Source: Candidatus Lucifugimonas marina (GTDB taxonomy: Bacteria > Chloroflexota > Dehalococcoidia > Lucifugimonadales > Lucifugimonadaceae). Taken from it: a DNA stretch of 64,000 nt. Positions 1 through 64,000 of this stretch are shown here, piece by piece; position 1 is the first letter of the stretch; each line of letters opens with the position of its first letter. A program made the position numbers and the translations under genes. The notes beneath the pieces are model-generated. The model saw only the letters and a list, made by a program, of their open reading frames with translations, ran no database searches and was not told the origin of the DNA. The stretch lies in the NCBI GenBank assembly GCA_029593915.1, contig CP046147.1, positions 186,001-250,000 of the forward strand. The letters run 5' to 3'.

Positions 1-2485
1 GAATCGGACGATCGACCGCTCTCCTGTAGATGCCTCTTACGCCCTCGTTCGAACCTCTTCCGAGCGCAATATTTAGAATTCCACTACCCGCGTTGTTCAC
101 AGTATTTCCAGGGATTCCAACTGGTTCTGCGGAAATTGTGAGTCCTGTGTCATCACCTTCCGAGGTGGGTAATCCGGTCCATAGTTCAGGTTGATCGAAA
201 TCTAGAACCATGTGGAATTCGACTGTATCGATTGTGTCGAGAGTCTCTGCTGTTAGATCGTCGAGTAGTAGTTCAGAAGGCATTGCGCTGTCGGGTCCGA
301 CCTTCATGAACGTTTGAACAGACATAACTTCAACCGGTTCGGCAAATTTCGGAAGCTTAGAAGTCGCTTGTTGCCAGCCTTCTTCGAGTTCGCCCATGTT
401 GATGGTGTGGGAATCGCCATTGGCATCTCTCACGACCACCCACAATTCGAGTCGGGGTGTGAATGGTTCGTTCTTCACGAGAATCGACATTTCTGAAGAA
501 TTTGGCGGAAGCAGAACGGGTTCGGGAAGAACTCGAACCGCCAGACGATCAACAAGTTGGTGAATCGATGCTTCTGAATCTGTGAAATCGTCCCTGAACC
601 ATGCAACCCGTTGGAAATCTATCGGGTCGATAGAGAGTAGATTGAACTGAGTTCCAACTGAAGTCGTACCTACTTTTGCCGTAGTTCGTAGTGCAGGTGT
701 GGCGACGTTGATCGAATCTAGATTGCGAACTTCTTCTAATTGTTCGCGACCAACCTGGCCCGTTGAACCTGTGGTCGTCACACGAATATCGGCACCGGTG
801 CTGTAGAACACTTGCTCATTTGTTGATCGTTCGAGGGTCGAAACAACCGATCCAGCAACTATTCCGGTGCTAATTGCGAGCGCGAATGCCAGCATTGGCC
901 AGCCGTGAAAAAACGGTCGCCTGGCGACGCTGGCGAGACCAAGAGCTATCGCAGTTGAGTTCGATTTCTGGCCTACTCTGGCGAAAACTCTCGTGATGAT
1001 AGGAAAAATCCGTAAAGCCACCAGCGAACCAGAAATAGCTATCAACACTGGAGCCGCTAACAGGCTGAGGTCGGGAGAAAATTCGCCGCCTCGTTCAGAT
1101 GTTAGTGCGCTACTGCGTGATCCAACTTCCCACCAAACGATTGCGCTGAGCGCTATGAGCATTGCATCGACATAAAAGCGTTGAAACCAGGGCTCGTCCA
1201 CTGGTCGTGAATCCGCTGAGCGTGCAGTTGCAATTGTCGAACGATCCCAGAACGACGACGCTGCTGTTACCACCAGCACCGTGCCTATTGCGGCTCCAAA
1301 CGACCATAGCCATGCGGTAGGAGAAAGTTCGACTGGCATTGTTCCGCCGTCGGTTATCGATGCGTAAGTTGGAAGATAGCCAACGGCGCTGATTACAAGC
1401 AGCGAAACAAACGGGGCGATAATCGCCACTGGCAACGAAATAAACGTCGCTTCTGCGAGATGAATTCTCAGTTGTTGTCGAACGTTAAACCCTCGACTGC
1501 GAAGCATTACGTAGCCAGCGATTCGTCGACGTCCCAGCAATCCAGCCGCCATCGTCAAGTAAAAGGCAATACAGGAAAGGATAAGCAGTGCCATAAGCAG
1601 AAGCGGAATGCTGCCAAACAAGGCACGCTTCTTCATGGATTCGATCCGAGGAATCATCTCGGTTATTACGAATGGGCGAGCTACTCCATCTTCGAGTTCC
1701 TCAGCTAGCCCTGCGAACGCAGATTCAAGGTCAGACACAGATTCGTTAGCAAGCTGAGTTTGATCGGTGTAAACAAACCAGTCGTACGAGGCTGGGAGTC
1801 CTGCATTCGCCTCGGCTACGACGCTGAACATGGAATTTTTCGTGGGCAGCATGATCAATGGCTGCTCGCGACCTTCGATCGCTGGTGCCAGATACGCCTC
1901 ACCCAGTTCTAGCCAGAACACATCGGTTGGGTCGTTTTGTTCAAACGTCCCGGTTATTTTGGCTCGAACTAGACCCGTTCCGCGGTCGATTGGTTGCGAG
2001 TCGACTACATCACCAACAGAAAGCTGAAGTAGTCCAGCTCGTTTATGGATCATCGCAACTTCGATCGTAGGTTCGCCTTCAACTGTCGATATTGAATCAG
2101 TTGGTGCCACACCTTCGATGAACGTGACATGATCGGCGAAGTTTTCGATGTACTGAAATGAACTGAGCGATGCGAGTGAATCGTGCCGAAGCCCTTGGTT
2201 TAGCTTGCCCCACCAGTGCTCTCTGCTCTTCGCAAGCCGGGTGGTACTGACTACAAGTTCACCTAGATGGTTTTCTACTGCCGAAATTACAGCGTTATCG
2301 GCAATCAGTTGATCTTCGTTGGCGAGCGGAACCCACGATGTGTTGATGTGGACGTTTGAATTGATATTGCCGACATCTTCGACCGTGGCGTGCATCGAGA
2401 TAATTTCGAGTGAACGTGCGTATTGCGGAATCCCGGACGCTGTGGCGGTTGCAAACAAGGCACCGAGCATCAGGCCGACAACCAT
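1..2485 (-). CDS. FtsX-family ABC transporter permease (partial, runs off left edge)
   Basis: Reading the minus strand, one frame stays open from about 2550 to base 1 without a stop, so at least 828 codons are present and the C-terminus is missing. The N-terminus has a membrane segment (WMVVGLMLGALFATATASG), followed by a roughly 260-residue extracytoplasmic region. Then comes an FtsX-like core: a hydrophobic segment beginning LLLMALLILSCIAF, the sequence RRRIAGYVMLRSRGF typical of these permeases, further helices, and a second periplasmic region after LAFALAISTGIVAGSVV. The layout matches MacB/LolC-type permeases with duplicated FtsX domains; the partner ATPase would lie outside the window. 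The start is uncertain: the ATG at 2485 would put the first helix right at the N-terminus. The frame continues upstream as NLNLLRLIRARAGSDP, which looks like real protein, but no ATG/GTG/TTG precedes the in-frame TAA near 2546, only a CTG at about 2533. Confidence 0.85.
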   Translation of the reverse strand, partial: MVVGLMLGALFATATASGIPQYARSLEIISMHATVEDVGNINSNVHINTSWVPLANEDQLIADNAVISAVENHLGELVVSTTRLAKSREHWWGKLNQGLRHDSLASLSSFQYIENFADHVTFIEGVAPTDSISTVEGEPTIEVAMIHKRAGLLQLSVGDVVDSQPIDRGTGLVRAKITGTFEQNDPTDVFWLELGEAYLAPAIEGREQPLIMLPTKNSMFSVVAEANAGLPASYDWFVYTDQTQLANESVSDLESAFAGLAEELEDGVARPFVITEMIPRIESMKKRALFGSIPLLLMALLILSCIAFYLTMAAGLLGRRRIAGYVMLRSRGFNVRQQLRIHLAEATFISLPVAIIAPFVSLLVISAVGYLPTYASITDGGTMPVELSPTAWLWSFGAAIGTVLVVTAASSFWDRSTIATARSADSRPVDEPWFQRFYVDAMLIALSAIVWWEVGSRSSALTSERGGEFSPDLSLLAAPVLIAISGSLVALRIFPIITRVFARVGQKSNSTAIALGLASVARRPFFHGWPMLAFALAISTGIVAGSVVSTLERSTNEQVFYSTGADIRVTTTGSTGQVGREQLEEVRNLDSINVATPALRTTAKVGTTSVGTQFNLLSIDPIDFQRVAWFRDDFTDSEASIHQLVDRLAVRVLPEPVLLPPNSSEMSILVKNEPFTPRLELWVVVRDANGDSHTINMGELEEGWQQATSKLPKFAEPVEVMSVQTFMKVGPDSAMPSELLLDDLTAETLDTIDTVEFHMVLDFDQPELWTGLPTSEGDDTGLTISAEPVGIPGNTVNNAGSGILNIALGRGSNEGVRGIYRRAVDRPI

Positions 2486-2714
2486 CCATGGGTCGGATCC
2501 AGCCCGGGCTCGTATGAGTCGTAGTAAGTTCAGGTTCGTACTCGATTATTCCGTACTGGCCATCAACGTTCTATAACGCAAAGCCTATGACAGGGAATCG
2601 GGTTGCAGCGATTCTTATCGCAACAGCATCGAATATCCACACACTTTGACCACTATCGCTTGATACGCTGGCAAAACGGAATTCGGTCTATTCGACCCAG
2701 ACATTACCATCACT

Positions 2715-3824
2715 GTGACCTTTATTCGCATCTCGAAACTACTGAATATGGCGCTGGTTGCAATTGCTTTGGCGATTGTCGTAGCCGGCTGCACGAGTTC
2801 TGAATCAAACACGGATTCACAAGATTCGTCGAACACCGATGCCACCGGAACGGCTGCTAAAGCCACTGCGGTGTTGACGCCCACGCCCGTAGAGCGTGAC
2901 AGCGACAATCAACCGCTATCAACACCTGAGTTGGTCGAGTTTCTAACACCATCGGTGGTTCAAATCGCCGTCGATCTCGGTCGAGGTCAGGGAGTCGGAA
3001 CGGGTGTAATTCTCGATGAAGAGGGGCTGATTCTTACCAACTGGCATGTTGTTGAAGGTGCTGTGACCATCACCGTGGCGTTCGAAAACGGTGAAGTCGC
3101 CGAGGCAGAACTTTTCCGTCGTGATCCTCAGCTAGATCTGGCGATAGTAAAGGTCGAAGGCCAAAGCGGTCTCAAACCGGCGATATTCGGCGATTCCGAG
3201 GCGCTTCAAATCGGAGAAGACGTCGTGGCAATCGGGCATGCCCTCGGTCTTCGAGGTGGTCCAACAGTCAGCAAAGGCGTAGTGAGCGCACTCGACCGAA
3301 CTATTGTCGGTGAAGTTGGAGGCGACCTCACCGGGCTAGTCCAAACAGATGCTGCGATCAGCGAAGGCAACTCTGGTGGTCCGCTCGTAAATATGTTCGG
3401 CGAAGTCGTTGGAATCAACACGGCGAAGATCAATGTTGGCGACCGTATCGGCTTTGCGATCAATATCAATGCTGCAAAAACTGCTGCCTACAGTCTCATC
3501 GCTCAGGGACCGGTACCTCCTCCAGGCTTTCTTGGAGTCGGTGGAGTGGATGTAACCCGAGCGCTTGCACGAGCATTGAGATTGCCTGTTGGTGAGGGGT
3601 TTGGCGTAACGATTATCGAACCAGGATCTCCTGCAGCCGAAGCCGGAATCGAACTCGACGACATCATCGTCCAGCTCGACGACACTGAGATAACTCGTGG
3701 TCAGGATTTGACTGATTTCCTACGAGACCACCCGAGCGGTAGCGATGTGAGGATCAGGGTGGTTCGAGACGCACAGTTCCTGGTTTCACTCGAAGCAACG
3801 CTGATCGAACGCCCCGAGCGGTAG
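2715..3824 (+). CDS. HtrA/DegP-like S1C serine protease, lipoprotein, with PDZ domain
   Basis: Trypsin-like envelope protease that would degrade or process misfolded exported proteins. A GTG start at 2715 gives a hydrophobic N-terminus ending in the lipobox VVAGC (Cys26), so the mature protein is probably lipid-anchored outside the membrane; an internal ATG at 2748 is an alternative start that keeps the lipobox. A low-complexity Ser/Thr/Asp linker follows to about residue 70. The protease domain shows the full triad: His111 in TNWHVVEG, Asp141 in DLAIVKV, Ser220 in EGNSGGPL. Residues about 270-365 form one PDZ domain (GFLGVGG, SPAAEAGIELDDIIVQLDD). With one PDZ domain it resembles DegS/HhoA more than DegP. 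The gene is divergent from the permease to its left. Confidence 0.93.
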   Translation: MTFIRISKLLNMALVAIALAIVVAGCTSSESNTDSQDSSNTDATGTAAKATAVLTPTPVERDSDNQPLSTPELVEFLTPSVVQIAVDLGRGQGVGTGVILDEEGLILTNWHVVEGAVTITVAFENGEVAEAELFRRDPQLDLAIVKVEGQSGLKPAIFGDSEALQIGEDVVAIGHALGLRGGPTVSKGVVSALDRTIVGEVGGDLTGLVQTDAAISEGNSGGPLVNMFGEVVGINTAKINVGDRIGFAININAAKTAAYSLIAQGPVPPPGFLGVGGVDVTRALARALRLPVGEGFGVTIIEPGSPAAEAGIELDDIIVQLDDTEITRGQDLTDFLRDHPSGSDVRIRVVRDAQFLVSLEATLIERPER

Positions 3825-3905
3825 CCTTCCTGCCTCACATTCGCACGCATCATCGTGCAAAATGTGCTGAATTCCCAAGTAAGAAGAATTTTGAAGGGTA
3901 GCTAC

Positions 3906-4733
3906 ATGACCGATCAACCCGGTACTGAACTCAAAGGCAAAGTAGCAATTGTTACTGGTGCTGGGCGTATGCGAGGCATTGGTCGAGGTACGGCAGTTGT
4001 TCTAGCCCGAATGGGTGCCAATGTCGTGGTGACCGGAACGGGTCGGGACCCGAGTACGTTTCCGCAGGATGAACAAGACGCCGGGTGGCGCGATATTCAA
4101 TCGACTGCTGAGCAGATCGAATCGTATGGTGTGAAAGCACTTCCGTTGGTGTCGAACGTTGCCGACGAAGACGATGTCCAGAAAATGATCGACGATACGG
4201 TGGCTGAATTCGGACGACTCGACATCATCGTGAACAATGCAGCTGCTCCGTACGGAAATGATCGAGTTTCCGTGTTGGATCTGAAGTCAGATGTGTTCAA
4301 AACGGTGGTCGATGTGAAGGTGATGGGCACGTTCTACGCCTGCCGTGCTGCAGCCGCTCAAATGATCAAACAGGGCGAAGGTGGGCGCATCGTGAATCTA
4401 TCGTCGACGATGGGTAAAAGTGGGCGAGCCAACACGAGCGCCTATAACGCAGCGAACTTTGCTGTCGACGGATTTACTCAAGCTCTGTCGAAAGAGGTAG
4501 GTAAACACGCAATTACCGTGAACAGCGTGTGCCCGGGCTTGACGGAAACTTCACGGCTCGACCCTATGGGGCGAACTGATAAATGGGACGCTCGAATAGC
4601 GGAAGTTCCGCTGAATAGAGCCGGGACCGATGAAGAAGTTGGCGAACTGATCGGATTTTTGTGTAGCCCCCGAGCCGGTTACATCACAGGTCAATCGGTG
4701 AACATCAACGGCGGCGTAATTACCGAACGCTAG
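3906..4733 (+). CDS. SDR-family NAD(P) oxidoreductase with Asn in place of the catalytic Lys
   Basis: Classical short-chain dehydrogenase/reductase, 275 residues, a single Rossmann domain. The cofactor motif is TGAGRMRGIGRG (residues 17-28), with VNNAAAP around 109-115 and Ser167 in NLSSTMG. The expected YxxxK is present as AYNAAN: Tyr180 is kept, but position 184 is Asn (AAC at 4455-4457) instead of Lys. The C-terminal part (NSVCPGLTET, then SPRAGYITGQSVNINGG) is ordinary for the family, so this is not a broken gene. I chose the ATG at 3906 because GAAGGGT sits 5-11 nt upstream and the motif starts at a normal distance; the frame is open back to 3855 but that stretch looks non-coding. Substrate unknown. 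The last 4 bases overlap the convergent peptidase gene. Confidence 0.9.
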   Translation: MTDQPGTELKGKVAIVTGAGRMRGIGRGTAVVLARMGANVVVTGTGRDPSTFPQDEQDAGWRDIQSTAEQIESYGVKALPLVSNVADEDDVQKMIDDTVAEFGRLDIIVNNAAAPYGNDRVSVLDLKSDVFKTVVDVKVMGTFYACRAAAAQMIKQGEGGRIVNLSSTMGKSGRANTSAYNAANFAVDGFTQALSKEVGKHAITVNSVCPGLTETSRLDPMGRTDKWDARIAEVPLNRAGTDEEVGELIGFLCSPRAGYITGQSVNINGGVITER

Positions 4734-5215
4734 ATGTCGAGACCTTCGTACTCAGCGATCTCAACGAAGTCGCTGGCATCGTCGTCCCATGCGAACTGGC
4801 GTGCTTCGACCACACGGTCGCCGTCGATGCCGATAACTATTTGATTCACCGGGTATGCAGGACCATCGCCCCACGGATCTGACGCATTCGCCTTATCAGT
4901 CGGTGAAAAATACGCTCTGCCATTCGGGTGAGAGTGATAGATGATGCGCGGTCGTACGTCGTCATCAAGCGTTTTGTTCAGATCGAGTAGATCGTTGTCT
5001 GAGATTACGAACGCCGTTTGAGCGGTGCGGTCTTTGGCGGTTGGGTGAGTTTCAGGCTCGTATGCATTGATCGCAGTTCGTACTCCACCCGCCGTGTTCG
5101 AATTTTTGTCGCCGGTCAGCCATCCGCAGCACTCGTTTGGGAACGAATCGCGTGCGTGTTTGAAAATATCTTCGAGAGTTGCTCGTGGAACTTCGATTGG
5201 TTGGGGCTTAGGCAT
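4730..5215 (-). CDS. JAMM/Mov34-type metallopeptidase
   Basis: 161 residues, one JAB1/MPN domain. The zinc site is complete: Glu28 in FPNECCG, then HSHPNGRAYFSPTD giving His94, His96, Ser104 and Asp107 (HxHx7SxxD). Bacterial single-domain JAMM proteins of this length (Mec+ type) remove a C-terminal residue from ubiquitin-like sulfur carriers such as CysO, or trim other ThiS/MoaD-like proteins. No sulfur carrier gene is visible nearby, so the substrate is open. The gene is convergent with the SDR, and the stop codons overlap by 4 bases. The 290 bases upstream hold a 28-bp inverted repeat rather than another gene. Confidence 0.9.
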   Translation of the reverse strand: MPKPQPIEVPRATLEDIFKHARDSFPNECCGWLTGDKNSNTAGGVRTAINAYEPETHPTAKDRTAQTAFVISDNDLLDLNKTLDDDVRPRIIYHSHPNGRAYFSPTDKANASDPWGDGPAYPVNQIVIGIDGDRVVEARQFAWDDDASDFVEIAEYEGLDI

Positions 5216-5293
5216 TTTTTGTCTTGGTTTGGGTCAGGGATGAGGGATAAAAATAGAAGTTTATCGGGCTACTTCGTCAACCGCCTCCATTTT

Positions 5294-5415
5294 CCTCGTC
5301 CCGACCGTAGCGATAGCGAAGTGGAGGGATCACTTTCAATATGGATCGATTTATGGATAGCGTTCTGTTCGGCTACTGGTTTCTCCGCTTCGCTATCGCT
5401 ACGGTCGGGACGAGG
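5294..5415. repeat. 28-bp perfect inverted repeat, palindromic family A
   Basis: Bases 5294-5321 (CCTCGTCCCGACCGTAGCGA followed by TAGCGAAG) recur as an exact reverse complement at 5388-5415, separated by 66 bases. Related single copies lie at about 36414-36450, 39367-39395, 39441-39480, 39553-39590, 39614-39652 and 56248-56277. The core is a purine/pyrimidine-balanced CCGACCGTAGCGA...GGAGGGA. It fills most of the 290-base gap between the JAMM gene and the next plus-strand gene; the rest of that gap shows no gene. Confidence 0.85.
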
Positions 5416-5504
5416 GGATGTCACAACTTCGCGTATCCGCCTCGAATTTAGCGAGACTTTTCCACACGTGTCCGTGTAGATTTACTCAGGTGTGAGATTG
5501 AGAT

Positions 5505-6047
5505 GTGACATGTTCCGTCGGCGTTCGACTCTGGGGCGTGTCACGCTGGTACGACGAACCACACGAGCAACCGATACGGCACATGGCTGGACTTCCCAAA
5601 AGCTGGATAGACCGAAGACGACGCAAACTGCGTCGAGTTCAGCGCGAGGCGCTTTCACGAATAGGTCTTGCGACGGCGGGTGCCCCATCTGTTGGCGAAA
5701 CTACCATGTGCATCGCATATATGTGCCCATGGGCTCACACATGCAGTTCTGCTACGCCACGACCCGCTTTGGTCGGCGAGCGCGATTGTTTACGAAAATT
5801 CCCTGAAGAACAGCGACCCGGCTCGGGACTTTCCGATGCAGCACTCGACAATCTTGCCAAGCAGCGTGAAGACGGGATTCGACTCGAAACTGTAACCGTG
5901 ACTGTGCTGGATGAATTTCGCCCTGCAGGACCTAGTAGGTCGATGGGTCAGAAGAAACCTGCTCGACCTATCTACGATTCAGGTGTGAAGGGAAAACCGT
6001 TCCTGCCACCGTTCGAGCAGATAGACCCGGTTCGTCGCACGTCATAA
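5505..6047 (+). CDS. Hypothetical protein, Arg-rich N-terminal half
   Basis: A 180-codon frame with a GTG start at 5505 (an internal ATG at 5583 is an alternative). I do not recognise the family. The N-terminal half is very basic (RRRRKLRRVQRE around residue 37-48) and contains several Cys residues. The C-terminal half (GLSDAALDNLAKQREDGIRL, then a Pro-rich tail) reads like ordinary protein. The stop overlaps the convergent hydrolase gene by 6 bases, as happens with real convergent pairs here. A second plus-strand frame over 5492-5806 has a CDGGCPICWRNYHVHR string that could be a zinc-finger piece, so a frameshift inside this gene is possible. The function is not assignable and the start is weak. 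Confidence 0.5.
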   Translation: MTCSVGVRLWGVSRWYDEPHEQPIRHMAGLPKSWIDRRRRKLRRVQREALSRIGLATAGAPSVGETTMCIAYMCPWAHTCSSATPRPALVGERDCLRKFPEEQRPGSGLSDAALDNLAKQREDGIRLETVTVTVLDEFRPAGPSRSMGQKKPARPIYDSGVKGKPFLPPFEQIDPVRRTS

Positions 6048-6842
6048 CACTCCGTGATCTCGCAGAAATTCACTTACGACAGAGTGGTATCGCTCTGGAT
6101 CGACTAGATCGAGCCCGTCGTGATCTCCGCTGGGGATTATTTCCAACTGCTTCGGTTCGGAAGCTGCAGCGAAAATTCGTTCCGAGTGCTGGAACGAAAC
6201 GGTTTGATCGGAATCACCGTGAATAATCAGCTTTGGAACTGAACTATTGGATACATGGGATGCAGTTTCAAATTTCGAGCGCACCATGAACCTTGCTGGT
6301 GAGTAGTGAGTCCACGGCGCTCGTTCTCGAACGATTTCCTTCATCGACGATATCGAAGCCTCAAGTATGAGCGCTGGTGGTGTTACAACCGACGCAAGTT
6401 GCGATGCCACGGCTCCACCCAGCGACCTTCCAAAAACGATTATCTTGCTGTTTGGGTGTAGTTTCTGAGTCAGTTGATAAGCGGCAAGTGCATCGGAATA
6501 CAAGCCGTACTCTGAAGGCTTCCCTTCGCTTTTGCCGTAGCCACGATAGTCGATCGCAACTATCGAAGCTCCATAGCGATCACGAATCGCCTTGTACTGG
6601 TCGAGTCGAACGCTGATGTTCCCGCCGTTCCCGTGGAGAATCAGCCAAACGTGAGCGGAAGGCGAACCGGCGGGCATGTGCCAGCCATGGAGCTTCACTC
6701 CATCAGACGTCGCAGGGAAGATGTCTGTGTAATCGAGCCCCGCGTGCTCAGGATTTCCGCGGAACGAGCGCTCCGGGGTGAATAGAGCCTTTCGCTCAAG
6801 CCAAGCGAACGGGTTCAGGGGTCGAGAAATAAGCCTGGGCAT
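6042..6842 (-). CDS. Alpha/beta-hydrolase, Bem46/YfhR-like
   Basis: 266 residues with the full serine-hydrolase fold. The oxyanion-region motif LILHGNGGNIS lies at residues 67-77, the nucleophile Ser140 sits in FGRSLGGAVA, the acid is Asp212 in IIHGDSDQTVS, and the base is His241 in SGDHDGL. This pattern belongs to the Bem46 family (ABHD13/YfhR-like), probable carboxylesterases or thioesterases of unknown substrate. The N-terminus (SRPLNPFAWLERKALFTP) could associate with the membrane but has no clear signal peptide. It is followed at 52 bases by the minus-strand CoA-transferase gene upstream, so the two may be co-transcribed. Confidence 0.88.
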   Translation of the reverse strand: MPRLISRPLNPFAWLERKALFTPERSFRGNPEHAGLDYTDIFPATSDGVKLHGWHMPAGSPSAHVWLILHGNGGNISVRLDQYKAIRDRYGASIVAIDYRGYGKSEGKPSEYGLYSDALAAYQLTQKLHPNSKIIVFGRSLGGAVASQLASVVTPPALILEASISSMKEIVRERAPWTHYSPARFMVRSKFETASHVSNSSVPKLIIHGDSDQTVSFQHSERIFAAASEPKQLEIIPSGDHDGLDLVDPERYHSVVSEFLRDHGVL

Positions 6843-6893
6843 GATGGCAGCTTACTCTTGTGAAGTCATCGGCGACTGATGAGCAAGTCCCGA

Positions 6894-8177
6894 CTAAGTC
6901 GCCGATCCTTCATTGCGCAGCTCTGCAATCTCTTCGGAAGAAAATCCAATATCTCCTAAGACTTCATCGGTGTGTTGACCAAGTGAAGGCGAGCTTTTTA
7001 GTTCAGGCATGCCGCCGCCGAACTGAAGAACGGGACCTGTGGTGCGTATCTTGTGACCCGTGTGGTGGTTTAGATCGACCACGTAGTCGTTCGCAAGAAC
7101 CTGCTTGTCATCGACCATTTCTTCGATGAAGCGGATTGGTTCACAGGGAATGTCGTGAGATCGGAGCCCTTTGAACCAGTGATCAGTGGTTTTACTGGCA
7201 AATATTTCTTCGAATTTGGCTACCAGCTCATGACCCCGTTCGATGGCTTCAGGGGTTGAATCGTCGTAAGAGGGGTCAGTAACACGAGGGTCTTCGAGTC
7301 CGAACACATCCAGAAGTCGTGCTCTTGCGTGAACTGCTAACGTTCCGAGCGCCAGACCACCATCGAGCGTTTTATACGCCCTGTAGTAGCAGCGGTAGAT
7401 CAGGGGTCTGACAGTCATTTGGTAGCTGTCTTGGATTTCTTCGTAGCTTGCTCCGCTTGCGATCAACTTGGGTCGTTCGTTTTCGAACCAAGTTTTCGCG
7501 GGAGCTGGCAGACCTTCTACGTCCGAAATTCTCAGCGTTTGCATGGCGACTGCATTTGCTAGGAGGCTTGTGGAAACGAGTTGCCCCTTGCCGGTTTTAC
7601 CTCGGCCGATAATGCCCGCCATGATGCCGTTTGCCGCGGCGTATCCGGTTGAAAAATCGATGTAAGAAGATGACCAAACGACTTCAGGTTGGCCGTTTTT
7701 AGTAATTTTGCCCTCGCTGGCAACAGCCCCTGTGTAGCCCTGGACGATTAGATCGAACCCTGGCATATCGGCCATAGTGCCTTTTGAGCCGTAGGCAGTG
7801 ATATCGACATAGACGAGCTTCGGGTTGATCTTGGCTACAGATTCGTAGTCGATCCCGAGTTTGAGAGCTGTATCCAGCCGGTTGTTAGAAATAATTCCAT
7901 CAGCCGATACGATGAGTTTTCTTAGAGCCGCACGTGCGGAGTCTTTTTTGAGATCGAGGCAAATACTTCGTGTGCCTCTATTGAGAGGGACGAACACTCG
8001 GCTTTCGTTCTTGGCGAACGAAGTGGCGTGACGCCAGGGATCGCCAGCAGGCGGCTCGATTTTGACAACATCGGCACCCATATCAGCTAACAATTGGCCA
8101 GCCCAGGGACCGGCAACGAAGCTGCCGAACTCAAGAACTCTAATCCCCTCTAGCGGGCCTGCCATCGACGTAGCCAT
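6894..8177 (-). CDS. CaiB/BaiF-type (class III) CoA-transferase
   Basis: 427 residues. The N-terminus GIRVLEFGSFVAGPWAGQLL with ADMGADVVKIEPPAGDPWR is the signature of family III acyl-CoA transferases (CaiB, Frc, BaiF). The catalytic Asp that carries the CoA thioester is Asp142 in MPGFDLIVQGYTG. The C-terminal domain continues normally to residue 427. These enzymes move CoA between carboxylic acids; the substrate cannot be read from the sequence. No acyl-CoA dehydrogenase or hydratase lies beside it, so its pathway is unclear. An internal ATG at 8165 (MAGPLEG) is an equally plausible start. The gene lies downstream of the Usp gene, beyond a terminator. Confidence 0.93.
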   Translation of the reverse strand: MATSMAGPLEGIRVLEFGSFVAGPWAGQLLADMGADVVKIEPPAGDPWRHATSFAKNESRVFVPLNRGTRSICLDLKKDSARAALRKLIVSADGIISNNRLDTALKLGIDYESVAKINPKLVYVDITAYGSKGTMADMPGFDLIVQGYTGAVASEGKITKNGQPEVVWSSSYIDFSTGYAAANGIMAGIIGRGKTGKGQLVSTSLLANAVAMQTLRISDVEGLPAPAKTWFENERPKLIASGASYEEIQDSYQMTVRPLIYRCYYRAYKTLDGGLALGTLAVHARARLLDVFGLEDPRVTDPSYDDSTPEAIERGHELVAKFEEIFASKTTDHWFKGLRSHDIPCEPIRFIEEMVDDKQVLANDYVVDLNHHTGHKIRTTGPVLQFGGGMPELKSSPSLGQHTDEVLGDIGFSSEEIAELRNEGSAT

Positions 8178-8292
8178 GTATGAGTCGTTGCCTTTCGTGT
8201 TGCTGAATTGAGATCGTAGCCGGAGTTTGGGCAGATGTTATCGCCGTTGACGGCTTAATGTGGGTTTTGCGCCAAGCCAATAAGAACAACCC

Positions 8293-8337
8293 AAAACAAA
8301 AACGCCCGATGATATTTCACATCGAGCGTTTTTTTTC
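8293..8337 (-). terminator. Rho-independent terminator of the Usp gene
   Basis: AACGCCCGATG (8301-8311) pairs with CATCGAGCGTT (8320-8330) with one mismatch. Read on the minus strand the stem is followed by a T-rich run, 17 bases after the Usp stop codon. The plus-strand side also ends in eight T, so it could work in both directions. Confidence 0.8.
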
Positions 8338-8353
8338 GATCTGGTTGAGTTAT

Positions 8354-9322
8354 TCAGCCCGTCTTCGGAGGAATGACAAGTACTGGACGCCCTGCTGATC
8401 GAATTACCTTGTCTGCGACACTTCCAACAACCCATCGTTTTAGTCCGCCGGAGCCATGTGACCCCATAACTACGATGCTGTTCTCGGTTTCAGAAGCCTC
8501 TTCTACGATTTGCTGTGAAGGACTTCCCGATCGAACGCTTGCGCTAGCGGCAAGCCCGCTAGCTTTCGCATTTGCTACAAACTCGCTGAGATAGTCTGTG
8601 ATTTCTTTCTTCTGCTGGTCGATTCCGAAATCACCAGCATAGTCGCCACCGCCATACTCGATGCCTGCGACTCCAACTCCAAAGAATGGGAGTCGTAGAA
8701 CTTCCATAAATACGATTTCGGCGTTCGATGCTTTGGCAATTTCGATGGCTGGCTGGATGGCTGATTCTGATAACGCCGATCCGTCGAGCGGTACGATGAC
8801 TTTCGCCGGGCCTCCGCTTGTATCGTCGAAGTCGTGAATTTCACCTGGGTACAGAGTGAACAGCGGCGTTGAAGTTGAATGGAGCACCCTATCGGTAACG
8901 CTTCCAAGCACGCCGCGTGCTAGAGCAGATTCCCGTCGGGTTGCCATAGCAATAACGTCGATTTCACGCGCATGCGCCTCAGAAACAATTACTTCTGCTG
9001 GCGACCCTGCACCGACGCTTATTTTGGCGACAACTCCCTTTGACCGAATCTTTTCGGCTTCTACCTGAAGATCTGATTCTGCTTGTGAGATAGCGTCGTC
9101 GATAACGTCGGAAGGTGTTCGAATCGCCTTTTTGGTGGTTCCATCTTCGGTAACTTCACCAATTTCGCGAGTTGTCGCTTCTAATATTTCGATCTCTTCT
9201 GGGTCGATGACCGATAGCAGAGTTACTTCTGCCTCTAGTGCACCCGCCAGCCCTGTGGCCCAGCCCACGATCTTACGAGAATGCTCTGAGCCATCGAGAG
9301 GAACAAGTATTTTCTTGAACAT
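8354..9322 (-). CDS. Universal stress protein with two UspA domains
   Basis: 322 residues forming two tandem Usp folds, residues about 1-150 and 160-322. Each domain begins with a strand of the type KKILVPLDGSEHS or KVIVPLDGSALS and ends with the ATP-binding G-x2-G-x9-G(S/T) region: ARGVLGSVTDRVLHSTSTP in the first and GSHGSGGLKRWVVGSVADKV in the second, so nucleotide binding is likely in both. I start at the ATG at 9322 because GGCGGGAT lies just upstream and the first beta strand begins there; the frame is open to 9355. Usp proteins are cytoplasmic stress or energy-status factors. The gene lies between the CoA-transferase and the oxidase operon, and no regulation is evident. Confidence 0.92.
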   Translation of the reverse strand: MFKKILVPLDGSEHSRKIVGWATGLAGALEAEVTLLSVIDPEEIEILEATTREIGEVTEDGTTKKAIRTPSDVIDDAISQAESDLQVEAEKIRSKGVVAKISVGAGSPAEVIVSEAHAREIDVIAMATRRESALARGVLGSVTDRVLHSTSTPLFTLYPGEIHDFDDTSGGPAKVIVPLDGSALSESAIQPAIEIAKASNAEIVFMEVLRLPFFGVGVAGIEYGGGDYAGDFGIDQQKKEITDYLSEFVANAKASGLAASASVRSGSPSQQIVEEASETENSIVVMGSHGSGGLKRWVVGSVADKVIRSAGRPVLVIPPKTG

Positions 9323-9689
9323 AAATAATCCCGCCCCGAATGAGTACAGGGCCATTGTCCACTGATAGCGTCCACGAAACTATATTAGCGATAAGGCGTG
9401 AACTGCTCGTGAGCGTAAGCAGCAATGAGCGATGCTCGAAATGATGAAAAAGTGAGACTTGGGAGTTCTCGAACCGAATACCCAATAGTTTGATGGGTAT
9501 TCAGGTGTGCTCGGTATGCATGCGGGGCGCATGGAATTAGGCGCGAGCTGGCCGGACGCACCACCCATGCGTCCGGCCCAGTGGAAGAATGGTCTTGCAA
9601 TTACAGCGAACGCAAAACCTTCGTAGATTCCAGTGCAACTAGCAAACTAAGCTGCAGTGCTGGGCCAGACGATGGTGATGTTTATTCAG

Positions 9690-10259
9690 TTACTTGAGTA
9701 GATACAGCGTTGGGTAGATGAATACCCAGGCTACGTCTACAAAGTGCCACCATTTGACCGCACCTTCCACTGCAAACTGATTGTCACCTATCGAAGTAGT
9801 GTTCCGAATCCGGAAGTACACGAATCCCAGTGTTAAAACACCGGTTACGACGTGGGTGACATGCACACCAGTAAGTGTGAAAAGTATTGTGCCAAATCCA
9901 GTAGATGGCGGGAAGTGCTTGAATGCTTCATGCCATTCAAACGCTACTCCAAACACGAAAACTATGCCCATACCTATGGTGGCGAGCAGCATCCTTTTCG
10001 CACCTTCGATGTTCCCATGCTCGAACAGCGCTTCAGCACGGTAAGCCGACAAGCTACTGATAAGCAGCAAGATCGTCAGCCCAAGTCCGAGAACCTGATC
10101 TACGTATTCGGGAGTATGAGTACCCGACACAAAGAATCGTGAAGAAAGCAGCGCTATGAAGAACGAAGCATCGGAAACTAGGAATAGCCAGAGTCCTAAT
10201 CGGTTGATCGTTAGAGAATCAAACCGGTGATTTACGCGTGGTGCGTGTTCATGTGTCAC
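9690..10259 (-). CDS. coxC: Cytochrome c oxidase subunit III
   Basis: About 189 residues with five hydrophobic helices, the length and topology of the short bacterial subunit III. Recognisable stretches are GLWLFLVSDASFFIALL (helix 1), the Glu-containing GVAFEWHEAF, and LTGVHVTHVVTGVLTLG with the family His residues. The last gene of the cox operon. I prefer the GTG at 10259: AGAGGA lies 9-14 bases upstream and this start follows the cox4 stop by a few bases, whereas the ATG at 10298 would overlap cox4 by 35 bases. The subunit stabilises proton uptake in subunit I. Confidence 0.92.
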   Translation of the reverse strand: MTHEHAPRVNHRFDSLTINRLGLWLFLVSDASFFIALLSSRFFVSGTHTPEYVDQVLGLGLTILLLISSLSAYRAEALFEHGNIEGAKRMLLATIGMGIVFVFGVAFEWHEAFKHFPPSTGFGTILFTLTGVHVTHVVTGVLTLGFVYFRIRNTTSIGDNQFAVEGAVKWWHFVDVAWVFIYPTLYLLK

Positions 10260-10263
10260 AGGT

Positions 10264-10527
10264 TTAGTCCTCTTCCCTATCTGCTTCAGGATCATCACTA
10301 ATCATTCCGTACCAAGCTTCGGAGACGTGTTCCCACAGCTGACCGAAGTGCATGAAGTACTGAATGATTAGCCATGCCTTCAACAGTCCTACGATAAGCA
10401 GGAGCGTGAACAGCATCGTTTTGTTTTCAACGGCTACTGCAACGATGAATTCGGCGAGAGTCATGATGGCGAGAACGCCGATCACAACCCATCCGACTTT
10501 CAGTGATTCTTGAATTGTTTTGTGCAT
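10264..10527 (-). CDS. Cytochrome c oxidase subunit IV (prokaryotic COX4/CyoD-like)
   Basis: 87 residues, mostly hydrophobic: three helices around residues 12-32, 37-56 and 58-70 ending in LLKAWLIIQYFMHFGQLWEH. This KA-x-LI-x-x-YFMH element is typical of the small subunit IV of haem-copper oxidases. It sits between coxA and coxC in the usual order with 4 bases to coxA, so translational coupling is likely. The tail is acidic and cytoplasmic. The subunit is structural and has no redox centre. Confidence 0.88.
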   Translation of the reverse strand: MHKTIQESLKVGWVVIGVLAIMTLAEFIVAVAVENKTMLFTLLLIVGLLKAWLIIQYFMHFGQLWEHVSEAWYGMISDDPEADREED

Positions 10528-10531
10528 CTAG

Positions 10532-12364
10532 TTAGTCCCCCTCCGCTGGTACAGCGTTAGTGGAGTTAGGGAATTTTGCGTGAACAACGCTCTCGTCTCC
10601 GTAGCCGTATGCATCGCCGGTGACCACGGGGAACTCGTCGAAGTTCTCCAACGGCGGAGGCGAAGTTGTCTGCCATTCGAGGGTTTTTGCGCCCCACGGG
10701 TTGTCAGCGGCTTTTGGTCCACTAATCCAAGAGTTCAGCATGTTGTAGATCCACGGCAGGAACGAAAGTCCGAGTGCAAACGCTGCGAGCGAGGTTATGA
10801 GGTTCATAAACTCGAACTCAGGCGGATATTCGGCAACTCGTCGGTTCATACCAACCGTTCCGGGAGCAAACATCGCCAGGAACGTTATGTTGTAGAACAG
10901 GAACATCAGACCGAAGTGAATTCGACCCAGCGTTTCGTTGTACATACGTCCGGTGATCTTCGGGAACCAGTAGTAACCAGCAGCGAAGATGGCGAATATC
11001 TCTCCACCCATAATCGTGTAGTGGAAGTGCGCCACAACGAAGTAGGTGTCTTGCAGAGCGATGTCTGTTGCAACGTCCGCAAGGAAGATTCCGGTTAGTC
11101 CACCAATCGAGAAGTTGAAGACAACTCCTAAGGCGAACAGCAAAGGTACTTTCAAGCGTAGTTTGCTTCGCCACAACGTTCCAAGAGCCGATAAGAAGAC
11201 GATTCCTGTTGGGATCGAGATCAACTCGGTGAGGATCATGAATGGTCCGTGCAAGCTTTCGCCCATTCCACTTGTGAACAGGTGGTGCGCCCAGACAATG
11301 AAGCTCAGGAACACGATCAGAGCGAATGCCCTGACTACCCATCGGTAAGCAAAGAGCGGTTTTCTTGCAAAGTGGCTGATGATTTCGAGTTCAGCTCCGA
11401 ACGCCGGCAAGATCATGATGTAGACCGCTGGGTGGGAGTAGAACCAGAAAACGTGTTCGTACAACAGAGCGTTACCGCCAGGAGGCGAGAAGAACACCAT
11501 GTTGAAGATTCGTTCGAAGATGATCATCAGCAGGCCGTAAGCGACCCACTGAGTAGCTGTCAGTGAAATAACTGAAGCAGCGAGTACCGACCATGCGAAG
11601 ATCGGCAACCTGCCCCAGGTCATGCCCGGTGCTCGTTGCGTGATGATCGTCGCTATGAAGTTCATTCCACCCAGAATCGATGAGATTCCGAATGTCAGGA
11701 ACGCCAGTTCAAATAGCAGTCCACCAATAGGAGTCTGCGTGGCGAGAGGCGGGTAAGCCGTCCAACCAGTGTCGAATCCGCCGAACAGAGGCGATAGAAG
11801 TAGAAGCACTACTACCGGAGGAACTACCCAGAAACTGAGTGCGTTGATCCGAGGGAATGCGACGTCTTCAGCACCGATTATCAGTGGAAGAACGTAGTTT
11901 GAGAATCCACCCATCACGGCAGCAACCGCAACAGCAACCATCATGATTCCGTGGAGACTCATCGTGGTGTTGTACGTGGTCTTCGTGAACACGTTTTGAC
12001 CGGCGTCCATGAGTTCGTATCGCATACCCATCGCAAGTAATCCTGCAAGCAGGAATACAACGACAAGTGACGTGATGTACTGAATACCGATCACTTTGTG
12101 GTCGACATTGAAGCGTAAATAGCGCTCCCAGCCACCCGTGATATCCATGGTTGTGGACTTACCAAACCAACCACGACCCCAGGTGGTCCACATGCCAACA
12201 CCCATGAGCCAACCGATAACGGCAAACACAAATCCGAGAACGATCATCGGTTCTGTGGATGGCTCACCGGTTGTGGTGGCGATTGACAGGGCGATACCTG
12301 CACCAATCGCGTAACCAATTGCGGCGTAAATAATGCCTCTGACTAACGGCATAAAAGCTGTCAT
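10532..12364 (-). CDS. coxA: Cytochrome c oxidase subunit I (haem-copper, type A2-like)
   Basis: 610 residues with 12 core helices plus an extra N-terminal hydrophobic pair (residues 9-58). The low-spin haem ligand His138 lies in SLHGIMMV. The CuB ligands are His311 in FYSHPAVYIMILP and the His360-His361 pair in VWAHHLF; Tyr315 is the cross-linked Tyr. The late haem ligands lie in VAHFHYTIMGGEIF. The proton-channel Glu of the usual HPEVY motif is absent: the sequence reads FYSHPAVY, the Tyr-Ser form of type A2 oxidases such as those of Thermus-like bacteria. The subunit reduces O2 to water in the cytoplasmic membrane. It follows coxB by 11 bases in one operon. Confidence 0.97.
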   Translation of the reverse strand: MTAFMPLVRGIIYAAIGYAIGAGIALSIATTTGEPSTEPMIVLGFVFAVIGWLMGVGMWTTWGRGWFGKSTTMDITGGWERYLRFNVDHKVIGIQYITSLVVVFLLAGLLAMGMRYELMDAGQNVFTKTTYNTTMSLHGIMMVAVAVAAVMGGFSNYVLPLIIGAEDVAFPRINALSFWVVPPVVVLLLLSPLFGGFDTGWTAYPPLATQTPIGGLLFELAFLTFGISSILGGMNFIATIITQRAPGMTWGRLPIFAWSVLAASVISLTATQWVAYGLLMIIFERIFNMVFFSPPGGNALLYEHVFWFYSHPAVYIMILPAFGAELEIISHFARKPLFAYRWVVRAFALIVFLSFIVWAHHLFTSGMGESLHGPFMILTELISIPTGIVFLSALGTLWRSKLRLKVPLLFALGVVFNFSIGGLTGIFLADVATDIALQDTYFVVAHFHYTIMGGEIFAIFAAGYYWFPKITGRMYNETLGRIHFGLMFLFYNITFLAMFAPGTVGMNRRVAEYPPEFEFMNLITSLAAFALGLSFLPWIYNMLNSWISGPKAADNPWGAKTLEWQTTSPPPLENFDEFPVVTGDAYGYGDESVVHAKFPNSTNAVPAEGD

Positions 12365-12375
12365 TTATAAGTCTC

Positions 12376-13107
12376 CTAAGCCGCTTCGTCTGCGATCCAC
12401 TGTTCAAACTCGGCGGGTTCGACAACTTCGATGCGCGTAAACATCAGAGAGTGGTCTAGTCCGCAGAGTTCAGCACACTGGACCCTGAAGTTGACATCGT
12501 CGTTGAAGTGACCGGTATGCGTGGTGTTGACGTCGAAGTACGTCGTCAATCCCGGAACCGCGTCGATCTTCATTCGGAAGGCTGGAATCCAGAACGAGTG
12601 AACTACGTCCTGATCTTCAGCTGTAATGATGAATCGAATCAACGAATCGTTGGGAAGAACGAGCATGTCGTCCTTCGAGTACAACGAAACATCTCGACCC
12701 TCGTACTCGTATAGCCACTGCCAGCGCCTGCCGGTGACATTCACCGTTAGGTCAGGCTCTTCTTCATTGGTTTCTCGTAGCTCGATAATTCCGGTGTAGC
12801 CCGGGTGCACGATTACTACAAGACACAAAATGGTTGTCCAGGCTAGCCAGAATCCAACCCATTTCTTGTGGGTTCGGACTGGTGCTGCATCTTCTAGATC
12901 GTCGCCTTTAGCTCGGAACTTGAACACCACATATAGGATCATCGTGATCACGAATGTGAAGATCGGAATTGCCAACACCATAAGCAGAATGAACGCTTCA
13001 TCGATGAAGTGCGCCTGTTTGGTAACAGGTTCACCGAAGATGTCCATCTGCAGGAAGAAAAGTTCACCAATTATCGTTAGCAACACCCATATGGCTGCTG
13101 CTGTCAC
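12376..13107 (-). CDS. coxB: Cytochrome c oxidase subunit II (CuA)
   Basis: 243 residues: two N-terminal helices (about 1-19 and 34-61), then a cupredoxin domain outside the membrane. The CuA ligands are visible: the His in VHSFWIPAFRMKIDAVPG, and the cluster CAELCGLDHSLM giving two Cys, a His and a Met. It accepts electrons from a cytochrome c, probably the lipoprotein encoded at 14238-14660, and passes them to subunit I. There is no C-terminal cytochrome c domain, unlike caa3 enzymes. The GTG at 13107 is the only usual start in the frame before an upstream TAA. It is the first gene of the cox operon, 153 bases downstream of the PAS-LuxR gene. Confidence 0.95.
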   Translation of the reverse strand: MTAAAIWVLLTIIGELFFLQMDIFGEPVTKQAHFIDEAFILLMVLAIPIFTFVITMILYVVFKFRAKGDDLEDAAPVRTHKKWVGFWLAWTTILCLVVIVHPGYTGIIELRETNEEEPDLTVNVTGRRWQWLYEYEGRDVSLYSKDDMLVLPNDSLIRFIITAEDQDVVHSFWIPAFRMKIDAVPGLTTYFDVNTTHTGHFNDDVNFRVQCAELCGLDHSLMFTRIEVVEPAEFEQWIADEAA

Positions 13108-13164
13108 TGTATCTCTATTCTGAACAATCTCCCCTTAGTTGAGTTAAAACGGGTAAGGATTTAT

Positions 13165-13189
13165 GACCCCGTAAAAAACACACGGGGTC
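13165..13189 (-). other. Stem-loop between the regulator and the cox operon
   Basis: GACCCCGT (13165-13172) pairs perfectly with ACGGGGTC (13182-13189) around a 9-base A-rich loop. On the minus strand the loop is T-rich but no T tract follows the stem, so it is a weak terminator at best. It may separate the PAS-LuxR gene from coxB or act in the cox leader. Confidence 0.55.
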
Positions 13190-13260
13190 GAGATTAGCCA
13201 GCACCAGAATCCACATATAGGTGCATTCGCACTAGCAAGGCGTTTAGATAGACGTAGAAA

Positions 13261-13917
13261 TTAGATGAGGCCAGCCCGGGTTCCTAGTGCAACCGCTTCG
13301 AGTCGAGATCGACATCCAAGTTTGGTTAGTAGCCGGCTTATGTGGTTGCGTGCAGTAAGCGGCCTAATATCGAGAATGTCGGCAATATCGTTCGTGTTTT
13401 TGCCTGCCGACAACAACTTCAGAACCTGATCCTCACGAGTTGTGAGAGGCGGAAGCCTGAAACCAGTTGGTGAATGCGTGGTGTTGTTCGGTTGATCTAT
13501 CGACGAGTTAGAAAGGCTGACTGAAGCGCTTTCGACGCGTCGCCGATCGGTTACATTTCGAAACATGTGAAGAATTTCTCGAGAACCCGAACCTTGCATC
13601 GGCAGAACGATGCTCATGTTGATGTTTTTCACATCGCCATTGGCGGTTTTGCATTCGAGGTCGAAATCTTTAGTGGTGCGACCTTTGGAAGCGTTCGACA
13701 TCACGACGCATCCCCGGCTGCACTTCACTCGACCCGGATTGCTGTTTGCGCAAAGAACTTCGTAACACTTTTTGCCGATTACTTGATCGCTTGAGTAGCC
13801 AAACAGCTTTTCTGCTGTGGCGTTCCAAGTCTTGATCCGTTGATCGGAATCCACCGTGAACATGCCGTCAGAAGTACGAAACCCACTTCGTGCGTGCTCT
13901 TGAGCGTTATGTGCCAA
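13261..13917 (-). CDS. PAS-domain LuxR-type transcriptional regulator with a four-Cys motif
   Basis: 218 residues. Residues about 14-130 form a PAS domain (DGMFTVDSDQRIKTWNATAE, GYSSDQVIGKKCYEVL, ending in MFRNVTDRRR). Residues about 150-218 form a LuxR/GerE helix-turn-helix (LTTREDQVLKLLSAGKNTND, then TARNHISRLLTKLG). Inside the PAS domain four Cys stand at 51, 56, 66 and 70 (C-x4-C-x9-C-x3-C), spacing that could hold a metal or Fe-S centre, so redox or oxygen sensing is a reasonable guess. It lies upstream of coxB on the same strand and divergent from the cytochrome c gene, so control of respiration is likely. There is no receiver domain. Confidence 0.87.
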   Translation of the reverse strand: MAHNAQEHARSGFRTSDGMFTVDSDQRIKTWNATAEKLFGYSSDQVIGKKCYEVLCANSNPGRVKCSRGCVVMSNASKGRTTKDFDLECKTANGDVKNINMSIVLPMQGSGSREILHMFRNVTDRRRVESASVSLSNSSIDQPNNTTHSPTGFRLPPLTTREDQVLKLLSAGKNTNDIADILDIRPLTARNHISRLLTKLGCRSRLEAVALGTRAGLI

Positions 13918-14237
13918 ATCGATGTCCTTATTCGCAACGACTGAACGGATGATTGCTCGCTCGCGAGTTCACATTCGTTTAGTCGTGCTGCTTTGCTTCG
14001 GTAGCAATCGAAATTGCCACGCATTTAAGCGAATATAAGACTGGATGATCTGAAGGCGTGTGAAGATTTCGCGAAATTGGTGCAAAAACACCATCACGGA
14101 AAACTCACCCCGAATTCTTCTCGGTATGGTTAGTTTTCACCTATGGTGGGGAGTTGATCGCAGCTACTTTTTGTCGGTGCGTCTTTTTTTGCCTGGATAG
14201 TTCAGGCTTATTTATTGAAGTTTTTGGGGCTTGATTC
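13918..14237. other. Divergent intergenic region, regulator / cytochrome c
   Basis: 320 bases between two divergent genes, so at least two promoters should lie here. A CACCCCGAATTC...GGTGGGGAG imperfect inversion occurs around 14106-14155. I could not pick a convincing -35/-10 pair, and no small gene is supported. Confidence 0.4.
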
Positions 14238-14660
14238 GTGTATAAACGTTCAAAATTCGTTGTTGTCTCTGTTCTGGCAGTGTTCACATTGTTCGCAGTC
14301 GTTGCATGTGCAGAGGAAGTAGAAAACCCATTCGGAACAACGACTCCGGTTCCAGCCGCTGATTCATCAGGTTCAGGTTCGAGTGAACCAGTCTCATCTG
14401 GTCCAGATCTCGCTAACGGCGAGAGCAAGTTCAAAGGTCTTGGCTGCGCAGGTTGTCACAAGACTGACACTGGCAAGCTTGTAGGACCTGGTCTCGCAGG
14501 AATTAGCGCGAAGGGTGATGACTACATTCTGGAATCGATCGTCGATCCATCCGCCGTGATTCTGGATGGCTACAACGATCTGATGCCGAAGAACTTTGGC
14601 GATGCTCTCAAGGGCGACGACATGGACGACCTAATCGCCTACCTCAACTCGTTGAACTAA
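14238..14660 (+). CDS. Lipoprotein monohaem cytochrome c
   Basis: 140 residues. The GTG start gives a basic N-terminus, a hydrophobic stretch and the lipobox AVVAC (Cys24), so the protein is anchored to the outer face of the membrane. A Pro/Ser/Thr linker runs to about residue 57. The haem site is CAGCH (Cys70, Cys73, His74), and Met116 in DLMPKNFGD is the probable sixth ligand. Size and fold match small class I cytochromes c that feed the CuA site of aa3 oxidases; its position beside the cox operon supports that role. A clear terminator follows the stop. Confidence 0.93.
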   Translation: MYKRSKFVVVSVLAVFTLFAVVACAEEVENPFGTTTPVPAADSSGSGSSEPVSSGPDLANGESKFKGLGCAGCHKTDTGKLVGPGLAGISAKGDDYILESIVDPSAVILDGYNDLMPKNFGDALKGDDMDDLIAYLNSLN

Positions 14661-14700
14661 GCGAACCGTTCGTTCGTTCAAAACAATTTGCACAGTAAAG

Positions 14701-14729
14701 ATCTCGCCTTGAAAAAGGCGAGATTTTTT
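14701..14729 (+). terminator. Rho-independent terminator after cytochrome c
   Basis: ATCTCGCCTT (14701-14710) pairs perfectly with AAGGCGAGAT (14715-14724) and is followed by a T run. It ends 16 bases before the convergent trpB stop. Confidence 0.9.
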
Positions 14730-14744
14730 GTTTGCACTGAAAAA

Positions 14745-15980
14745 CTAGCTAAGGTCGACGCCTGATGCTCTGGCTACGGATTCGAGGTCTTTGTCGCCTC
14801 GTCCGCTTAGCAGCAGCAGCACGATCTGGTCCTTTGGAAGGGTTGGAACCCACTTCATCATGTACCCGATAGCGTGGGAGGGTTCCAAAGCTGGAATGAT
14901 GCCCTCGTTGCGGCTCAAGAACCTGAAGCCTGCGAGAGCATCGTCGTCGGTAGCTGAAACGTACGTAGCGCGTTCGGTGTCTTTCAGATAGCTGTGCTCT
15001 GGTCCGACACCAGGGTAGTCGAGACCTGCTGAAATGCTGTGAGCTTCGATTACTTGGCCATGGTCGTCCTGCAGCAGATAGCTCATCGAGCCGTGAAGCA
15101 CGCCGGGGCGTCCTTTGGTCATCGTGGCAGCGTGGCGTTTGTCGAGTCCTTCACCAGATGCCTCGACACCGATCAGCCCAACACTCTCGTCTTTCATGAA
15201 GCCAGAGAAGATACCCATGGCGTTCGATCCGCCACCCACGCAGGCGACGACATAGTCGGGAAGTCGACCTGCCATATCGATTACTTGCTGCCGAGCCTCG
15301 GCACCGATCACAGCCTGGAAATCTCGAACCAGTTTTGGATATGGGTGCGGTCCAACCACGCTACCGATGATGTAGTGAGTATCTTCCACGTTCGAAACCC
15401 AGTCACGAATCGCTTCGTTTGTCGCATCTTTCAGAGTTCGGCTACCAGAAGTAACCGGCTCGACTTTTGCTCCGAGTTCGCGCATTCGGTAGACGTTTGG
15501 CGATTGGCGAGCAATATCGGTATCGCCCATGTAGACGATGCACTCGAGACCCATTTGTGCGCAAACCGTTGCCGTGGCTACTCCATGCATTCCGGCTCCG
15601 GTTTCTGCGATGATTCGCTTCTTGCCGAGCCGTTTTGCCAGCAGTGCCTGACCAATTGCGTTATTGATCTTGTGAGCACCGGTATGGTTCAAGTCTTCAC
15701 GCTTGATGTAGATCTGAGGCCCACCGAGCTTTTCTGACATGTTCTTGGCGTGGTACATCGCCGAAGGTCGACCCACGTAGTGCGTCAGAAGTTCTTCAAA
15801 TTCTGCCCAGAATGAATCATCCTGCCGTGCTTCGTCGAAAGCTTCTTCCAGTTCAGTGAGAGCAGCCATAAGCGTCTCAGGAACGAATTTTCCACCGTAA
15901 GGCCCGAATCGACCGAATTCGTTCGGTAGGGATTCAGATTCGTGCACAGGGCGGTTTGCGTTACCAGAGGTTGATGTCAT
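14745..15980 (-). CDS. trpB: Tryptophan synthase beta chain
   Basis: 411 residues, full length for the TrpB1 type. The N-terminal [16 protein letters not shown], the PLP lysine Lys104 in [15 protein letters not shown], the catalytic Glu in AETGAGMHG, and the phosphate-binding GGGSNAMG loop are all present. It joins indole and serine to give tryptophan, normally in complex with TrpA. No trpA or other trp gene is beside it, so it is either unlinked from the pathway or works alone. It converges on the cytochrome c terminator. The 170-base upstream region has TATAAC/TATTAA hexamers on the minus strand but no secure promoter and no T-box that I can see. Confidence 0.97.
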
Positions 15981-16154
15981 CGATGAAGCTTCGTGAAAAA
16001 GGTCTTAATAGTTATAGTTTAGCGCCAAATTTCCAAAATAGTTTCAGAAACTGGGGCGTGAAGTCTGATCACAAGCTAGGATAGCAGCGGAAGAGCAGAG
16101 CAATCTTGCTGCTCGCCACGTTTATCTCAAAAGACCAGTTTTAAAAGGACCAGT

Positions 16155-16706
16155 TTGCCGGTGTCAGAGTTCAAGTCAGGGTCGGGGTCAGAGTCGGCCT
16201 CCAAACGACCGGATATGGACGAGTACATGATGTCGATCGCCGTTGGCGTGAGGGCTCGTGCAAACTGCCTCGGTAGTCACATAGGTGCTGTGTTGGCTCG
16301 AGATGGGCACATCGTATCGACCGGATACAACGGAACTCCTCACAAGACCCCGAACTGCGACGAGGGTGGCTGTACTCGCTGCTCGAACCGAGAGATGTAC
16401 CCCGCAGGCACTGGCTACGACATGTGCATTTGTGTGCATGCCGAGCAAAACGCACTTCTCTCGGCTGCACGGTTCGGCATCGCCGTTGAAGGTTCGGTTT
16501 TGTACACGACGTGGCAACCGTGCTTTAGCTGCACAAAAGAAATGCTGCAGGCAGGTGTTCTAGGTGTGCGTTACGGCGAAGCGTGGGAACCTAAGGCCGA
16601 TCTGAAAGACGAATACCACAGGCTTCAGGGTTACTTTCCTGAAGGTGTGAAGCAAGTCGACCTACCAGTCGGAGCCGAATCGCATAGGCCTGTTGATCAA
16701 TCATGA
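16155..16706 (+). CDS. dCMP/deoxycytidylate deaminase family protein (ComEB-like)
   Basis: 183 residues. The zinc site is complete: HAE (His95, Glu97) in VCVHAEQNALL-type context and PCFSC (Cys123, Cys126). The Cys-rich insert PNCDEGGCTRC (residues 67-76) and NGTPHKTPNC are typical of dCMP deaminases, which supply dUMP for dTMP synthesis. The start is TTG at 16155 (or GTG at 16161); the first 20 residues are Ser/Gly-rich and encoded by a run of GTCAGGGTCGG-like repeats, and conserved sequence begins at the ATG at 16215. The stop overlaps the ATG of the next gene (ATGA), so the two are translationally coupled although their functions seem unrelated. Confidence 0.9.
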   Translation: MPVSEFKSGSGSESASKRPDMDEYMMSIAVGVRARANCLGSHIGAVLARDGHIVSTGYNGTPHKTPNCDEGGCTRCSNREMYPAGTGYDMCICVHAEQNALLSAARFGIAVEGSVLYTTWQPCFSCTKEMLQAGVLGVRYGEAWEPKADLKDEYHRLQGYFPEGVKQVDLPVGAESHRPVDQS

Positions 16707-17905
16707 AAATTACCAGTATTGAAACGATTGCGCTGCGAGACGACGCCGATGGCACCGTTACATCGTGGAATCCGTCGTTTTCGGAAGGTGACGAAGGACC
16801 AGCGAGCACCGGCGGTTACGATCTCACGGTGGTTCGCGTTCACACCGATGAAGGTATTTCAGGAATCGGGCAGTGCGAAGCCCCCAGCCTAGTAATTGAC
16901 GCAATCATCCGTTCGTCACAGGGTCTTGAGGCTCTGCTAGTTGGCGAAGACCCCACCGAAGTTCAGCGTCTGTGGCAAAAGATGTACAACTCGACCGGCG
17001 TATTTGGTCGAAGGGGAGTTGTAATTGGCGCGATTGGCGCTGTTGAAACTGCGCTTTGGGACATCGCCGGTAAAGCGGCCGGAAAACCGGTTCATAAGCT
17101 TATTTGGCGATCATTTACTACTGCCGCTAGTGATACTGAGCCGCTGGAGCGAGTTACTCCTTACGCAACGGTGTATCCGCCCGGAGCCAACTTGGATGAA
17201 CTCGAAGAGCGGGTTGGTATTGCAGTTTCGCGTTGGGTGAAGGCGGTCAAGATCGAAGAGTGGCCGGGTCAATTCGGAAATGTCGATGTTGAAACCGATG
17301 TCGCCGTAATCGAAAAGGCTCGTTCGATAATTGGTCAGAAACGCGATTTGATGATCGATGTACAAAATCGGTGGCGTGATGTTGGCCAGGCGCTTCGAAC
17401 TATCGAGGCTATCGAGCAGTTCAATCCGTTCTTTATTGAAGCTCCACTGCCCGCCGACAATATCGAAGGGTATCGACGGCTTGCTGAAGCGACCAGCGTG
17501 CGAATTGCTGTTGGTGATTGGGGATTCAGTACCCGCCACGAATTCGCCGATTTACTAAGGCGAGGGCGGCTTGATGTCGTTCAACCCAGCTCGGTTCGTG
17601 CCGGTGGAATGCACGAAATATTGAACGTGGCTGAAGATGCTTATCAATTTGGGGCTTTGTGTGTTCCGCACACGTGGTGCCATGTGATCGGAGTGGCTGC
17701 CGAACTGCATCTCGCTGCGATTACGCCGAACATGCCCTATTTTGAATTCCCAATAGCGTTCCCGGCTTCTCCACTGGTTGAGGATTTACTACTTCCGAAC
17801 TTCGAGATTGCACCCGACGGCACAATGGAAGTTCCGAATCGACCAGGTCTAGGTTTTGAACTCAACGAAGAAGTTGTGTCGAAATACCGGGTCGATCCGT
17901 ACTAA
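16703..17905 (+). CDS. Enolase-superfamily (mandelate racemase/muconate-lactonizing) enzyme
   Basis: 400 residues with an N-terminal capping domain and a TIM barrel. Family marks: AVETALWDIAGKAAGKPVH in the cap/barrel junction, a Lys pair in WVKAVKIEEW, the metal ligands Asp in LMIDVQNRW, Glu in FFIEAPLP and Asp in IAVGDWGFSTR, and a late His in CVPHTWCHVIG. The Lys/His arrangement is that of the mandelate racemase subgroup, whose members mostly dehydrate sugar acids; the exact substrate is unknown. It overlaps the upstream deaminase gene by 4 bases. Paralogues of this superfamily are numerous in SAR202-like genomes, and another one lies at 34935-36233. Confidence 0.92.
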   Translation: MKITSIETIALRDDADGTVTSWNPSFSEGDEGPASTGGYDLTVVRVHTDEGISGIGQCEAPSLVIDAIIRSSQGLEALLVGEDPTEVQRLWQKMYNSTGVFGRRGVVIGAIGAVETALWDIAGKAAGKPVHKLIWRSFTTAASDTEPLERVTPYATVYPPGANLDELEERVGIAVSRWVKAVKIEEWPGQFGNVDVETDVAVIEKARSIIGQKRDLMIDVQNRWRDVGQALRTIEAIEQFNPFFIEAPLPADNIEGYRRLAEATSVRIAVGDWGFSTRHEFADLLRRGRLDVVQPSSVRAGGMHEILNVAEDAYQFGALCVPHTWCHVIGVAAELHLAAITPNMPYFEFPIAFPASPLVEDLLLPNFEIAPDGTMEVPNRPGLGFELNEEVVSKYRVDPY

Positions 17906-17944
17906 GACTTTGCGGGCAGTGGCGAACCAATTAGCAACGATTCA

Positions 17945-18571
17945 ATGAACTCCGACAAGAGAAGCGAGCCGGACAGAGCCAAGAACGGTTTTGAAAAACG
18001 GCACCCCGGTATGGGCAAGATCGTATTTGTCAATGATGATACGAGCTTCCAGGGTAGAGTTCGTAAGCATCTGCGAAATCCACCGATGCGAACGGCATTG
18101 CTGATCGTGTTTATCGTCTTCGCCATCCCAATTGCTATCGCATACCCACGGGTTTCCGGAGTGGCTCAAGAAAACTGGAGCAACGTGCAGAAGGCTCGTG
18201 AACGGCACTTCGTGAACGTAACGGCTGCAAGTTGGATATATCCGTTTTTACGTCGGCAAGCTGTGCGGATGCAGGACGCCGAAGTTCCTATCGAATGGCG
18301 GGGAGTATCGTTCGAGTATGGTCCGTGCTTCCCTGAGCATATGGATCAACTGCCGACAGGAAAATATTCCTATGCGATCGAGACGGCGTGCAAAAGTTTG
18401 CATGAGATTCAAACCAAGTACTCTGACGATTGTGCGCAAACTTCAAAGTGCAACATTCCTGACGAGGCGAAGGTGGAGTTGCAGATTGTTTTGGACAGGC
18501 TAAAAGTAGCGTTTTCGGATGCGAACTTAGTTCAACCTGTAACCGACGATCAGGGCCAAATTCGCAACTGA
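17945..18571 (+). CDS. Single-pass membrane protein, Cys-conserved paralogue 1
   Basis: 208 residues, no family recognised. After a basic cytoplasmic stretch (about 45 residues) there is one helix, TALLIVFIVFAIPIAIAY, and a roughly 140-residue outside domain. That domain shares with the protein encoded at 18686-19252 the pattern GPC-x-PE-x4-QLP-x2-KYS-x2-I-x-TAC, then IQ-x2-YS-x2-C-x4-CN-x-P-x2-AK-x-EL and AFSDA. Four Cys (in GPC, TAC, and the C-x4-5-CN pair) are in both copies, so two disulfides are likely. The ATG at 17945 follows the enolase-type gene by 39 bases and may be in the same transcript. Function unknown. Confidence 0.75.
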   Translation: MNSDKRSEPDRAKNGFEKRHPGMGKIVFVNDDTSFQGRVRKHLRNPPMRTALLIVFIVFAIPIAIAYPRVSGVAQENWSNVQKARERHFVNVTAASWIYPFLRRQAVRMQDAEVPIEWRGVSFEYGPCFPEHMDQLPTGKYSYAIETACKSLHEIQTKYSDDCAQTSKCNIPDEAKVELQIVLDRLKVAFSDANLVQPVTDDQGQIRN

Positions 18572-18685
18572 CGAGTAGGTAAAATTCGTTAGTAATTCAG
18601 TGCTCAGACGGCTTATTCGGGCGTAGCATGACTGACTGATTTACCAGAACCACGGGCCATCCCACAGTCGCCACAGAATTGATTC

Positions 18686-19252
18686 ATGGATCTTTCGTTC
18701 GAAAACGACACCTCTCGCAAGGCACGCTTCAAACGTGAACTTCGAAACCCATCCTTACTCACCGTCGTATTGATCGTGCTCGCAGTACTTGTCGTGGTTT
18801 TGGGACCGTTCGTCCCTGGTTGGGTGAACACTACGCAGCACAGTTTCGATGCGATTGCCAGGACAAAAGAACGCAACGAGTCGAGTATGAAATCCATCGG
18901 GGTTATTGTTCCGGCTCAGATTGCACCGTGGATGTCGTCGAAAGTCGACACGATGATCGCAGCTGAAGGTCCGCTCGATTGGCAGGTAGTGTCATTCAGG
19001 TCCGGTCCCTGCAAACCTGAAAACCTGAGTCAACTTCCTGAGAGCAAATATTCGACTTCGATCGCGACGGCTTGCAACGAAATCGACGATATTCAACAGC
19101 TTTACTCGGGTAGCTGCTTTCTAGCGAGCGATTGCAACGTTCCTGAGCAGGCCAAAGAAGAATTAGAGCTTGCAATTGGCAAAGTTTGGGACGCATTCTC
19201 AGATGCCGGATTTGTTCTTTCCTACGAACAAATCGAAATGGTAGCCCCGTAG
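18686..19252 (+). CDS. Single-pass membrane protein, Cys-conserved paralogue 2
   Basis: 188 residues, clear paralogue of the gene 114 bases upstream. Shared: RNP-type cytoplasmic boundary (LRNPSLL), one helix (VVLIVLAVLVVVLGPFV), and the outside domain with GPCKPENLSQLPESKYS, TAC, and SDCNVPEQAKEEL. The four Cys are conserved, while the region between helix and first Cys has diverged strongly. This reads as an old tandem duplication with each copy still open and intact. The ATG at 18686 is the only good start. No enzyme motif is visible; an extracellular binding or structural role is the most I would suggest. Confidence 0.72.
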   Translation: MDLSFENDTSRKARFKRELRNPSLLTVVLIVLAVLVVVLGPFVPGWVNTTQHSFDAIARTKERNESSMKSIGVIVPAQIAPWMSSKVDTMIAAEGPLDWQVVSFRSGPCKPENLSQLPESKYSTSIATACNEIDDIQQLYSGSCFLASDCNVPEQAKEELELAIGKVWDAFSDAGFVLSYEQIEMVAP

Positions 19253-19494
19253 CTACTGCTCGTGATTAGTCCTCGGTGCAGCTACGAAAACGAGCCGTTT
19301 GAACGGTCGGTTCGGCTCTGAACATGCGGTGATTGGTTCAGCGAGCTAATTGACCGAGTTTTCGATTCCAAATAAACTGTCGGCACTTAACGACGCGTGC
19401 ACACGTGCGTACGACACAGCGATTTTCGGCCAAATCGCAACTGGGTTGGAAGCATGCAATACTGCGATCTGACTACTCAGCTTGGAATAGCGTC

Positions 19495-20667
19495 ATGACT
19501 TATATTTCTTCACGAAAGAGCCTACTGGCAATTATTGCCGTTCTAGCCGTATCGGTTGGTCTGGTGATGATTGGCTCGGGTTCAGCACAGGCAAACGGTA
19601 ACGGCCGAGCAATCGCCGTAACTGGTATTGGCACGGTGGGCGGCGAACAGGCCATTGTTCACGTTGTGACAATTGTGAATCCTGGGCAGTCCGATCATGC
19701 TGCCGGTGTAGCCGCACTGAAGTCTCAAGGTGCACGTGCACTTACGAAGGCAGAATTCTCAGTTCTAAGTAATAAGTGGGATCAGGCAACGCCTACCTCA
19801 GCTGTCAAAGTCGCTATGAACTATGACGGTGCAAACGAACCTAGCACTGCTGACAGTATTCAAGGTGAAATCGAAGCGGCGATGGGCACTTGGAACGCTG
19901 TTGGGTCTAATTTCTCGTTCGATCCAGCGCTTGGCTCTAGCGGTCTAGCCTGCCCATCACTCGTGAAAGAGTGCAAGGGAAAGCAGTTCTTCGACCAACA
20001 GAACGATATTGCCTGGGTAAACCTAAGGGAATCTAGCACTCTGGCGGTCACGTGGTCTGGAACGCAGTCTGATGAAGCCGACATGGCGTTCAACACCGAC
20101 CATTCATGGTCTACCGACGGCACAGCCGCTTACGATATTCAAACTGTGGCCCTTCACGAGCTTGGTCACGTTGCTGGTATCGGTCACTCGACTGAAGCTG
20201 GCGCAATCATGCTGCCAACGTACTCAACTATTCAGCACTCGCTCGACGACGACGATATCGCTGCATTGTTGTACCTCTACGACGAGGGTGCGCCTTACGA
20301 CGACGGTTCAGGCGGTGGTGGAGACCCAGACGATCCTGCGGGACCTGACGCCATCTTCCTCGGATTAGAGGGAATCGTTGATGGTGTCGACTACTCGAAC
20401 ACCGGACGACGTGGACGAGACCTGCTCATCACTGTGACTATCACCGATGGAGCAGTTGGCGTTGAAGGTGTCGATGTTGCAATTGCTGTCGATGACGCAA
20501 GTGGAGCTGCTTACGGCACAGGTACTGGCGTGACGAACGGTAGCGGACAAGTTAGCTGGAAGATCAGAAACGGGTCCAACAAGGCTTGGTCGACTACTGT
20601 GACTTCTGCAACACTCGGTTCTTTGACCTGTAACGAGTGTGCGGGTTCGTTCTCATATAAGCCATAA
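19495..20667 (+). CDS. Exported matrixin-like zinc metalloprotease with C-terminal Ig-like domain
   Basis: 390 residues from the ATG at 19495, chosen because the signal peptide (SSRKSLLAIIAVLAVSVGLV, ending near AQA at 33) then starts normally; the frame is open to 19405. The protease domain has HELGHVAGIGH, giving zinc ligands His221, His225 and His231 with catalytic Glu222, and a Met-turn at Met239 (AIMLPTY), the metzincin/matrixin layout. Asp/Gly-rich calcium-type linker (DDGSGGGGDPDDPAG) at about 269-283 leads to a beta-rich C-terminal domain with the pattern VTNGSGQVSWKIRNGS, like bacterial Ig-like/big-1 domains. Likely secreted or surface protease for proteinaceous matter. Ends at a strong terminator. 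Confidence 0.88.
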   Translation: MTYISSRKSLLAIIAVLAVSVGLVMIGSGSAQANGNGRAIAVTGIGTVGGEQAIVHVVTIVNPGQSDHAAGVAALKSQGARALTKAEFSVLSNKWDQATPTSAVKVAMNYDGANEPSTADSIQGEIEAAMGTWNAVGSNFSFDPALGSSGLACPSLVKECKGKQFFDQQNDIAWVNLRESSTLAVTWSGTQSDEADMAFNTDHSWSTDGTAAYDIQTVALHELGHVAGIGHSTEAGAIMLPTYSTIQHSLDDDDIAALLYLYDEGAPYDDGSGGGGDPDDPAGPDAIFLGLEGIVDGVDYSNTGRRGRDLLITVTITDGAVGVEGVDVAIAVDDASGAAYGTGTGVTNGSGQVSWKIRNGSNKAWSTTVTSATLGSLTCNECAGSFSYKP

Positions 20668-20693
20668 GCTGACAGTTCGATAACTTTCGAATA

Positions 20694-20731
20694 ACAAAAA
20701 CGCCCGAGCAGAAATGCTCGGGCGTTTTTAT
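20694..20731. terminator. Bidirectional terminator between protease and epimerase genes
   Basis: AACGCCCGAGCA (20699-20710) pairs perfectly with TGCTCGGGCGTT (20715-20726) around GAAA. Runs of A before and T after the stem let it end both convergent transcripts. Confidence 0.9.
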
Positions 20732-20751
20732 TTTCAGAATTTTTCGAAAAG

Positions 20752-21837
20752 CTAAAGCGACGTCTTCGCCAATGCTAGTGCACCTGAACTCAGGCGTTTT
20801 GCAAAACGTGATGTTGCGACCACACGTGGAAGCCTTTCGACTACTCGTTCAGCTACTGGAGCCGGCGTTGGTCGTGGGTGAGCCAAGAACCATGAAAGCG
20901 TCTTGCGAATTGCTACGGCATGGTCGGTTACTTGCTCACCAAACGCCAGAGTGAAATTCGAATGGTTTAGTACAAACCGGCGATCGAGAGCGTGTAACTC
21001 GTGTTGAACTTCGCTGATGTCTGCCCGAACTATTTTCAGATGAAGCAACGCACAGCCGCGAATGTGACGTGGCGATGAACCAACTTCTGCCGATGAGCGA
21101 GCCTGTGAAACGACCATTGATACAAGTTCGCTCGGAGATATCGGCGGTGCCGATGGCAAGTGCCAGATGTGACCGCCGCTGTTGGGCGAGTCGGCAAGAG
21201 TTATTAGGCCATCAGCAACATCTTCGATAAACGCCATCGAACGCGGAGAATCGATATCACCAACAACGCTGATTTCGGAATCTTCGATTGCCGGCCAGAA
21301 AACTCGACCACCAAACGACGATCCAAACTCGGGTCCAATGGCTCCGGGGCCGAATACGTCTGCCGATCTGCCTATTACGCCTTCGAATCGACCTGTCCAC
21401 GTAGCGTTGACGATCTTGTCGGCGAGTTCGATTAGAACTGCTGCAGGACCCGATTTGGCTGAGTTAGGGGTTGCTTCGGTGATTGGGTCACGGGTTTTCT
21501 CGTACATATCTGCGAGATCCCAGTGAACCAATTTTGCACCGGTAGCCTCGGCAACCTTGATCAGATTGTCGACCACTGGAGGGAATTGCGACTTCCATTC
21601 GTCAACGGGGCCGTTAAGGCAAGAATATATTGCTTCGGCGCCAGCGCATGCTCGAAGGGCGAATTCGAAATCGGTTGGGTCACCACGCATCACGTCGATG
21701 CCGTACGGATCGGAGCCGTACTCGTTCACAGGGACGGAGATTACGGTGCGCCCAGATTCTTGAAGGGCGTGCGCTAGTGCGACCCCAACAGGGCCGGTGC
21801 CAAATATGACATGTCTTCCCCGGGCTACGGCGATCAT
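20752..21837 (-). CDS. NAD(P)-binding epimerase/dehydratase-like protein
   Basis: 361 residues of the extended SDR/NmrA-like kind. The Rossmann motif is HVIFGTGPVGVALAHAL near the N-terminus, followed by ACAGAEAIYSCLNG and a region with GRSADVFGPGAIGPEFGSS typical of epimerases. The usual YxxxK dyad is not obvious, so it may bind NAD(P)H without classical epimerase chemistry. Start chosen at the ATG at 21837, because GGAGG stands 7 bases upstream; the open frame extends to 21984 but that part looks non-coding. Monocistronic, divergent from gamma-glutamyltransferase. Confidence 0.82.
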   Translation of the reverse strand: MIAVARGRHVIFGTGPVGVALAHALQESGRTVISVPVNEYGSDPYGIDVMRGDPTDFEFALRACAGAEAIYSCLNGPVDEWKSQFPPVVDNLIKVAEATGAKLVHWDLADMYEKTRDPITEATPNSAKSGPAAVLIELADKIVNATWTGRFEGVIGRSADVFGPGAIGPEFGSSFGGRVFWPAIEDSEISVVGDIDSPRSMAFIEDVADGLITLADSPNSGGHIWHLPSAPPISPSELVSMVVSQARSSAEVGSSPRHIRGCALLHLKIVRADISEVQHELHALDRRFVLNHSNFTLAFGEQVTDHAVAIRKTLSWFLAHPRPTPAPVAERVVERLPRVVATSRFAKRLSSGALALAKTSL

Positions 21838-22083
21838 GCCGGTTGCCTCCATGTCTTGTCCAGAACCCTCGCGCCGCCTAATCGGCAACGCTTTCCCCAA
21901 GGATCGCTGAACGCTTGGATTGTATACCTGTGAACTATCTTCTAATCGTGACCGTGAGTGTGGATTCGGATAAGCAACCAACACGACTGATAGCCAACAC
22001 CACTGCTAGACTGCCGACGCAATCGCAGTTTGAGAGCATTTTGGTTGGCAGGTTGTTAGTACCCAGTAAGGCAGCGCTAGTTC

Positions 22084-23799
22084 ATGGATAGCAGTAATTC
22101 TCCGCATGGTTTAGTTGGAGAGGCATATCGCCCACCGAAGATCGGTAGCAAGGGCGCAGTAGTCGCCAATCACACGCTGGCATCTCAGGCCGGAATGCGA
22201 ATACTTCACCAGGGAGGGAATGCAGTCGATGCTGCGATTGCCGTTGCATTTGCACTGGGTGTTGCTGAACCGCAGGGTTCGTCAATTGGTGGCGATGGCT
22301 TCGTTATGGTTCACATGGCTGCCAACAAGACCGTTGAAGTAGCAAACGGAACTGGCGCTGCGCCTCTGGCTGCAACTGCCGATAAGTATCCAGACGGGAT
22401 TCCGTTCACGGGTATTTTGGGTACTTCGGTTCCGGGTATTGTCGATGCACTTCTCAGCGCACACGAGAAGTACGGGAGTATGACTTTAGCGCAGTGTCTC
22501 GAACCTGCTATCGAGCTTTGCGAAGACGGAGTTCCTGTTTCTGATTTTCAGTCGAAGATGTCGATGCTAAATCCGGTGCTTCGTAGTTCTTCGACCTCAG
22601 GTCCTGTATTTGCGCCAAACGGCAACTGGCTAAAGCCCGGTGAACTGCGACGAAATCCTGATCTGGCTCGAACATACAAGCAGATTGCCGATCAAGGGCG
22701 TGATGCGTTCTACGAAGGTGATATCGCACGTGAGATAGCCAGATATTCCGAAGAGCACGACGGATTGCTCACTTACGAAGATCTCGAACGGCACGAAGTT
22801 GAGTGGCAGGCGCCTGTTGCTGTGAATTATCGAGGTCGAACTGTTTATGAAGCTCCCCCAAACTCAAGCGGGCATGTTTTATTGCAAGAACTCGCGATGT
22901 TCGAGCAGTTTGATCCGAAGCAGTACGGCTATATGACTCCTGAGTCGGTCCATTTGATGGTGGAGGCGAAGAAGTTGGCGTTTGCCGACCGCGAGGCGTA
23001 CTTAGCCGACCCAAATTATGTTGATGTGCCTATCGAAGGCCTTCTGAACTCTGAATATCTCGCCGAACGCGCTGGACTAATCGATATCGAACGCGCCGCT
23101 GAGAACGTTGTGGAGGGTGACCCGTGGGCGTTCATGGACCGTTCACCCGACTCGACGAAGAAACATCGCCGGGGTGGTCGGCTACATTCGGCAGGGAGTG
23201 ATACGACTCACTTCTGTGTAGTCGACAGATGGGGAAACTCGGTTTGTGAGTTGCAAAGTATTCAAACGATGTTCGGTTCGTGTGTGATTGCTGGTTCGAC
23301 CGGAATTTTGATGAACAATCGAATGACGTACTGGCACCTTGATTCGGATCACATCGACTATCTGAACCCGGGTCAACGAGTTCGTCACACGATGAACCCT
23401 GTGATGGTCTTTTCGAAACCGGTTGAAGAAGGCGGGCGTTTGGAACTTGTTTGCGGCACACCAGGAGCCGACACGCAGGTGCAGACGAATATGCAGATCG
23501 TCACGAGCGTGTTCGACTACGGTTTGAACGTTGCCGAGGCTATCGATGGTCCTCGCTGGACGCACAATCAGGCGAGTATGTCGTCGGCAGAACCCCGTCC
23601 CACTTCTGACACGCTTCAGATTGAAGACCGAGCCGGTGATGAGGTGATCGAAGGGCTGAAAAAGCGTGGTCAGCCGATGGAATCTACGGGTCAATGGGGT
23701 GGTGCCGGTAGCGAAGGCGTCATTCAAGTGGATTTGGAGAATGGCACGTTGTTTGCCGCATCAGATCCACGCCGCGAGGGCGACGCACTGGTTTGGTGA
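22084..23799 (+). CDS. ggt: Gamma-glutamyltransferase
   Basis: 571 residues, full length for the Ntn-hydrolase GGT family. The N-terminal GAVVANHTLASQAGM and GGNAVDAAIAVAFALGVAEPQ with SSIGGDGFVMVH belong to the large subunit. The autoprocessing site is the Thr374 of DTTHFCVVDRWGNSVCELQS, which becomes the N-terminal nucleophile of the small subunit. GSCVIAGSTGILMNNRM and the late GTPGADTQVQTNMQIV are also family marks. No signal peptide is evident, so it may act in the cytoplasm, on glutathione-like or gamma-glutamyl compounds or, as in some relatives, as an acylase. Ends 95 bases before the MarR gene. Confidence 0.94.
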   Translation: MDSSNSPHGLVGEAYRPPKIGSKGAVVANHTLASQAGMRILHQGGNAVDAAIAVAFALGVAEPQGSSIGGDGFVMVHMAANKTVEVANGTGAAPLAATADKYPDGIPFTGILGTSVPGIVDALLSAHEKYGSMTLAQCLEPAIELCEDGVPVSDFQSKMSMLNPVLRSSSTSGPVFAPNGNWLKPGELRRNPDLARTYKQIADQGRDAFYEGDIAREIARYSEEHDGLLTYEDLERHEVEWQAPVAVNYRGRTVYEAPPNSSGHVLLQELAMFEQFDPKQYGYMTPESVHLMVEAKKLAFADREAYLADPNYVDVPIEGLLNSEYLAERAGLIDIERAAENVVEGDPWAFMDRSPDSTKKHRRGGRLHSAGSDTTHFCVVDRWGNSVCELQSIQTMFGSCVIAGSTGILMNNRMTYWHLDSDHIDYLNPGQRVRHTMNPVMVFSKPVEEGGRLELVCGTPGADTQVQTNMQIVTSVFDYGLNVAEAIDGPRWTHNQASMSSAEPRPTSDTLQIEDRAGDEVIEGLKKRGQPMESTGQWGGAGSEGVIQVDLENGTLFAASDPRREGDALVW

Positions 23800-23843
23800 T
23801 GTCTTCTGGATCTGCGATGTTCAGCGAAGGCCTGGCAATCGGA

Positions 23844-23872
23844 TTGACAGCGTCTCGCCTGAGGGTTATTGT
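23844..23872 (+). promoter_or_regulatory. Sigma-70-type promoter of the MarR gene
   Basis: TTGACA (23844-23849), 17-base spacer, TATTGT (23867-23872). The operator palindrome starts inside the -10 box, which is the geometry of autorepression. Confidence 0.7.
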
Positions 23873-23884
23873 TAGTATGCTAAC
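23871..23884. promoter_or_regulatory. MarR operator 1
   Basis: GTTAGTATGCTAAC, a near-perfect 14-bp palindrome 11 bases upstream of the MarR start codon. Its exact reverse complement recurs in front of the next gene. Confidence 0.75.
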
Positions 23885-23894
23885 TAAATAAACA

Positions 23895-24353
23895 ATGACT
23901 TCACAAACCAACAACATAAGACAGCGTCGAGGCATTCGAGGCAACACTAGTTTCAGATTGTCTCAGGTCTCACGACTTCACCGTAAACGGGCGTCTGAGC
24001 TGTTGAGCAACCTAGATTTACATCTGGGCCAAGAAATGGTTCTTGATGCATTGTGGACCTTTGGGGAGCTAAGTCAGACTGAATTAGCAGAAAAATCAGG
24101 TGTTCGAAAAGCGACGATGACTGTTGCTTTGAGACCGCTTGAAAAATGTGGACTTGTTGAGCGAACGTGTGATCCGAATGATCGTAGAGTCATGCTTGTT
24201 GCGGCAACGGCTAAGAGTCAAAAGCTACGGCATGAGCTTTACGATGTATGGGAGCAGCTGAATCGAGAAACCATCGCAGATTTGACCGATGATGAGCGAA
24301 AGACTTTCGATCGATTATTGAAAAAAGTGCGGCTGGGGTTGGAGTCACAGTAA
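23895..24353 (+). CDS. MarR-family transcriptional regulator
   Basis: 152 residues. The winged helix region is clear: DALWTFGELSQTELAEKSGVRKATMTVALRPLEKCGLVERTCDPNDRRVMLVAAT, here given only as the stretches ELSQTELAEKSGV, LRPLEKCGLVER and DPNDRRVML, which are recognition helix and wing of MarR proteins. A basic N-terminal tail precedes it. It most likely represses itself and the two downstream genes through palindromes at 23871 and 24375, and is released by a ligand or oxidant. The single Cys in EKCGLVER is a candidate redox residue. Confidence 0.92.
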   Translation: MTSQTNNIRQRRGIRGNTSFRLSQVSRLHRKRASELLSNLDLHLGQEMVLDALWTFGELSQTELAEKSGVRKATMTVALRPLEKCGLVERTCDPNDRRVMLVAATAKSQKLRHELYDVWEQLNRETIADLTDDERKTFDRLLKKVRLGLESQ

Positions 24354-24374
24354 CCGCTTTTTTTTGCACATATG

Positions 24375-24388
24375 GTTAGCATACTAAC
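24375..24388. promoter_or_regulatory. MarR operator 2
   Basis: GTTAGCATACTAAC, the exact reverse complement of operator 1, 21 bases upstream of the next start codon. It lies where the spacer/-10 of a promoter (TTGCAC at 24364, AT-rich hexamers at 24386-24394) would be. Confidence 0.75.
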
Positions 24389-24409
24389 TATATGGATAGG
24401 GGAATAGAA

Positions 24410-24763
24410 ATGACAACAAACAATGTAGACGCACCTGTTAGCCCAAAGGCGAAGGCGTTGATTTTGGGAAACCATGACCACATTTCAAAGTGGGTGATCG
24501 ACGTAATTCGTACTGAAGGCTATGACGGTAAAAACTCAACCACGGTCGAGGGAGCCATAGAGCTCGCATCTCAGGAACACTTCGATGTCCTGATGATCGG
24601 CGGTGCGGTGACAAACGAAAACGCCGACTTGGTAATCGAAGGGGTAAAAAAGCATCTTCCGAACATCGGCCATCATCATCGAGATCTGTACGCACCATCG
24701 AATTCTATTGATTCGATCAAGCGTGCTCTAGCAAACATTCCAGACCCGGAAAAGGAGAAGTAG
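24410..24763 (+). CDS. Small receiver-like protein lacking the phospho-acceptor
   Basis: 117 residues. The pattern KALILGNHDHISKWVIDVI, then EHFDVLMIGGAV and IKRALANI follows the alternating strand-helix layout of CheY-like receiver domains. But the usual acidic pair near the N-terminus is N-H-D and the phosphorylated Asp position falls on Gly in LMIGG, so phosphorylation is unlikely. Start at the ATG at 24410, because AGGGGA lies 8 bases upstream. It lies directly after operator 2 and is followed after 4 bases by the FMN reductase gene, so it belongs to the MarR-controlled unit. Function unknown; a pseudo-receiver role is an inference. Confidence 0.7.
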   Translation: MTTNNVDAPVSPKAKALILGNHDHISKWVIDVIRTEGYDGKNSTTVEGAIELASQEHFDVLMIGGAVTNENADLVIEGVKKHLPNIGHHHRDLYAPSNSIDSIKRALANIPDPEKEK

Positions 24764-24767
24764 AGGC

Positions 24768-25331
24768 GTGTCAGACAGGCTAAAGGTACTGGCAATATCA
24801 GGCAGCGTTCGAGAATCATCGTTCAACACGGCTTTGCTGAAGGCTGCGAGCGAGTTGACCGGCAGCGAGTTCGAGTTTGAGTTCTACGATGGGATTGCTC
24901 AACTACCAATCTTTAGTCAGGAGCTTGAAGGCACTAACCGCCCAAAACAAGCGACTGATTTGGACGAGGTCATAAGAGCTACAGATGCCGTTCTGATTTC
25001 GACGCCTGAGTACAACGGGTCTTTGCCTGGTGGGCTTAAGAACCTTCTTGACTGGGGCTCACGTCCTTACGCAAACGGGCCGTTTGCCGGAAAACCTGTG
25101 GCAGTCATAAGCACGAGCACAGGCAGGTATGGGGGAGCCAGAGCTGTGGAGGCGACGTCAGACATTCTCAGGCATATCGGAGCGAGCGTTCTAAATGATC
25201 GTTTGACCGTTGCCAGCGCCCAGAGCAAGATCGACTCAGAGGGAGTACTTCGAGACGACATAACTAAAAGGTCGTTGGCTCACATCGTCGAGAGGCTTAG
25301 AGATCTTGCGAAATTTGGCGTTGCGGCTTGA
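24768..25331 (+). CDS. NADPH-dependent FMN reductase (ChrR/azoreductase-like)
   Basis: 187 residues, flavodoxin-like fold. The FMN phosphate loop is ISGSVRESSFNTALL, and TPEYNGSLPGGLKNLLDWGSR is the signature of the NADPH:FMN/quinone reductase family (ChrR, YieF, ArsH relatives). These enzymes reduce quinones, chromate or azo compounds by two electrons. GTG start at 24768, 4 bases after the preceding stop. Together with the MarR regulator this looks like a quinone or electrophile defence operon. Confidence 0.92.
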   Translation: MSDRLKVLAISGSVRESSFNTALLKAASELTGSEFEFEFYDGIAQLPIFSQELEGTNRPKQATDLDEVIRATDAVLISTPEYNGSLPGGLKNLLDWGSRPYANGPFAGKPVAVISTSTGRYGGARAVEATSDILRHIGASVLNDRLTVASAQSKIDSEGVLRDDITKRSLAHIVERLRDLAKFGVAA

Positions 25332-25350
25332 TCTCGTCCAGGATGATGCC

Positions 25351-25893
25351 CTAACTCCAGAAAGTAACAAAATTCCAAATATTCTCGACAGCTTCGAAGA
25401 ACGTGAAGCTGTCGAGGTATTTGCCGCCGTGTAGCACCCATTCCTGCCCGAGCTTCAGTATCAGAACGATTGCGAACCACTTCGCTAGTCGTTCGCGGGT
25501 CATTTCGTAGTTCGGCCGGTAGTGCTTCCTCAGTGCCACGAACACGAACCAAAATTCGAAAACGTTAGGGAATGCGAGAAGGATGGGTCGTGCTTGAGTG
25601 ATTTCGAACGCTGTGAAACCGATCATCCTAAAGATGAACAAGCCGATAGCGATTTTTCGTTCAGCACCATCCCATTTGTTCGCTACCCACAAAAACGTGA
25701 GCATATAGACGAGGTCTAGCCACTTATCGAACGTTTGGTAGTTCCCGAGTCCGCCCAGATCGAGGAACCCCATCCAAAACAGGTCTGAGAAGTCGACCAC
25801 AATCGCTATCAGTGCACCTGCGAACGCCCATCGCAATACTGGCAACGAGCCAGCAACACGAATGAGACATATGACGAACTGTTCGAGTGTCAT
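25351..25893 (-). CDS. Polytopic membrane protein of unknown function
   Basis: 180 residues, about five hydrophobic segments: WAFAGALIAIVVDF, YMLTFLWVANKW, IAIGLFIFRMIGFTAF, PNVFEFWFVFVAL and LAKWFAIVLILKLGQEW. Aromatic-rich, with conserved-looking charged residues in helices (DFSDLFWM, FEITQARP). I do not recognise the family. It is convergent with the FMN reductase gene (19 bases apart) and divergent from the aldo/keto reductase gene. No terminator is visible between the convergent stops. Confidence 0.75.
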   Translation of the reverse strand: MTLEQFVICLIRVAGSLPVLRWAFAGALIAIVVDFSDLFWMGFLDLGGLGNYQTFDKWLDLVYMLTFLWVANKWDGAERKIAIGLFIFRMIGFTAFEITQARPILLAFPNVFEFWFVFVALRKHYRPNYEMTRERLAKWFAIVLILKLGQEWVLHGGKYLDSFTFFEAVENIWNFVTFWS

Positions 25894-26023
25894 GTAAGTA
25901 GCAGGGAGTAGCGGACTATGTTTGGAACCGACAGAGTCGCAGCCGGTAAGTCGGTTCGCCGACTATAATCACCGGCGTCCATCGTAGCTCATCCCCAAAA
26001 ATTAGCCCTCGAGAGTAAAAAAT

Positions 26024-26962
26024 ATGAAATATCGTCACCTCGGAAACTCCGGACTCGAAGTCAGCGTTATCGGTCTTGGCACCAATAACTTTGGTGGTCG
26101 TATGGAGTTCAAAGAGGCTCGGGAAGTGCTTTTTGCGGCTATCGATGAAGGCATTAACTTCATCGATACAGCGAATATCTACTCGCACGGAAACTCGGAA
26201 GAGATCATAGGTCGTTCGCTGGTTGATCGACGAGACGAGGTGTTGATCGCCACCAAGTTCGGAATGCTCTGGGAAGAAGGACCTCACGGCAAGGGCGGCT
26301 CTCGCAAGCACATCATGGACTCGCTAGAGGGCTCGCTGAGGCGATTGCAGACAGACCACGTTGATCTGTATCAAATGCACCGCCAAGACCCTGACACGCC
26401 GATAGAGGAGACTCTGCGGGCGTTAGATGACGCTGTGAAGGATGGCAAAGTTCGTTACATCGGTCTTTCGAACTTCGATCCGTGGCGTATCGCTGACGCA
26501 CAGTGGACCGCAAAGCACAACGGTTACACGCCGTTTATTTCGTCACAGCCTGAATATTCGATGATCGAACGTGGGGTCGAGCGGGCTGTTTTGCCTGTTT
26601 CTGAGAAATACGGACTCGGCACACTTCCGTTCTTCCCGCTTGCGCACGGCTTCCTAACAGGTAAGTACCGTCGAAACGAGGCTGTTCCCGAGAACACACG
26701 TCTAGCTCTTACGCCTGATGCGCAGTCTAGGAGGCTTTCCGACGCCAACTTCGACATTCTCGATCAGCTCGAGGCGTTTGTTGAAAAACGTGGGCACACG
26801 ATGGTCGAACTGGCGTTCGCGTGGATTCTAAATCGACAGTCGGTTGGGTCGGTGATCGCCGGTGCAAGTACGCCCGAGCAAATTCGTCAGAACGCCGGCG
26901 CCGCCGAGTGGGAGCTGACTGCCGAAGAGATGGAAGAGTTAAACGGAATTCTGGGCGGGTAA
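26024..26962 (+). CDS. Aldo/keto reductase
   Basis: 312 residues, TIM-barrel AKR of the YajO/Gpr type. The tetrad is complete: Asp48 and Tyr53 in FIDTANIYSHG, Lys78 in IATKFGM, His118 in LYQMHRQDP. The cofactor region IAGASTPEQIRQNAGA near the C-terminus fits NADPH. It reduces an aldehyde or keto sugar of unknown identity; the neighbours (glycerol kinase, sugar-acid dehydratase-like genes) make a carbohydrate substrate plausible. It is followed by a good terminator. Confidence 0.93.
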   Translation: MKYRHLGNSGLEVSVIGLGTNNFGGRMEFKEAREVLFAAIDEGINFIDTANIYSHGNSEEIIGRSLVDRRDEVLIATKFGMLWEEGPHGKGGSRKHIMDSLEGSLRRLQTDHVDLYQMHRQDPDTPIEETLRALDDAVKDGKVRYIGLSNFDPWRIADAQWTAKHNGYTPFISSQPEYSMIERGVERAVLPVSEKYGLGTLPFFPLAHGFLTGKYRRNEAVPENTRLALTPDAQSRRLSDANFDILDQLEAFVEKRGHTMVELAFAWILNRQSVGSVIAGASTPEQIRQNAGAAEWELTAEEMEELNGILGG

Positions 26963-27000
26963 TTAGTCGAACACTATTTCCGATCACGAATTGTTAACGC

Positions 27001-27033
27001 AAATAGCCACCTGTGAAGGTGGCTATTTTTTTT
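27001..27033 (+). terminator. Terminator of the aldo/keto reductase gene
   Basis: AAATAGCCACC (27001-27011) pairs with GGTGGCTATTT (27018-27028), followed by a run of eight T. Confidence 0.9.
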
Positions 27034-27061
27034 ATGTGATATGTGAGCTCGTCCTGGGAAT

Positions 27062-27214
27062 CTAGTCCCGGTCGTCGTCAGCAGCGATTTCAACAGTCGT
27101 TGCTTCAGACGGAATGTCGGCAAACGAAGGGGTTTCGTCGGATGTGCATGATGCTACGAATCCGGCGAGGAGAGTTGCTAGTGCTACGAGCGTTACGCCC
27201 TTTGTTTTGACCAT
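27062..27214 (-). CDS. Small lipoprotein, 50 residues
   Basis: A short minus-strand frame, ATG at 27214 to TAG at 27062. It has a basic start (MVKTKG), a hydrophobic run (VTLVALATLLAGF) and the lipobox VASC at Cys23, followed by an acidic, Thr/Ser-rich tail of about 27 residues with no Cys. This is a textbook lipoprotein signal peptide with a tiny mature part. An in-frame TGA lies just upstream, so the start cannot be earlier. GAGGA abuts the ATG, closer than usual, which lowers confidence. It converges on the reductase terminator. Function unknown. Confidence 0.6.
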   Translation of the reverse strand: MVKTKGVTLVALATLLAGFVASCTSDETPSFADIPSEATTVEIAADDDRD

Positions 27215-27417
27215 TCCTCAATATTGAAACTTCGATGTGCATGACGCATCCGTGATTCCCCATATCGGTATGAGCCAATCGGTTCGGCGTGGGTGAGCCA
27301 CCATGCGCTGTGGCAGTGAGCCCCCAAGTGATTTCTCAGTGATCCGTTGAGTACGGGAGCAATGATCCGCCATGCAACATTTCGGTGAGCCGGGAGAGTC
27401 TGTAGAGTACTGCCGAT

Positions 27418-28920
27418 ATGCCAGAACACATACTTGCCATAGATCAAGGAACGACCTCTACCAGGGCGATAGTTTTCAACTCGGCAGCTGTAGCTGTGGC
27501 TTCAGCGCAGGTTGAGCTTTCGCAGCATTTTCCGCAGCCGGGGTGGGTTGAGCATGACCCGATTGAAATTGCTGAGGCGGCCGTTAGTGTCGCGAAGCAA
27601 GCCATCGGACGCGCCAAACTAGCCCCCGAAGATATCGCCGCAATTGGGATAACGAATCAGCGAGAGACGACTATCGTTTGGGAACGATCGACGGGTCGAC
27701 CCGTAGCGAATGCAATTGTTTGGCAGGACAGGCGCACTGCCGAAATTTGTCGAGATATTTCGAAGTCCGATCACTCAAATGACATTCGCCAGATAACCGG
27801 ACTCGTCATTGATCCGTACTTCAGTGCCACCAAGCTGATGTGGCTACTGGCGACTATTCCCGATGGGCAGGCTCGTGCCGAGGCCGGAGAGCTTTGCTTC
27901 GGAACGGTCGATTCGTGGTTGCTGTGGCACCTCACGGGAGGAGAGGTTCACGCGACCGACGCAACGAATGCTTCTCGAACTATGCTGCTGAATCTGCACG
28001 ATTTGCAATGGGATCTGCATATGTTGGAACTGTTCAACATTCCGGAAGCAATGCTTCCTGAGGTGCGTTCGACAGCTGACGATTTCGGAGTAACTTCGAA
28101 AACCGTGTTTGGCGCCGAGATTCCGATCACTGCTATGGCGGGTGATCAACACGCTGCGCTATACGGGCAGGCTTGCTTCAAGAACGGTCAACTCAAGTGC
28201 ACGTATGGCACCGGAGCGTTTGTGCTTGCCAACCGAGGAAGCAACGCTCCCGTTCATAGGTCAGGTGATCGCGATGCGGGATTGCTGGCGACGCTAGGCT
28301 TCCGCATTGGCTCTAAGAAGACTTACGCAATCGAAGGCTCCGTATTTGTCACAGGTGCAACCGTGCAGTGGCTTCGCGATGGGCTTGGAGTAATTTCAAA
28401 CGCTCCTGAGACGGTTGATATGGCGATGTCGGTCGGCTCGAACGAGGGCGTTTACTTTGTGCCTGCATTCGTTGGTCTTGGTGCACCGCATTGGCAACCC
28501 AATGCAACTGGCGCGATAACGGGTTTGACACGAGGCAGTGATCGAAATCACATCGTTCGTGCGGCATTGGAATCGACTGCGTATCAAGTGAAGGATGTGG
28601 TCGATGCGATGGAGTTCGGTCGACAGCGGTCTACTCAGTCGATTCGTGCCGACGGTGGTCAAAGTAGCAATCCGTTTGTGATGCAGTTTCAGGCAGATAT
28701 TCTCGATAGACCAGTTGAGGTAGCGAGCATCACTGAAACAACTGCGCTTGGAGCAGCGTTTTTGGCCGGCCGTGGCATAGGACTTTGGAAATCAGATTCC
28801 GAGATCAACTCTCTGTGGTCTGCTTCGGCGATCTACGAGCCTTCTATGAGCGAATCGGAGCGGAATTCCCTGTATTCAGGCTGGCTCGAAGCCGTCCGCA
28901 AGGCATCTCCACGGGTTTAG
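27418..28920 (+). CDS. glpK: Glycerol kinase
   Basis: 500 residues, FGGY family. The ATP-binding start ILAIDQGTTSTRAIVF, PQPGWVEHDPIEI, the GITNQRETTIVW loop, the substrate region FVGLGAPHW and ADGGQSSNPFVMQFQADI are all present. It phosphorylates glycerol to glycerol 3-phosphate in the cytoplasm. No glpF or glpD is beside it, but a glycerophosphodiesterase gene lies at 57122-57859. Its own promoter should lie in the 200 bases upstream. There is no obvious terminator after it. Confidence 0.96.
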   Translation: MPEHILAIDQGTTSTRAIVFNSAAVAVASAQVELSQHFPQPGWVEHDPIEIAEAAVSVAKQAIGRAKLAPEDIAAIGITNQRETTIVWERSTGRPVANAIVWQDRRTAEICRDISKSDHSNDIRQITGLVIDPYFSATKLMWLLATIPDGQARAEAGELCFGTVDSWLLWHLTGGEVHATDATNASRTMLLNLHDLQWDLHMLELFNIPEAMLPEVRSTADDFGVTSKTVFGAEIPITAMAGDQHAALYGQACFKNGQLKCTYGTGAFVLANRGSNAPVHRSGDRDAGLLATLGFRIGSKKTYAIEGSVFVTGATVQWLRDGLGVISNAPETVDMAMSVGSNEGVYFVPAFVGLGAPHWQPNATGAITGLTRGSDRNHIVRAALESTAYQVKDVVDAMEFGRQRSTQSIRADGGQSSNPFVMQFQADILDRPVEVASITETTALGAAFLAGRGIGLWKSDSEINSLWSASAIYEPSMSESERNSLYSGWLEAVRKASPRV

Positions 28921-29144
28921 TTTCGAAGGGGATCAGCAAGACTGCGCCTCTCGAAATGTGCTCCATATTGACTCTCGGTGAGCCTGACACAAATGCTCAG
29001 GTGCGCCGTGGTCTTTCGAACAGTTCGCCCAAGCGAACGTCGAAGCAATTCGATCTGCAATCGAACATGCGTCTACTCCATCAGGCTAAATTTACTGCTA
29101 ATCTTCCGCCAACTTGAATTCAAGAAAAGTTGGAGGCTCGGTAA

Positions 29145-30185
29145 ATGTACGTTGGAACTCAGGTAGCAGCACGGAACGACGCAGATTTTGAGCAGTGGGC
29201 ACAGTTGGGTGTCGTAAACATCTGTTCAGATCCACCTGGTAATCCACATGATTGGACCGTCGAGGATCTGAGACGTCATAAAGAAAAGGTCAATTCGTAC
29301 GGAATTGAACTGGATATGGTACAGATTCCACTATCGTCCACCGTGCTCAACAATTCGCAGTCTCCACACGTAATGCAGGGAATCAGTCCGGAACGTGACC
29401 GCGAGATCGAATCGATTCAGAACATAATCCGCATGTGTGGTGAAGTTGGTATTCCTGCGGTCAAGTACAACATGAACATCATCGGCATCCCTCGCTCAGA
29501 GCGTGAGGAAGGTCGAGGTGGATCTTCAAACTCGACATTCCGATGGGCAAAAATGGATCAGGATGCTCCGCCAACCATTGCCGGTGAAGTCAGCGTCGAC
29601 GAATTCTGGGAGCGAATCGACTACTTCCTGGAGCGAGTAGTTCCAGTTGCGGAAGAGGCCAAAGTTCGTTTGGCTTGCCACCCTCACGACCCATACACGC
29701 CAGACGGATACATGGGTGTGACTCGAGTGCTAGGAACCGTCGAGGGAATGAAGAAGTTCGTGATGATGCACGAGAGTGACTATCACGGTTTGAACTTCTG
29801 TCAGGGGACAGTGACGGAAATGCTTGATGATCCTGGCGCTGAAATTGCCGACGTTATTCGATGGTTCGGTTCACGGAACAAGATTTTCAACGTTCACTTC
29901 CGAAACATTCGCGGTCACAAGCTCGACTTCATGGAAACATTCCCAGATGAGGGCTCGATAGATTTCTCTGAAATCATCAAGGTCTACCAAGAGGTTGGTT
30001 ACAAGTACATGATGATGCCGGATCACGTTCCATGGATCAGCGGAGACGATCCTCAGGGAACAGCGTTTGCTTACTGCTACGGCTACATCACTGCCCTGCT
30101 TCAGGGTATCGGCGAGCCACGCAAGCAGCCTTACGTGATCAAAGAACCCGGAACTCACAAAACCTCACCGATTCAGGGACGCTAG
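29145..30185 (+). CDS. Mannonate dehydratase (UxuA)-like TIM-barrel protein, copy 1
   Basis: 346 residues. The C-terminal half carries UxuA-type metal and substrate motifs: ACHPHDPYTP, GLNFCQGTVTEML, IFNVHFRNIRGHK and MMPDHVPWISGDDPQG, where His, Cys, His and Asp are expected metal ligands. In UxuA the last motif reads RPDHG; here the Arg is Met, so the substrate may differ from D-mannonate. Start at 29145 with GGAGG 9 bases upstream. The neighbour 74 bases downstream is a close copy. Probable cytoplasmic dehydratase of a sugar acid. Confidence 0.88.
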   Translation: MYVGTQVAARNDADFEQWAQLGVVNICSDPPGNPHDWTVEDLRRHKEKVNSYGIELDMVQIPLSSTVLNNSQSPHVMQGISPERDREIESIQNIIRMCGEVGIPAVKYNMNIIGIPRSEREEGRGGSSNSTFRWAKMDQDAPPTIAGEVSVDEFWERIDYFLERVVPVAEEAKVRLACHPHDPYTPDGYMGVTRVLGTVEGMKKFVMMHESDYHGLNFCQGTVTEMLDDPGAEIADVIRWFGSRNKIFNVHFRNIRGHKLDFMETFPDEGSIDFSEIIKVYQEVGYKYMMMPDHVPWISGDDPQGTAFAYCYGYITALLQGIGEPRKQPYVIKEPGTHKTSPIQGR

Positions 30186-30195
30186 GAGTCGTTTA

Positions 30196-30222
30196 CTCCC
30201 TCTCCCTTGAAGGGAGAGGGGT
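30196..30222. repeat. Palindromic repeat, family D
   Basis: CTCCCTCTCCCTTGAAGGGAGAGGGG hairpin: CCCTCTCCCTT pairs with AAGGGAGAGGG around 0-2 bases. It lies between the two UxuA-like copies. Other copies: about 34823-34860, 43360-43400 and 55417-55454. No T run follows, so it is not a standard terminator. Confidence 0.75.
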
Positions 30223-30258
30223 GCGGTAGAGGCGATATCTTGGATTGGAGTTGAGTAG

Positions 30259-31299
30259 ATGCATGTTGGAACGCAAGTAGGCGCACGCAGCGACACCGAC
30301 TTTGAGCAGTGGGCTCAGCTTGGTGTGGTCAACATATGTGCCGATCTTCCCGGCGATCCCCACGATTGGACGAAGGACGCTCTTTCTCGGCACCGAGACA
30401 AAATCAATTCGTATGGCATAGAGCTCGATATGGTGCAGCTCCCGCTAGCTTCATCGATTCTTGAGAAATCAAAATCGCCAAATATCATGCTTGGTAAGAG
30501 TCCCGAGCGTGATCGAGAAATCGAATCGATTCAAAATCTCATTCGAATGTGTTCCGAGGTTGGGATTCCGTCGGTTAAGTACAACATCTGCATCGTTGGA
30601 GATGTACGAACCGAGCGAGAGGTCGGTCGAGGCGGATCTTCGGTTTCGGCGTTCCGCTGGTCGAAGCTCGACAAAGATGAAGCGCCGGGAATCGCTGGAG
30701 ATGTACCCGCCGATGCGTTCTGGGAACGTATCGACTACTTTTTAGAACGTGTAATTCCAGTTGCCGAGGAATCGAAAGTTCGAATGGCGCTCCATCCGCA
30801 CGATCCATACATTCCAGATGGATGGCGGGGTGTCGATACCGTGCTGGGAACGGTTGATGGTCTGAAGAAATTCGTTCAGATGCACGAAAACCCGTATCAC
30901 GGTCTTAACTTCTGTCAGGGAAGCGTGACTGAGATGCTCGATGATCCTGGCGCTGAAATCGCCGATGTGATTCGTTGGTTCGGAAGCCGGGACAAAATTT
31001 TCAACGTTCACTTCCGAAATATTCAGGGTCATAAACTCGATTTCAAAGAGACGTTCCCTGACGAGGGCAGCATCGATTTCTCGGAGATCATCAAGGTCTA
31101 CCAAGAGGTTGGATATAAGTACATGCTGATGCCGGACCACGTGCCGTGGATCAGCGGTGACGATCCTCAGGGGACTGCGTTTGCTTACTGCTACGGTTAC
31201 ATCACAGCGCTGCTGCAGAGCATCGGCGAGCCTCGTAAACAGCCGTATGTGATCAAAGAGCCCGGCGATCACAAGACTTCACCGATTCAGAGTCGATAA
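30259..31299 (+). CDS. Mannonate dehydratase (UxuA)-like TIM-barrel protein, copy 2
   Basis: 346 residues, the same length as copy 1 and close to it throughout, almost identical over the last 110 residues. The same motifs appear: ALHPHDPYIP, GLNFCQGSVTEML, IFNVHFRNIQGHK, LMPDHVPWISGDDPQG. Differences concentrate in the N-terminal half (for example ADLPGDPHDWTKDALSRH against the first copy's SDPPGNPHDWTVEDLRRH). The pair is a tandem duplication kept intact, which suggests two related substrates or a dosage effect. ATG at 30259 with GGAG 9-12 bases upstream. Confidence 0.88.
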   Translation: MHVGTQVGARSDTDFEQWAQLGVVNICADLPGDPHDWTKDALSRHRDKINSYGIELDMVQLPLASSILEKSKSPNIMLGKSPERDREIESIQNLIRMCSEVGIPSVKYNICIVGDVRTEREVGRGGSSVSAFRWSKLDKDEAPGIAGDVPADAFWERIDYFLERVIPVAEESKVRMALHPHDPYIPDGWRGVDTVLGTVDGLKKFVQMHENPYHGLNFCQGSVTEMLDDPGAEIADVIRWFGSRDKIFNVHFRNIQGHKLDFKETFPDEGSIDFSEIIKVYQEVGYKYMLMPDHVPWISGDDPQGTAFAYCYGYITALLQSIGEPRKQPYVIKEPGDHKTSPIQSR

Positions 31300-31380
31300 T
31301 TCTTTCCTCTTGAGCATGAGCGGTGGCAACTGGTGTTATAGGTTGGTGCGGCTGTTATTGAGCGAGGGTGAACGTACCAA

Positions 31381-32259
31381 GTGATGCAAGTGTCTCCTGA
31401 AATACTCGTCGATAAACTCACTTCGGCCGAGTTTGCCATCGAGCATTGGGAGCTTTTGGGTGCTGGGCAGAACAACGTCGTAATTCTGGCAAACGGAGAG
31501 TGGGTATTTCGGTATCCGCTTCACGCCGATGCTGCGGATTCGCTGAGTCGAGAGATATCAGTGCTTCGAACTATTCACGGTCGACTACCTGTGCCGACGC
31601 CCAATCCAGAGATCGTTGTGGATGTTCAAGGGCTTGATTGGCAAGTGATGGGCTATCCGGCGATTGGAGGAGAGGCGTTGAGCCGAGATTCGATAGCGGC
31701 TTTCAGCGCTGAATCGATGACGAAACTCGGCAAAGTGCTGGGTCGGTTCATGCGCACGCTTCACTCGACTCCCGCATCACGTTTTTCCAGTACCGAGCAG
31801 CTGAATCGAGACAGTATTGAACACTGGGAGCGGCTTTCGAGCGATGCTCGAAAATTTTTGAAGCCACGGGTTGAATCATCCGATTGGAAACGCGTTAATC
31901 GCAAGCTTGGTAAGTCGATAGAGAAAATTAGTCGTCTGGAGTTTGAACCCGTGCTTCGACATGGCGATTTTGGGTCAGGAAACTTTCTTTTTGATCGGCA
32001 GTCGCAGCTTTCGGGTGTGCTTGATTTCGGAAGTGCTGGATTCGGCGACCCTGCAATCGATATTGCGGGAGTGATAGCTACCGATCCAAGTGGAAACCTT
32101 CTTGATCGAGTTGTGTCGGCGTATCCGGCGGCGGACGAAATGATTGATCGGGCGAGGATATATCGAGAGACTTTTGCTCTTCAGCACGCCTTGTTGGGTG
32201 CCAAGGGCGATGATGAGCAAGCGATTGAAGAGGGTTTGCATAGTTATCTCGACAGATAG
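31381..32259 (+). CDS. APH-family phosphotransferase (choline/aminoglycoside-kinase-like)
   Basis: 292 residues. The N-lobe has GAGQNNVVILANGEWVFRYP and the C-lobe the kinase catalytic loop LRHGDFGSGNFLFD (HxDxxxxN) followed by SGVLDFGSAGFGDPAIDIA, where DFG-like Asp binds metal. This is the common APH superfamily of small-molecule kinases; the substrate is unknown, and it should not be taken as a resistance gene. GTG at 31381 or the adjacent ATG at 31384. Unrelated in function to the UxuA-like genes upstream, as far as can be seen. Confidence 0.88.
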   Translation: MMQVSPEILVDKLTSAEFAIEHWELLGAGQNNVVILANGEWVFRYPLHADAADSLSREISVLRTIHGRLPVPTPNPEIVVDVQGLDWQVMGYPAIGGEALSRDSIAAFSAESMTKLGKVLGRFMRTLHSTPASRFSSTEQLNRDSIEHWERLSSDARKFLKPRVESSDWKRVNRKLGKSIEKISRLEFEPVLRHGDFGSGNFLFDRQSQLSGVLDFGSAGFGDPAIDIAGVIATDPSGNLLDRVVSAYPAADEMIDRARIYRETFALQHALLGAKGDDEQAIEEGLHSYLDR

Positions 32260-32354
32260 TTAGCTAAATTCAGCCAATTTAGCGCTGACGAAATCGGGGT
32301 GAAGGTCGACAATATTTATTGTTAGCCCTTACGGCTGACAGCTGATTTTGTGCC

Positions 32355-33362
32355 ATGTGTTCGGGCTGGATAGGTGTATCGATGACCCTATTGCACGTGA
32401 AATGGTTTCACGAATTCTCATTCTTGGACTCGCCGCTTGGATTCAGCGAAGCATTGACGCCGTTCGTGGCGTGGATGATGCTCGGTGGGGCAATTGGGAT
32501 TGGTCTGCTGGTGTTCGTTGACGGGGCGTTGTCCACGTCGAGAATCTACGGCCAGATAACCAAGTGGCTGGAAGCTCGAAAAGAGCACGGTCCGCTGGTA
32601 CTGAGAGTTGGCGCCGGTATGACGCTGCTCCTGTCATGGCAATCGGACGCCATTCTTGTTCCAGAGTTAACAGATTCTGCTTCGTGGATTGGTTGGCTCC
32701 AGTTCGCACTCACGATAGTTCTGATCTTCCCGAAAATGACTCCAGTCGCAGGAATAGGAATTCTCGGATTGTGGTTGATAGGCGTGATCGACTTCGGACT
32801 TTTCCACATGCTGGATTACGTTCTGTTTATCGGAGTCGGCGTGTACTTGGCTGTATCTATCACCTCTCGACAGTGGCTCAGAGGTTTCGGGATTCCAGCG
32901 TTGTACGTTGGGCTGGGTTTCTCACTCATGTGGGTGGCATTCGAGAAAATCGTCTACCCGGCATGGGGCACCAACATTCTTGAACTCAACGAGAGTCTTG
33001 CGCTTGGCGTTCCGCTCGATCAGTTCTTGATTTTCATAGCCGTTTCAGAGCTAGTCTTGGGCTTCTTGCTGGTGATAGGTCTGCTTGGGCGTCCGCTCGG
33101 GTTAGCCATCACTTTGGTCTTGTTCACCACTGCGCTTACGTTCGGCAAGACTGAAGTAGTTGGGCACACGATAATCCACGCTTCATTGATCGTATTTTTG
33201 TTGGAGGGTGAAGGAAGCTTCTACAAAACACCGATCAATTTACATCGTAAGTTAGGACTGAGATTCGCTTTCGCATCGCTCAACTTCGTGATCGTTTCGT
33301 TCCTGTTGCTTGGCGCGTACGTCACGTGGTCTAAACTTGTTTTCGATAACGCAGTTGGGTGA
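32355..33362 (+). CDS. DoxX-like polytopic membrane protein
   Basis: 335 residues, eight or nine helices. The second half (GFGIPALYVGLGFSLMWVAF, then GFLLVIGLLGRPLGLAITLV) resembles DoxX/DoxD-type subunits, with which quinone- or thiol-linked redox roles are associated. The first half (LTPFVAWMMLGGAIGIGLLV, FALTIVLIFPKM) is also membrane. It may be a duplicated or fused DoxX. ATG at 32355, or the ATG at 32382. Its neighbour on the same strand is the OsmC-type selenoprotein candidate, which fits a redox-defence pair but is only positional evidence. Confidence 0.7.
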   Translation: MCSGWIGVSMTLLHVKWFHEFSFLDSPLGFSEALTPFVAWMMLGGAIGIGLLVFVDGALSTSRIYGQITKWLEARKEHGPLVLRVGAGMTLLLSWQSDAILVPELTDSASWIGWLQFALTIVLIFPKMTPVAGIGILGLWLIGVIDFGLFHMLDYVLFIGVGVYLAVSITSRQWLRGFGIPALYVGLGFSLMWVAFEKIVYPAWGTNILELNESLALGVPLDQFLIFIAVSELVLGFLLVIGLLGRPLGLAITLVLFTTALTFGKTEVVGHTIIHASLIVFLLEGEGSFYKTPINLHRKLGLRFAFASLNFVIVSFLLLGAYVTWSKLVFDNAVG

Positions 33363-33418
33363 ATTTTTTAGGTTTGGGCGAAGTTACAGCGTGAGCAAGT
33401 GCCCGCATCGACTAGATA

Positions 33419-33542
33419 TGTCATTCTGAACTTGATTCAGAATCACTTTCCAGAGCGCATTTTCGTTCGATAACTGCAAATTTTCACAGGAATGAATGAT
33501 TCTGATAGAAGTACGACATACTGAACCGAGTTGAGGATGACA
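33419..33542. repeat. Palindromic repeat family B with inverted partner
   Basis: 33419-33448 (TGTCATTCTGAACTTGATTC then AGAATCACTT) is identical over 30 bases to 61471-61500. About 65 bases on, 33512-33542 carries a degraded inverted copy ending in GAGGATGACATT. The stem TTCTGAA-CTTGA-TTCAGAA folds alone. The rest of the 215-base gap holds no gene. Confidence 0.65.
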
Positions 33543-33577
33543 TTAGGCAGATTCGCCCTCAAATGGGAGAGTAACGA

Positions 33578-34081
33578 TTGGGTAGCAACGAAGAAACCAA
33601 AGATACGGTTGCATACCGGTCACGTGTACGAATCGAGCGGGTGAAGGGGCCGATTCGCCGGGCATACGTGCCTGCTCACGAAGGACCCGTGATGCTCGGG
33701 GTTCACTCGGAAGTCGCTGAGCACTACGGAGTCGATAACGATGTTGTCGACCCATACGCAACCACTCTCGACTATATCGTCACAGCCGCCGCAGGCTGAA
33801 TGACCGGAACATTTGGCGGCGCCCTTGAGGCTCGCGGGATTCCGGCTGGAGATGGTTTTCTTCATTCCGACGCTGTTGGTGAGCTTGAAAAAGAGAACAA
33901 CGTTCTCGTCATCAAGCGAATACACGTTAGCTACAAGCTGAAAGTCGATTCAGCACTGCGTGAAGAGAAAGCCGACGCCATTCAACGTGCGTTCGATCTG
34001 CATGCTGATTCGTGCCCGGTATACCGCAGTATTTACACCAGCATCGACATTACGAAGGATTTTGAGTTCGTCGAGGGGTAA
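33578..34081 (+). CDS. OsmC-family peroxidase-like protein, probable selenoprotein (in-frame TGA)
   Basis: Read through one TGA, the frame gives 167 residues that match the OsmC/Ohr fold across the whole length. The first part has the beta-hairpin RIERVKGPIRRAYVP and HSEVAEHYGV, then the helix ATTLDYIVTAAAG. The TGA (33797-33799, codon 74) follows immediately, then MTGTFGGALEARGIP. In OsmC proteins this helix position carries the peroxidatic Cys (AGCxxGTF-like). The second Cys is kept as Cys146 in DSCPVYRSI. So UGA replaces a catalytic Cys, the classic selenocysteine pattern. A stem (33804-33809 with 33840-33845) plus a small inner stem-loop lies just after UGA. TTG start with GGGAGA 8 bases upstream. 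No selA/B/C/D gene is in the window. The alternative is a pseudogene. Confidence 0.82.
33804..33845 (+). promoter_or_regulatory. Candidate bacterial SECIS stem-loop
   Basis: CCGGAA (33804-33809) can pair with TTCCGG (33840-33845), starting 4 bases after the UGA. Inside, GCC (33821-33823) and GGC (33829-33831) enclose the loop CTTGA, whose distance from the UGA (24 bases) lies in the range known for bacterial SECIS elements. The middle of the stem is poorly paired, and I cannot fold it properly by eye. Confidence 0.5.
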
Positions 34082-34195
34082 TGCGACGAAATTAGCTCAT
34101 GTAATTGGTGTATTTGAATCAAAACGTGGTGAATGGTTAGGCTCGCTTTCGGAACTGACTTATCAGGGTGAGAGGTTTTTCTGAGGGGGGGCAAG

Positions 34196-34690
34196 ATGAC
34201 GCAAGCATCGAGTGGCGGTTTTTACGCGAGCAGTTGGCTGAAAATTCAGTGGCTGCAAGTCGTTGTCCAGATCGTTCACGTGTTTACGGCGATTACGTTG
34301 ATCGGTGTGCCGTTTGTGGTCAGATACGTGGTTATTCCACAGGCTGACGATGCTACAAATGCCGAAATTGTCGAAGGTTTCTACTCTGTTTGGCCGCTGT
34401 TAGTCGCTGTCGTACTGTTTAGTTAGGGATTGTTGAACTTCTTATTTGCCAATGCTGGTTCAGGAAGTTCGATACTGGGTAGCTTCCAAACTCCGTTCGG
34501 CATGACTGTTCTTCTCAAGATGGCACTTCTGCTTGTGATCGATGCGATAAGCATCTTGTTGGGCGTGAACGAAGATTTCCAAGCCGATGCAGAAATGTGG
34601 CTGCTCGTTCTTATGACGATCGGAATAGTCGCTCTGATACTCGGCAGTACGCTGCATCGAGGCGGCATTAGTCTGGAGAAATCTAACTAG
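34196..34690 (+). pseudogene. Membrane protein gene interrupted by an in-frame TAG
   Basis: ATG at 34196 with a GGGGGG ribosome site. The frame encodes helices VVVQIVHVFTAITLIGVPF and VWPLLVAVVLFS, then TAG at 34424-34426 (codon 77), and continues in the same frame with LLNFLFANAGSGSS, MTVLLKMALLLVIDAISIL and MWLLVLMTIGIVALILG to a stop at 34690. Together this is one four-helix protein of about 164 residues, similar in layout to CopD-like or DUF membrane proteins. A single base change explains the stop. TTG at 34430 could restart translation. It could also be two genes or a sequencing error. Confidence 0.6.
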
Positions 34691-34722
34691 CTCTAGTTGC
34701 GTATATATCCGTAGTTAAATGA

Positions 34723-34758
34723 AACAGTCCGGAGAATTTTTTTCTCCGGGCTGTTTTT
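34723..34758 (+). terminator. Rho-independent terminator
   Basis: AACAGTCCGGAGAA (34723-34736) pairs with TTCTCCGGGCTGTT with one bulge/mismatch and is followed by a T run. It ends the plus-strand run that begins near glpK. Confidence 0.8.
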
Positions 34759-34822
34759 TATGCTTGGTTAGGCTCCGTTAGTCGCGCTCGTCATCGGATG
34801 ACTCGGCTCTAGCGGCAATCTA

Positions 34823-34860
34823 CCCTTCCCCTAGCCCCTTCCCGAAGGAAGGGGGATAGG
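34823..34860. repeat. Palindromic repeat, family D
   Basis: CCCCTTCCCGAAGGAAGGGG hairpin with flanking CCTAG/ATAGG, related to the copies at 30196, 43360 and 55417. It lies 75 bases before the ManD-type stop, in a 240-base gap with no gene. Confidence 0.65.
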
Positions 34861-34934
34861 ACGACCAATCTCGGGCTTGATATTGCCGACTGAGTCGATA
34901 TTTATCCTGCCCGAGAAAAGGTGCCCACTGGCAC

Positions 34935-36233
34935 CTAAGGCTTGACCATTGAGCCATCGGCTCGTCGAACGGTGTCCCATGCTCCACCGAACTCGCGTTC
35001 CTTGAACGGGAATTTAGCAGCCATCTCTTCGTCGATGTCGATTCCGAGACCTGGCTTGCCGTTAGACCACATCATGCCGTCCTTGAGGGTTGGCATGCCA
35101 GGGAACATCTCTCGTGTTCGCTCTGGCGCAATAGCGGCTTCCTGAATACCGAAGTTGTAGGCGTTCAGGTTGAGCATCAAGTTCGCAGCGTGACCCACCG
35201 GCGAAGTGTCGCCAGGTCCGTGCCATGCTGTTCGAACGTTGTATAGCTCACCCATTGCGGTGATCTTCTTGGCAGGTGTGATTCCACCGATCTGCGACAT
35301 GTGAATTCGGATGAAGTCCATGAGTCGGTTCTGAATCATCGGAATCACTTCGTGCGGGCTGTTGTGCAGCTCACCCATGGCGATAGGAGTAGCGCACTGC
35401 TCTCGAACCATTTTGAAGTAAGCCTGGTCCTCAGGACTGAACAGGTCTTCGAGGAAGAAGAGCTGGTACTTCTCGACTTGTTTGGCGAACCAAACACCGA
35501 GGATCGGTGGAATTCGCTCGTGAACATCGTGAAGAATTTCTAGTCCGTAGCCGAAACGACCTCGGATGTACTCAAATAGACCCAGCGCTGATCGCATGTA
35601 CGGCTTTGGCTCGTAGACACCACCCGGGTGAGCGTAGAGCTTGCTGTCGTCGTATTCACGCAGCCAATCGGTGTTAGCGATCGGACCTTCGAGCGTGTTC
35701 TGGTTGCTGGCTGTTTCTGTGCCCTTTGCTGCCCCCTTGTTTCCGTAGGTTGCGTAGCCGGGAGTCGACATCTGCACACGAATGTGGTGGAAACCCTGTT
35801 CGACGAACTCCTGAACTTTGTCTCCAACCTCTTCGTGAGATTCGCCTGAGGTGTGAACGTAGACAGGAGCTGCAACACGTGCTCGACCGCCTAAAAGGTC
35901 GTAAACAGGCATGTTCGCCATCTTGCCCTTGATGTCCCAAAGCGCCTGGTCAACACCGGAGAGAGCGTTGTTCAGCACCGGACCGTTGCGCCAGTAAGAC
36001 GAAACGTACGACGACTGCCAAATATCTTCGATGTCGGCTACGTTTCGACCCTTCAGGAAAGGTCGTAGGTAGTCATCGACAGCGGCTGCTACAGCAGTAG
36101 GTCGCTGGGTGAAGGTGGCACATCCCAGACCGTAGAGGCCGGGTTCGGAAGTTTCGATTTTGACGATTACGAGTCGGATATTGTCCGGCTCGGTGAGAAT
36201 TGTCTTGATATCTCGAATCGTTACATTGCTCAT
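34935..36233 (-). CDS. Enolase-superfamily sugar-acid dehydratase, ManD/RspA type
   Basis: 432 residues. The capping domain starts with IRDIKTILTEP and has SGVDQALWDIKGKMANMPVY. The barrel shows ILHDVHERIPP (DxH), FFLEDLFSPED, MGELHNSPHEV and AWHGPGDTSPVGHAANL, where Asp, Glu, Glu and the catalytic His are those of D-mannonate dehydratase/RspA enzymes. The insert with YGNKGAAKGTETASN (about residues 175-190) is also typical. It dehydrates D-mannonate or a related acid to a 2-keto-3-deoxy product. It is functionally matched with the UxuA-like pair on the other strand. Confidence 0.93.
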   Translation of the reverse strand: MSNVTIRDIKTILTEPDNIRLVIVKIETSEPGLYGLGCATFTQRPTAVAAAVDDYLRPFLKGRNVADIEDIWQSSYVSSYWRNGPVLNNALSGVDQALWDIKGKMANMPVYDLLGGRARVAAPVYVHTSGESHEEVGDKVQEFVEQGFHHIRVQMSTPGYATYGNKGAAKGTETASNQNTLEGPIANTDWLREYDDSKLYAHPGGVYEPKPYMRSALGLFEYIRGRFGYGLEILHDVHERIPPILGVWFAKQVEKYQLFFLEDLFSPEDQAYFKMVREQCATPIAMGELHNSPHEVIPMIQNRLMDFIRIHMSQIGGITPAKKITAMGELYNVRTAWHGPGDTSPVGHAANLMLNLNAYNFGIQEAAIAPERTREMFPGMPTLKDGMMWSNGKPGLGIDIDEEMAAKFPFKEREFGGAWDTVRRADGSMVKP

Positions 36234-36413
36234 AGATAGGTCGGCCTGGGTACTTGTGGGATTTCAGATATGGATAGGACGCACGCGCCCAACGGCAAAG
36301 AATTGTACTCGCGGTTTTTTGTGTTGGTCGCGAGGAATGGAATTCAATCGTGGGGTGCCCAATGCTGTCGGTATGCAAGTCGAGATACTCATGTACACCC
36401 GACATCCCCGCCG

Positions 36414-36450
36414 AAGGTCCCTCCACTTCGCTACCGCTGCGGTCGAGACA
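36414..36450. repeat. Palindromic repeat, family A copy
   Basis: GGTCCCTCCACTTCGCTACC followed by GCTGCGGTCGAGACA, a diverged copy of the repeat in the 5294-5415 pair. The 244-base gap 36234-36477 contains it and no gene. Confidence 0.6.
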
Positions 36451-36477
36451 TAGAGCGAGTCGTGCCACACGGAAGCC

Positions 36478-37554
36478 CTATTTACGCTTCCATTTGCGGA
36501 GGGATGCGAATTCGCGTTGGGGTTCCTGGTATCGGCCCCATTCGACGAACGATACTTCGGCGACGTAGACGTTGCCTTGTGAGTCGATAGCCATGCTGTG
36601 CGGCCACAGGAACTGGTCGGGCTCTTCACCGAACGTGTCGCTGCCAAAGCGGGTCAGTCGGTTTCCGTGTCGGTCGTACACGCCAACCCTGTTTCCGACG
36701 TTCTTGTTGCCACGTGAAGGCGATCCGGTAGTTGGACCTTGCTCTGCAACGTAAATTCGTACGTCGTCACCGGTGCCGGTTACTTCAACAGCAACGGCTT
36801 TGTGGGCGTTCCACTCTCGACGGAACTCGCCATCGATCGAGAACACTTGAACACGGTAATTTTCGCGGTCGCAGACGATTACTTCTTCATCGTCGATTAG
36901 CGCCAAATTGTGCGGCAAATTGAACTCACCGGGGTCTGTACCTGATGTGCCCCAGGAAAGAATGTGGTTCCCGTCTTTGTCGAGCCGGTGCACACGTGAG
37001 TTTCCATAGCCGTCTGAGATGAAAATATCGCCGGTGGTTTTGGAAATAGCCACGTCTGTTGGCTTGTTGAACATCTCTCCACTCTGAGCTTCGGCCTCGT
37101 TGCCGTCACCGATCTGCATCAGGTATTCACCATCGGGTGACATCTTATTGATCTGGTGACCGACGTCGTCGACCAGCCAAACGTTGCCTTCGTGGTCTAT
37201 CGTGATTGAGTGCGGGCGAGCGAACCATGTGTCCCAGAACATCGACTTGTTGCCGTATGGATCAGTGAGGATACGAACCTTGTCGGGCGGGTTGTCGTTG
37301 CCCCAGTGGTTGATCACGTTTCCGTCTGGATCGAACACGAGGACGGGCTGGACACCGCGGTTGAATACGTAGACGTTGTCTTCGGCATCGACGGCCACAG
37401 CGGTAGCCTCTTTGAGCCAGAGTCCGTGTGGGATTTTGGCCCAGTATGGGACTGGTTCGAATTCGGTTGACGACGTTACGAGTTCAGGCATTTGGTTCGG
37501 CTTTTGATTGTTTTCTGTGCGTTTGACTAGTTCAGGCGATACGTGCCCAAGCAT
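36478..37554 (-). CDS. NHL-repeat beta-propeller protein
   Basis: 358 residues made of repeated NHL blades such as EATAVAVDAEDNVYVFNRG, RPHSITIDHEGNVWLVDDVG, KPTDVAISKTTGDIFISDGY, LPHNLALIDDEEVIVCDREN and WPHSMAIDSQGNVYVAE, that is about six. The His/Asp pattern in PHSIxID and PHSMAID matches the peptidyl-alpha-hydroxyglycine alpha-amidating lyase-type NHL proteins common in bacteria, whose own reaction is usually unknown. No signal peptide is visible. Start could be the ATG at 37554 or the ATG at 37491 (MPELVTSSTEF); neither has a clear ribosome site. Followed (18 bases upstream) by the small P-loop kinase gene on the same strand. Confidence 0.86.
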   Translation of the reverse strand: MLGHVSPELVKRTENNQKPNQMPELVTSSTEFEPVPYWAKIPHGLWLKEATAVAVDAEDNVYVFNRGVQPVLVFDPDGNVINHWGNDNPPDKVRILTDPYGNKSMFWDTWFARPHSITIDHEGNVWLVDDVGHQINKMSPDGEYLMQIGDGNEAEAQSGEMFNKPTDVAISKTTGDIFISDGYGNSRVHRLDKDGNHILSWGTSGTDPGEFNLPHNLALIDDEEVIVCDRENYRVQVFSIDGEFRREWNAHKAVAVEVTGTGDDVRIYVAEQGPTTGSPSRGNKNVGNRVGVYDRHGNRLTRFGSDTFGEEPDQFLWPHSMAIDSQGNVYVAEVSFVEWGRYQEPQREFASLRKWKRK

Positions 37555-37572
37555 GGTACTGCTGTTGAGGAA

Positions 37573-38136
37573 TTATTTGTTGGTGTTCCCATTGATTACT
37601 GAGAGGATCTTATTCACGTCGGGTCTGCTGCCAACTCGCAACACTTTATGGCTCTGCTGATTCGCTTTTGCCGCGATTTTCGCCTCTGACAGAGTTTCAT
37701 CTTCGTCGTCGTCGATATTGCCGATTTCAAGTGATCGGTACGATTTCTTGATCACACCCATGAACTTGAATAGATTTCGCCAACCGGGGTGTGGGTTGTT
37801 TCTTCGGAGTTCAGCTTTGACGTGCCGCCAAAAGACTCGCCAAAGCATGAGTTTGAGGCTCGTTGACAGATATATGACCAGATCGGCCTCTCGCCAGATG
37901 TCCTGAACCCAGTTGACGTAAACACCGTCGGCGACCCATTGAGGTTTTGAGGAAAGTTCTCTGACTAGTTTGGTTCGTTCCTCTGGCGTGAGACGATCGC
38001 CCGTTTCAGGGTGATGCCACAACAGTGAATCAAGTTCGAATACCGGGTACCCGGCCGATTCGGCTACAAGACGAGAAAGTCTTGTCTTGCCGGTTCCAGA
38101 ACCACCAACAATGTAGATCTTCTGCTTTTTAGTCAT
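37573..38136 (-). CDS. Small P-loop NTPase, FlaR/adenylate-kinase-like
   Basis: 187 residues. Walker A is VGGSGTGKTRLSRLVAE (residues 10-26). FELDSLLWHHPETGDRLTPEE and WVADGVYVNWVQDIWREADLVIYLSTSL follow the pattern of proteins annotated as DNA topology modulation protein FlaR or as shikimate/adenylate-kinase-like. These look like small-molecule kinases rather than DNA-binding proteins. A basic C-terminal region (WRVFWRHVKAELRR) precedes a short tail. It shares the operon with the NHL-repeat gene but with no known link. Confidence 0.85.
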   Translation of the reverse strand: MTKKQKIYIVGGSGTGKTRLSRLVAESAGYPVFELDSLLWHHPETGDRLTPEERTKLVRELSSKPQWVADGVYVNWVQDIWREADLVIYLSTSLKLMLWRVFWRHVKAELRRNNPHPGWRNLFKFMGVIKKSYRSLEIGNIDDDEDETLSEAKIAAKANQQSHKVLRVGSRPDVNKILSVINGNTNK

Positions 38137-38301
38137 GTTTTGACATTAGCGATGGTCGTTTGTCGATGAATCACAATTTCTTGGTAGATTTGTGTGTCTG
38201 AAAATTTTCATAAAGCACACGCCGCCCGGTACGCATGATTTCTGCTTGGAACTATCGCTGCCAACGACGACGGAATCTTAGATAAGAGTAGGAAAAACTA
38301 C

Positions 38302-39108
38302 ATGTTTGCAGATTTGAGTGGAAAAATTGCACTGGTCACTGGTGGTGGTCAGGGTCTGGGTCTGGGAATCGTACTGAAGCTGGCAGGTCAGGGTGCTGAT
38401 ATCGCAATCGCCGACCTCAGCGAAGAGAACGCAGCTGCTGCTGCCAAGCAGGTCGAGGCACTCGGCCAGAAGGCGTACACCGCCAAGATGGACGTTTCCG
38501 ACAAGGACTCAGTTATCGCTGCGGTCGACAAGATCAACTCAGAAGCTGGTCAGATCGACATTCTCGTCAACAACGCCGGTGTCGCTGGTGCACCCGGTTC
38601 GACTGGCACAGGATTCCGAGATGAAGACTGGGACTTCACCTGGAAGATCAACGTGAAGGGGCTCGCAGACGTTACTGAAGCAGTTCTTCCACAGATGCGA
38701 GAGCGCAAAGACGGCAAGATCATCAACATTTCTTCAGTTGCTGCAAAAGCTGCGAAGTACCAGACCGCCTACTACGCAACGACCAAGATGGCTGTCGTTG
38801 CCTACACGCAGGCGTTGGCTCGTGAGTTCGCTATCGAAAACATCAATGTGAACGCAGTTGCGCCCGGTCGAATTTGGACTCAGTTCCACCAGGACTGGAT
38901 GAAAGAGCGTGAGGCTCTCGGTGACGAGGCTGTTATCGGTAAGGAAAAGTATGATGTGTTCATGGGCGCTCTCAAGGAAGTAATTCCTATGGGTCGACCA
39001 CAGGAGCCGTCTGACATCGGTGCTTTGGTTACTTTCCTCGCTTCAGAAGAGGCTCGTAACATCACAGGTCAGACCATCCAGTGCGATGGCGGACAGGTAA
39101 TGCAATAG
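38302..39108 (+). CDS. SDR-family oxidoreductase
   Basis: 268 residues, FabG-like classical SDR. TGGGQGLGLGI cofactor loop (13-23), NNAGVAG (90-96), and the complete catalytic set Ser145 in NISSVAA and Tyr158-x3-Lys162 in YYATTKMAV. The end NITGQTIQCDGGQVM is typical. Oxidises or reduces a hydroxyl of unknown substrate. Unlike the SDR at 3906-4733, it has the normal Lys. Its codon use is more regular than its neighbours', which may mean high expression. A terminator follows at 39204. Confidence 0.93.
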   Translation: MFADLSGKIALVTGGGQGLGLGIVLKLAGQGADIAIADLSEENAAAAAKQVEALGQKAYTAKMDVSDKDSVIAAVDKINSEAGQIDILVNNAGVAGAPGSTGTGFRDEDWDFTWKINVKGLADVTEAVLPQMRERKDGKIINISSVAAKAAKYQTAYYATTKMAVVAYTQALAREFAIENINVNAVAPGRIWTQFHQDWMKEREALGDEAVIGKEKYDVFMGALKEVIPMGRPQEPSDIGALVTFLASEEARNITGQTIQCDGGQVMQ

Positions 39109-39203
39109 GTGCCAGCGGGCACGCACTCTGCGAGGTCAGGTGCGGGTTGGCTGAGAGGCTAGATTCGTTCCGCTGAGCAGAGTGAGTATGAGTGTGATTT
39201 TGA

Positions 39204-39236
39204 GAAGCGGCTGGCGATTTCGTCAGCCGCTTTTTT
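39204..39236 (+). terminator. Terminator of the SDR gene
   Basis: AAGCGGCTG (39204-39212) pairs with CAGCCGCTT (39224-39232) and is followed by a T run. Confidence 0.85.
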
Positions 39237-39366
39237 GTTGCCAAGAAATAGTTCGTTTTGTATTTGATCTGCGGTTTTCTTCTCGGTTGTTACGATCTAA
39301 AGGACTACGAAGAGTGATCTGAGGAAAGGATCGCAGCTTCGATCTATGTTGGCTGCATCAGTGACC

Positions 39367-39652
39367 AGATCCCTCCGCTGGCGGTCGGGATGACGGTTGT
39401 TTGGGATGGGGTTTGCGGACATTTCAGAGTCGCCGCGTACACGTCATTCCGACCGTAGCGACAGCGGAGCGGAGGAATCTGGTTAGTCGATTCAGCCTGC
39501 GAATTCTCGATCAGTGAGCCACTCAACTCGAGCGTCACGCCGATTGGAGTGATCCCAGATCCCTCCGCTGACGGTCGGGATGACGATAGGGACAGGGTTG
39601 ATGATTGGGACGCCGAGGTCTCTCCACTTCGCTGACCTACGGTCGAGAATGT
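39367..39652. repeat. Cluster of four family A palindromic repeats
   Basis: Copies at about 39367-39395, 39441-39480 (inverted), 39553-39590 and 39614-39652 sit in the 550-base gap between the SDR and cobU. Typical cores are GATCCCTCCGCTGGCGGTCG and, reversed, CATTCCGACCGTAGCGACAG. The first two form a head-to-head pair. Apart from these and the terminator the gap shows no gene. Confidence 0.75.
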
Positions 39653-39659
39653 GTGGAGG

Positions 39660-40193
39660 CTACTTAATTCGCAGGGGTTGACCTGCAACAAGCAGTGTGA
39701 CCCTGTCTGCAGTGTCGGCGATTAGTCGATTTGCCGTGCCTAGCTCATCGGCGTAGTCGTTGCCGATGGTCGTTGGCGGAGCGACACCCCATCCCACTTC
39801 GTTGGTAATGACGAGAGTGTCCCTTTCCGAACGGATGAGAGCCTCGGTGAGTTGATCCACTCGGGTGGCAGTGCCCGTGGAGTGGTCGTAGCCGACCGCG
39901 GAAACGAGATCACCAATCCACAGAGTCACGCAATCGAGAATGGCGAGTTTTTCGTCGCCTGATTGCGAAACGGAGTCGATGAGATCAGCAGGCGGCTCAA
40001 ATAGCGTCCAGTGAGACGGACGCTCAGCGATGTGCTTCTCGATGCGATCTTCGAGGGAATCATCGCCGATGTTTCGGTGTGCCGTTGCGATGAACCGAAC
40101 TGACTCGCCATTAGCTTGGTTCTCGGCGAGGGTCAGGGCGTAGTTGCTTTTGCCGGATTTCACGCCACCGGTGATGAGATGAATGGAGCCCAT
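39660..40193 (-). CDS. cobU: Adenosylcobinamide kinase / cobinamide-phosphate guanylyltransferase
   Basis: 177 residues, full length. The P-loop HLITGGVKSGKSNYALTLAE, FIATAHRNIGDDSLEDRIEKH with the guanylylated His, DCVTLWIGDLVS and VITNEVGWGVAPP are CobU/CobP marks. It phosphorylates and guanylylates adenosylcobinamide for corrinoid salvage. Last gene of the riboswitch-controlled cob operon, 5 bases after the phosphatase gene. Confidence 0.95.
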   Translation of the reverse strand: MGSIHLITGGVKSGKSNYALTLAENQANGESVRFIATAHRNIGDDSLEDRIEKHIAERPSHWTLFEPPADLIDSVSQSGDEKLAILDCVTLWIGDLVSAVGYDHSTGTATRVDQLTEALIRSERDTLVITNEVGWGVAPPTTIGNDYADELGTANRLIADTADRVTLLVAGQPLRIK

Positions 40194-40198
40194 TTTCG

Positions 40199-40816
40199 CT
40201 ATCTCTGACCCTCGTAAGTTGGTGCTAAATGATCGTAGTAGTTGAGCGTCTCAAGTTTCGCCGATGCGTAACTCGCGGAGATGACGGATACGCTACCAGG
40301 GAACGCTGTCAGATTCGCCATGTTCGCTGATGGCCACCCGAGCAGTCTTGTGATCATTGTTCGAACGGTTCCCTCGTGCGACACGATAGCGATATCGCCA
40401 TTCAGGTTCACTAGATCAAGATCTGAAATCGCCTGATCAATTCTTTGGATAAAGCTCATCAGCGAGTCGCCGTTTGGTGTTGTAAACGTCGGGTCGGCAG
40501 TTAGAAGTGCTTCGACGTCATCCGGGTATTCCCGTTTTACGTCTGCCCACTTTTTACCTTCCCAGTCACCCCAATGTATTTCTCGGAGCAGAGGGTTTAT
40601 TTCGACATTTTGATCGATTTCAGCAGCCGTCTGGATACATCGCTTTCGGTTGCTAGAAATCACGCGGTCGATCGAGAAATTACCGCGTACGTACTCTCCG
40701 ACGAGAACTGCCTGCTTTTCACCACGGTCTGAGAGCGCAAGGTTGCGTCGACCCTGAACCGTTCCCTCGACATTTGATCTAGTTTCGCAGTGGCGAATAA
40801 GGATTAACCGACCCAA
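40199..40816 (-). CDS. cobC: Alpha-ribazole phosphatase-like histidine phosphatase
   Basis: 205 residues, phosphoglycerate-mutase/histidine-phosphatase fold. The catalytic RHCETRSNVEG near the N-terminus carries the phosphorylated His, and ISNRKRCIQTAAEI-type motif, EIHWGDWEGKKW and IVSHEGTVRTM complete the site. CobC removes the phosphate from alpha-ribazole 5'-phosphate or adenosylcobalamin 5'-phosphate; its place between cobS and cobU makes that role much more likely than a general phosphatase. Confidence 0.88.
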   Translation of the reverse strand: MGRLILIRHCETRSNVEGTVQGRRNLALSDRGEKQAVLVGEYVRGNFSIDRVISSNRKRCIQTAAEIDQNVEINPLLREIHWGDWEGKKWADVKREYPDDVEALLTADPTFTTPNGDSLMSFIQRIDQAISDLDLVNLNGDIAIVSHEGTVRTMITRLLGWPSANMANLTAFPGSVSVISASYASAKLETLNYYDHLAPTYEGQR

Positions 40817-40826
40817 CTCGATGCCC

Positions 40827-41597
40827 CTAAAGTCCAGACCACACCGGTTCGATTATTGCACCGGCATCGACAATTCCCGCGGCTGCGACAAGACATACTG
40901 CGAAGGCGAGTTCGACTCCCGCCCCGTATACATCACCATTCGATCCGCCTAGACGTTTTTTGGCGAGCAATCCAACGATCAACGCTGCTGCGAAGCCCGC
41001 GACAGCGAGCGAAAGAGTGGGACCCCCTGCGAGTGCGGCGCTTACAACGAGCGTAGTGGCGATAATTGCGATCAATGCTGGCTTAGGGAGGTTTACGTAA
41101 TTCTTACCGAGGCCGTTTGGTGACACGTAGCTCGTGATCAACATGATCAAAAGGGGAGCTGTTCTCGAAATCATGACTGTTACCGACAGAAGGATCCAAA
41201 TATCGTTGATATCGAGAGTTGATAGAGCGATCCAATCGAGTCCCAACACGAGAACGATCGATGCGACTCCAAATGCTCCGATATCTGGCTGTTTCATGAT
41301 TCTTAGTCGAGATTCTGCATCACGACCCCCAAATGCACCGTCCGAGAAATCGGCAAGTCCATCAATGTGGAGAGCGCCGGTGATGATCGCTAAAGTAGTT
41401 ATCACCAACGCCGCAGCAAGGTTCTTGGGTAGGAGATCATAGAGAAGAGTGAATAAGCCTGCAGCCCCGAGTCCTATCAGCAGCCCCACAAGTGGAAATA
41501 GAAGTGGTGCGAATCGTGAGGGTGGTGCGTCGCTGCCGCGCCCGAACGGCAGCGGAATAATAGTCAGTAATGTGATCGCATCTACGAACGGTTTCAC
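40827..41597 (-). CDS. cobS: Adenosylcobinamide-GDP ribazoletransferase
   Basis: 256 residues, about seven helices. The family marks are ITLLTIIPLP, the Asp-rich HIDGLADFSDGAFGGRDAESRL membrane-active motif and the late AFAVCLVAAAG helix. It joins alpha-ribazole to adenosylcobinamide-GDP in the cytoplasmic membrane. GTG start, overlapping the cobT stop (GTGA). Confidence 0.95.
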   Translation of the reverse strand: MKPFVDAITLLTIIPLPFGRGSDAPPSRFAPLLFPLVGLLIGLGAAGLFTLLYDLLPKNLAAALVITTLAIITGALHIDGLADFSDGAFGGRDAESRLRIMKQPDIGAFGVASIVLVLGLDWIALSTLDINDIWILLSVTVMISRTAPLLIMLITSYVSPNGLGKNYVNLPKPALIAIIATTLVVSAALAGGPTLSLAVAGFAAALIVGLLAKKRLGGSNGDVYGAGVELAFAVCLVAAAGIVDAGAIIEPVWSGL

Positions 41598-42721
41598 TGC
41601 GTTGCTGGCTCCGAGTCGATCGTTTCAGGAGAACCCTCGGTGGAAGCTCCATCTCTGCCCGAAACTTGCGCTTCTTCGAAGGTTGCCATTTCGTTGTGGA
41701 GACGAACTGCGGATTCGACGATTGGAATCGAAAGAACAGCCCCGCTGGCTTCACCGAGTCGCATATCTAGATCGACTGCTGGTTTGAGTCCTAGATGCTC
41801 CAAAGTCAAAATGTGGCCCGGTTCGACCGATTTGTGCGATGCCAGCATGTATCGCTTTGCAGTTGGAGCAATCGCAGCAGCGATGAGTGCCGCTGATGTT
41901 GATATGAATCCGTCGAGGATAACGAGGGTTTGCGTCTTGGCTGCGCCGAGTATGACTCCCGCGAGGAATCCGATTTCGTATCCACCGACTTTCGCTAGTA
42001 CATCTACGGGTTTGCGGGCGTCAGGTTGGTTGAGATTAATCGCTTTCGAAACCACGTATGCCTTTTTGAGCCGGGTTACTTCGTCAATTCCGGTGCCGTG
42101 GCCAGTGACAGTTTTTGGAGACTCATTGAGCATTACTGAAGTGATTGCAGAAGCTGCAGTTGTGTTGCCGATTCCCATCTCGCCAACTGCAATTAGGTCG
42201 GCACCTTCTTTTGAAAGCTGCTGCGCAAACGCTATGCCCTTGCGCAGTATCTCTCCTGCTTGCTTGTGAGGCATCGCAGGACCTTGAGCGAAGTTAGCCG
42301 TGCCATCGGCGAATTTGGCGTCGACGAGTTTGGAAGTGTCGCCGGGGATCGGGTTTGCGACTCCCGCGTTGACAATCTTCACTTGAGCGTTCGCTTGCCG
42401 GGCTAGGGCGCTTACGGCTGCGCCGCCGTTCAGGAAGTTTGCAACCATTTGAGCGGTTACTGCTTGCGGGAATGCCGAAACACCCTCGTTCACAACTCCG
42501 TGATCGGCAGCGGCGATTACAACCCATTTGTTAGTGATACTCGGAGTGTCGGAATGCTGAATACCAGCGATCTGGCAGGCGATATCTTCAAGTCGGCCGA
42601 GGCTGCCAGCAGGTTTGGTGAGTGTCTCCTGTCGTGCTCGCGCCGCATCAACGTGATTCGAGCTGATCGGTTTGATGATGAACAAGCCGTTGTCATCAGG
42701 TGAAATATCTGAATCACTCAC
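41594..42721 (-). CDS. cobT: Nicotinate-nucleotide--dimethylbenzimidazole phosphoribosyltransferase
   Basis: 375 residues. ARARQETLTKPAGSLGRLED at the N-terminus, WVVIAAADHGVVNEGVSAFP, VGEMGIGNTTAASAI and LGEASGAVLSIPIVESA near the catalytic Glu at the end are characteristic. It activates the lower ligand base (dimethylbenzimidazole) as its ribotide. GTG start; the start base is shared with the cobO stop (TAGTG), so the two are tightly coupled. The C-terminus extends about 25 residues beyond the core. Confidence 0.96.
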   Translation of the reverse strand: MSDSDISPDDNGLFIIKPISSNHVDAARARQETLTKPAGSLGRLEDIACQIAGIQHSDTPSITNKWVVIAAADHGVVNEGVSAFPQAVTAQMVANFLNGGAAVSALARQANAQVKIVNAGVANPIPGDTSKLVDAKFADGTANFAQGPAMPHKQAGEILRKGIAFAQQLSKEGADLIAVGEMGIGNTTAASAITSVMLNESPKTVTGHGTGIDEVTRLKKAYVVSKAINLNQPDARKPVDVLAKVGGYEIGFLAGVILGAAKTQTLVILDGFISTSAALIAAAIAPTAKRYMLASHKSVEPGHILTLEHLGLKPAVDLDMRLGEASGAVLSIPIVESAVRLHNEMATFEEAQVSGRDGASTEGSPETIDSEPATQ

Positions 42722-43305
42722 TAGAATTCCACGCCTTTCTGAGCGGGAATTCCTTGATCGGCGTAAGGGTGTTTGATTTCGTTCATTTCAGTGACGAGAT
42801 CGGCGACTTCAATGAGCTTTTCGTGGGCATCTCGACCCGTAATGATCAGGTTGAGCATTTCAGGCTTATTGGCTATCACTTCGAGGACTTCTTCTACGTC
42901 GATCCAGCCCCAGGTGATCGGGTATGTGATTTCGTCGAGCATGATTACGTCGTATTCGCCAGACGTGATTTTTTCCTTGGCGATTCTCCAGCCGTTCTGT
43001 GCCAGAGCTTCATCTTCGGTGAGGTCTTTTGAAGTCCAGCTGAATCCTCGACCTGCGGGAATCATTTCGATGCCGATTTTCTCGGCTGCCATCTGTTCAC
43101 CATATTTTGACTTTTCGCTCTTGATGAACTGGACTGCCATCGAGTTCATGCCGCGGCCCCATGCCCTCAGCATCATTCCGAACCCGGCGGTTGTTTTGCC
43201 TTTGCCGTTGCCCGTATTTATCACCACGAGTCCTTTTCTGACTCGCTTCAGGTTTGGTGGCGGCGTGAAATCTGTTGGAGGGGTTCCCGTTGGATTGATT
43301 GGCAT
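42721..43305 (-). CDS. cobO: Corrinoid adenosyltransferase, CobO/BtuR type
   Basis: 194 residues. The P-loop-like [53 protein letters not shown] and [22 protein letters not shown] are complete BtuR/CobO signatures. It adds the 5'-deoxyadenosyl group to cob(I)alamin-type corrinoids. First gene of the five-gene salvage operon; expression should depend on the cobalamin riboswitch 250 bases upstream. The operon has no corrin-ring genes, so the cell probably imports corrinoids. Confidence 0.96.
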
Positions 43306-43359
43306 GTTCTTCGTTAGCTCCGGGCGTCCCGATCAGATCGGGACTTGGTCGCAGGAGTC

Positions 43360-43400
43360 AACCCTCCCTCTAACTCCCTCCCGTTCTGGGGAGGGAGAAC
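43360..43400. repeat. Palindromic repeat, family D
   Basis: CTAACTCCCTCCCGTTCTGG then GGAGGGAGAACC, a hairpin of the CCCTC type, located between the riboswitch terminator and the cobO start codon. Confidence 0.65.
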
Positions 43401-43442
43401 CAAGAGTAGATTGGCCCTGTATTACTGATGCGGTAAAAGGCA

Positions 43443-43472
43443 CAAAAAATCCCGCTCGTATACGCAGCGGGA
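43443..43472 (-). terminator. Terminator of the cobalamin riboswitch
   Basis: On the minus strand TCCCGCT-GCGTATACG-AGCGGGA is followed by TTTTTT. It lies 85 bases downstream of the aptamer, so it is the expected expression platform. Confidence 0.8.
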
Positions 43473-43551
43473 AGTCGGTCGAGAATTTTTCTTTTAGAGA
43501 AAACTCGTACTGATCAACCCCTGTTTCGCGAGTAGTAGTAGTGCCCAATTG

Positions 43552-43745
43552 TCCCTGGCAGGTCTCCTGGCTTCCGGTTCGACTCATCAAGTCGAAGTTG
43601 CGTTCCTTACCGATTTGATAAATCAGTGGATTCTCACGCAACAAAACCGGTAACAGTGGCGCTACCGCAGCGGATTCACACCGCTTTCCCTTTTCACCCG
43701 ATTCACAACTCTAAAGAGTCATTAGCCGGACACCCGGGACGCTGT
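43552..43745 (-). promoter_or_regulatory. Cobalamin (AdoCbl) riboswitch
   Basis: On the minus strand the window reads GCCACTG (43654-43660) in the core and AGCCAGGAGACCTGCC (43557-43572), the B12 box, in the right order and spacing, with paired arms between. The aptamer spans about 190 bases. It precedes a terminator and the cobO-cobT-cobS-cobC-cobU operon, which it should shut off when adenosylcobalamin is present. Between the VIT gene stop and the aptamer there are 70 bases for the promoter. Confidence 0.93.
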
Positions 43746-43817
43746 ATTCAATTGCATGGAAGGCTATGTTGCGGAGCTGGATTGGTCAACTGTTTCGAAT
43801 GAATCGTTCATGCGAAC

Positions 43818-44588
43818 TTAGAGTCCATCGGCTACACCCCGCAGGAGCCAACCTACGCCGTAAGCCAGTACCGCTGCCATTCCACCGACGGTGACGGTTT
43901 CGATACCGGCTTTGATGGTGTTTCCGCCAACTACCCGTGCCTTGTAGATGCCAATTCCGAAGAACGTTGCCGCCGTGGCTATCGAACTCCACAGGAATGG
44001 GGCTGCAATTCCGCCATCGACCAACAAGTTGACTATAAACGGAACAACAGGAACGATTCCGGCCAAGAGGAAGGCAACGAAAGTCCACCATGCGGCTCGT
44101 TTGGGTTCGGGACCGTCGAGTAGGAGTCCGTGTTCTTCAAGCAGCATCGTGTCGATCCAAACTTGTTCGTTTGAAGTGATTACATCGACTACCTGCTCAA
44201 GCAGTTCGCCTTCGAAGCCTTTAGCCGCGTAGATCTGCCGAATCTCTTCTCGTTCGCCATCTGGAATAAGTTTTACTTCCAGCTCTTCTTCTACTCGAAC
44301 CTTTTGGAGGAACTGTTGTTCAGCCTTGGTTCCTAAGAAGTTGCTGACAGCCATTGAGAACCCATCGGCGATGAGGTTGGCGAGTCCAAGAATTACAACA
44401 ATTCCAGCGGCTAACTCGGCCCCAACTACTCCTGAAACCACGGCGAACGTCGTGATGGTTCCGTCGATCCCGCCGTAAACCATGTCCTTCAGGTAGCTCT
44501 GAGGAGTGCCATCTTCGAGTCGTTGCCTCACCCGGTCGGGAGTGTGCATGTCTCTGAGTTGTTCATGCCCGCTTAGGCTTTTGCCCAT
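43818..44588 (-). CDS. VIT/CCC1-family Fe/Mn transporter
   Basis: 256 residues. The N-terminal DMVYGGIDGTITTFAVVSGV with VVILGLANLIADGFSMAVSNFLGTKAE is the classic VIT1/CCC1 pair of helices with metal-binding acidic residues (given here in part: GGIDGTITTFAVVSG, NLIADGFSMAVSN). A cytoplasmic acidic domain (EEELEVKLIPDGEREEI) and three C-terminal helices follow. It moves Fe2+ or Mn2+ out of the cytoplasm. Last gene of the fakA-degV-recG-epimerase group, 19 bases after the epimerase. Confidence 0.9.
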   Translation of the reverse strand: MGKSLSGHEQLRDMHTPDRVRQRLEDGTPQSYLKDMVYGGIDGTITTFAVVSGVVGAELAAGIVVILGLANLIADGFSMAVSNFLGTKAEQQFLQKVRVEEELEVKLIPDGEREEIRQIYAAKGFEGELLEQVVDVITSNEQVWIDTMLLEEHGLLLDGPEPKRAAWWTFVAFLLAGIVPVVPFIVNLLVDGGIAAPFLWSSIATAATFFGIGIYKARVVGGNTIKAGIETVTVGGMAAVLAYGVGWLLRGVADGL

Positions 44589-44607
44589 CTAGAAAAATTC
44601 TCCTGGA

Positions 44608-45372
44608 CTAGAAACCGTGATCGGCTGCGCTGTCCTGAGGTACAAATCCAAGTACTTCTTTGGCGTGTGCAATGTCTCGGTATCGAGTTGGATTGTCGGA
44701 GCAAGCAAATACGAGAGCGTATTTCAAATCGCTCGGTGCGTTTACGGCTTTGGCGATCATCTGGAGGATGTCACGATGACTGCACCACACGGAAGCATTA
44801 CGAGCGTTCAGCGGGACATCGTTTATTTCGACTTTGCCGATTCTTATACAGATTATCGAGATGTCGTACTGCTCGGAATACATTCGACCTAAGTTCTCGG
44901 TGAACATTTTTGAAACCGAGTACATGTTTCGAGGACGAATCGGATCTTCGACCGTGATCATGGGGCGAGGTGATGGCATCTCGAAGTCGGGATCGTCAAC
45001 CAGTGATTTGTATGGGTCATCTTTTTCGTAGCCAGCGATGACTGCTCCGGTACTTGCCGCAACAATCCTCTTCACACCAGCGATTCGGCAGGCTTCGAAT
45101 AGGTTGTAAACGCCAGTGACGTTTGCCTTTATGTGAGTTTCGGCGGGAACATCGCCTCGAGAACCCGCCATGTGAATGACGGTTTCGACGCCTTCGAGTG
45201 CGGGGAGTATTTCGTCGATACCGTCGCCAATATCTACAACTGTCGTAGGGAAGCCTTCAACTTGCGATCGACCAAGTGCGGTTACTTCGTTGGTTTCGGC
45301 GAACTTTCTTCCGGCTAACCCGCCGATGAGTCCGCTCATTCCGGTTACGAGTATTTTTGACGATTTTTCCAA
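44608..45372 (-). CDS. NAD(P)-dependent epimerase/dehydratase
   Basis: 254 residues, extended SDR. VTGMSGLIGGLAGRKFAE is the cofactor loop, VIHMAGSRGD and AASTGAVIAGYEKDDP are family-typical, and YSVSKMFTENLGRMY carries the YxxxK pair (Tyr and Lys). The protein resembles the NAD-dependent uronate dehydrogenase group (RMYSEQYDISIICIRIGKVE) but the substrate is unproven. It lies 23 bases after recG on the same strand and the ribosome site is weak. Confidence 0.88.
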   Translation of the reverse strand: MEKSSKILVTGMSGLIGGLAGRKFAETNEVTALGRSQVEGFPTTVVDIGDGIDEILPALEGVETVIHMAGSRGDVPAETHIKANVTGVYNLFEACRIAGVKRIVAASTGAVIAGYEKDDPYKSLVDDPDFEMPSPRPMITVEDPIRPRNMYSVSKMFTENLGRMYSEQYDISIICIRIGKVEINDVPLNARNASVWCSHRDILQMIAKAVNAPSDLKYALVFACSDNPTRYRDIAHAKEVLGFVPQDSAADHGF

Positions 45373-45395
45373 TGTTTTCTCGAGAGTAGTTGGTG

Positions 45396-47927
45396 TTACG
45401 AAAATTCAGTTATGTGTGCTGAAGTGACCCGTTCAAGCTCTTTTGCCAGCGGTCGATTGGCGTTTAGTGCATCGAGTGTGCCATCTTCCATCAAGTCTGA
45501 CGCTTCCCTGCGAGCTATTTGCAGTAGATCGACATCGTCGATGGTCGCAACTTTGAGTTCATCCCAGCCGCTTTGCCGGGTTCCCATGTAGTCGCCGGGT
45601 CCCCTAATGCGTAAGTCCTCTTCCGCGAGCTTGAAGCCGTCGTTGTGATTGATAACTGCGTCGATTCTTTCACTTGCGATCTGGCCTTGTTTATTCGACA
45701 TTAGAACGCAGTGGCTGGCGTGTTCGCCTCTTCCCACTCGACCACGTAGCTGGTGAAGCTGGGCGAGTCCGAACCGATTAGCGCTCATGATCATCATCAC
45801 CGTGGCATTGGGTATATCGACACCGACTTCGATTACGGGAGTGGCGACAAGTACGTCGATTTCACGTTTACGCACTTGCTCCATCACATCTTGCTTCTCG
45901 GTGAGTTTCATTCTTCCGTGAAGTAGCCCTACTCTGAGATCTTTGAACTCTCCGTTCGACAATCGTTCGAATTCTTCTAGTGCGGAAGCCGCTTCGACTG
46001 CTTCCGAAGGCTCGATCAGTGGGCACACTACGAACGCCTGCCTGCCTTCTGCCACTTGTTGCCGCACGAGTTCATAACCGGCGTTTTCAGTGACGTTGTT
46101 GTTCGCCAGCGTCGTAGTGATTGGCTTGCGACCCTCTGGCAGGATTTTCAGAGTGGTTATATCAAGGTCACCGTAGACGGTCAGCGATAGGGTTCGAGGA
46201 ATAGGAGTTGCCGACATTGCGATCAGATGAGGTCGTGGATCACGCTGAGTAAGTGCGCCGCGCTGTTCGACACCGAATCGGTGTTGTTCGTCAACAACTG
46301 CGAGTCCTAATTTAGGGATTGCAACTTGTTCTTGAAGCAGCGCGTGGGTTCCGATGATTAGATCGGCTTCGCCATCGGCGATCATCTGCTGGATTCGCTT
46401 TTTGATCGATCCTTGAAGACTTCCGATAAGTAAAACCATCGTGATTCGACGATTTCCGCTGCCGGGAAGGGTGGCGTGTCGAACGGCATCTTTTGGTTCG
46501 CCTGGAAGTGGCTCAGACTTTAGTTGGTTGGCGATGCTGAGGAAGTGCTGTTCGGCAAGAACCTCGGTTGGAGCCATAAGTGCTCCCTGATGTCCAGCGG
46601 TGTTCACGGCGAGCAGTGCCGAAAGCGCTATGACGGTCTTACCACTTCCGACTTCTCCTTGAAGCAATCGACCCATCGGAACGCCGGTCGACATATCTTC
46701 GATGAAGCCGTCAAGGGAGTTTTGTTGATCGGAAGTGAGGTCGAATTCGAGTGAATCGAGGAACGACGAGATAACGGGTTTGGCTTTTTCGCTGTCGATC
46801 ACAATTCCGTTGCGCCGATGCTTCCATTCCGATTTTTTCTTTAGAGCCGCCAATTGATACATGAACAGTTCGTCAAACGCGAGTCTGCGCCGTGCCTGGA
46901 ACTGTTGATCGGACGAATCGGGATAGTGCATCGATTCAACCGCAGTAGTTAAATCGGTAAACGAGTGCCTCTGCTTGAGTTCGCCATCGAGGAATTCGGC
47001 GAGCAGCGGTAAGCCGTTATCGAGCGATTTTCGGGTCGCTGTTCTTATCGAACGCTGAACGAGTCCATCGGTGGATGGGTAAACGGGCAGTAGGTTTCCT
47101 GCGTGCGTGAGTTGAATTTCGCCGTTTACAGTCGATGATCCTGCCCCCGGTGGGAGTTGGTCATACTCTGGGTTTTGCATCTGGGCGAGATTATTGAATG
47201 CCCCGATTTCGCCTGAAAAAGCGACGATATCGCCACGTTTGAAACGATTGGCGAGGTATGCCTGCCTGAAGAAAGTTGCTTCGAGCACACCGGTGCCGTC
47301 GTTGATCAAAATTTTGGCAGCACCCGGCGGAGGTCCAATTTTCGCTGATTCAGATCGAACAACACGACCGGCAACTGTCATTTGCTCACCGAATAGCACC
47401 TCGCCGATTTTCGTAACTTGCGAGTAGTCGACGTGTCGATTCGGGAAGAGGCGAATCATGTCTCGTAGATTTTGAACTTCTAATCGAGCCAGCTTCGGAC
47501 GAGTTGCCTTGTGGATGAATTTTAGTTCTTCAAGGGGGGTGTCGAGCGTGTATTTCGTTCTGGGCGAGGATCGCTTAACAGTCTTTTTTGCTGCGGGCTT
47601 TGTTGCAGGCGGAGCTTGCCGAGGCACTTGAGCAGGAGATTCTGCTCGAAGCTTTGCCATGACGGATGACGCCCAACGGTGTCGCTGACCGGGTTCGAGA
47701 GTTGCGTAGTTAGTCCCACGAAGCGGCTCTATATCTCGAATCCACGGCAGTATTTTTGCCGATTGTTCGATGAACTTATCTAGTCCACCCATCACCGCTC
47801 GATCTGTGAAATCACGAGATCGTTCTAGCTCCAAAATGTTTTTGAGCGCGGTTATTGCTCGATCAGGACCCTGGTTTTGCGGAGCGTATCGTGATCGTCT
47901 AGCTGCTTCGCGTCCGCCTGCATTCAT
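45396..47927 (-). CDS. recG: ATP-dependent DNA helicase RecG
   Basis: 843 residues. The wedge/OB domain (about 130-330) includes DMIRLFPNRHVDYSQV. The helicase core has Walker A LLQGEVGSGKTVIALSALLA, the DEQH box VVDEQHRFGVEQR, MSATPIPRTLSL, and the RecG-type VGVDIPNATVMM and LRGRVGRGEHASHC motifs. It is longer than the 690-residue enterobacterial form because of an N-terminal extension of about 100 residues, as in Thermotoga-type RecG. It reverses stalled forks and branch-migrates junctions. The ATG overlaps the degV stop. Confidence 0.97.
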   Translation of the reverse strand: MNAGGREAARRSRYAPQNQGPDRAITALKNILELERSRDFTDRAVMGGLDKFIEQSAKILPWIRDIEPLRGTNYATLEPGQRHRWASSVMAKLRAESPAQVPRQAPPATKPAAKKTVKRSSPRTKYTLDTPLEELKFIHKATRPKLARLEVQNLRDMIRLFPNRHVDYSQVTKIGEVLFGEQMTVAGRVVRSESAKIGPPPGAAKILINDGTGVLEATFFRQAYLANRFKRGDIVAFSGEIGAFNNLAQMQNPEYDQLPPGAGSSTVNGEIQLTHAGNLLPVYPSTDGLVQRSIRTATRKSLDNGLPLLAEFLDGELKQRHSFTDLTTAVESMHYPDSSDQQFQARRRLAFDELFMYQLAALKKKSEWKHRRNGIVIDSEKAKPVISSFLDSLEFDLTSDQQNSLDGFIEDMSTGVPMGRLLQGEVGSGKTVIALSALLAVNTAGHQGALMAPTEVLAEQHFLSIANQLKSEPLPGEPKDAVRHATLPGSGNRRITMVLLIGSLQGSIKKRIQQMIADGEADLIIGTHALLQEQVAIPKLGLAVVDEQHRFGVEQRGALTQRDPRPHLIAMSATPIPRTLSLTVYGDLDITTLKILPEGRKPITTTLANNNVTENAGYELVRQQVAEGRQAFVVCPLIEPSEAVEAASALEEFERLSNGEFKDLRVGLLHGRMKLTEKQDVMEQVRKREIDVLVATPVIEVGVDIPNATVMMIMSANRFGLAQLHQLRGRVGRGEHASHCVLMSNKQGQIASERIDAVINHNDGFKLAEEDLRIRGPGDYMGTRQSGWDELKVATIDDVDLLQIARREASDLMEDGTLDALNANRPLAKELERVTSAHITEFS

Positions 47928-48790
47928 CCGGCATTGCCAGAATCGGCAGATTCAGAACTGACAAGCCCGAGTCCTAGCGTTCCTGGGCCAACATAGTTGC
48001 CTACTACCGGACCAAGCTGGGCGACTATTGGGGTGCCTCCGGGAGCGAATTCAGCTACATCTTTGGCGATAGCTTCGGCGTCTGCCTTGTCGGTTGTGTA
48101 CAAAATAGCGAGTTTGTCGAGCGGTGCTGCTTCAGCGACCATCTCTTTGATCCGTGTTATGCCCTTCGTTCGATTTCTGGCCCTGCCGGCGGGGTGAGCT
48201 TCGCCGTCGATAAGCGTGAGAATCGGGCGGATTCGAAGCAATGTTCCGACTAATCCCTGCGCTTTTCCGATTCTTCCACCGCGAACTAGATATTCGAGAG
48301 TGTTGACCATTCCGACGAATGACGCGCGTTTGCTCGCGCTTTTTGCGAGCTCAACAGCTTCGTCGAGCGAACCACCTGCTGCGACTCGTTCTGCTACTAG
48401 AACTGCAGTCCAACCCAGTGCGAGAGAAGCCTGTTCAGTGTCGATCACTTTAACACGGGTGCCGTTCTCTTTCATTAGTGCTGCTGCATTTACAGCAGCG
48501 CCATGAGTGAGGCTGAGCCTCGCACTGATGTGAATCGAAATGATTTCGTCGTGGGTTTCAGCAAGTTTCTCGTATAGCTCTAGAAAGGTTCCGACTGAAG
48601 GAGCAGATGTAGTTGGAATTACTTTCTGGTCGGGAAGCCGCCGATACATCTCGTCGGCCGAAATGGTCACGCCATCGAGATACGTTTCATCTTCGATGTG
48701 AACGTTTAGGGGCACGACAGTGATGCCGTGTTCTTTTGCGAGTTCGACTGGGAGGTCAGACGTGCTGTCGGTTACGACGGCGATGCTCAT
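47924..48790 (-). CDS. DegV-family fatty-acid-binding protein (FakB-like)
   Basis: 288 residues. IAVVTDSTSDLPVELAKEHG, VVPLNVHIEDETYLDGVTIS, TSAPSVGTFLELYEKLA and IHISARLSLTHGAAVNAA are DegV signatures, with Ser and Thr that bind the fatty acid carboxylate. DegV proteins present fatty acids to the FakA kinase; the fakA gene lies 96 bases upstream on the same strand, which supports the pairing. The stop overlaps the recG ATG by 4 bases. Confidence 0.93.
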   Translation of the reverse strand: MSIAVVTDSTSDLPVELAKEHGITVVPLNVHIEDETYLDGVTISADEMYRRLPDQKVIPTTSAPSVGTFLELYEKLAETHDEIISIHISARLSLTHGAAVNAAALMKENGTRVKVIDTEQASLALGWTAVLVAERVAAGGSLDEAVELAKSASKRASFVGMVNTLEYLVRGGRIGKAQGLVGTLLRIRPILTLIDGEAHPAGRARNRTKGITRIKEMVAEAAPLDKLAILYTTDKADAEAIAKDVAEFAPGGTPIVAQLGPVVGNYVGPGTLGLGLVSSESADSGNAG

Positions 48791-48886
48791 GTGGTGACTC
48801 CAGTTAGATATTGGTGAACGTATTTGCCAGAGTTTAAGCGATTTGTTGTTACTAATTCGCTGTATGTCTGCGCAGTGTTGATCAGG

Positions 48887-50563
48887 CTACTCTACTGCAA
48901 CCAGATAGTCGTAGTGAGGTTGTCCGCCGTACACAACTTCAAACTCAACATTATCGAACTTGGATTCGAGCGTTTCTGTTGTCGATTCTGCTTGTTCGGG
49001 CGTGACCGATTCCCCCGTATAAACGGTGATGATATCGGCACCTTCAATTTTGGCTTCGATCATTTTAGAAAGCACGAACAGTGGCTCACGCCCAACAGCA
49101 ACGATATCGTCGTCGAAAGTAGCGAATGACATACCTTTTACTATTTTGTGACCGTGAATAGTCACGTCTCTGGTTGCCTGACAAACGCGCCCATCGCCAA
49201 CATCGCCAAGAATGTCGGTCATCGCTTCGGTATTTTCGTCGAGATTGAGTTGAGTGCTGAATTCGAGCAGTGCTGCCACGCCTGTTTGTACTGATCGAGT
49301 TGGAATGACTCGGACTTCCTTCTTGGTTAGGGCGGGCACTTCAAGAGCGGCGGGTAGTACGTTCTTGTTGTTCGGCAGCAGGATTACGTTGTTGGATGGT
49401 GCGGATTCGACAGCTTTCAGTAATTCGGAGACTGATGGGTTCATCGTGTCGCCGCCTTCGAGTACCGAAGTGGCGCCAAGCCCTGCGCTAATGATCAGGT
49501 CGGAAAGTCCTTGGCCAACGGCGACAGCGACTACTGCAATTTCAACTTGTTCTTGAGGTTGATTATCTTGCGGAGAATGCCCAGATTCACGACGGTCGGC
49601 TGCCCAATCCGATGTCTGGTCGTCCATGTTGGCGATTTCGATGTTCGATAGTTCGCCATATTTAATACCTGCAGAAAGGGCTTTGCCGGGGTCTTCCATG
49701 TGTACGTGCACTTTGGCGAGACCGTTCGTGCCATCGACCACCGGAGACCGTCCGATTTGGTCCATGTGGTTACGTAGTTTGTCGATATCGATGTTTTCTG
49801 CGTGGATAGCGAAAACCGTGCAGTAGCCCCAATCGGTCTCTTCTGAAGCATCGACGAAATCGGTTTTGACCATACCTGAGAAGTTTGTTCCGGTAGGCAT
49901 TGGGACTGGAATCGTTCGCCCAGCGGGATTTTCACCTGTCAGTGCTCTCAGTGCACCGTCGAGCATCACCGCAAATCCGAATCCGCCTGAATCGACTACT
50001 TCTGCCTCTTTAAGGACGGGCAGCAAGCTGGGAGTGCGTCTAACCGATTCGATGGCTTCGGTGGCGACATCTGACATCACGCTTACGAGGTCGTTATCGG
50101 CATTGGCCGATTGTTCGGCTACTTCAGCACACTCTCGGTACACGGTTAGCATCGTGCCTTCGACAGGGTTCGGTAGGGCCTTATATGCGTTGTCTGAGGC
50201 GAGGCGTATGGATCTGGCGAAGTGTTCACCCGTCAGCTCGGTAGCATCGCCAATGGCCTCCGCCAGTCCCTTGAAATATTGCGCCAGAATTAGCCCTGAA
50301 TTGCCTCGTGCACCGAGCAGCGCTGATCGAGCGATGGTTTTCGCAACATTGTTGGCTGATTCGGTGGAATTCGTCGGAAGGTCGTCAACTACCGATCTCA
50401 GAGTCAGCAGCATGTTTGTTCCGGTATCGCCATCTGGAACTGGAAAAACGTTTAGAGCGTTGATCGTGTCACGATTAGCTTCGATTGCCTTCGTGGTGGC
50501 TCGAATCATGTCGGTGAGACGAGAAGAGGTCCCGCTCGGAATATTCGTATTAGATCTCGACAT
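48887..50563 (-). CDS. fakA: Fatty acid kinase catalytic subunit-like (DAK2/YloV)
   Basis: 558 residues. The N-terminal DhaL/DAK2 domain (about 1-215) has NVFPVPDGDTGTNMLLTLR, where the Asp residues bind Mg-ATP, and LLGARGNSGLILAQYFKG. The C-terminal domain includes SVLEGGDTMNPSVSELLKAV, ILLPNNKNV and VIPTRSVQTGVAALL, typical of YloV/FakA. It phosphorylates fatty acids bound to DegV proteins. The order fakA-degV-recG, with rpmB divergent, matches a widely conserved bacterial neighbourhood. Confidence 0.93.
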   Translation of the reverse strand: MSRSNTNIPSGTSSRLTDMIRATTKAIEANRDTINALNVFPVPDGDTGTNMLLTLRSVVDDLPTNSTESANNVAKTIARSALLGARGNSGLILAQYFKGLAEAIGDATELTGEHFARSIRLASDNAYKALPNPVEGTMLTVYRECAEVAEQSANADNDLVSVMSDVATEAIESVRRTPSLLPVLKEAEVVDSGGFGFAVMLDGALRALTGENPAGRTIPVPMPTGTNFSGMVKTDFVDASEETDWGYCTVFAIHAENIDIDKLRNHMDQIGRSPVVDGTNGLAKVHVHMEDPGKALSAGIKYGELSNIEIANMDDQTSDWAADRRESGHSPQDNQPQEQVEIAVVAVAVGQGLSDLIISAGLGATSVLEGGDTMNPSVSELLKAVESAPSNNVILLPNNKNVLPAALEVPALTKKEVRVIPTRSVQTGVAALLEFSTQLNLDENTEAMTDILGDVGDGRVCQATRDVTIHGHKIVKGMSFATFDDDIVAVGREPLFVLSKMIEAKIEGADIITVYTGESVTPEQAESTTETLESKFDNVEFEVVYGGQPHYDYLVAVE

Positions 50564-50751
50564 GTGCGACGATCCCTGACTTTATCGAAACGCTCTCATT
50601 TCAATTTTGGCGGGCAAGTTCGAATCGGTCGTTTAGACTCGTATTTCTTTGAACAAGAATTCTGTTGTTACCGCTCAACAAGCATGGTAGCGTTAATAGC
50701 TGGAGTCTTATCCGTGTTTTGCAGCTCTTAGCGAGCGTTTGAGATGCACGG

Positions 50752-50780
50752 TTGACGACATTCCCACCATTTTTTAGAAA
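50752..50780 (+). promoter_or_regulatory. Possible promoter of rpmB
   Basis: TTGACG (50752-50757), 17-base spacer, TAGAAA (50775-50780), giving a leader of about 16 bases to the rpmB ATG. Confidence 0.4.
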
Positions 50781-50802
50781 TTATTTCGAGAGTCTAATCG
50801 CT

Positions 50803-51027
50803 ATGCCAAGCTCCGACCAGATCAGGGCCAAACTGGGACTGGGTCCCCGCCCTAAGCCGATGTTCGGTCACAACCGATCGCACGCATTGAACGCTACACG
50901 CAAGATTTCGAAGCCTAACTTGCAGAACAAGTGGGTTGTAGTCGATGGTCAGCGCTACCGTGTGAAGTTGACTGCTCGTGAAATGCGAACACTCGACAAG
51001 AAAGGTATTTCTCTCCTCTCAGAGTAG
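50803..51027 (+). CDS. rpmB: 50S ribosomal protein L28
   Basis: 74 residues from the ATG at 50803. KPMFGHNRSHALNATRKISKPNLQ is the L28 signature (given as FGHNRSHALNATRK and PNLQNKWVVVDGQRYRVK). The Cys zinc-ribbon pair of some L28 proteins is absent; the N-terminus instead reads SSDQIRAKLGLGPRPK. The ribosome site is GAGAG 11 bases upstream. It is divergent from fakA and followed by a terminator. Confidence 0.93.
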   Translation: MPSSDQIRAKLGLGPRPKPMFGHNRSHALNATRKISKPNLQNKWVVVDGQRYRVKLTAREMRTLDKKGISLLSE

Positions 51028-51047
51028 AATTACTTCAGATTTGAACT

Positions 51048-51083
51048 AAAAGGTCCTTCTCAAATGAGAAGGACCTTTTTTTA
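51048..51083 (+). terminator. Terminator of rpmB
   Basis: AAAAGGTCCTTCTC (51048-51061) pairs with GAGAAGGACCTTTT (51066-51079) around AAAT, followed by T. Confidence 0.92.
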
Positions 51084-51249
51084 TTTATTTTGCGGGGAGA
51101 GGGTTGATGCCCGGAAGTCATTGTCGAAGCCGGGTTTAATGGCGTGCCGATGTTGAGTTATCTGGAGTGATAAGCCGCCAAATGTCTGAGATTGTCGCTC
51201 TGGTTGCCAAATGCGACGAAATGCGTTGTGACGCGTACTGAATCAGAAC

Positions 51250-51278
51250 TAGACACGACAATGCAACTTACCTATACT
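51250..51278 (+). promoter_or_regulatory. Probable promoter of the peptide ABC importer operon
   Basis: TAGACA (51250-51255), 17-base spacer, TATACT (51273-51278), about 110 bases before the start codon. The rest of the 364-base gap from rpmB holds the terminator and a short GTGCTGC/GCAGCAT inversion near 51301-51319, and no gene. Confidence 0.5.
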
Positions 51279-51391
51279 GCCCCACTTGAAACAGGCGCAA
51301 TGTGCTGCACACAGCAGCATGACGACTGTTGGCAAGGCCGATTTTGATTGGCTCCAACAGATCATTAACACGTCTGCATGAGGGGGAGAAT

Positions 51392-53341
51392 ATGAACTTT
51401 GCTAAGAAGCGACTTCTTCTGGCACTCGCTGTTCTCGCGGCATTTCCAATAGTTCTTGCTGCTTGTTCTAGCGATCCAGAGATAATCGAAGTCACTCGTG
51501 AAGTCGAAGTCAAAGGTGACACTGTAGAAGTACCTGTAGAAGTCACACGAGAAGTCGAAGTCAAGGGTGACGACGTTATCGTTGAGCAGACAGTTGTTGT
51601 GACCGAAAAGGGTGACACGGTTCAGGTTGTGGTAACCGCTACGGCGATTCCAACTGCAACAGCAATACCGATTGCACCTCTAGAGCCTGCACCAGCTCCA
51701 ATTAACCCTGCTGGAACTTTGAGCATTGCCGTGTTCAACGTTGGACCAGGTGTTGGTTTGGGTAGTGCACAGGCACCGGTTGAAGCTATGCAGTACTACG
51801 GCGTTGGTGAAGGTCTCTTTGCCATGGATGCTGGCGGTACGGTAATCAACCGATTGGCAGAAGGATTCACCATCGCTGGTGACCTTTCATACGTCGATAT
51901 CGACATTCGATCCGGCGTAAAGTTCCACAACCACTTGGGTGAATTCGGTGAACTAACCGTTGACGACGTGGTTTGGACAATGAACGATTCCAATGCCAAC
52001 ACCAACGCTACGAGTATTCACGGACAGGCTGGTGACTTTGCCGCTCTGTTCACTTCTACCGAAAAGATTGATGACAACACCGCAAGGTTCTACTTCAACT
52101 CTTTCGACTTGCGTTGGAACGGTAACTTCCTGAATGAACAGGCCCAGGGAACAGCTTTCTTCTCGAAGAATGCTTACGACACCATGGGCGAATCTTGGAT
52201 GCTAGAGAACATTGTTTCTACTGGCCCATTCCAGGTTGACGAGTGGGTACAGGACGACCGAGCTGTTATCAGCAAGGTTGGTTACGACCACTGGCGAACA
52301 AATGCATCTGTCGACACCATTCGAATTGTCGAAGTTCCAGAGCCTTCAACTCGTGTTGCATTGCTCCGAACTGGTGAAGTAGACGTTGCAGACTCAATTC
52401 CGCTGAAGGACATCCGTCCTCTGGCTGAAAGTGGATTCAAGGCCGAATCGATTACTAGAGCTGGTCGAGTTCACGAAATTATCTTCTCAGGTAACTACTG
52501 GGAAGCTAATCACGCTGTTACTGGCGAGGACCTGAAACGAACTGGTTCTGGTTACTGTGTTCACGACCTCCCATGGGTTGGTTGCAACATCGAAGGTAAG
52601 CAGCCTGGTGACATGGTTGAAGCACGAGACGTTCGATGGGCGCTTGCTAAGGCAATTGACCGAGAACTGCTCGCAGACACCATTCTTGACGGCTTTGGAA
52701 CTGTTGGATCGATGGAATACGTCGACACAACCGCTCCCTGGTTCGAAGAGCGATGGTTGATTCCATACGACCCAGAAAGTGCTATGGAACACATGGCGAA
52801 CACTGCGTGGCCTGAAGGTAAGTTCACAATCGGTATTTGGACCGGTGGTGAGCTCGGTGGTTCCAGCGGATCAAACGCTGAAATCAACGACGCTGTTGCT
52901 GGTATGTGGCTCGCACTGTGGCCAGACATGGACGTTCAGGTGTTCAAGTCTGCCTACTCGATCATCCGACCTGGTTTGGTTGGTCGAACTAACACGATCC
53001 CATACGCTGGTGACTGTGACGAAGGTTCAACAACAATTCCATTCGACTGGCCACACGGCCTGACTGAGACAAGCCGCACACGTGGTGGTTTCGGTTGTGG
53101 AATTGAAATTCCAGAAATTTCGGATGCATTCGGTGAAGTTTCACTGATGACTGACCCTGTTCAGCGTGCAGCCCGAAACGTTCAGATGGTTGACTACGTT
53201 TACGACCAGATGATCTTCGCTGGTACCGTTCAGGTTCCAACGTTGGTCGTGTACAACCCCAACTCAATTTCTGGTTGGTTAGGTACACCGTCCATGTTCG
53301 CCACAATGAACGAATTCGAGACAATCGAACTCGCTCGCTAG
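51392..53341 (+). CDS. ABC transporter substrate-binding lipoprotein, family 5 (peptide/nickel type)
   Basis: 649 residues from the ATG at 51392, which has AGGGGGAG 6 bases upstream. The signal is KKRLLLALAVLAAFPIV with lipobox LAAC (Cys24 or nearby). A linker of imperfect repeats (VTREVEVKGD twice, VVVTEKGD) and a Thr/Pro/Ala stretch spaces it from the membrane. The solute-binding domain starts at PAGTLSIAVFNVGPG and has FTIAGDLSYVDIDIRSGVKFHNHL-type SBP_bac_5 sequence, given here as VDIDIRSGVKFHN. It probably binds peptides or similar solutes for the two permeases that follow. Confidence 0.94.
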   Translation: MNFAKKRLLLALAVLAAFPIVLAACSSDPEIIEVTREVEVKGDTVEVPVEVTREVEVKGDDVIVEQTVVVTEKGDTVQVVVTATAIPTATAIPIAPLEPAPAPINPAGTLSIAVFNVGPGVGLGSAQAPVEAMQYYGVGEGLFAMDAGGTVINRLAEGFTIAGDLSYVDIDIRSGVKFHNHLGEFGELTVDDVVWTMNDSNANTNATSIHGQAGDFAALFTSTEKIDDNTARFYFNSFDLRWNGNFLNEQAQGTAFFSKNAYDTMGESWMLENIVSTGPFQVDEWVQDDRAVISKVGYDHWRTNASVDTIRIVEVPEPSTRVALLRTGEVDVADSIPLKDIRPLAESGFKAESITRAGRVHEIIFSGNYWEANHAVTGEDLKRTGSGYCVHDLPWVGCNIEGKQPGDMVEARDVRWALAKAIDRELLADTILDGFGTVGSMEYVDTTAPWFEERWLIPYDPESAMEHMANTAWPEGKFTIGIWTGGELGGSSGSNAEINDAVAGMWLALWPDMDVQVFKSAYSIIRPGLVGRTNTIPYAGDCDEGSTTIPFDWPHGLTETSRTRGGFGCGIEIPEISDAFGEVSLMTDPVQRAARNVQMVDYVYDQMIFAGTVQVPTLVVYNPNSISGWLGTPSMFATMNEFETIELAR

Positions 53342-53364
53342 GCTGACCTAGACAAACAATGAAG

Positions 53365-53406
53365 CCCGGGAACGTTCCGCCTAAGTGCGGGCGTTCCCGG
53401 GTCTTT
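53365..53406 (+). terminator. Stem-loop between binding protein and permease genes
   Basis: CCCGGGAACG (53365-53374) pairs perfectly with CGTTCCCGGG (53392-53401) and is followed by TCTTTT. It lies inside the operon, so partial termination would keep the binding protein in excess over the permeases. Confidence 0.8.
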
Positions 53407-53462
53407 TGTCTCATTCGTCATTTGTGGATGAGATTCATATTTAGATTGATTCCGAGTAGCAC

Positions 53463-54413
53463 TTGCGTAAGTACCTAATTCAGAGATTTTTCTTTGGTCT
53501 TTTGTCGTTGGTAGCAGCGACTTTGATCGTATTCGTGCTTTCTCGAGCGCAGGGTGATCCCCTGCTTTTGTACGCAAAGCCTGGTGGCTATGGCGTATCC
53601 CCTGAACAGATCGCCGCTCTCGAAGAGAAATTAGCTCTCGATAAGCCGTTGATCGTTCAATATTTCATCTGGCTAGGCCGAGTTGTTCGAGGCGATCTTG
53701 GTGAGACTCTGCTTGCCGAGCGTCCCGTTTCTGATGTGATCGGCGAAAAGATTGGAGCGACGTTCCAGCTGGGTATTCTTGCCTGGATCTTCGCAACGTT
53801 GGTTGGAGTCCCGCTTGGGGTGCTCTCGGCGGTGAAACGCGGCTCGGTTTGGGACTATATAGGGCGCGTGTTCGCCTTATTTGGGCAAGCCGCGCCTGTT
53901 TTCTTCTTAGGAATTCTTGGAATTCTATTTTTCGCAGTTCAGCTAAACTGGCTACCCGCCGGTACGAGACCGATTCAAGATCCGTTTTGGCCGAATCAGG
54001 CTAAGGCGCTTGTGATGCCGACTATCGCACTTGGTTGGCTGCCTGCGGCTGTCTATCTACGACTTACGAGATCGGCAATGCTTGAAGTGCTCGATTCCGA
54101 GTATGTGAAGCTGGCGAGAGCTAAAGGTGCTTCAGGTTCCGCTGTTATTTGGCGTCACGCTTTGCGCAACGCTCTAATTCCACCGATCACAGTTTCAGCT
54201 CTGGTGCTTGTCGGATTCCTTGAAGGATCGGTTGTTATCGAAGCAGTGTTCGCATGGCCGGGTATCGGCCGAATGGCTGTTGAGTCGATTCACAACAACG
54301 ACTTCCCGCTGCTAACGGGAGTTATTTTGATGTTCGCAGTGCTCTATGTAGTCGGCAGTTTCGTTGCAGATATCGCGTATACGATCGTTGACCCAAGGAT
54401 TAGGTACGACTAG
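53463..54413 (+). CDS. ABC transporter permease, DppB/OppB type
   Basis: 316 residues, six helices. The first segment YLIQRFFFGLLSLVAATLIVF and the EAA loop (LARAKGASGSAVIWRHALRN, given as ARAKGASGSAVIWRHAL) are those of peptide importer permease 1. GDPLLLYAKPGGYG and DKPLIVQYFIWLG fit the DppB periplasmic region. The start is TTG at 53463; no ATG precedes the first helix. The next permease follows after 2 bases. The ATPase subunits are not in this stretch. Confidence 0.93.
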   Translation: MRKYLIQRFFFGLLSLVAATLIVFVLSRAQGDPLLLYAKPGGYGVSPEQIAALEEKLALDKPLIVQYFIWLGRVVRGDLGETLLAERPVSDVIGEKIGATFQLGILAWIFATLVGVPLGVLSAVKRGSVWDYIGRVFALFGQAAPVFFLGILGILFFAVQLNWLPAGTRPIQDPFWPNQAKALVMPTIALGWLPAAVYLRLTRSAMLEVLDSEYVKLARAKGASGSAVIWRHALRNALIPPITVSALVLVGFLEGSVVIEAVFAWPGIGRMAVESIHNNDFPLLTGVILMFAVLYVVGSFVADIAYTIVDPRIRYD

Positions 54414-54415
54414 CC

Positions 54416-55390
54416 ATGGCACAGGAATCTACCTCATCAACTCCGGTTTCCAGCGGGAACGACCCGTCAGAAAATCCAAACCTGCTCGCAAATCAGGTCA
54501 TAGGTGTCGAAGAACAAACGTTTGGGCAGAAGGCCTGGTACGTTCTGCGACGATGGCCTGTTTTGCCGATGGTAATTTTGGTTCTAATGATTATCGCTGG
54601 GGTGTTTGCACCGGTACTTTCGCCGATGCCGCCTAAAGAGATTAATCTGCGGGGACGTGCGGCGCCGCCGACATGGCAGAACGACTGGTACGAGGCGAAC
54701 CCCAAGAACGAGGTTCGATATCTGCTTGGCGCCGACCACGTTGGTCGTGACGTTCTTTCTCGAATGCTGCATGGCGCTCGCATTTCGCTTATGGTCGCCG
54801 CAATTTCGCTCTCAGTGGGTGTGGTGATTGGCTCAGCCGTTGGACTGGTTGCTGGCTACTACGGAGGATTCGTGGATGAATTCTCGATGCGTGTCGTTGA
54901 CGTATGGAACGCGTTGCCGTTCTTGTTAATAGCTATTCTCGCGGCCGTTACATTTGGTCAATCTGTGTCGATCGTGATGATCCTTCTCGCGCTTGTCGCG
55001 TGGGCGGGTGGTGTGCGTAACGTTCGCGCTGAAGTGCTGACGTTAAAGACACGCGACTACATATCGCTTGCCAAGATTGCTGGTGCTTCAGACTGGCGAA
55101 TCATAATGCGTCACATCCTGCCGGGAGTGGTGAACACCATTGTGGTGTTGGCGACTCTTCGAGTGGGAGGATTGATTCTCGCAGAGGCATCTCTCAGCTA
55201 TCTGGGCGCTGGAATACCGACGAGCATTCCGACCTGGGGCAATATGATTTCCGACGGTCGTGAGTGGCTAAGCACCGCTTGGTGGATCGCCATGTTCCCG
55301 GGTGTCGCCATCTTGCTCGTAGTGATGAGCATGAACTTCTTGGGCGATTGGCTTCGAGATCGCTGGGACCCGAAACTGCGCCAGCTTTAG
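54416..55390 (+). CDS. ABC transporter permease, DppC/OppC type
   Basis: 324 residues, six helices, with an N-terminal cytoplasmic arm of about 45 residues. LGADHVGRDVLSRMLHGARI, MRVVDVWNALPFLLIAI and the EAA loop LAKIAGASDWRIIMRHILPG (given in parts) are DppC marks. It forms the membrane channel with the preceding protein. It ends the visible operon; dppD/F-type ATPase genes are absent here, so the ATPase must be encoded elsewhere. Confidence 0.93.
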   Translation: MAQESTSSTPVSSGNDPSENPNLLANQVIGVEEQTFGQKAWYVLRRWPVLPMVILVLMIIAGVFAPVLSPMPPKEINLRGRAAPPTWQNDWYEANPKNEVRYLLGADHVGRDVLSRMLHGARISLMVAAISLSVGVVIGSAVGLVAGYYGGFVDEFSMRVVDVWNALPFLLIAILAAVTFGQSVSIVMILLALVAWAGGVRNVRAEVLTLKTRDYISLAKIAGASDWRIIMRHILPGVVNTIVVLATLRVGGLILAEASLSYLGAGIPTSIPTWGNMISDGREWLSTAWWIAMFPGVAILLVVMSMNFLGDWLRDRWDPKLRQL

Positions 55391-55416
55391 ACGAGGTTTC
55401 GATAGCGGCTATGCAA

Positions 55417-55454
55417 TCCCCTCTCCCTGCGGGGGAGGGCTAGGGTGAGGGTGA
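55417..55454. repeat. Palindromic repeat, family D
   Basis: CCCCTCTCCCTGCGGGGGAG then GGCTAGGGTGAGGGTG, a CCCTCTCCC/GGGGGAGGG hairpin 30 bases after the DppC stop. Confidence 0.7.
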
Positions 55455-55510
55455 AATCGTTCATTCCCTCGTACTTGATACTCAAGTAGCTCGGTAGTTG
55501 ATTCAAACTG

Positions 55511-56176
55511 ATGTACCCACCACTCACACCTAGATTTGCCGCGGCGTTTTTTGACCTAGATGGAACGTTGATCGATACCGGACCTCCTCATCGAGCAGCT
55601 GAGGAGGCTACGCTTCGTGAGTTTGGTTTTGAGGGATTGGCTGACGATCACCCCGATACATTTGGTCACGGGGTTGTACCGGGCTCGCTAATGGTTGCCG
55701 AGCACTATGGAATCAACGATTCAGAAGGCTTGCTCGAGGAATATTGGCGCCAGTGGAACCGTGTTATTGCTGATGGACTCGACTTGCTGCCGGGAGCCGA
55801 TGCTGCCGTAAGGGCTGTTGCAGCTTCGGGGAGTAAAACGGCTCTCGTTACTTCTGGCGATCGTAAATATGCCGATGAGTTTCTAAAAATGTCTGGACTC
55901 GGAGAAGTATTTTCTGAGTCCGTTACTCTCGATGACGTAGAGAATTTAAAGCCGAATCCTGAGCCTTATCGGAAAGCTGCAGGGCTGCTTGGTATTTCTC
56001 CGGAACGATGTGTGGTGTTCGAAGACTCAATAGCAGGGTTTTTGGCGGCCCGATCTGCGGGGATGACGTGCGTAGGCGTGGGTAAGGTTGCTCTTGAGGC
56101 TGACGAGGATGTCGCGCCTGATATGGCTATATCGTCGTTCGTTGGCTTCGATATTTGGAACGTTCGCCCGCATTAG
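55511..56176 (+). CDS. HAD-family phosphatase (beta-phosphoglucomutase-like)
   Basis: 221 residues. Motif I AAFFDLDGTLIDTGPPH holds the nucleophile Asp and its partner Asp, TALVTSGDRK is motif II, and LKPNPEPYRKAAGLLG plus VVFEDSIAGFLAARSAGM are motifs III and IV. The cap domain is of the beta-phosphoglucomutase/phosphoglycolate phosphatase kind. The substrate is unknown. It stands alone between two repeat elements. Confidence 0.93.
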   Translation: MYPPLTPRFAAAFFDLDGTLIDTGPPHRAAEEATLREFGFEGLADDHPDTFGHGVVPGSLMVAEHYGINDSEGLLEEYWRQWNRVIADGLDLLPGADAAVRAVAASGSKTALVTSGDRKYADEFLKMSGLGEVFSESVTLDDVENLKPNPEPYRKAAGLLGISPERCVVFEDSIAGFLAARSAGMTCVGVGKVALEADEDVAPDMAISSFVGFDIWNVRPH

Positions 56177-56247
56177 GGGCATTCTACAAAGTTGCTCGGT
56201 AATCTTGAAACGTGGTTGAAGATCACCGCTGCGTAAGGTCTATTACG

Positions 56248-56386
56248 CGTCCCGAGCGGTAGTCGAGGGATCTGGGGTGGTGCGGTTCTGGGTGGCTCGT
56301 TTTGGCAATGCGGCGGTGAACACATATGGCTGCGATTGAACGTTGTGTAGAGTCGCTTGTCGTCCTTCGAGAGCCTCAGGATGACA
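56248..56386. repeat. Family A and family C repeats between HAD and rpe genes
   Basis: A family A fragment (CGTCCCGAGCGGTAGTCGAG, 56248-56277) and a family C hairpin (TGTCGTCCTTCGAGAGCCTC then AGGATGACAC, 56358-56386) lie in the 260-base gap. Another family C copy is at 62157-62188. No gene is seen. Confidence 0.6.
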
Positions 56387-56440
56387 CTTGGGCGTAGTGC
56401 AGCAGCCTCGATATGCCGCTTGAGACGAATGTAGCTGTCG

Positions 56441-57106
56441 CTAGCTTCCGGCTGTGCGGATTGCTTCTATGCCGATTTTCATGCCGTCAGGGTAGTTGAA
56501 GACACCTGTTCCTGAGATGAGCGTTGTCGCTCCGGCGTTGATCACATCGCCGGCTGTGTCGACTTTGATACCGCCATCGACGGCGATTTCCAGATCGTGA
56601 CCCGCTATCTTCGCCATGTTCTGTAGTTCAGTAATCTTTGGCAGCATTTCGGGCATGAACGGCTGTCCACCAAAGCCGGGTTCGACAGTCATCACTAGGA
56701 CTCGTTCAACAAACGGCAGTGAAGCTTGGAGCACCGAAGCGGGTGTGTCGGGTTTTAGCGAAACTCCGGCGGTCATTCCAGCAACTCGCGCATCGCCAAG
56801 TGACGCATCGAGATCGTCACATGCCTCAACGTGCATCGTAAAAATATCGCCACCGGCATCGGCAAATGCCTGGGCGTACCGGGCTGGCTCGTGAACCATC
56901 ATGTGCACGTCGATTGGCAGCTTGGTGAGAGGTCGAATGGCTTCGAGAACAGGAATTCCAACTGTGATGTTCGGGACGAAATAGCCGTCCATCACATCGA
57001 AGTGAAGCTCATCGGCTCCGGCTTCTTCGGCAGCCGCAATCGAATCGGCTAAATGTGCAAAATCGGCTGCTAGAAGCGAGGGCGATATTTTGATTAGCGG
57101 TGCCAT
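56441..57106 (-). CDS. rpe: Ribulose-phosphate 3-epimerase
   Basis: 221 residues, TIM barrel. ISPSLLAADFAHL, the metal-binding LHFDVMDGYFVPNITVG, PIDVHMMVHEPARY, VMTVEPGFGGQPFMPEM and IAVDGGIKVDTA are all Rpe signatures, including the two catalytic Asp and the His pair. It interconverts ribulose and xylulose 5-phosphate in the pentose phosphate pathway. It follows the glycerophosphodiesterase gene by 15 bases on the same strand. Confidence 0.96.
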   Translation of the reverse strand: MAPLIKISPSLLAADFAHLADSIAAAEEAGADELHFDVMDGYFVPNITVGIPVLEAIRPLTKLPIDVHMMVHEPARYAQAFADAGGDIFTMHVEACDDLDASLGDARVAGMTAGVSLKPDTPASVLQASLPFVERVLVMTVEPGFGGQPFMPEMLPKITELQNMAKIAGHDLEIAVDGGIKVDTAGDVINAGATTLISGTGVFNYPDGMKIGIEAIRTAGS

Positions 57107-57121
57107 TAACCGTTGTTCCTC

Positions 57122-57859
57122 TTAGCCGTTTAGCCGCTCTGCGAATGCATCTGGCATGTACGACATAACCGTGTCGGCACCAGCTTCGGCGCTGGCAACC
57201 ATGTTATCGAGGTCTTCCATAACGTCTGGACCCGACGCTATGACTTGCATATCGCCATCGTGGGCTGCTTTTACGTCGTCGGCACTCATCAGGTATCGAA
57301 CGTAGATCCACGAAGCGTACGGGTCGGCTATAGCTCCAGGAAGCTCGGCAGCCGTGTTGGCAACCGATGCACACTGGAAGTCGGGACTTCCACCGTAGAA
57401 GCGTCGTCGGACATCGACAGACATATGGATGAGACCGAACCCAACCGTGCTACCAAGCAATCCCCGAGAAGCGAGACCATCGCAAATTTTGGTGATGCAG
57501 CCCGGATCGAGAGTCTTCATCTCTATAAACAGCGTTGTGTCGGCAGTTCCGTACTCTTTCACCGCGTCGAGAGTTTCTTCGAAAGTTGGAATACGCTCGC
57601 CAGCAAACTCTTCGCCCCACCAGCTGCCAGCATCGAGTGCTTTTACTTCCGCCAAAGTCATCTGAGCGACTCGGCCTTCGCCGTCGGTTGTGCGGTCGAC
57701 GCTATCGTCGTGGAGCACGATAAGTTCTTCGTCTTTTGTGCCACGGACGTCTATTTCAATGGCGTAACCCTTTTCGAGGGCTGCTTTGAAGGCGGTTATC
57801 GTGTTCTCAGGGTAGGTCTGGTCGAGACCCCGGTGGGCGATGATGATTGGCTTTGACAT
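57122..57859 (-). CDS. Glycerophosphodiester phosphodiesterase
   Basis: 245 residues, GDPD TIM barrel. IIAHRGLDQTYPENTITAF has the catalytic His and Arg and PENT, AIEIDVRGTKDEELIVLHDD has the Glu/Asp metal ligands and second His, and TLFIEMKT the third acid. No signal peptide is seen, so it should act in the cytoplasm, releasing glycerol 3-phosphate from phosphodiesters. That links it to glpK (27418-28920) in function, though not in position. It lies 62 bases after argH. Confidence 0.93.
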   Translation of the reverse strand: MSKPIIIAHRGLDQTYPENTITAFKAALEKGYAIEIDVRGTKDEELIVLHDDSVDRTTDGEGRVAQMTLAEVKALDAGSWWGEEFAGERIPTFEETLDAVKEYGTADTTLFIEMKTLDPGCITKICDGLASRGLLGSTVGFGLIHMSVDVRRRFYGGSPDFQCASVANTAAELPGAIADPYASWIYVRYLMSADDVKAAHDGDMQVIASGPDVMEDLDNMVASAEAGADTVMSYMPDAFAERLNG

Positions 57860-57921
57860 TTTTGGTTTTTCTAAGAGTCGAGAGTTCGTGTGATGCTGGA
57901 GGAGCGTACGCCGTAAATCGG

Positions 57922-59313
57922 TTACGCACCAGCGTCGGCGAGGAGGCCTTTGGCTTCTTCGATGGCTGCACGGACGCGCTCTGGAGCGGTTCCGCCGGGT
58001 ACATTACGTGCTGCGACGGCAGAATCAAGAGTGATTTCCATGACGCCGTCATCGAATAGGTCGGACGCTTTTTGGAAATCGCTTAGTGACAGTTCGCCGA
58101 ATCCAACTCCATCAGCGATGCACTGCTTCGAGAGATCGCTCACGGCGATGTACGCCGCGCGGAACGGCACACCCTTGCCTACGAGGTAGTCGGCAATGTC
58201 GGTAGCAAGCACGAAACTGTTTGCGGCTGCCTGGCGCATGCGGTCGACGTTGACTGTCATGCCGGCGATCATGCCCGCAGCGGCTTCGAGAGCCGTTATC
58301 ACGGTGTCGGCGGCGTCGAAGAGACCTTCTTTGTCTTCCTGTAGATCGCGGTTGTACGTGAGCGGTAGGCCTTTGATCGTGGTGAGCAAGCCCATCAGCG
58401 ATCCGTAGACACGACCTGTCTTGCCTCTTATAAGTTCGGCGAAATCGGGATTACGCTTCTGAGGCATGATGCTGGAGCCGGAAGTGAATTCGTCGCTTAG
58501 TTTGATGAATCCGAATTCATCTGACGACCAAATGACCAACTCCTCAGCAAGGCGCGATAGGTGAGCCATTGCAAGCGATGAAGCTGTTAGGAATTCGACA
58601 ATGAAATCGCGGTCGGAAACGGCGTCCATCGAGTTGCGAGAGATGTCGCTGAAGTCGAGTTCTTTAGCAACCCATTCACGGTCGATATCGTACGGCACAC
58701 CAGCCATGGCACCCGATCCGAGCGGCATTACGTCGGCACTTTCGGCGGTCTGTGCAAAGCGGGTAGCGTCACGGTCGAACATTTCGAAGTACGCCATCAA
58801 GTGATGGGCGAGAACGACCGGCTGACCGCGTTGCATGTGGGTGTATCCGGGTACGACCGTATCGATGTGCTGTTCGGCAAGGTCAACTAGAGATTTTTGC
58901 AGTTGGACTGCAGCGTCGAATGCTCTTCCGCAGGCTAGCTGGGTCCATAGACGGGTGTCGGTAGCGACTTGGTCGTTACGAGAGCGGGCAGTGTGTAGAC
59001 GTCCTGCTGCATCACCTATTAGCTCGTAGAGGCGAGATTCCACGTTCATGTGGATGTCTTCGAGCTCTTCTTTCCACTCGAATTCGCCGTTTTCGATCTC
59101 TTCGATAATGACCCCGAGACCTTCAACGATTTTTTCAACATCGTCCGATTCTATGATGCCCTGGCGACCCAGCATGCGGGCATGTACGATCGATCCTGCG
59201 ATGTCCTCACGGTAAAGACGACTGTCGTAGTTGATCGACACTGTGAAATCGCTGGCAAGCTCGCTGCCACGTGCCGCGGCGGCGGGGTTTTTATTTTCGT
59301 TATTGTTTGTCAT
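57922..59313 (-). CDS. argH: Argininosuccinate lyase
   Basis: 463 residues from the ATG at 59313 (MTNNNENKN), preferred over the ATG at 59361, whose leading segment is unlike the family. HTARSRNDQVATDTRLW, the signature GSSIMPQKRNPDFAE with the catalytic Ser, and NRDLQEDKEGLFDA are diagnostic. It splits argininosuccinate into arginine and fumarate. Its enzyme partner argG lies 760 bases upstream on the same strand with a small lipoprotein gene between. Confidence 0.96.
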   Translation of the reverse strand: MTNNNENKNPAAAARGSELASDFTVSINYDSRLYREDIAGSIVHARMLGRQGIIESDDVEKIVEGLGVIIEEIENGEFEWKEELEDIHMNVESRLYELIGDAAGRLHTARSRNDQVATDTRLWTQLACGRAFDAAVQLQKSLVDLAEQHIDTVVPGYTHMQRGQPVVLAHHLMAYFEMFDRDATRFAQTAESADVMPLGSGAMAGVPYDIDREWVAKELDFSDISRNSMDAVSDRDFIVEFLTASSLAMAHLSRLAEELVIWSSDEFGFIKLSDEFTSGSSIMPQKRNPDFAELIRGKTGRVYGSLMGLLTTIKGLPLTYNRDLQEDKEGLFDAADTVITALEAAAGMIAGMTVNVDRMRQAAANSFVLATDIADYLVGKGVPFRAAYIAVSDLSKQCIADGVGFGELSLSDFQKASDLFDDGVMEITLDSAVAARNVPGGTAPERVRAAIEEAKGLLADAGA

Positions 59314-59382
59314 GATCTGTGGGAACTGATTATCACCTGTCCCAGAGAGTAATAACAGCAAATATCGTAATTTGGAGAAGTG

Positions 59383-59883
59383 TTAGCAACGTCGTTTGGG
59401 ATTGTCTTGATAATAAGGATTCAAAAGGATGGCTTCGTTCACGGTAATTGTGTCCTCACTGAATTCTTCGCGTGAAGTGGGATACAGATTCAGGTACTCG
59501 ATCAATATGTCTGTGATGACTAGTTCACACCGAGTATCTAGGATGGCGTCTGTTTTGACCCAGAAGTAGTGATTGAAATCTTCCGACCTTAGGACGACAC
59601 CGAGGCGGTCGTAGTCTCCAGGATCTCGTGGAATCCTATTCTCTTCGTAAGTATTCAACGAAGTTATTGTCACAGGAGAGGCGGCATCCATTCTGGTAGC
59701 CCAACCCAGTCTAGAGTTTTCGTCATCGAGTGGATTGACACGGAGTTCGATGTCTTCGGTCAGATCGTTGCGGAGACTGAATCCCCACTCGCTGCTACAA
59801 GCGATAACAGGCGCTAAACCCACTATCGAAGCGACTATAAACAACTGCTGAAGCCGTCGGACTACCAATTTCCTGCGTGACAT
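59383..59883 (-). CDS. Hypothetical lipoprotein
   Basis: 166 residues. A basic start (SRRKLVVRRLQQLF), a hydrophobic run (IVASIVGLAPV) and the lipobox VIAC (Cys29) make it a lipoprotein. The mature part has WGFSLRNDLTEDIELRV, VVLRSEDFNHYFWVKTD and a terminal CELVITDILIEYL with Cys, and ends RRC. No family recognised. It lies between argH and argG on the same strand, but its function is presumably unrelated to arginine. Confidence 0.7.
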   Translation of the reverse strand: MSRRKLVVRRLQQLFIVASIVGLAPVIACSSEWGFSLRNDLTEDIELRVNPLDDENSRLGWATRMDAASPVTITSLNTYEENRIPRDPGDYDRLGVVLRSEDFNHYFWVKTDAILDTRCELVITDILIEYLNLYPTSREEFSEDTITVNEAILLNPYYQDNPKRRC

Positions 59884-60003
59884 ATATCTGACCTCGCTTG
59901 AGTTTCATAAACAATGCGATGGCAGCATATACGTCACTCGGTGGTGAACAGGTTGTAATTTCGACAACTAATCACAGCTATTTCAGTGTTTCGTGGTGTA
60001 GTG

Positions 60004-60024
60004 CTGGCGCGCAAAGCGCGCCCA
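60004..60024. other. Perfect GC hairpin downstream of argG
   Basis: GGCGCGC-AAA-GCGCGCC at 60006-60022, about 50 bases after the argG stop, without a T run. Possibly a weak terminator or mRNA-stabilising structure. Confidence 0.45.
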
Positions 60025-60070
60025 GTCCACCCCGTAGGCAAAACCACGCGCTCCAGAAAAAGTAGTCCTG

Positions 60071-61294
60071 CTACCGTCGCTCGGAGTGAGTCTGCTTGCG
60101 GGACTGTGTTCGGGCTGCGAGTGAGTAGATGTCGATGAAACCGGTTGCTGCCTCGTGATCGAACGCGTCGGTCGTCGAGTAGGTCGCCAGATCGAAATCG
60201 TACAGGCTGAACGGCGAACGTCGACCAACAACGATGCAAGAGCCCTTGTGGAGACGTACACGAACGTCACCGGTCGAGAACTCGTGTGCGCTATCCATGA
60301 ATGCAGCGATGTTTGTGCGAAGCTCGGTGAACCAGCGGCCGTCGTAGACCATGTCGGAATAGATCGCCGAGAGATTGTCTTTCACACGCTGCTGTTCACG
60401 AGACATCGTGGAAGTTTCAAGTGCCTTCAAAGCGGCGTTTAGGACTACTGCTGCTGGGGTTTCGTAGACCTCGCGTGATTTGATACCAACGAGACGATTC
60501 TCTACGTGGTCGATTCGACCAACGCCGTGCTCGCCGGCCAGATCGTTCAAGATAGCGATCAGTTCAACACCCGACTTTAGCGTGCCATCGATAGAAACCG
60601 GCACACCCTTTTCGAATCCGATAGAAACTTCAATCGGCTCGTCTGGAGTGTCGCTGATCTGGCGAGTCCACGAGAAAGCATCCTCTGGAGGAGCTTCCCA
60701 CGTGTCTTCAAGGTCTTCACCCTCGATAGCCTGCCCCCACAAGTTGCGGTCGATCGAGTACACGCGCTGGTCGGAACCAACTTCGCGTAGCTCGAGTCCT
60801 GCTTTCTGGGCGTAGAGCTTCTCTTCGTCACGGGTCATGCCCCATTCACGGGCAGGCGCAACGATCTTCAGGGGATCGCCGTGGGCTGCGAGAGTCATGA
60901 TTCCAGCGTCGAAGCGAACCTGATCGTTTCCTTTACCCGTGCAGCCGTGGGCTACAGCGGTGGCTCCGACTTCACGTGCGGCTTCGACTAGCTTCTTTGC
61001 CATTAGCGGACGACCGAGAGCTGTCGAAAGGGCGTAGACGCCTTCGTACATGGCTCCGGCTTTCAGGCCAGGGAATACATATTCGTTAACGAACTCATCC
61101 CGAACGTCCCAAACGAGTGACTGGATCGCACCGGCCTGAGCCGCCCGTTCCTTCACTCCGACGATTTCGGGTCCTGCGCCCAGATCGACCGTGAGAGTAA
61201 CAACGTCCATGTTGTAGTTCTCTTGGATCCAGACCGTTGAGATTGTTGAGTCCATGCCCCCGCTGTAAGCGAGGACGCACTTTTCCCTTGCCAT
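60071..61294 (-). CDS. argG: Argininosuccinate synthase
   Basis: 407 residues. CVLAYSGGMDSTISTVWIQE is the ATP pyrophosphatase loop (SGGxDST), and ATAVAHGCTGKGNDQVRFD and SIDRNLWGQAIEGEDLED are diagnostic. It condenses citrulline and aspartate to argininosuccinate. It reads with argH in the same direction; argD lies to the right on the same strand. The upstream 416 bases contain repeats, so its promoter should lie close to the start codon. Confidence 0.97.
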   Translation of the reverse strand: MAREKCVLAYSGGMDSTISTVWIQENYNMDVVTLTVDLGAGPEIVGVKERAAQAGAIQSLVWDVRDEFVNEYVFPGLKAGAMYEGVYALSTALGRPLMAKKLVEAAREVGATAVAHGCTGKGNDQVRFDAGIMTLAAHGDPLKIVAPAREWGMTRDEEKLYAQKAGLELREVGSDQRVYSIDRNLWGQAIEGEDLEDTWEAPPEDAFSWTRQISDTPDEPIEVSIGFEKGVPVSIDGTLKSGVELIAILNDLAGEHGVGRIDHVENRLVGIKSREVYETPAAVVLNAALKALETSTMSREQQRVKDNLSAIYSDMVYDGRWFTELRTNIAAFMDSAHEFSTGDVRVRLHKGSCIVVGRRSPFSLYDFDLATYSTTDAFDHEAATGFIDIYSLAARTQSRKQTHSERR

Positions 61295-61470
61295 TTTTCG
61301 TTTTTTTCCTATTGGCTTTTGGCGAACGGGGCGATTGTTGTTGCGATTGTGATGAATTGCAACCTGACTATTCTCTCGCTAGATGGATGAATTGTCATCT
61401 TGTTAGGAGTGACGAATATATTCTGAGGTTGTGTAATGGTTTTTCCATCCTGATGGGATCTACCTTCCAA

Positions 61471-61672
61471 TGTCATTCTGAACTTGATTCAGAATCACTT
61501 CCAAGCTTCTCGAAATAATCATGCCGATGCTGTCGAACAGATATTTCGTTTACACCCTTTCTAATACCGACAAAACTTAATGCAGCAGCGTCACTGGCGA
61601 TACGGAGTGTGTGGATTTAGACGACGATTAGTGCGGAATCGAGGCTGATTCTGAATCAAGTTCAGAATGACA
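61471..61672. repeat. Family B repeats in inverted pair
   Basis: TGTCATTCTGAACTTGATTC (61471-61490, then AGAATCACTT) is repeated as an exact reverse complement over 26 bases at 61647-61672. The 146 bases between show no coding signal, so the whole has the shape of a small non-autonomous element. The first 30 bases equal those at 33419-33448. The rest of the 416-base gap holds no gene. Confidence 0.75.
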
Positions 61673-61710
61673 GCTTTGAGAGCGATGCGCTGTTGGAGGC
61701 AGAGGTTTGG

Positions 61711-62073
61711 TTAACCGTTAGACTGCGCCGGCATCCACTTTTCGGCCCAGTTTTGTAGGGCGTCGAATACCGGGGCTAGTTCGCACGCCATTTGGGTTGA
61801 GGCGTATTCGACCAGCACTGGTCGCTGTGTAGAGTCGACCTTGCGTTCAACCATGCCAATCTCTTCGAGCTCGCCGAGTCGTTGCGAGAGCATTCGGTCG
61901 CTGATTCCATCTACGGCCGTACTGATTTTCGAGAATCGGGCAGGTTCTTCTTGCAGGACGGTGAGAATCAGACCCGTCCAGCGTTTTGCGAGCAGTTCCA
62001 TAGCCGCCTCGTAGTGGGGGCACATGTTGCTGTTAGTGCTGTCGTGTTGATGTATTTCGTTTGCCTGAGCCAT
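61711..62073 (-). CDS. HxlR-family transcriptional regulator
   Basis: 120 residues, winged helix. MCPHYEAAMELLAKRWTGLI is the HxlR start with its conserved Cys, and RFSKISTAVDGISDRMLSQRLGELEEIGMVER is the DNA-binding part (given as ISDRMLSQRLGELEEIG). It probably senses an electrophile or oxidant through the N-terminal Cys. It is divergent from the RraA-like gene, which is the best candidate target. Confidence 0.93.
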   Translation of the reverse strand: MAQANEIHQHDSTNSNMCPHYEAAMELLAKRWTGLILTVLQEEPARFSKISTAVDGISDRMLSQRLGELEEIGMVERKVDSTQRPVLVEYASTQMACELAPVFDALQNWAEKWMPAQSNG

Positions 62074-62156
62074 TTTTCAACTTTACACGATAGTTACTAA
62101 TGTTTTGTTAGTGCGTAAGATGGTGAATGGAGTGAATCTTGCCAACCTCGATCTGA

Positions 62157-62188
62157 TTGTCGTCCTTCGAGTGCCTCAAGATGACATT
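62157..62188. repeat. Family C palindromic repeat
   Basis: TTGTCGTCCTTCGAGTGCCT then CAAGATGACATT, related to the copy at 56358. It lies between the HxlR and RraA-like genes. Confidence 0.6.
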
Positions 62189-62316
62189 TTTTAGATTCGT
62201 TCAGTTTGAATGCTGGGTTCGGTTCGCCAAGAGTGGTCACGAGGAGATTGTCCCAGTATTGTTTGAGCATCAATCAGGTAGCAATTGGCGCAGATGCAGC
62301 AGGAGATTTCGACGAG

Positions 62317-63093
62317 ATGGTGGATACAGGTTTACAGACTGATGTTTCTGATGAGATTTTGCGCCGGTTTGAGAAGGTCAGCCTGCAGTTATGCACTGGG
62401 GCTTTGCACTACATGACCAATCAGGTTCGAGATTCGAAGAATGGCGACACGAGCACTTCGTGGAACAACTGCTACATGAAGAACCTTAAGCCGTTGACTC
62501 CGGGACGAAAGATCGCAGCTCGAGCGCGTACGCTGAGTTTTCTGCCTCCTCGTCCTGATACTGCCGCCGTTTTGAGGAAAGGCGAGAATTCTCCTGAGTT
62601 TGTGGCGATGGAGAGCTGTGGACCTGGTGATGTGCTTGTGGTCGACATGAATCGTATGTCGGATATCGGGATTCTCGGGAATATGAAGACCCGCCGTTTG
62701 TGGGCACGAGGCGGAGTTGGACTGATTACCGACGGTTCGGTGAGAGATCTAGACAAGATTCGTGACGAATATGGCCTTGCTGTGTTTGGCGCGGGGCGGT
62801 CAGCGATTACTGGGCTTGAGGGAAGTCCGTTCCACGAGGTGAACGTGCCGGTTAGTTGCGATGGAGTGCTCGTGATTCCGGGCGACGTGATTGTTGCTGA
62901 TGACGACGGTGTTGTGGTGATCCCGCAGCAACTCGCCGAGCAGGTGATCGACTGGATCGAGGAGCATGATCAGGTCGAGGCGGCGATTGCTCAGATGGTG
63001 GATGAGCAGGATGCTTCGCCGGGTCGGTTCTATCCCCCAAGTGAGGAACTACGTCAGCGGGTGAGGGATGAACGGGCACAGCAGGGCGAGTAG
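62317..63093 (+). CDS. RraA-like protein / 4-hydroxy-4-methyl-2-oxoglutarate aldolase family
   Basis: 258 residues from the ATG at 62317, which has AGGAGA 8 bases upstream; the frame is open to 62206 but that part is not conserved. GPGDVLVVDMNRM, ARGGVGLITDGSVRDLDKIR with the catalytic Asp/Arg (DGxxRD), and PGDVIVADDDGVVVIP are RraA/HMG aldolase marks. Members are either regulators of RNase E or aldolases of branched keto acids; without RNase E context, aldolase or oxaloacetate decarboxylase activity is more likely. Confidence 0.9.
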   Translation: MVDTGLQTDVSDEILRRFEKVSLQLCTGALHYMTNQVRDSKNGDTSTSWNNCYMKNLKPLTPGRKIAARARTLSFLPPRPDTAAVLRKGENSPEFVAMESCGPGDVLVVDMNRMSDIGILGNMKTRRLWARGGVGLITDGSVRDLDKIRDEYGLAVFGAGRSAITGLEGSPFHEVNVPVSCDGVLVIPGDVIVADDDGVVVIPQQLAEQVIDWIEEHDQVEAAIAQMVDEQDASPGRFYPPSEELRQRVRDERAQQGE

Positions 63094-63175
63094 TTCTGGA
63101 CGCAGGGACTGTCAGTGCGAGAAGCCTGCATGTTCGACGAAGGTATGAGTGAGGTTTTTGACGTAGTCGAATGAT

Positions 63176-63240
63176 CGTTCTGCGTCGACCGCTGATTGCC
63201 ACGTCATTCTTCCTCGCAATGACAGTTGGTACGGTTCCTG
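63176..63240. repeat. Dispersed palindrome of the GTCATTGCGAGG type
   Basis: On the minus strand TGTCATTGCGAGGAAGAATG then ACGTGGCAATC (63196-63228), a widely seen intergenic repeat in bacteria. It lies in the 270-base gap before argD. Confidence 0.55.
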
Positions 63241-63290
63241 GCTGAATTGGTGGAGGGTCGACCTTCGACGGGGCTCAGGATTACATTAAT

Positions 63291-63330
63291 AAAATCAGCC
63301 CCGATCAAGTAATCGACCGGGGCTGATTGT
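63291..63330 (-). terminator. Terminator of argD
   Basis: AATCAGCCCCG (63293-63303) pairs with CGGGGCTGATT (63318-63328); on the minus strand the stem is followed by TTATT. Confidence 0.8.
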
Positions 63331-63367
63331 TTATCTATTCAGTTGCGAATACGAACGAATCGCTGAG

Positions 63368-64000
63368 CTAGCTAACTTCGCCCAGAACCTTATCGAGGAT
63401 TGCGACTGCTTCGTCGATTTCGTCTCGAGTTACGTTCAGCGGTGGCATGAAGCGAATCATGTTGGGTCGCACTGCGTTGATGAGGAGTCCCTCAGGCAGC
63501 GCTGCTGTCACAGCTGCTCCCGCAATATCCACGTTCATCTGAAGAGCGATGAGCAAACCCATTCCGCGAACTTCGGTGATGAATTCGTACTTCTCAGCAA
63601 GACTGTTTAGCTTGCCCTGGAAGTAGGCTCCAGTTTCGTTGGCGAGTTCAGGAATGTTCTCGTCGACGATCACTTTGGCAGCTGCAGCACCTGCCGCAGT
63701 CGTCAGAGCGTTCCCACCGAACGTAGATCCGTGGTCACCCGGCTCAAGAACTGAGCAGAACTCCTTGGTTGTGAATGCGCCAAGCGGAGCACCTGATCCG
63801 AGGGCCTTCGCCAGCGTCATTACGTCAGGCTCAACACCCGGGAACTGCTGGTAGCCGAACAAAGTTCCGATTCGACCCATTCCGGTCTGAACTTCATCGA
63901 GCATGAACAGAATGTTCTTCTCGTGGCAGAAGTCCATCACGTCCTTCAGGTAGTTTTCGGACGGAATGTTTACTCCGCCTTCACCCTGAACTGGCTCGAT
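63368..64000 (-). CDS. argD: Acetylornithine aminotransferase-like class III aminotransferase (partial, right edge)
   Basis: The last 210 codons of a class III aminotransferase; the N-terminal half lies beyond the right edge. At the very edge the frame reads IEPVQGEGGVNIPSENYLKD, then FMLDEVQTGMGRIGTLFGY with the PLP-binding Asp, and MTLAKALGSGAPLGAF with the PLP lysine. The end (RPNMIRFMPPLNVTRDEIDEAV) is ArgD-like. It converts N-acetylglutamate semialdehyde to N-acetylornithine, consistent with argG and argH nearby. Confidence 0.92.
   Translation of the reverse strand: MEPVQGEGGVNIPSENYLKDVMDFCHEKNILFMLDEVQTGMGRIGTLFGYQQFPGVEPDVMTLAKALGSGAPLGAFTTKEFCSVLEPGDHGSTFGGNALTTAAGAAAAKVIVDENIPELANETGAYFQGKLNSLAEKYEFITEVRGMGLLIALQMNVDIAGAAVTAALPEGLLINAVRPNMIRFMPPLNVTRDEIDEAVAILDKVLGEVS

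Follow-up and report, generated by a model that had tools for sequence, protein, structure and literature searches.

A conserved OsmC-like gene with an in-frame UGA in Chloroflexota very probably encodes a selenoprotein

The window, the whole stretch of 64,000 nucleotides analysed here (G000:C1:186001-250000), belongs to a 3.09-Mb genome assembled as one contig. It carries an OsmC-like gene in one continuous frame, in which a TGA is the sole stop ahead of the terminal TAA, exactly as the initial annotation described it (Table 1). A UxuA-type gene lies upstream in 10 of 12 named relatives, and an enolase-superfamily gene lies downstream on the opposite strand in nine of the 12; some of these loci end at a contig edge. 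A DoxX-like gene just upstream is also found in relative L058 and partly in L062. This setting points to sugar-acid metabolism, without indicating a substrate. Two similar 346-aa ORFs lie in tandem in the window (29145-30185 and 30259-31299, +), the first matching Pfam UxuA, and 10 of the 12 named relatives have related copies ahead of their OsmC-like gene. Elsewhere in the window is a cobalamin riboswitch (43540-43752, −; 93.3 bits).

Table 1. Features of the OsmC-like gene in the window
Feature	Position	Strand	Description
OsmC-like gene, putative selenoprotein	33578..34081	+	167 residues with U74; TTG start; TAA stop at 34079-34081
In-frame TGA, read as selenocysteine (Sec)	33797..33799	+	Residue 74; first conserved Cys column of the OsmC family
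Likely ribosome-binding site, GGGAGAG	33565..33571	+	6 bases 5′ of TTG; predicted from sequence
Predicted bSECIS stem-loop	33804..33845	+	MFE −20.6 kcal/mol; apical loop CUUGA at 33824-33828, 24 nt after UGA
Second conserved Cys, C146 (motif CPV)	34013..34015	+	Proposed resolving partner of Sec74

Both sides of the TGA are under purifying selection, as judged by dN/dS ratios of 0.03–0.09 in the three of five pairs for which the ratio was computable; the other two pairs were saturated. The values before and after the TGA were 0.063 and 0.056 against L058 (93% identical), 0.040 and 0.080 against L059, and 0.026 and 0.092 against L061. The read-through protein matches Pfam OsmC (PF02566) with 39.8 bits (cut-off 27.5) and scored 31.2 bits when the genome was searched. 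Taken alone, the segment behind the TGA reaches 26.6 bits, and the one ahead of it has no match. The low ratios and the read-through match bear out the annotation of OsmC protein on both sides of the TGA. NCBIfam returned weak subfamily matches only, all below cut-off, and a phmmer search of PDB sequences with this one protein gave one weak unrelated match. PHROGs contained no match to the protein, and tblastn against plasmids at 1e-5 gave none.

The AlphaFold model (pLDDT 93) has an OsmC fold, and the closest solved folds are Ta0195 and 1ml8 (Escherichia coli YhfA). Residue 74 lies inside helix 63-85 of the model; its initial placement at the end of an AAAG helix was nearly right. Alignment A6 contains 39 rows chosen from the available loci, which were found by BLAST or HMM matches. 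In it T63, D65, residue 74, G77, R86, G101, R137 and C146 are invariant, and the downstream Cys of the CPV motif is retained, as annotated. The motif is U-x-x-G-T, with Gly at +3 invariant in the 39 rows and Thr at +4. The UxxG part of this claim rests on alignments A1 and A6, both built from BLAST or HMM matches, because the pattern search for further loci itself required Gly at U+3.

Position −10 from residue 74 is Leu64 and position −9 is Asp65, so the catalytic Glu is absent from −10. In the peroxidase XfOhr this Glu stands 10 residues ahead of the reactive Cys (Glu51-Cys61; PMC5962072). The YhfA branch of the Ohr/OsmC family is described as without known activity (PMC5962072, PMC4069020), and by sequence the residues around Sec74 look closer to this branch than to the Ohr/OsmC peroxidases. 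The initial annotation placed the TGA at the peroxidatic Cys. The first conserved Cys column is correct, but "peroxidatic" holds by analogy only, because the active site looks YhfA-like and that subfamily has no known activity. The YhfA-like site counts against a plain Ohr-type peroxidase. The product may instead be a selenoprotein that is no peroxidase: a redox protein of YhfA type that acts on some other electrophile or on a persulfide, or else a sensor or a dithiol exchanger; we give this reading a little less than an even chance. Both redox residues are conserved as they are in peroxidases, however, and the invariant Asp65 could replace Glu.

Codon choice is constrained just downstream of the TGA. 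Among 15 near relatives, the fraction of same-residue codons that are identical is 0.80 in codons +1 to +15, versus 0.41 in −50 to −1 and 0.45 in +16 to +45. The best 12-codon window lay at +2 or +6 in five partly overlapping sets analysed with other limits, tied with +10 in one of them (f29). The peak is less sharp in broad sets, at 0.58 in 32 g1-like rows and at 0.68 in set f102, where a window at −34 reaches 0.64. The RNA of the window folds with a z-score of −1.93 against dinucleotide shuffles. With codon-preserving shuffles of 23 sequences the mean z was only −0.92, hardly more negative than the −0.86 at an unrelated offset (+99). Folding energy alone was rejected as proof of a SECIS element, being too weak; the SECIS claim therefore relies on the synonymous constraint together with the covariation seen in sister lineages.

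A single hairpin common to all lineages was also rejected. The best stems differ in register, with loops starting at UGA position 27, 28 or 30, and clades were therefore counted apart. The 74 distinct 48-nt stretches comprise 22 from the clade of the window (A3), 34 from sister lineages (A4) and 16 (A5) that were aligned but left out of the hairpin counts; L127 and L128 fall in none of these. In A4, 99.6% of the cells of a 7-bp hairpin are paired, and two of its pairs show compensatory changes. The A3 stem has 87% of its cells paired and shows no covariation; its both-sided changes were matched by 371 of 500 shuffles.

The published bSECIS model has an apical loop of 3–9 nt, an upper stem of 4–16 bp, a spacing of 16–37 nt and an MFE of −7.5 or lower, and it also asks for a G in the first two apical-loop positions (PMC13188914). 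The hairpin of the window falls within these ranges, with a 5-nt loop and a 7-bp stem around one bulge. Its MFE loop lacks a G in the first two positions, and only a suboptimal fold supplies one (loop GCCCUUGAG; −17.7 vs −20.6 kcal/mol). The loops of the sister lineages, U-GGA-A or U-GUC-A, are consistent with the G rule. A SECIS element after the UGA is well supported by these comparisons, because the twofold rise in synonymous codon identity is confined to the 15 codons behind the TGA, and compensatory changes occur in sister lineages.

A true stop with re-initiation at the adjoining ATG (TGAATG), which would yield a split, two-piece OsmC, leaves this constrained RNA element unexplained. The ATG at 33800, directly behind the TGA, does open a 93-aa ORF. 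However, such a restart is very unlikely, because the next codon is CTC, which is no start, in 11 of the 34 A4 sequences; the break would also sit within the central helix of the model.

The same genome encodes SelA (513.6 bits), SelB (343.9 bits, above cut-off), SelD (365.5 bits) and a tRNA-Sec (66.4 bits), which ARAGORN calls SeC with anticodon tca. The SelD gene (G000:C1:287363-288292, −) itself has one in-frame TGA, in the motif CAGU, followed by a canonical-looking SECIS hairpin with loop GGUCU, so at least one more selenoprotein gene is likely in this genome. In the family sample, selA is above cut-off in 28 of 33 genomes with the OsmC-like gene, counting the decayed copies in G684 and G690, versus 25 of 43 without it (Fisher p 0.013, kinship ignored). 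The five gene-bearing family genomes below cut-off have a part-length selA (G641, G703) or none (G643, G659, G660). Among 48 genomes chosen from the class and phylum, some with and some without the Sec form, 44 have selA above cut-off; it is also below cut-off in G023, G031 and G378. Genomes that have the gene and a selA below cut-off are multi-contig assemblies.

Relatives were collected from class, phylum and family genome sets that overlap. Matches were found in 29 of 294 class genomes, and 29 of the 30 matches listed have exactly one TGA; the exception, L056, has no TGA and scores 22 bits, and was excluded as a spurious hit. The phylum sample gave matches in 43 of 400 genomes; among the 49 matches listed, 37 have one TGA (36 of them nearly full-length), one has two and 11 have none. 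The family sample gave matches in 33 of 76 genomes, with one TGA in 31 of the 34 matches listed. The TGA column is shared by all 29 one-TGA class matches, all 31 from the family, all 12 named relatives and 32 of the 37 from the phylum. These 32 are the phylum sequences that were read; outside them are the second copies in G538 and G571, and the matches in G621, G380 and G422. Also outside the sequences read are pieces in G399, G308, G335 and G514 (contig C793), where one piece has two TGA. G538 (C1:7645731 and 7666401) and G571 (C134 and C149) each carry two one-TGA matches. As sampled in Chloroflexota, the putative Sec form is the rule and the Cys form the exception.

The other forms are few. 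G623 has Cys at the Sec column in a nearly full-length orthologue, and the two other OsmC proteins of the genome of the window, its paralogues, also have Cys there. Weak stop-free matches in G633, G310 and G298 resemble distant ordinary Cys-type OsmC proteins. G559 has Trp (TGG) at the Sec codon (L130, G559:C49:15840-16217, −), and its genome keeps selA. This copy seems to have decayed once the Sec codon was lost, because its hairpin stem is disrupted and its match begins only at profile position 28. A tree of 86 rows, built by a quick method and with outgroup branches that are very long, places both of these forms among the Sec forms: the Trp form with support 98, the Cys form on a long branch with support 87. 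This nesting favours Sec as the ancestral state, short of proof.

The Trp codon of G559 is also what a changed code or suppression, with UGA read as Trp or another standard amino acid, would lead one to expect. That reading is extremely improbable, as G559 looks decayed and is nested among UGA forms with good support, the family residue is Cys rather than Trp, the Sec machinery is present, and TGA ends six of the 33 mechanical ORFs of at least 250 aa in the window, including the neighbour at 32355-33362. We give just as little credence to a pseudogene or sequencing error with a plain nonsense TGA: decayed copies do occur in the same genus (L135 in G684, without the Sec region, and L136 in G690, whose matched part has two in-frame TAA; both genomes keep selA) and the next downstream gene is also split, but the identical TGA recurs in genomes of many families, dN/dS is low on both sides and the frame has no further stop. 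That downstream gene is small and membrane-protein-like (34196-34690, +), with an in-frame TAG at 34424-34426; in the closest relative (L058:5609-6103) it is intact, with 164 aa, and neither its pieces nor the intact copy has a Pfam match.

In the sequences compared, the UGA, the reading frame, the flanking protein and the RNA element just after the UGA are all conserved. Sec is almost certainly inserted at the UGA. The initial annotation had proposed this reading, and the homologues, nearly all of which have TGA among close Chloroflexota relatives, the complete set of selA, selB, selC and selD, including tRNA-Sec(UCA), and the constrained stem-loop support it. The gene very probably encodes an OsmC-fold selenoprotein. 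From established biology, SelB and Sec-tRNA(UCA) would bind the stem-loop after the UGA, and Sec would be inserted at residue 74. In the product, which would have the OsmC fold, Sec74 would sit on the central helix and be partnered by Cys146; the two are likely to form a redox pair. By analogy with Ohr/OsmC, the Sec74 selenolate would attack an oxidant, which is probably either an organic hydroperoxide or some other electrophilic species of sulfur or oxygen. Cys146 would then react with the selenenic acid to form a selenenylsulfide, which a dithiol reductant would reset. The chance that a hydroperoxide is the real substrate we put at about one half.

A broader reading is that the gene represents a distinct OsmC subfamily in which Sec is ancestral and nearly obligatory. 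The subfamily would have spread through Chloroflexota as a selenoprotein, its SECIS register shifting without loss, and the few forms without Sec, one with Cys and one with Trp, would be secondary. We are evenly divided on this proposal. If true, it inverts the published rule that Sec forms are rarer than Cys forms and points to a substrate for which Cys falls short. The rare Cys orthologue and the two Cys paralogues of the same genome are natural controls for a family that, in the sampled genomes of one phylum, nearly always has Sec; with them, why certain enzymes depend on selenium becomes a directly testable question. A conserved redox protein of the phylum is probably mis-annotated in many genomes, because gene callers that take UGA as a stop would truncate the protein and keep only a piece.

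The initial annotation was right that OsmC-like selenoproteins are known from marine surveys. Three sequences with the motif UxxT were reported in 2005 from the Sargasso Sea metagenome, as was the rarity of Sec forms beside Cys forms (PMC1088965). Five OsmC-like Sec sequences came from the GOS metagenome (PMC2398784), and reviews of 2022 and 2026 list the OsmC-like selenoprotein (PMC9312934, PMC13188914). The protein described here is therefore no new kind of selenoprotein, though its motif is UxxG rather than UxxT. A literature search, with most subscription journals, figures and supplements outside its range, found no paper on an OsmC-like selenoprotein in Chloroflexota, and the main text of the deep-Sep paper (PMC12013277) does not contain OsmC, Ohr or Chloroflex.

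The Sargasso Sea and GOS selenoprotein shares with this gene an OsmC/COG1765-type protein, a UGA at a Cys column and a bacterial SECIS element (PMC1088965, PMC2398784). It differs in its motif as printed (UxxT versus U-x-x-G-T) and in frequency: three and five Sec sequences were reported there beside more Cys forms, whereas here Sec is usual in dozens of genomes of one phylum. OsmC/Ohr peroxidases have the same fold and the same two redox columns, with Glu at −10 and Cys where this protein has Leu and Sec. E. coli YhfA (1ml8), of the YhfA branch, has Cys in place of Sec and is 23% identical in an eight-row alignment. Ta0195 of Thermoplasma acidophilum (2onf) is an archaeal Cys form whose annotation goes no further than putative or hypothetical.
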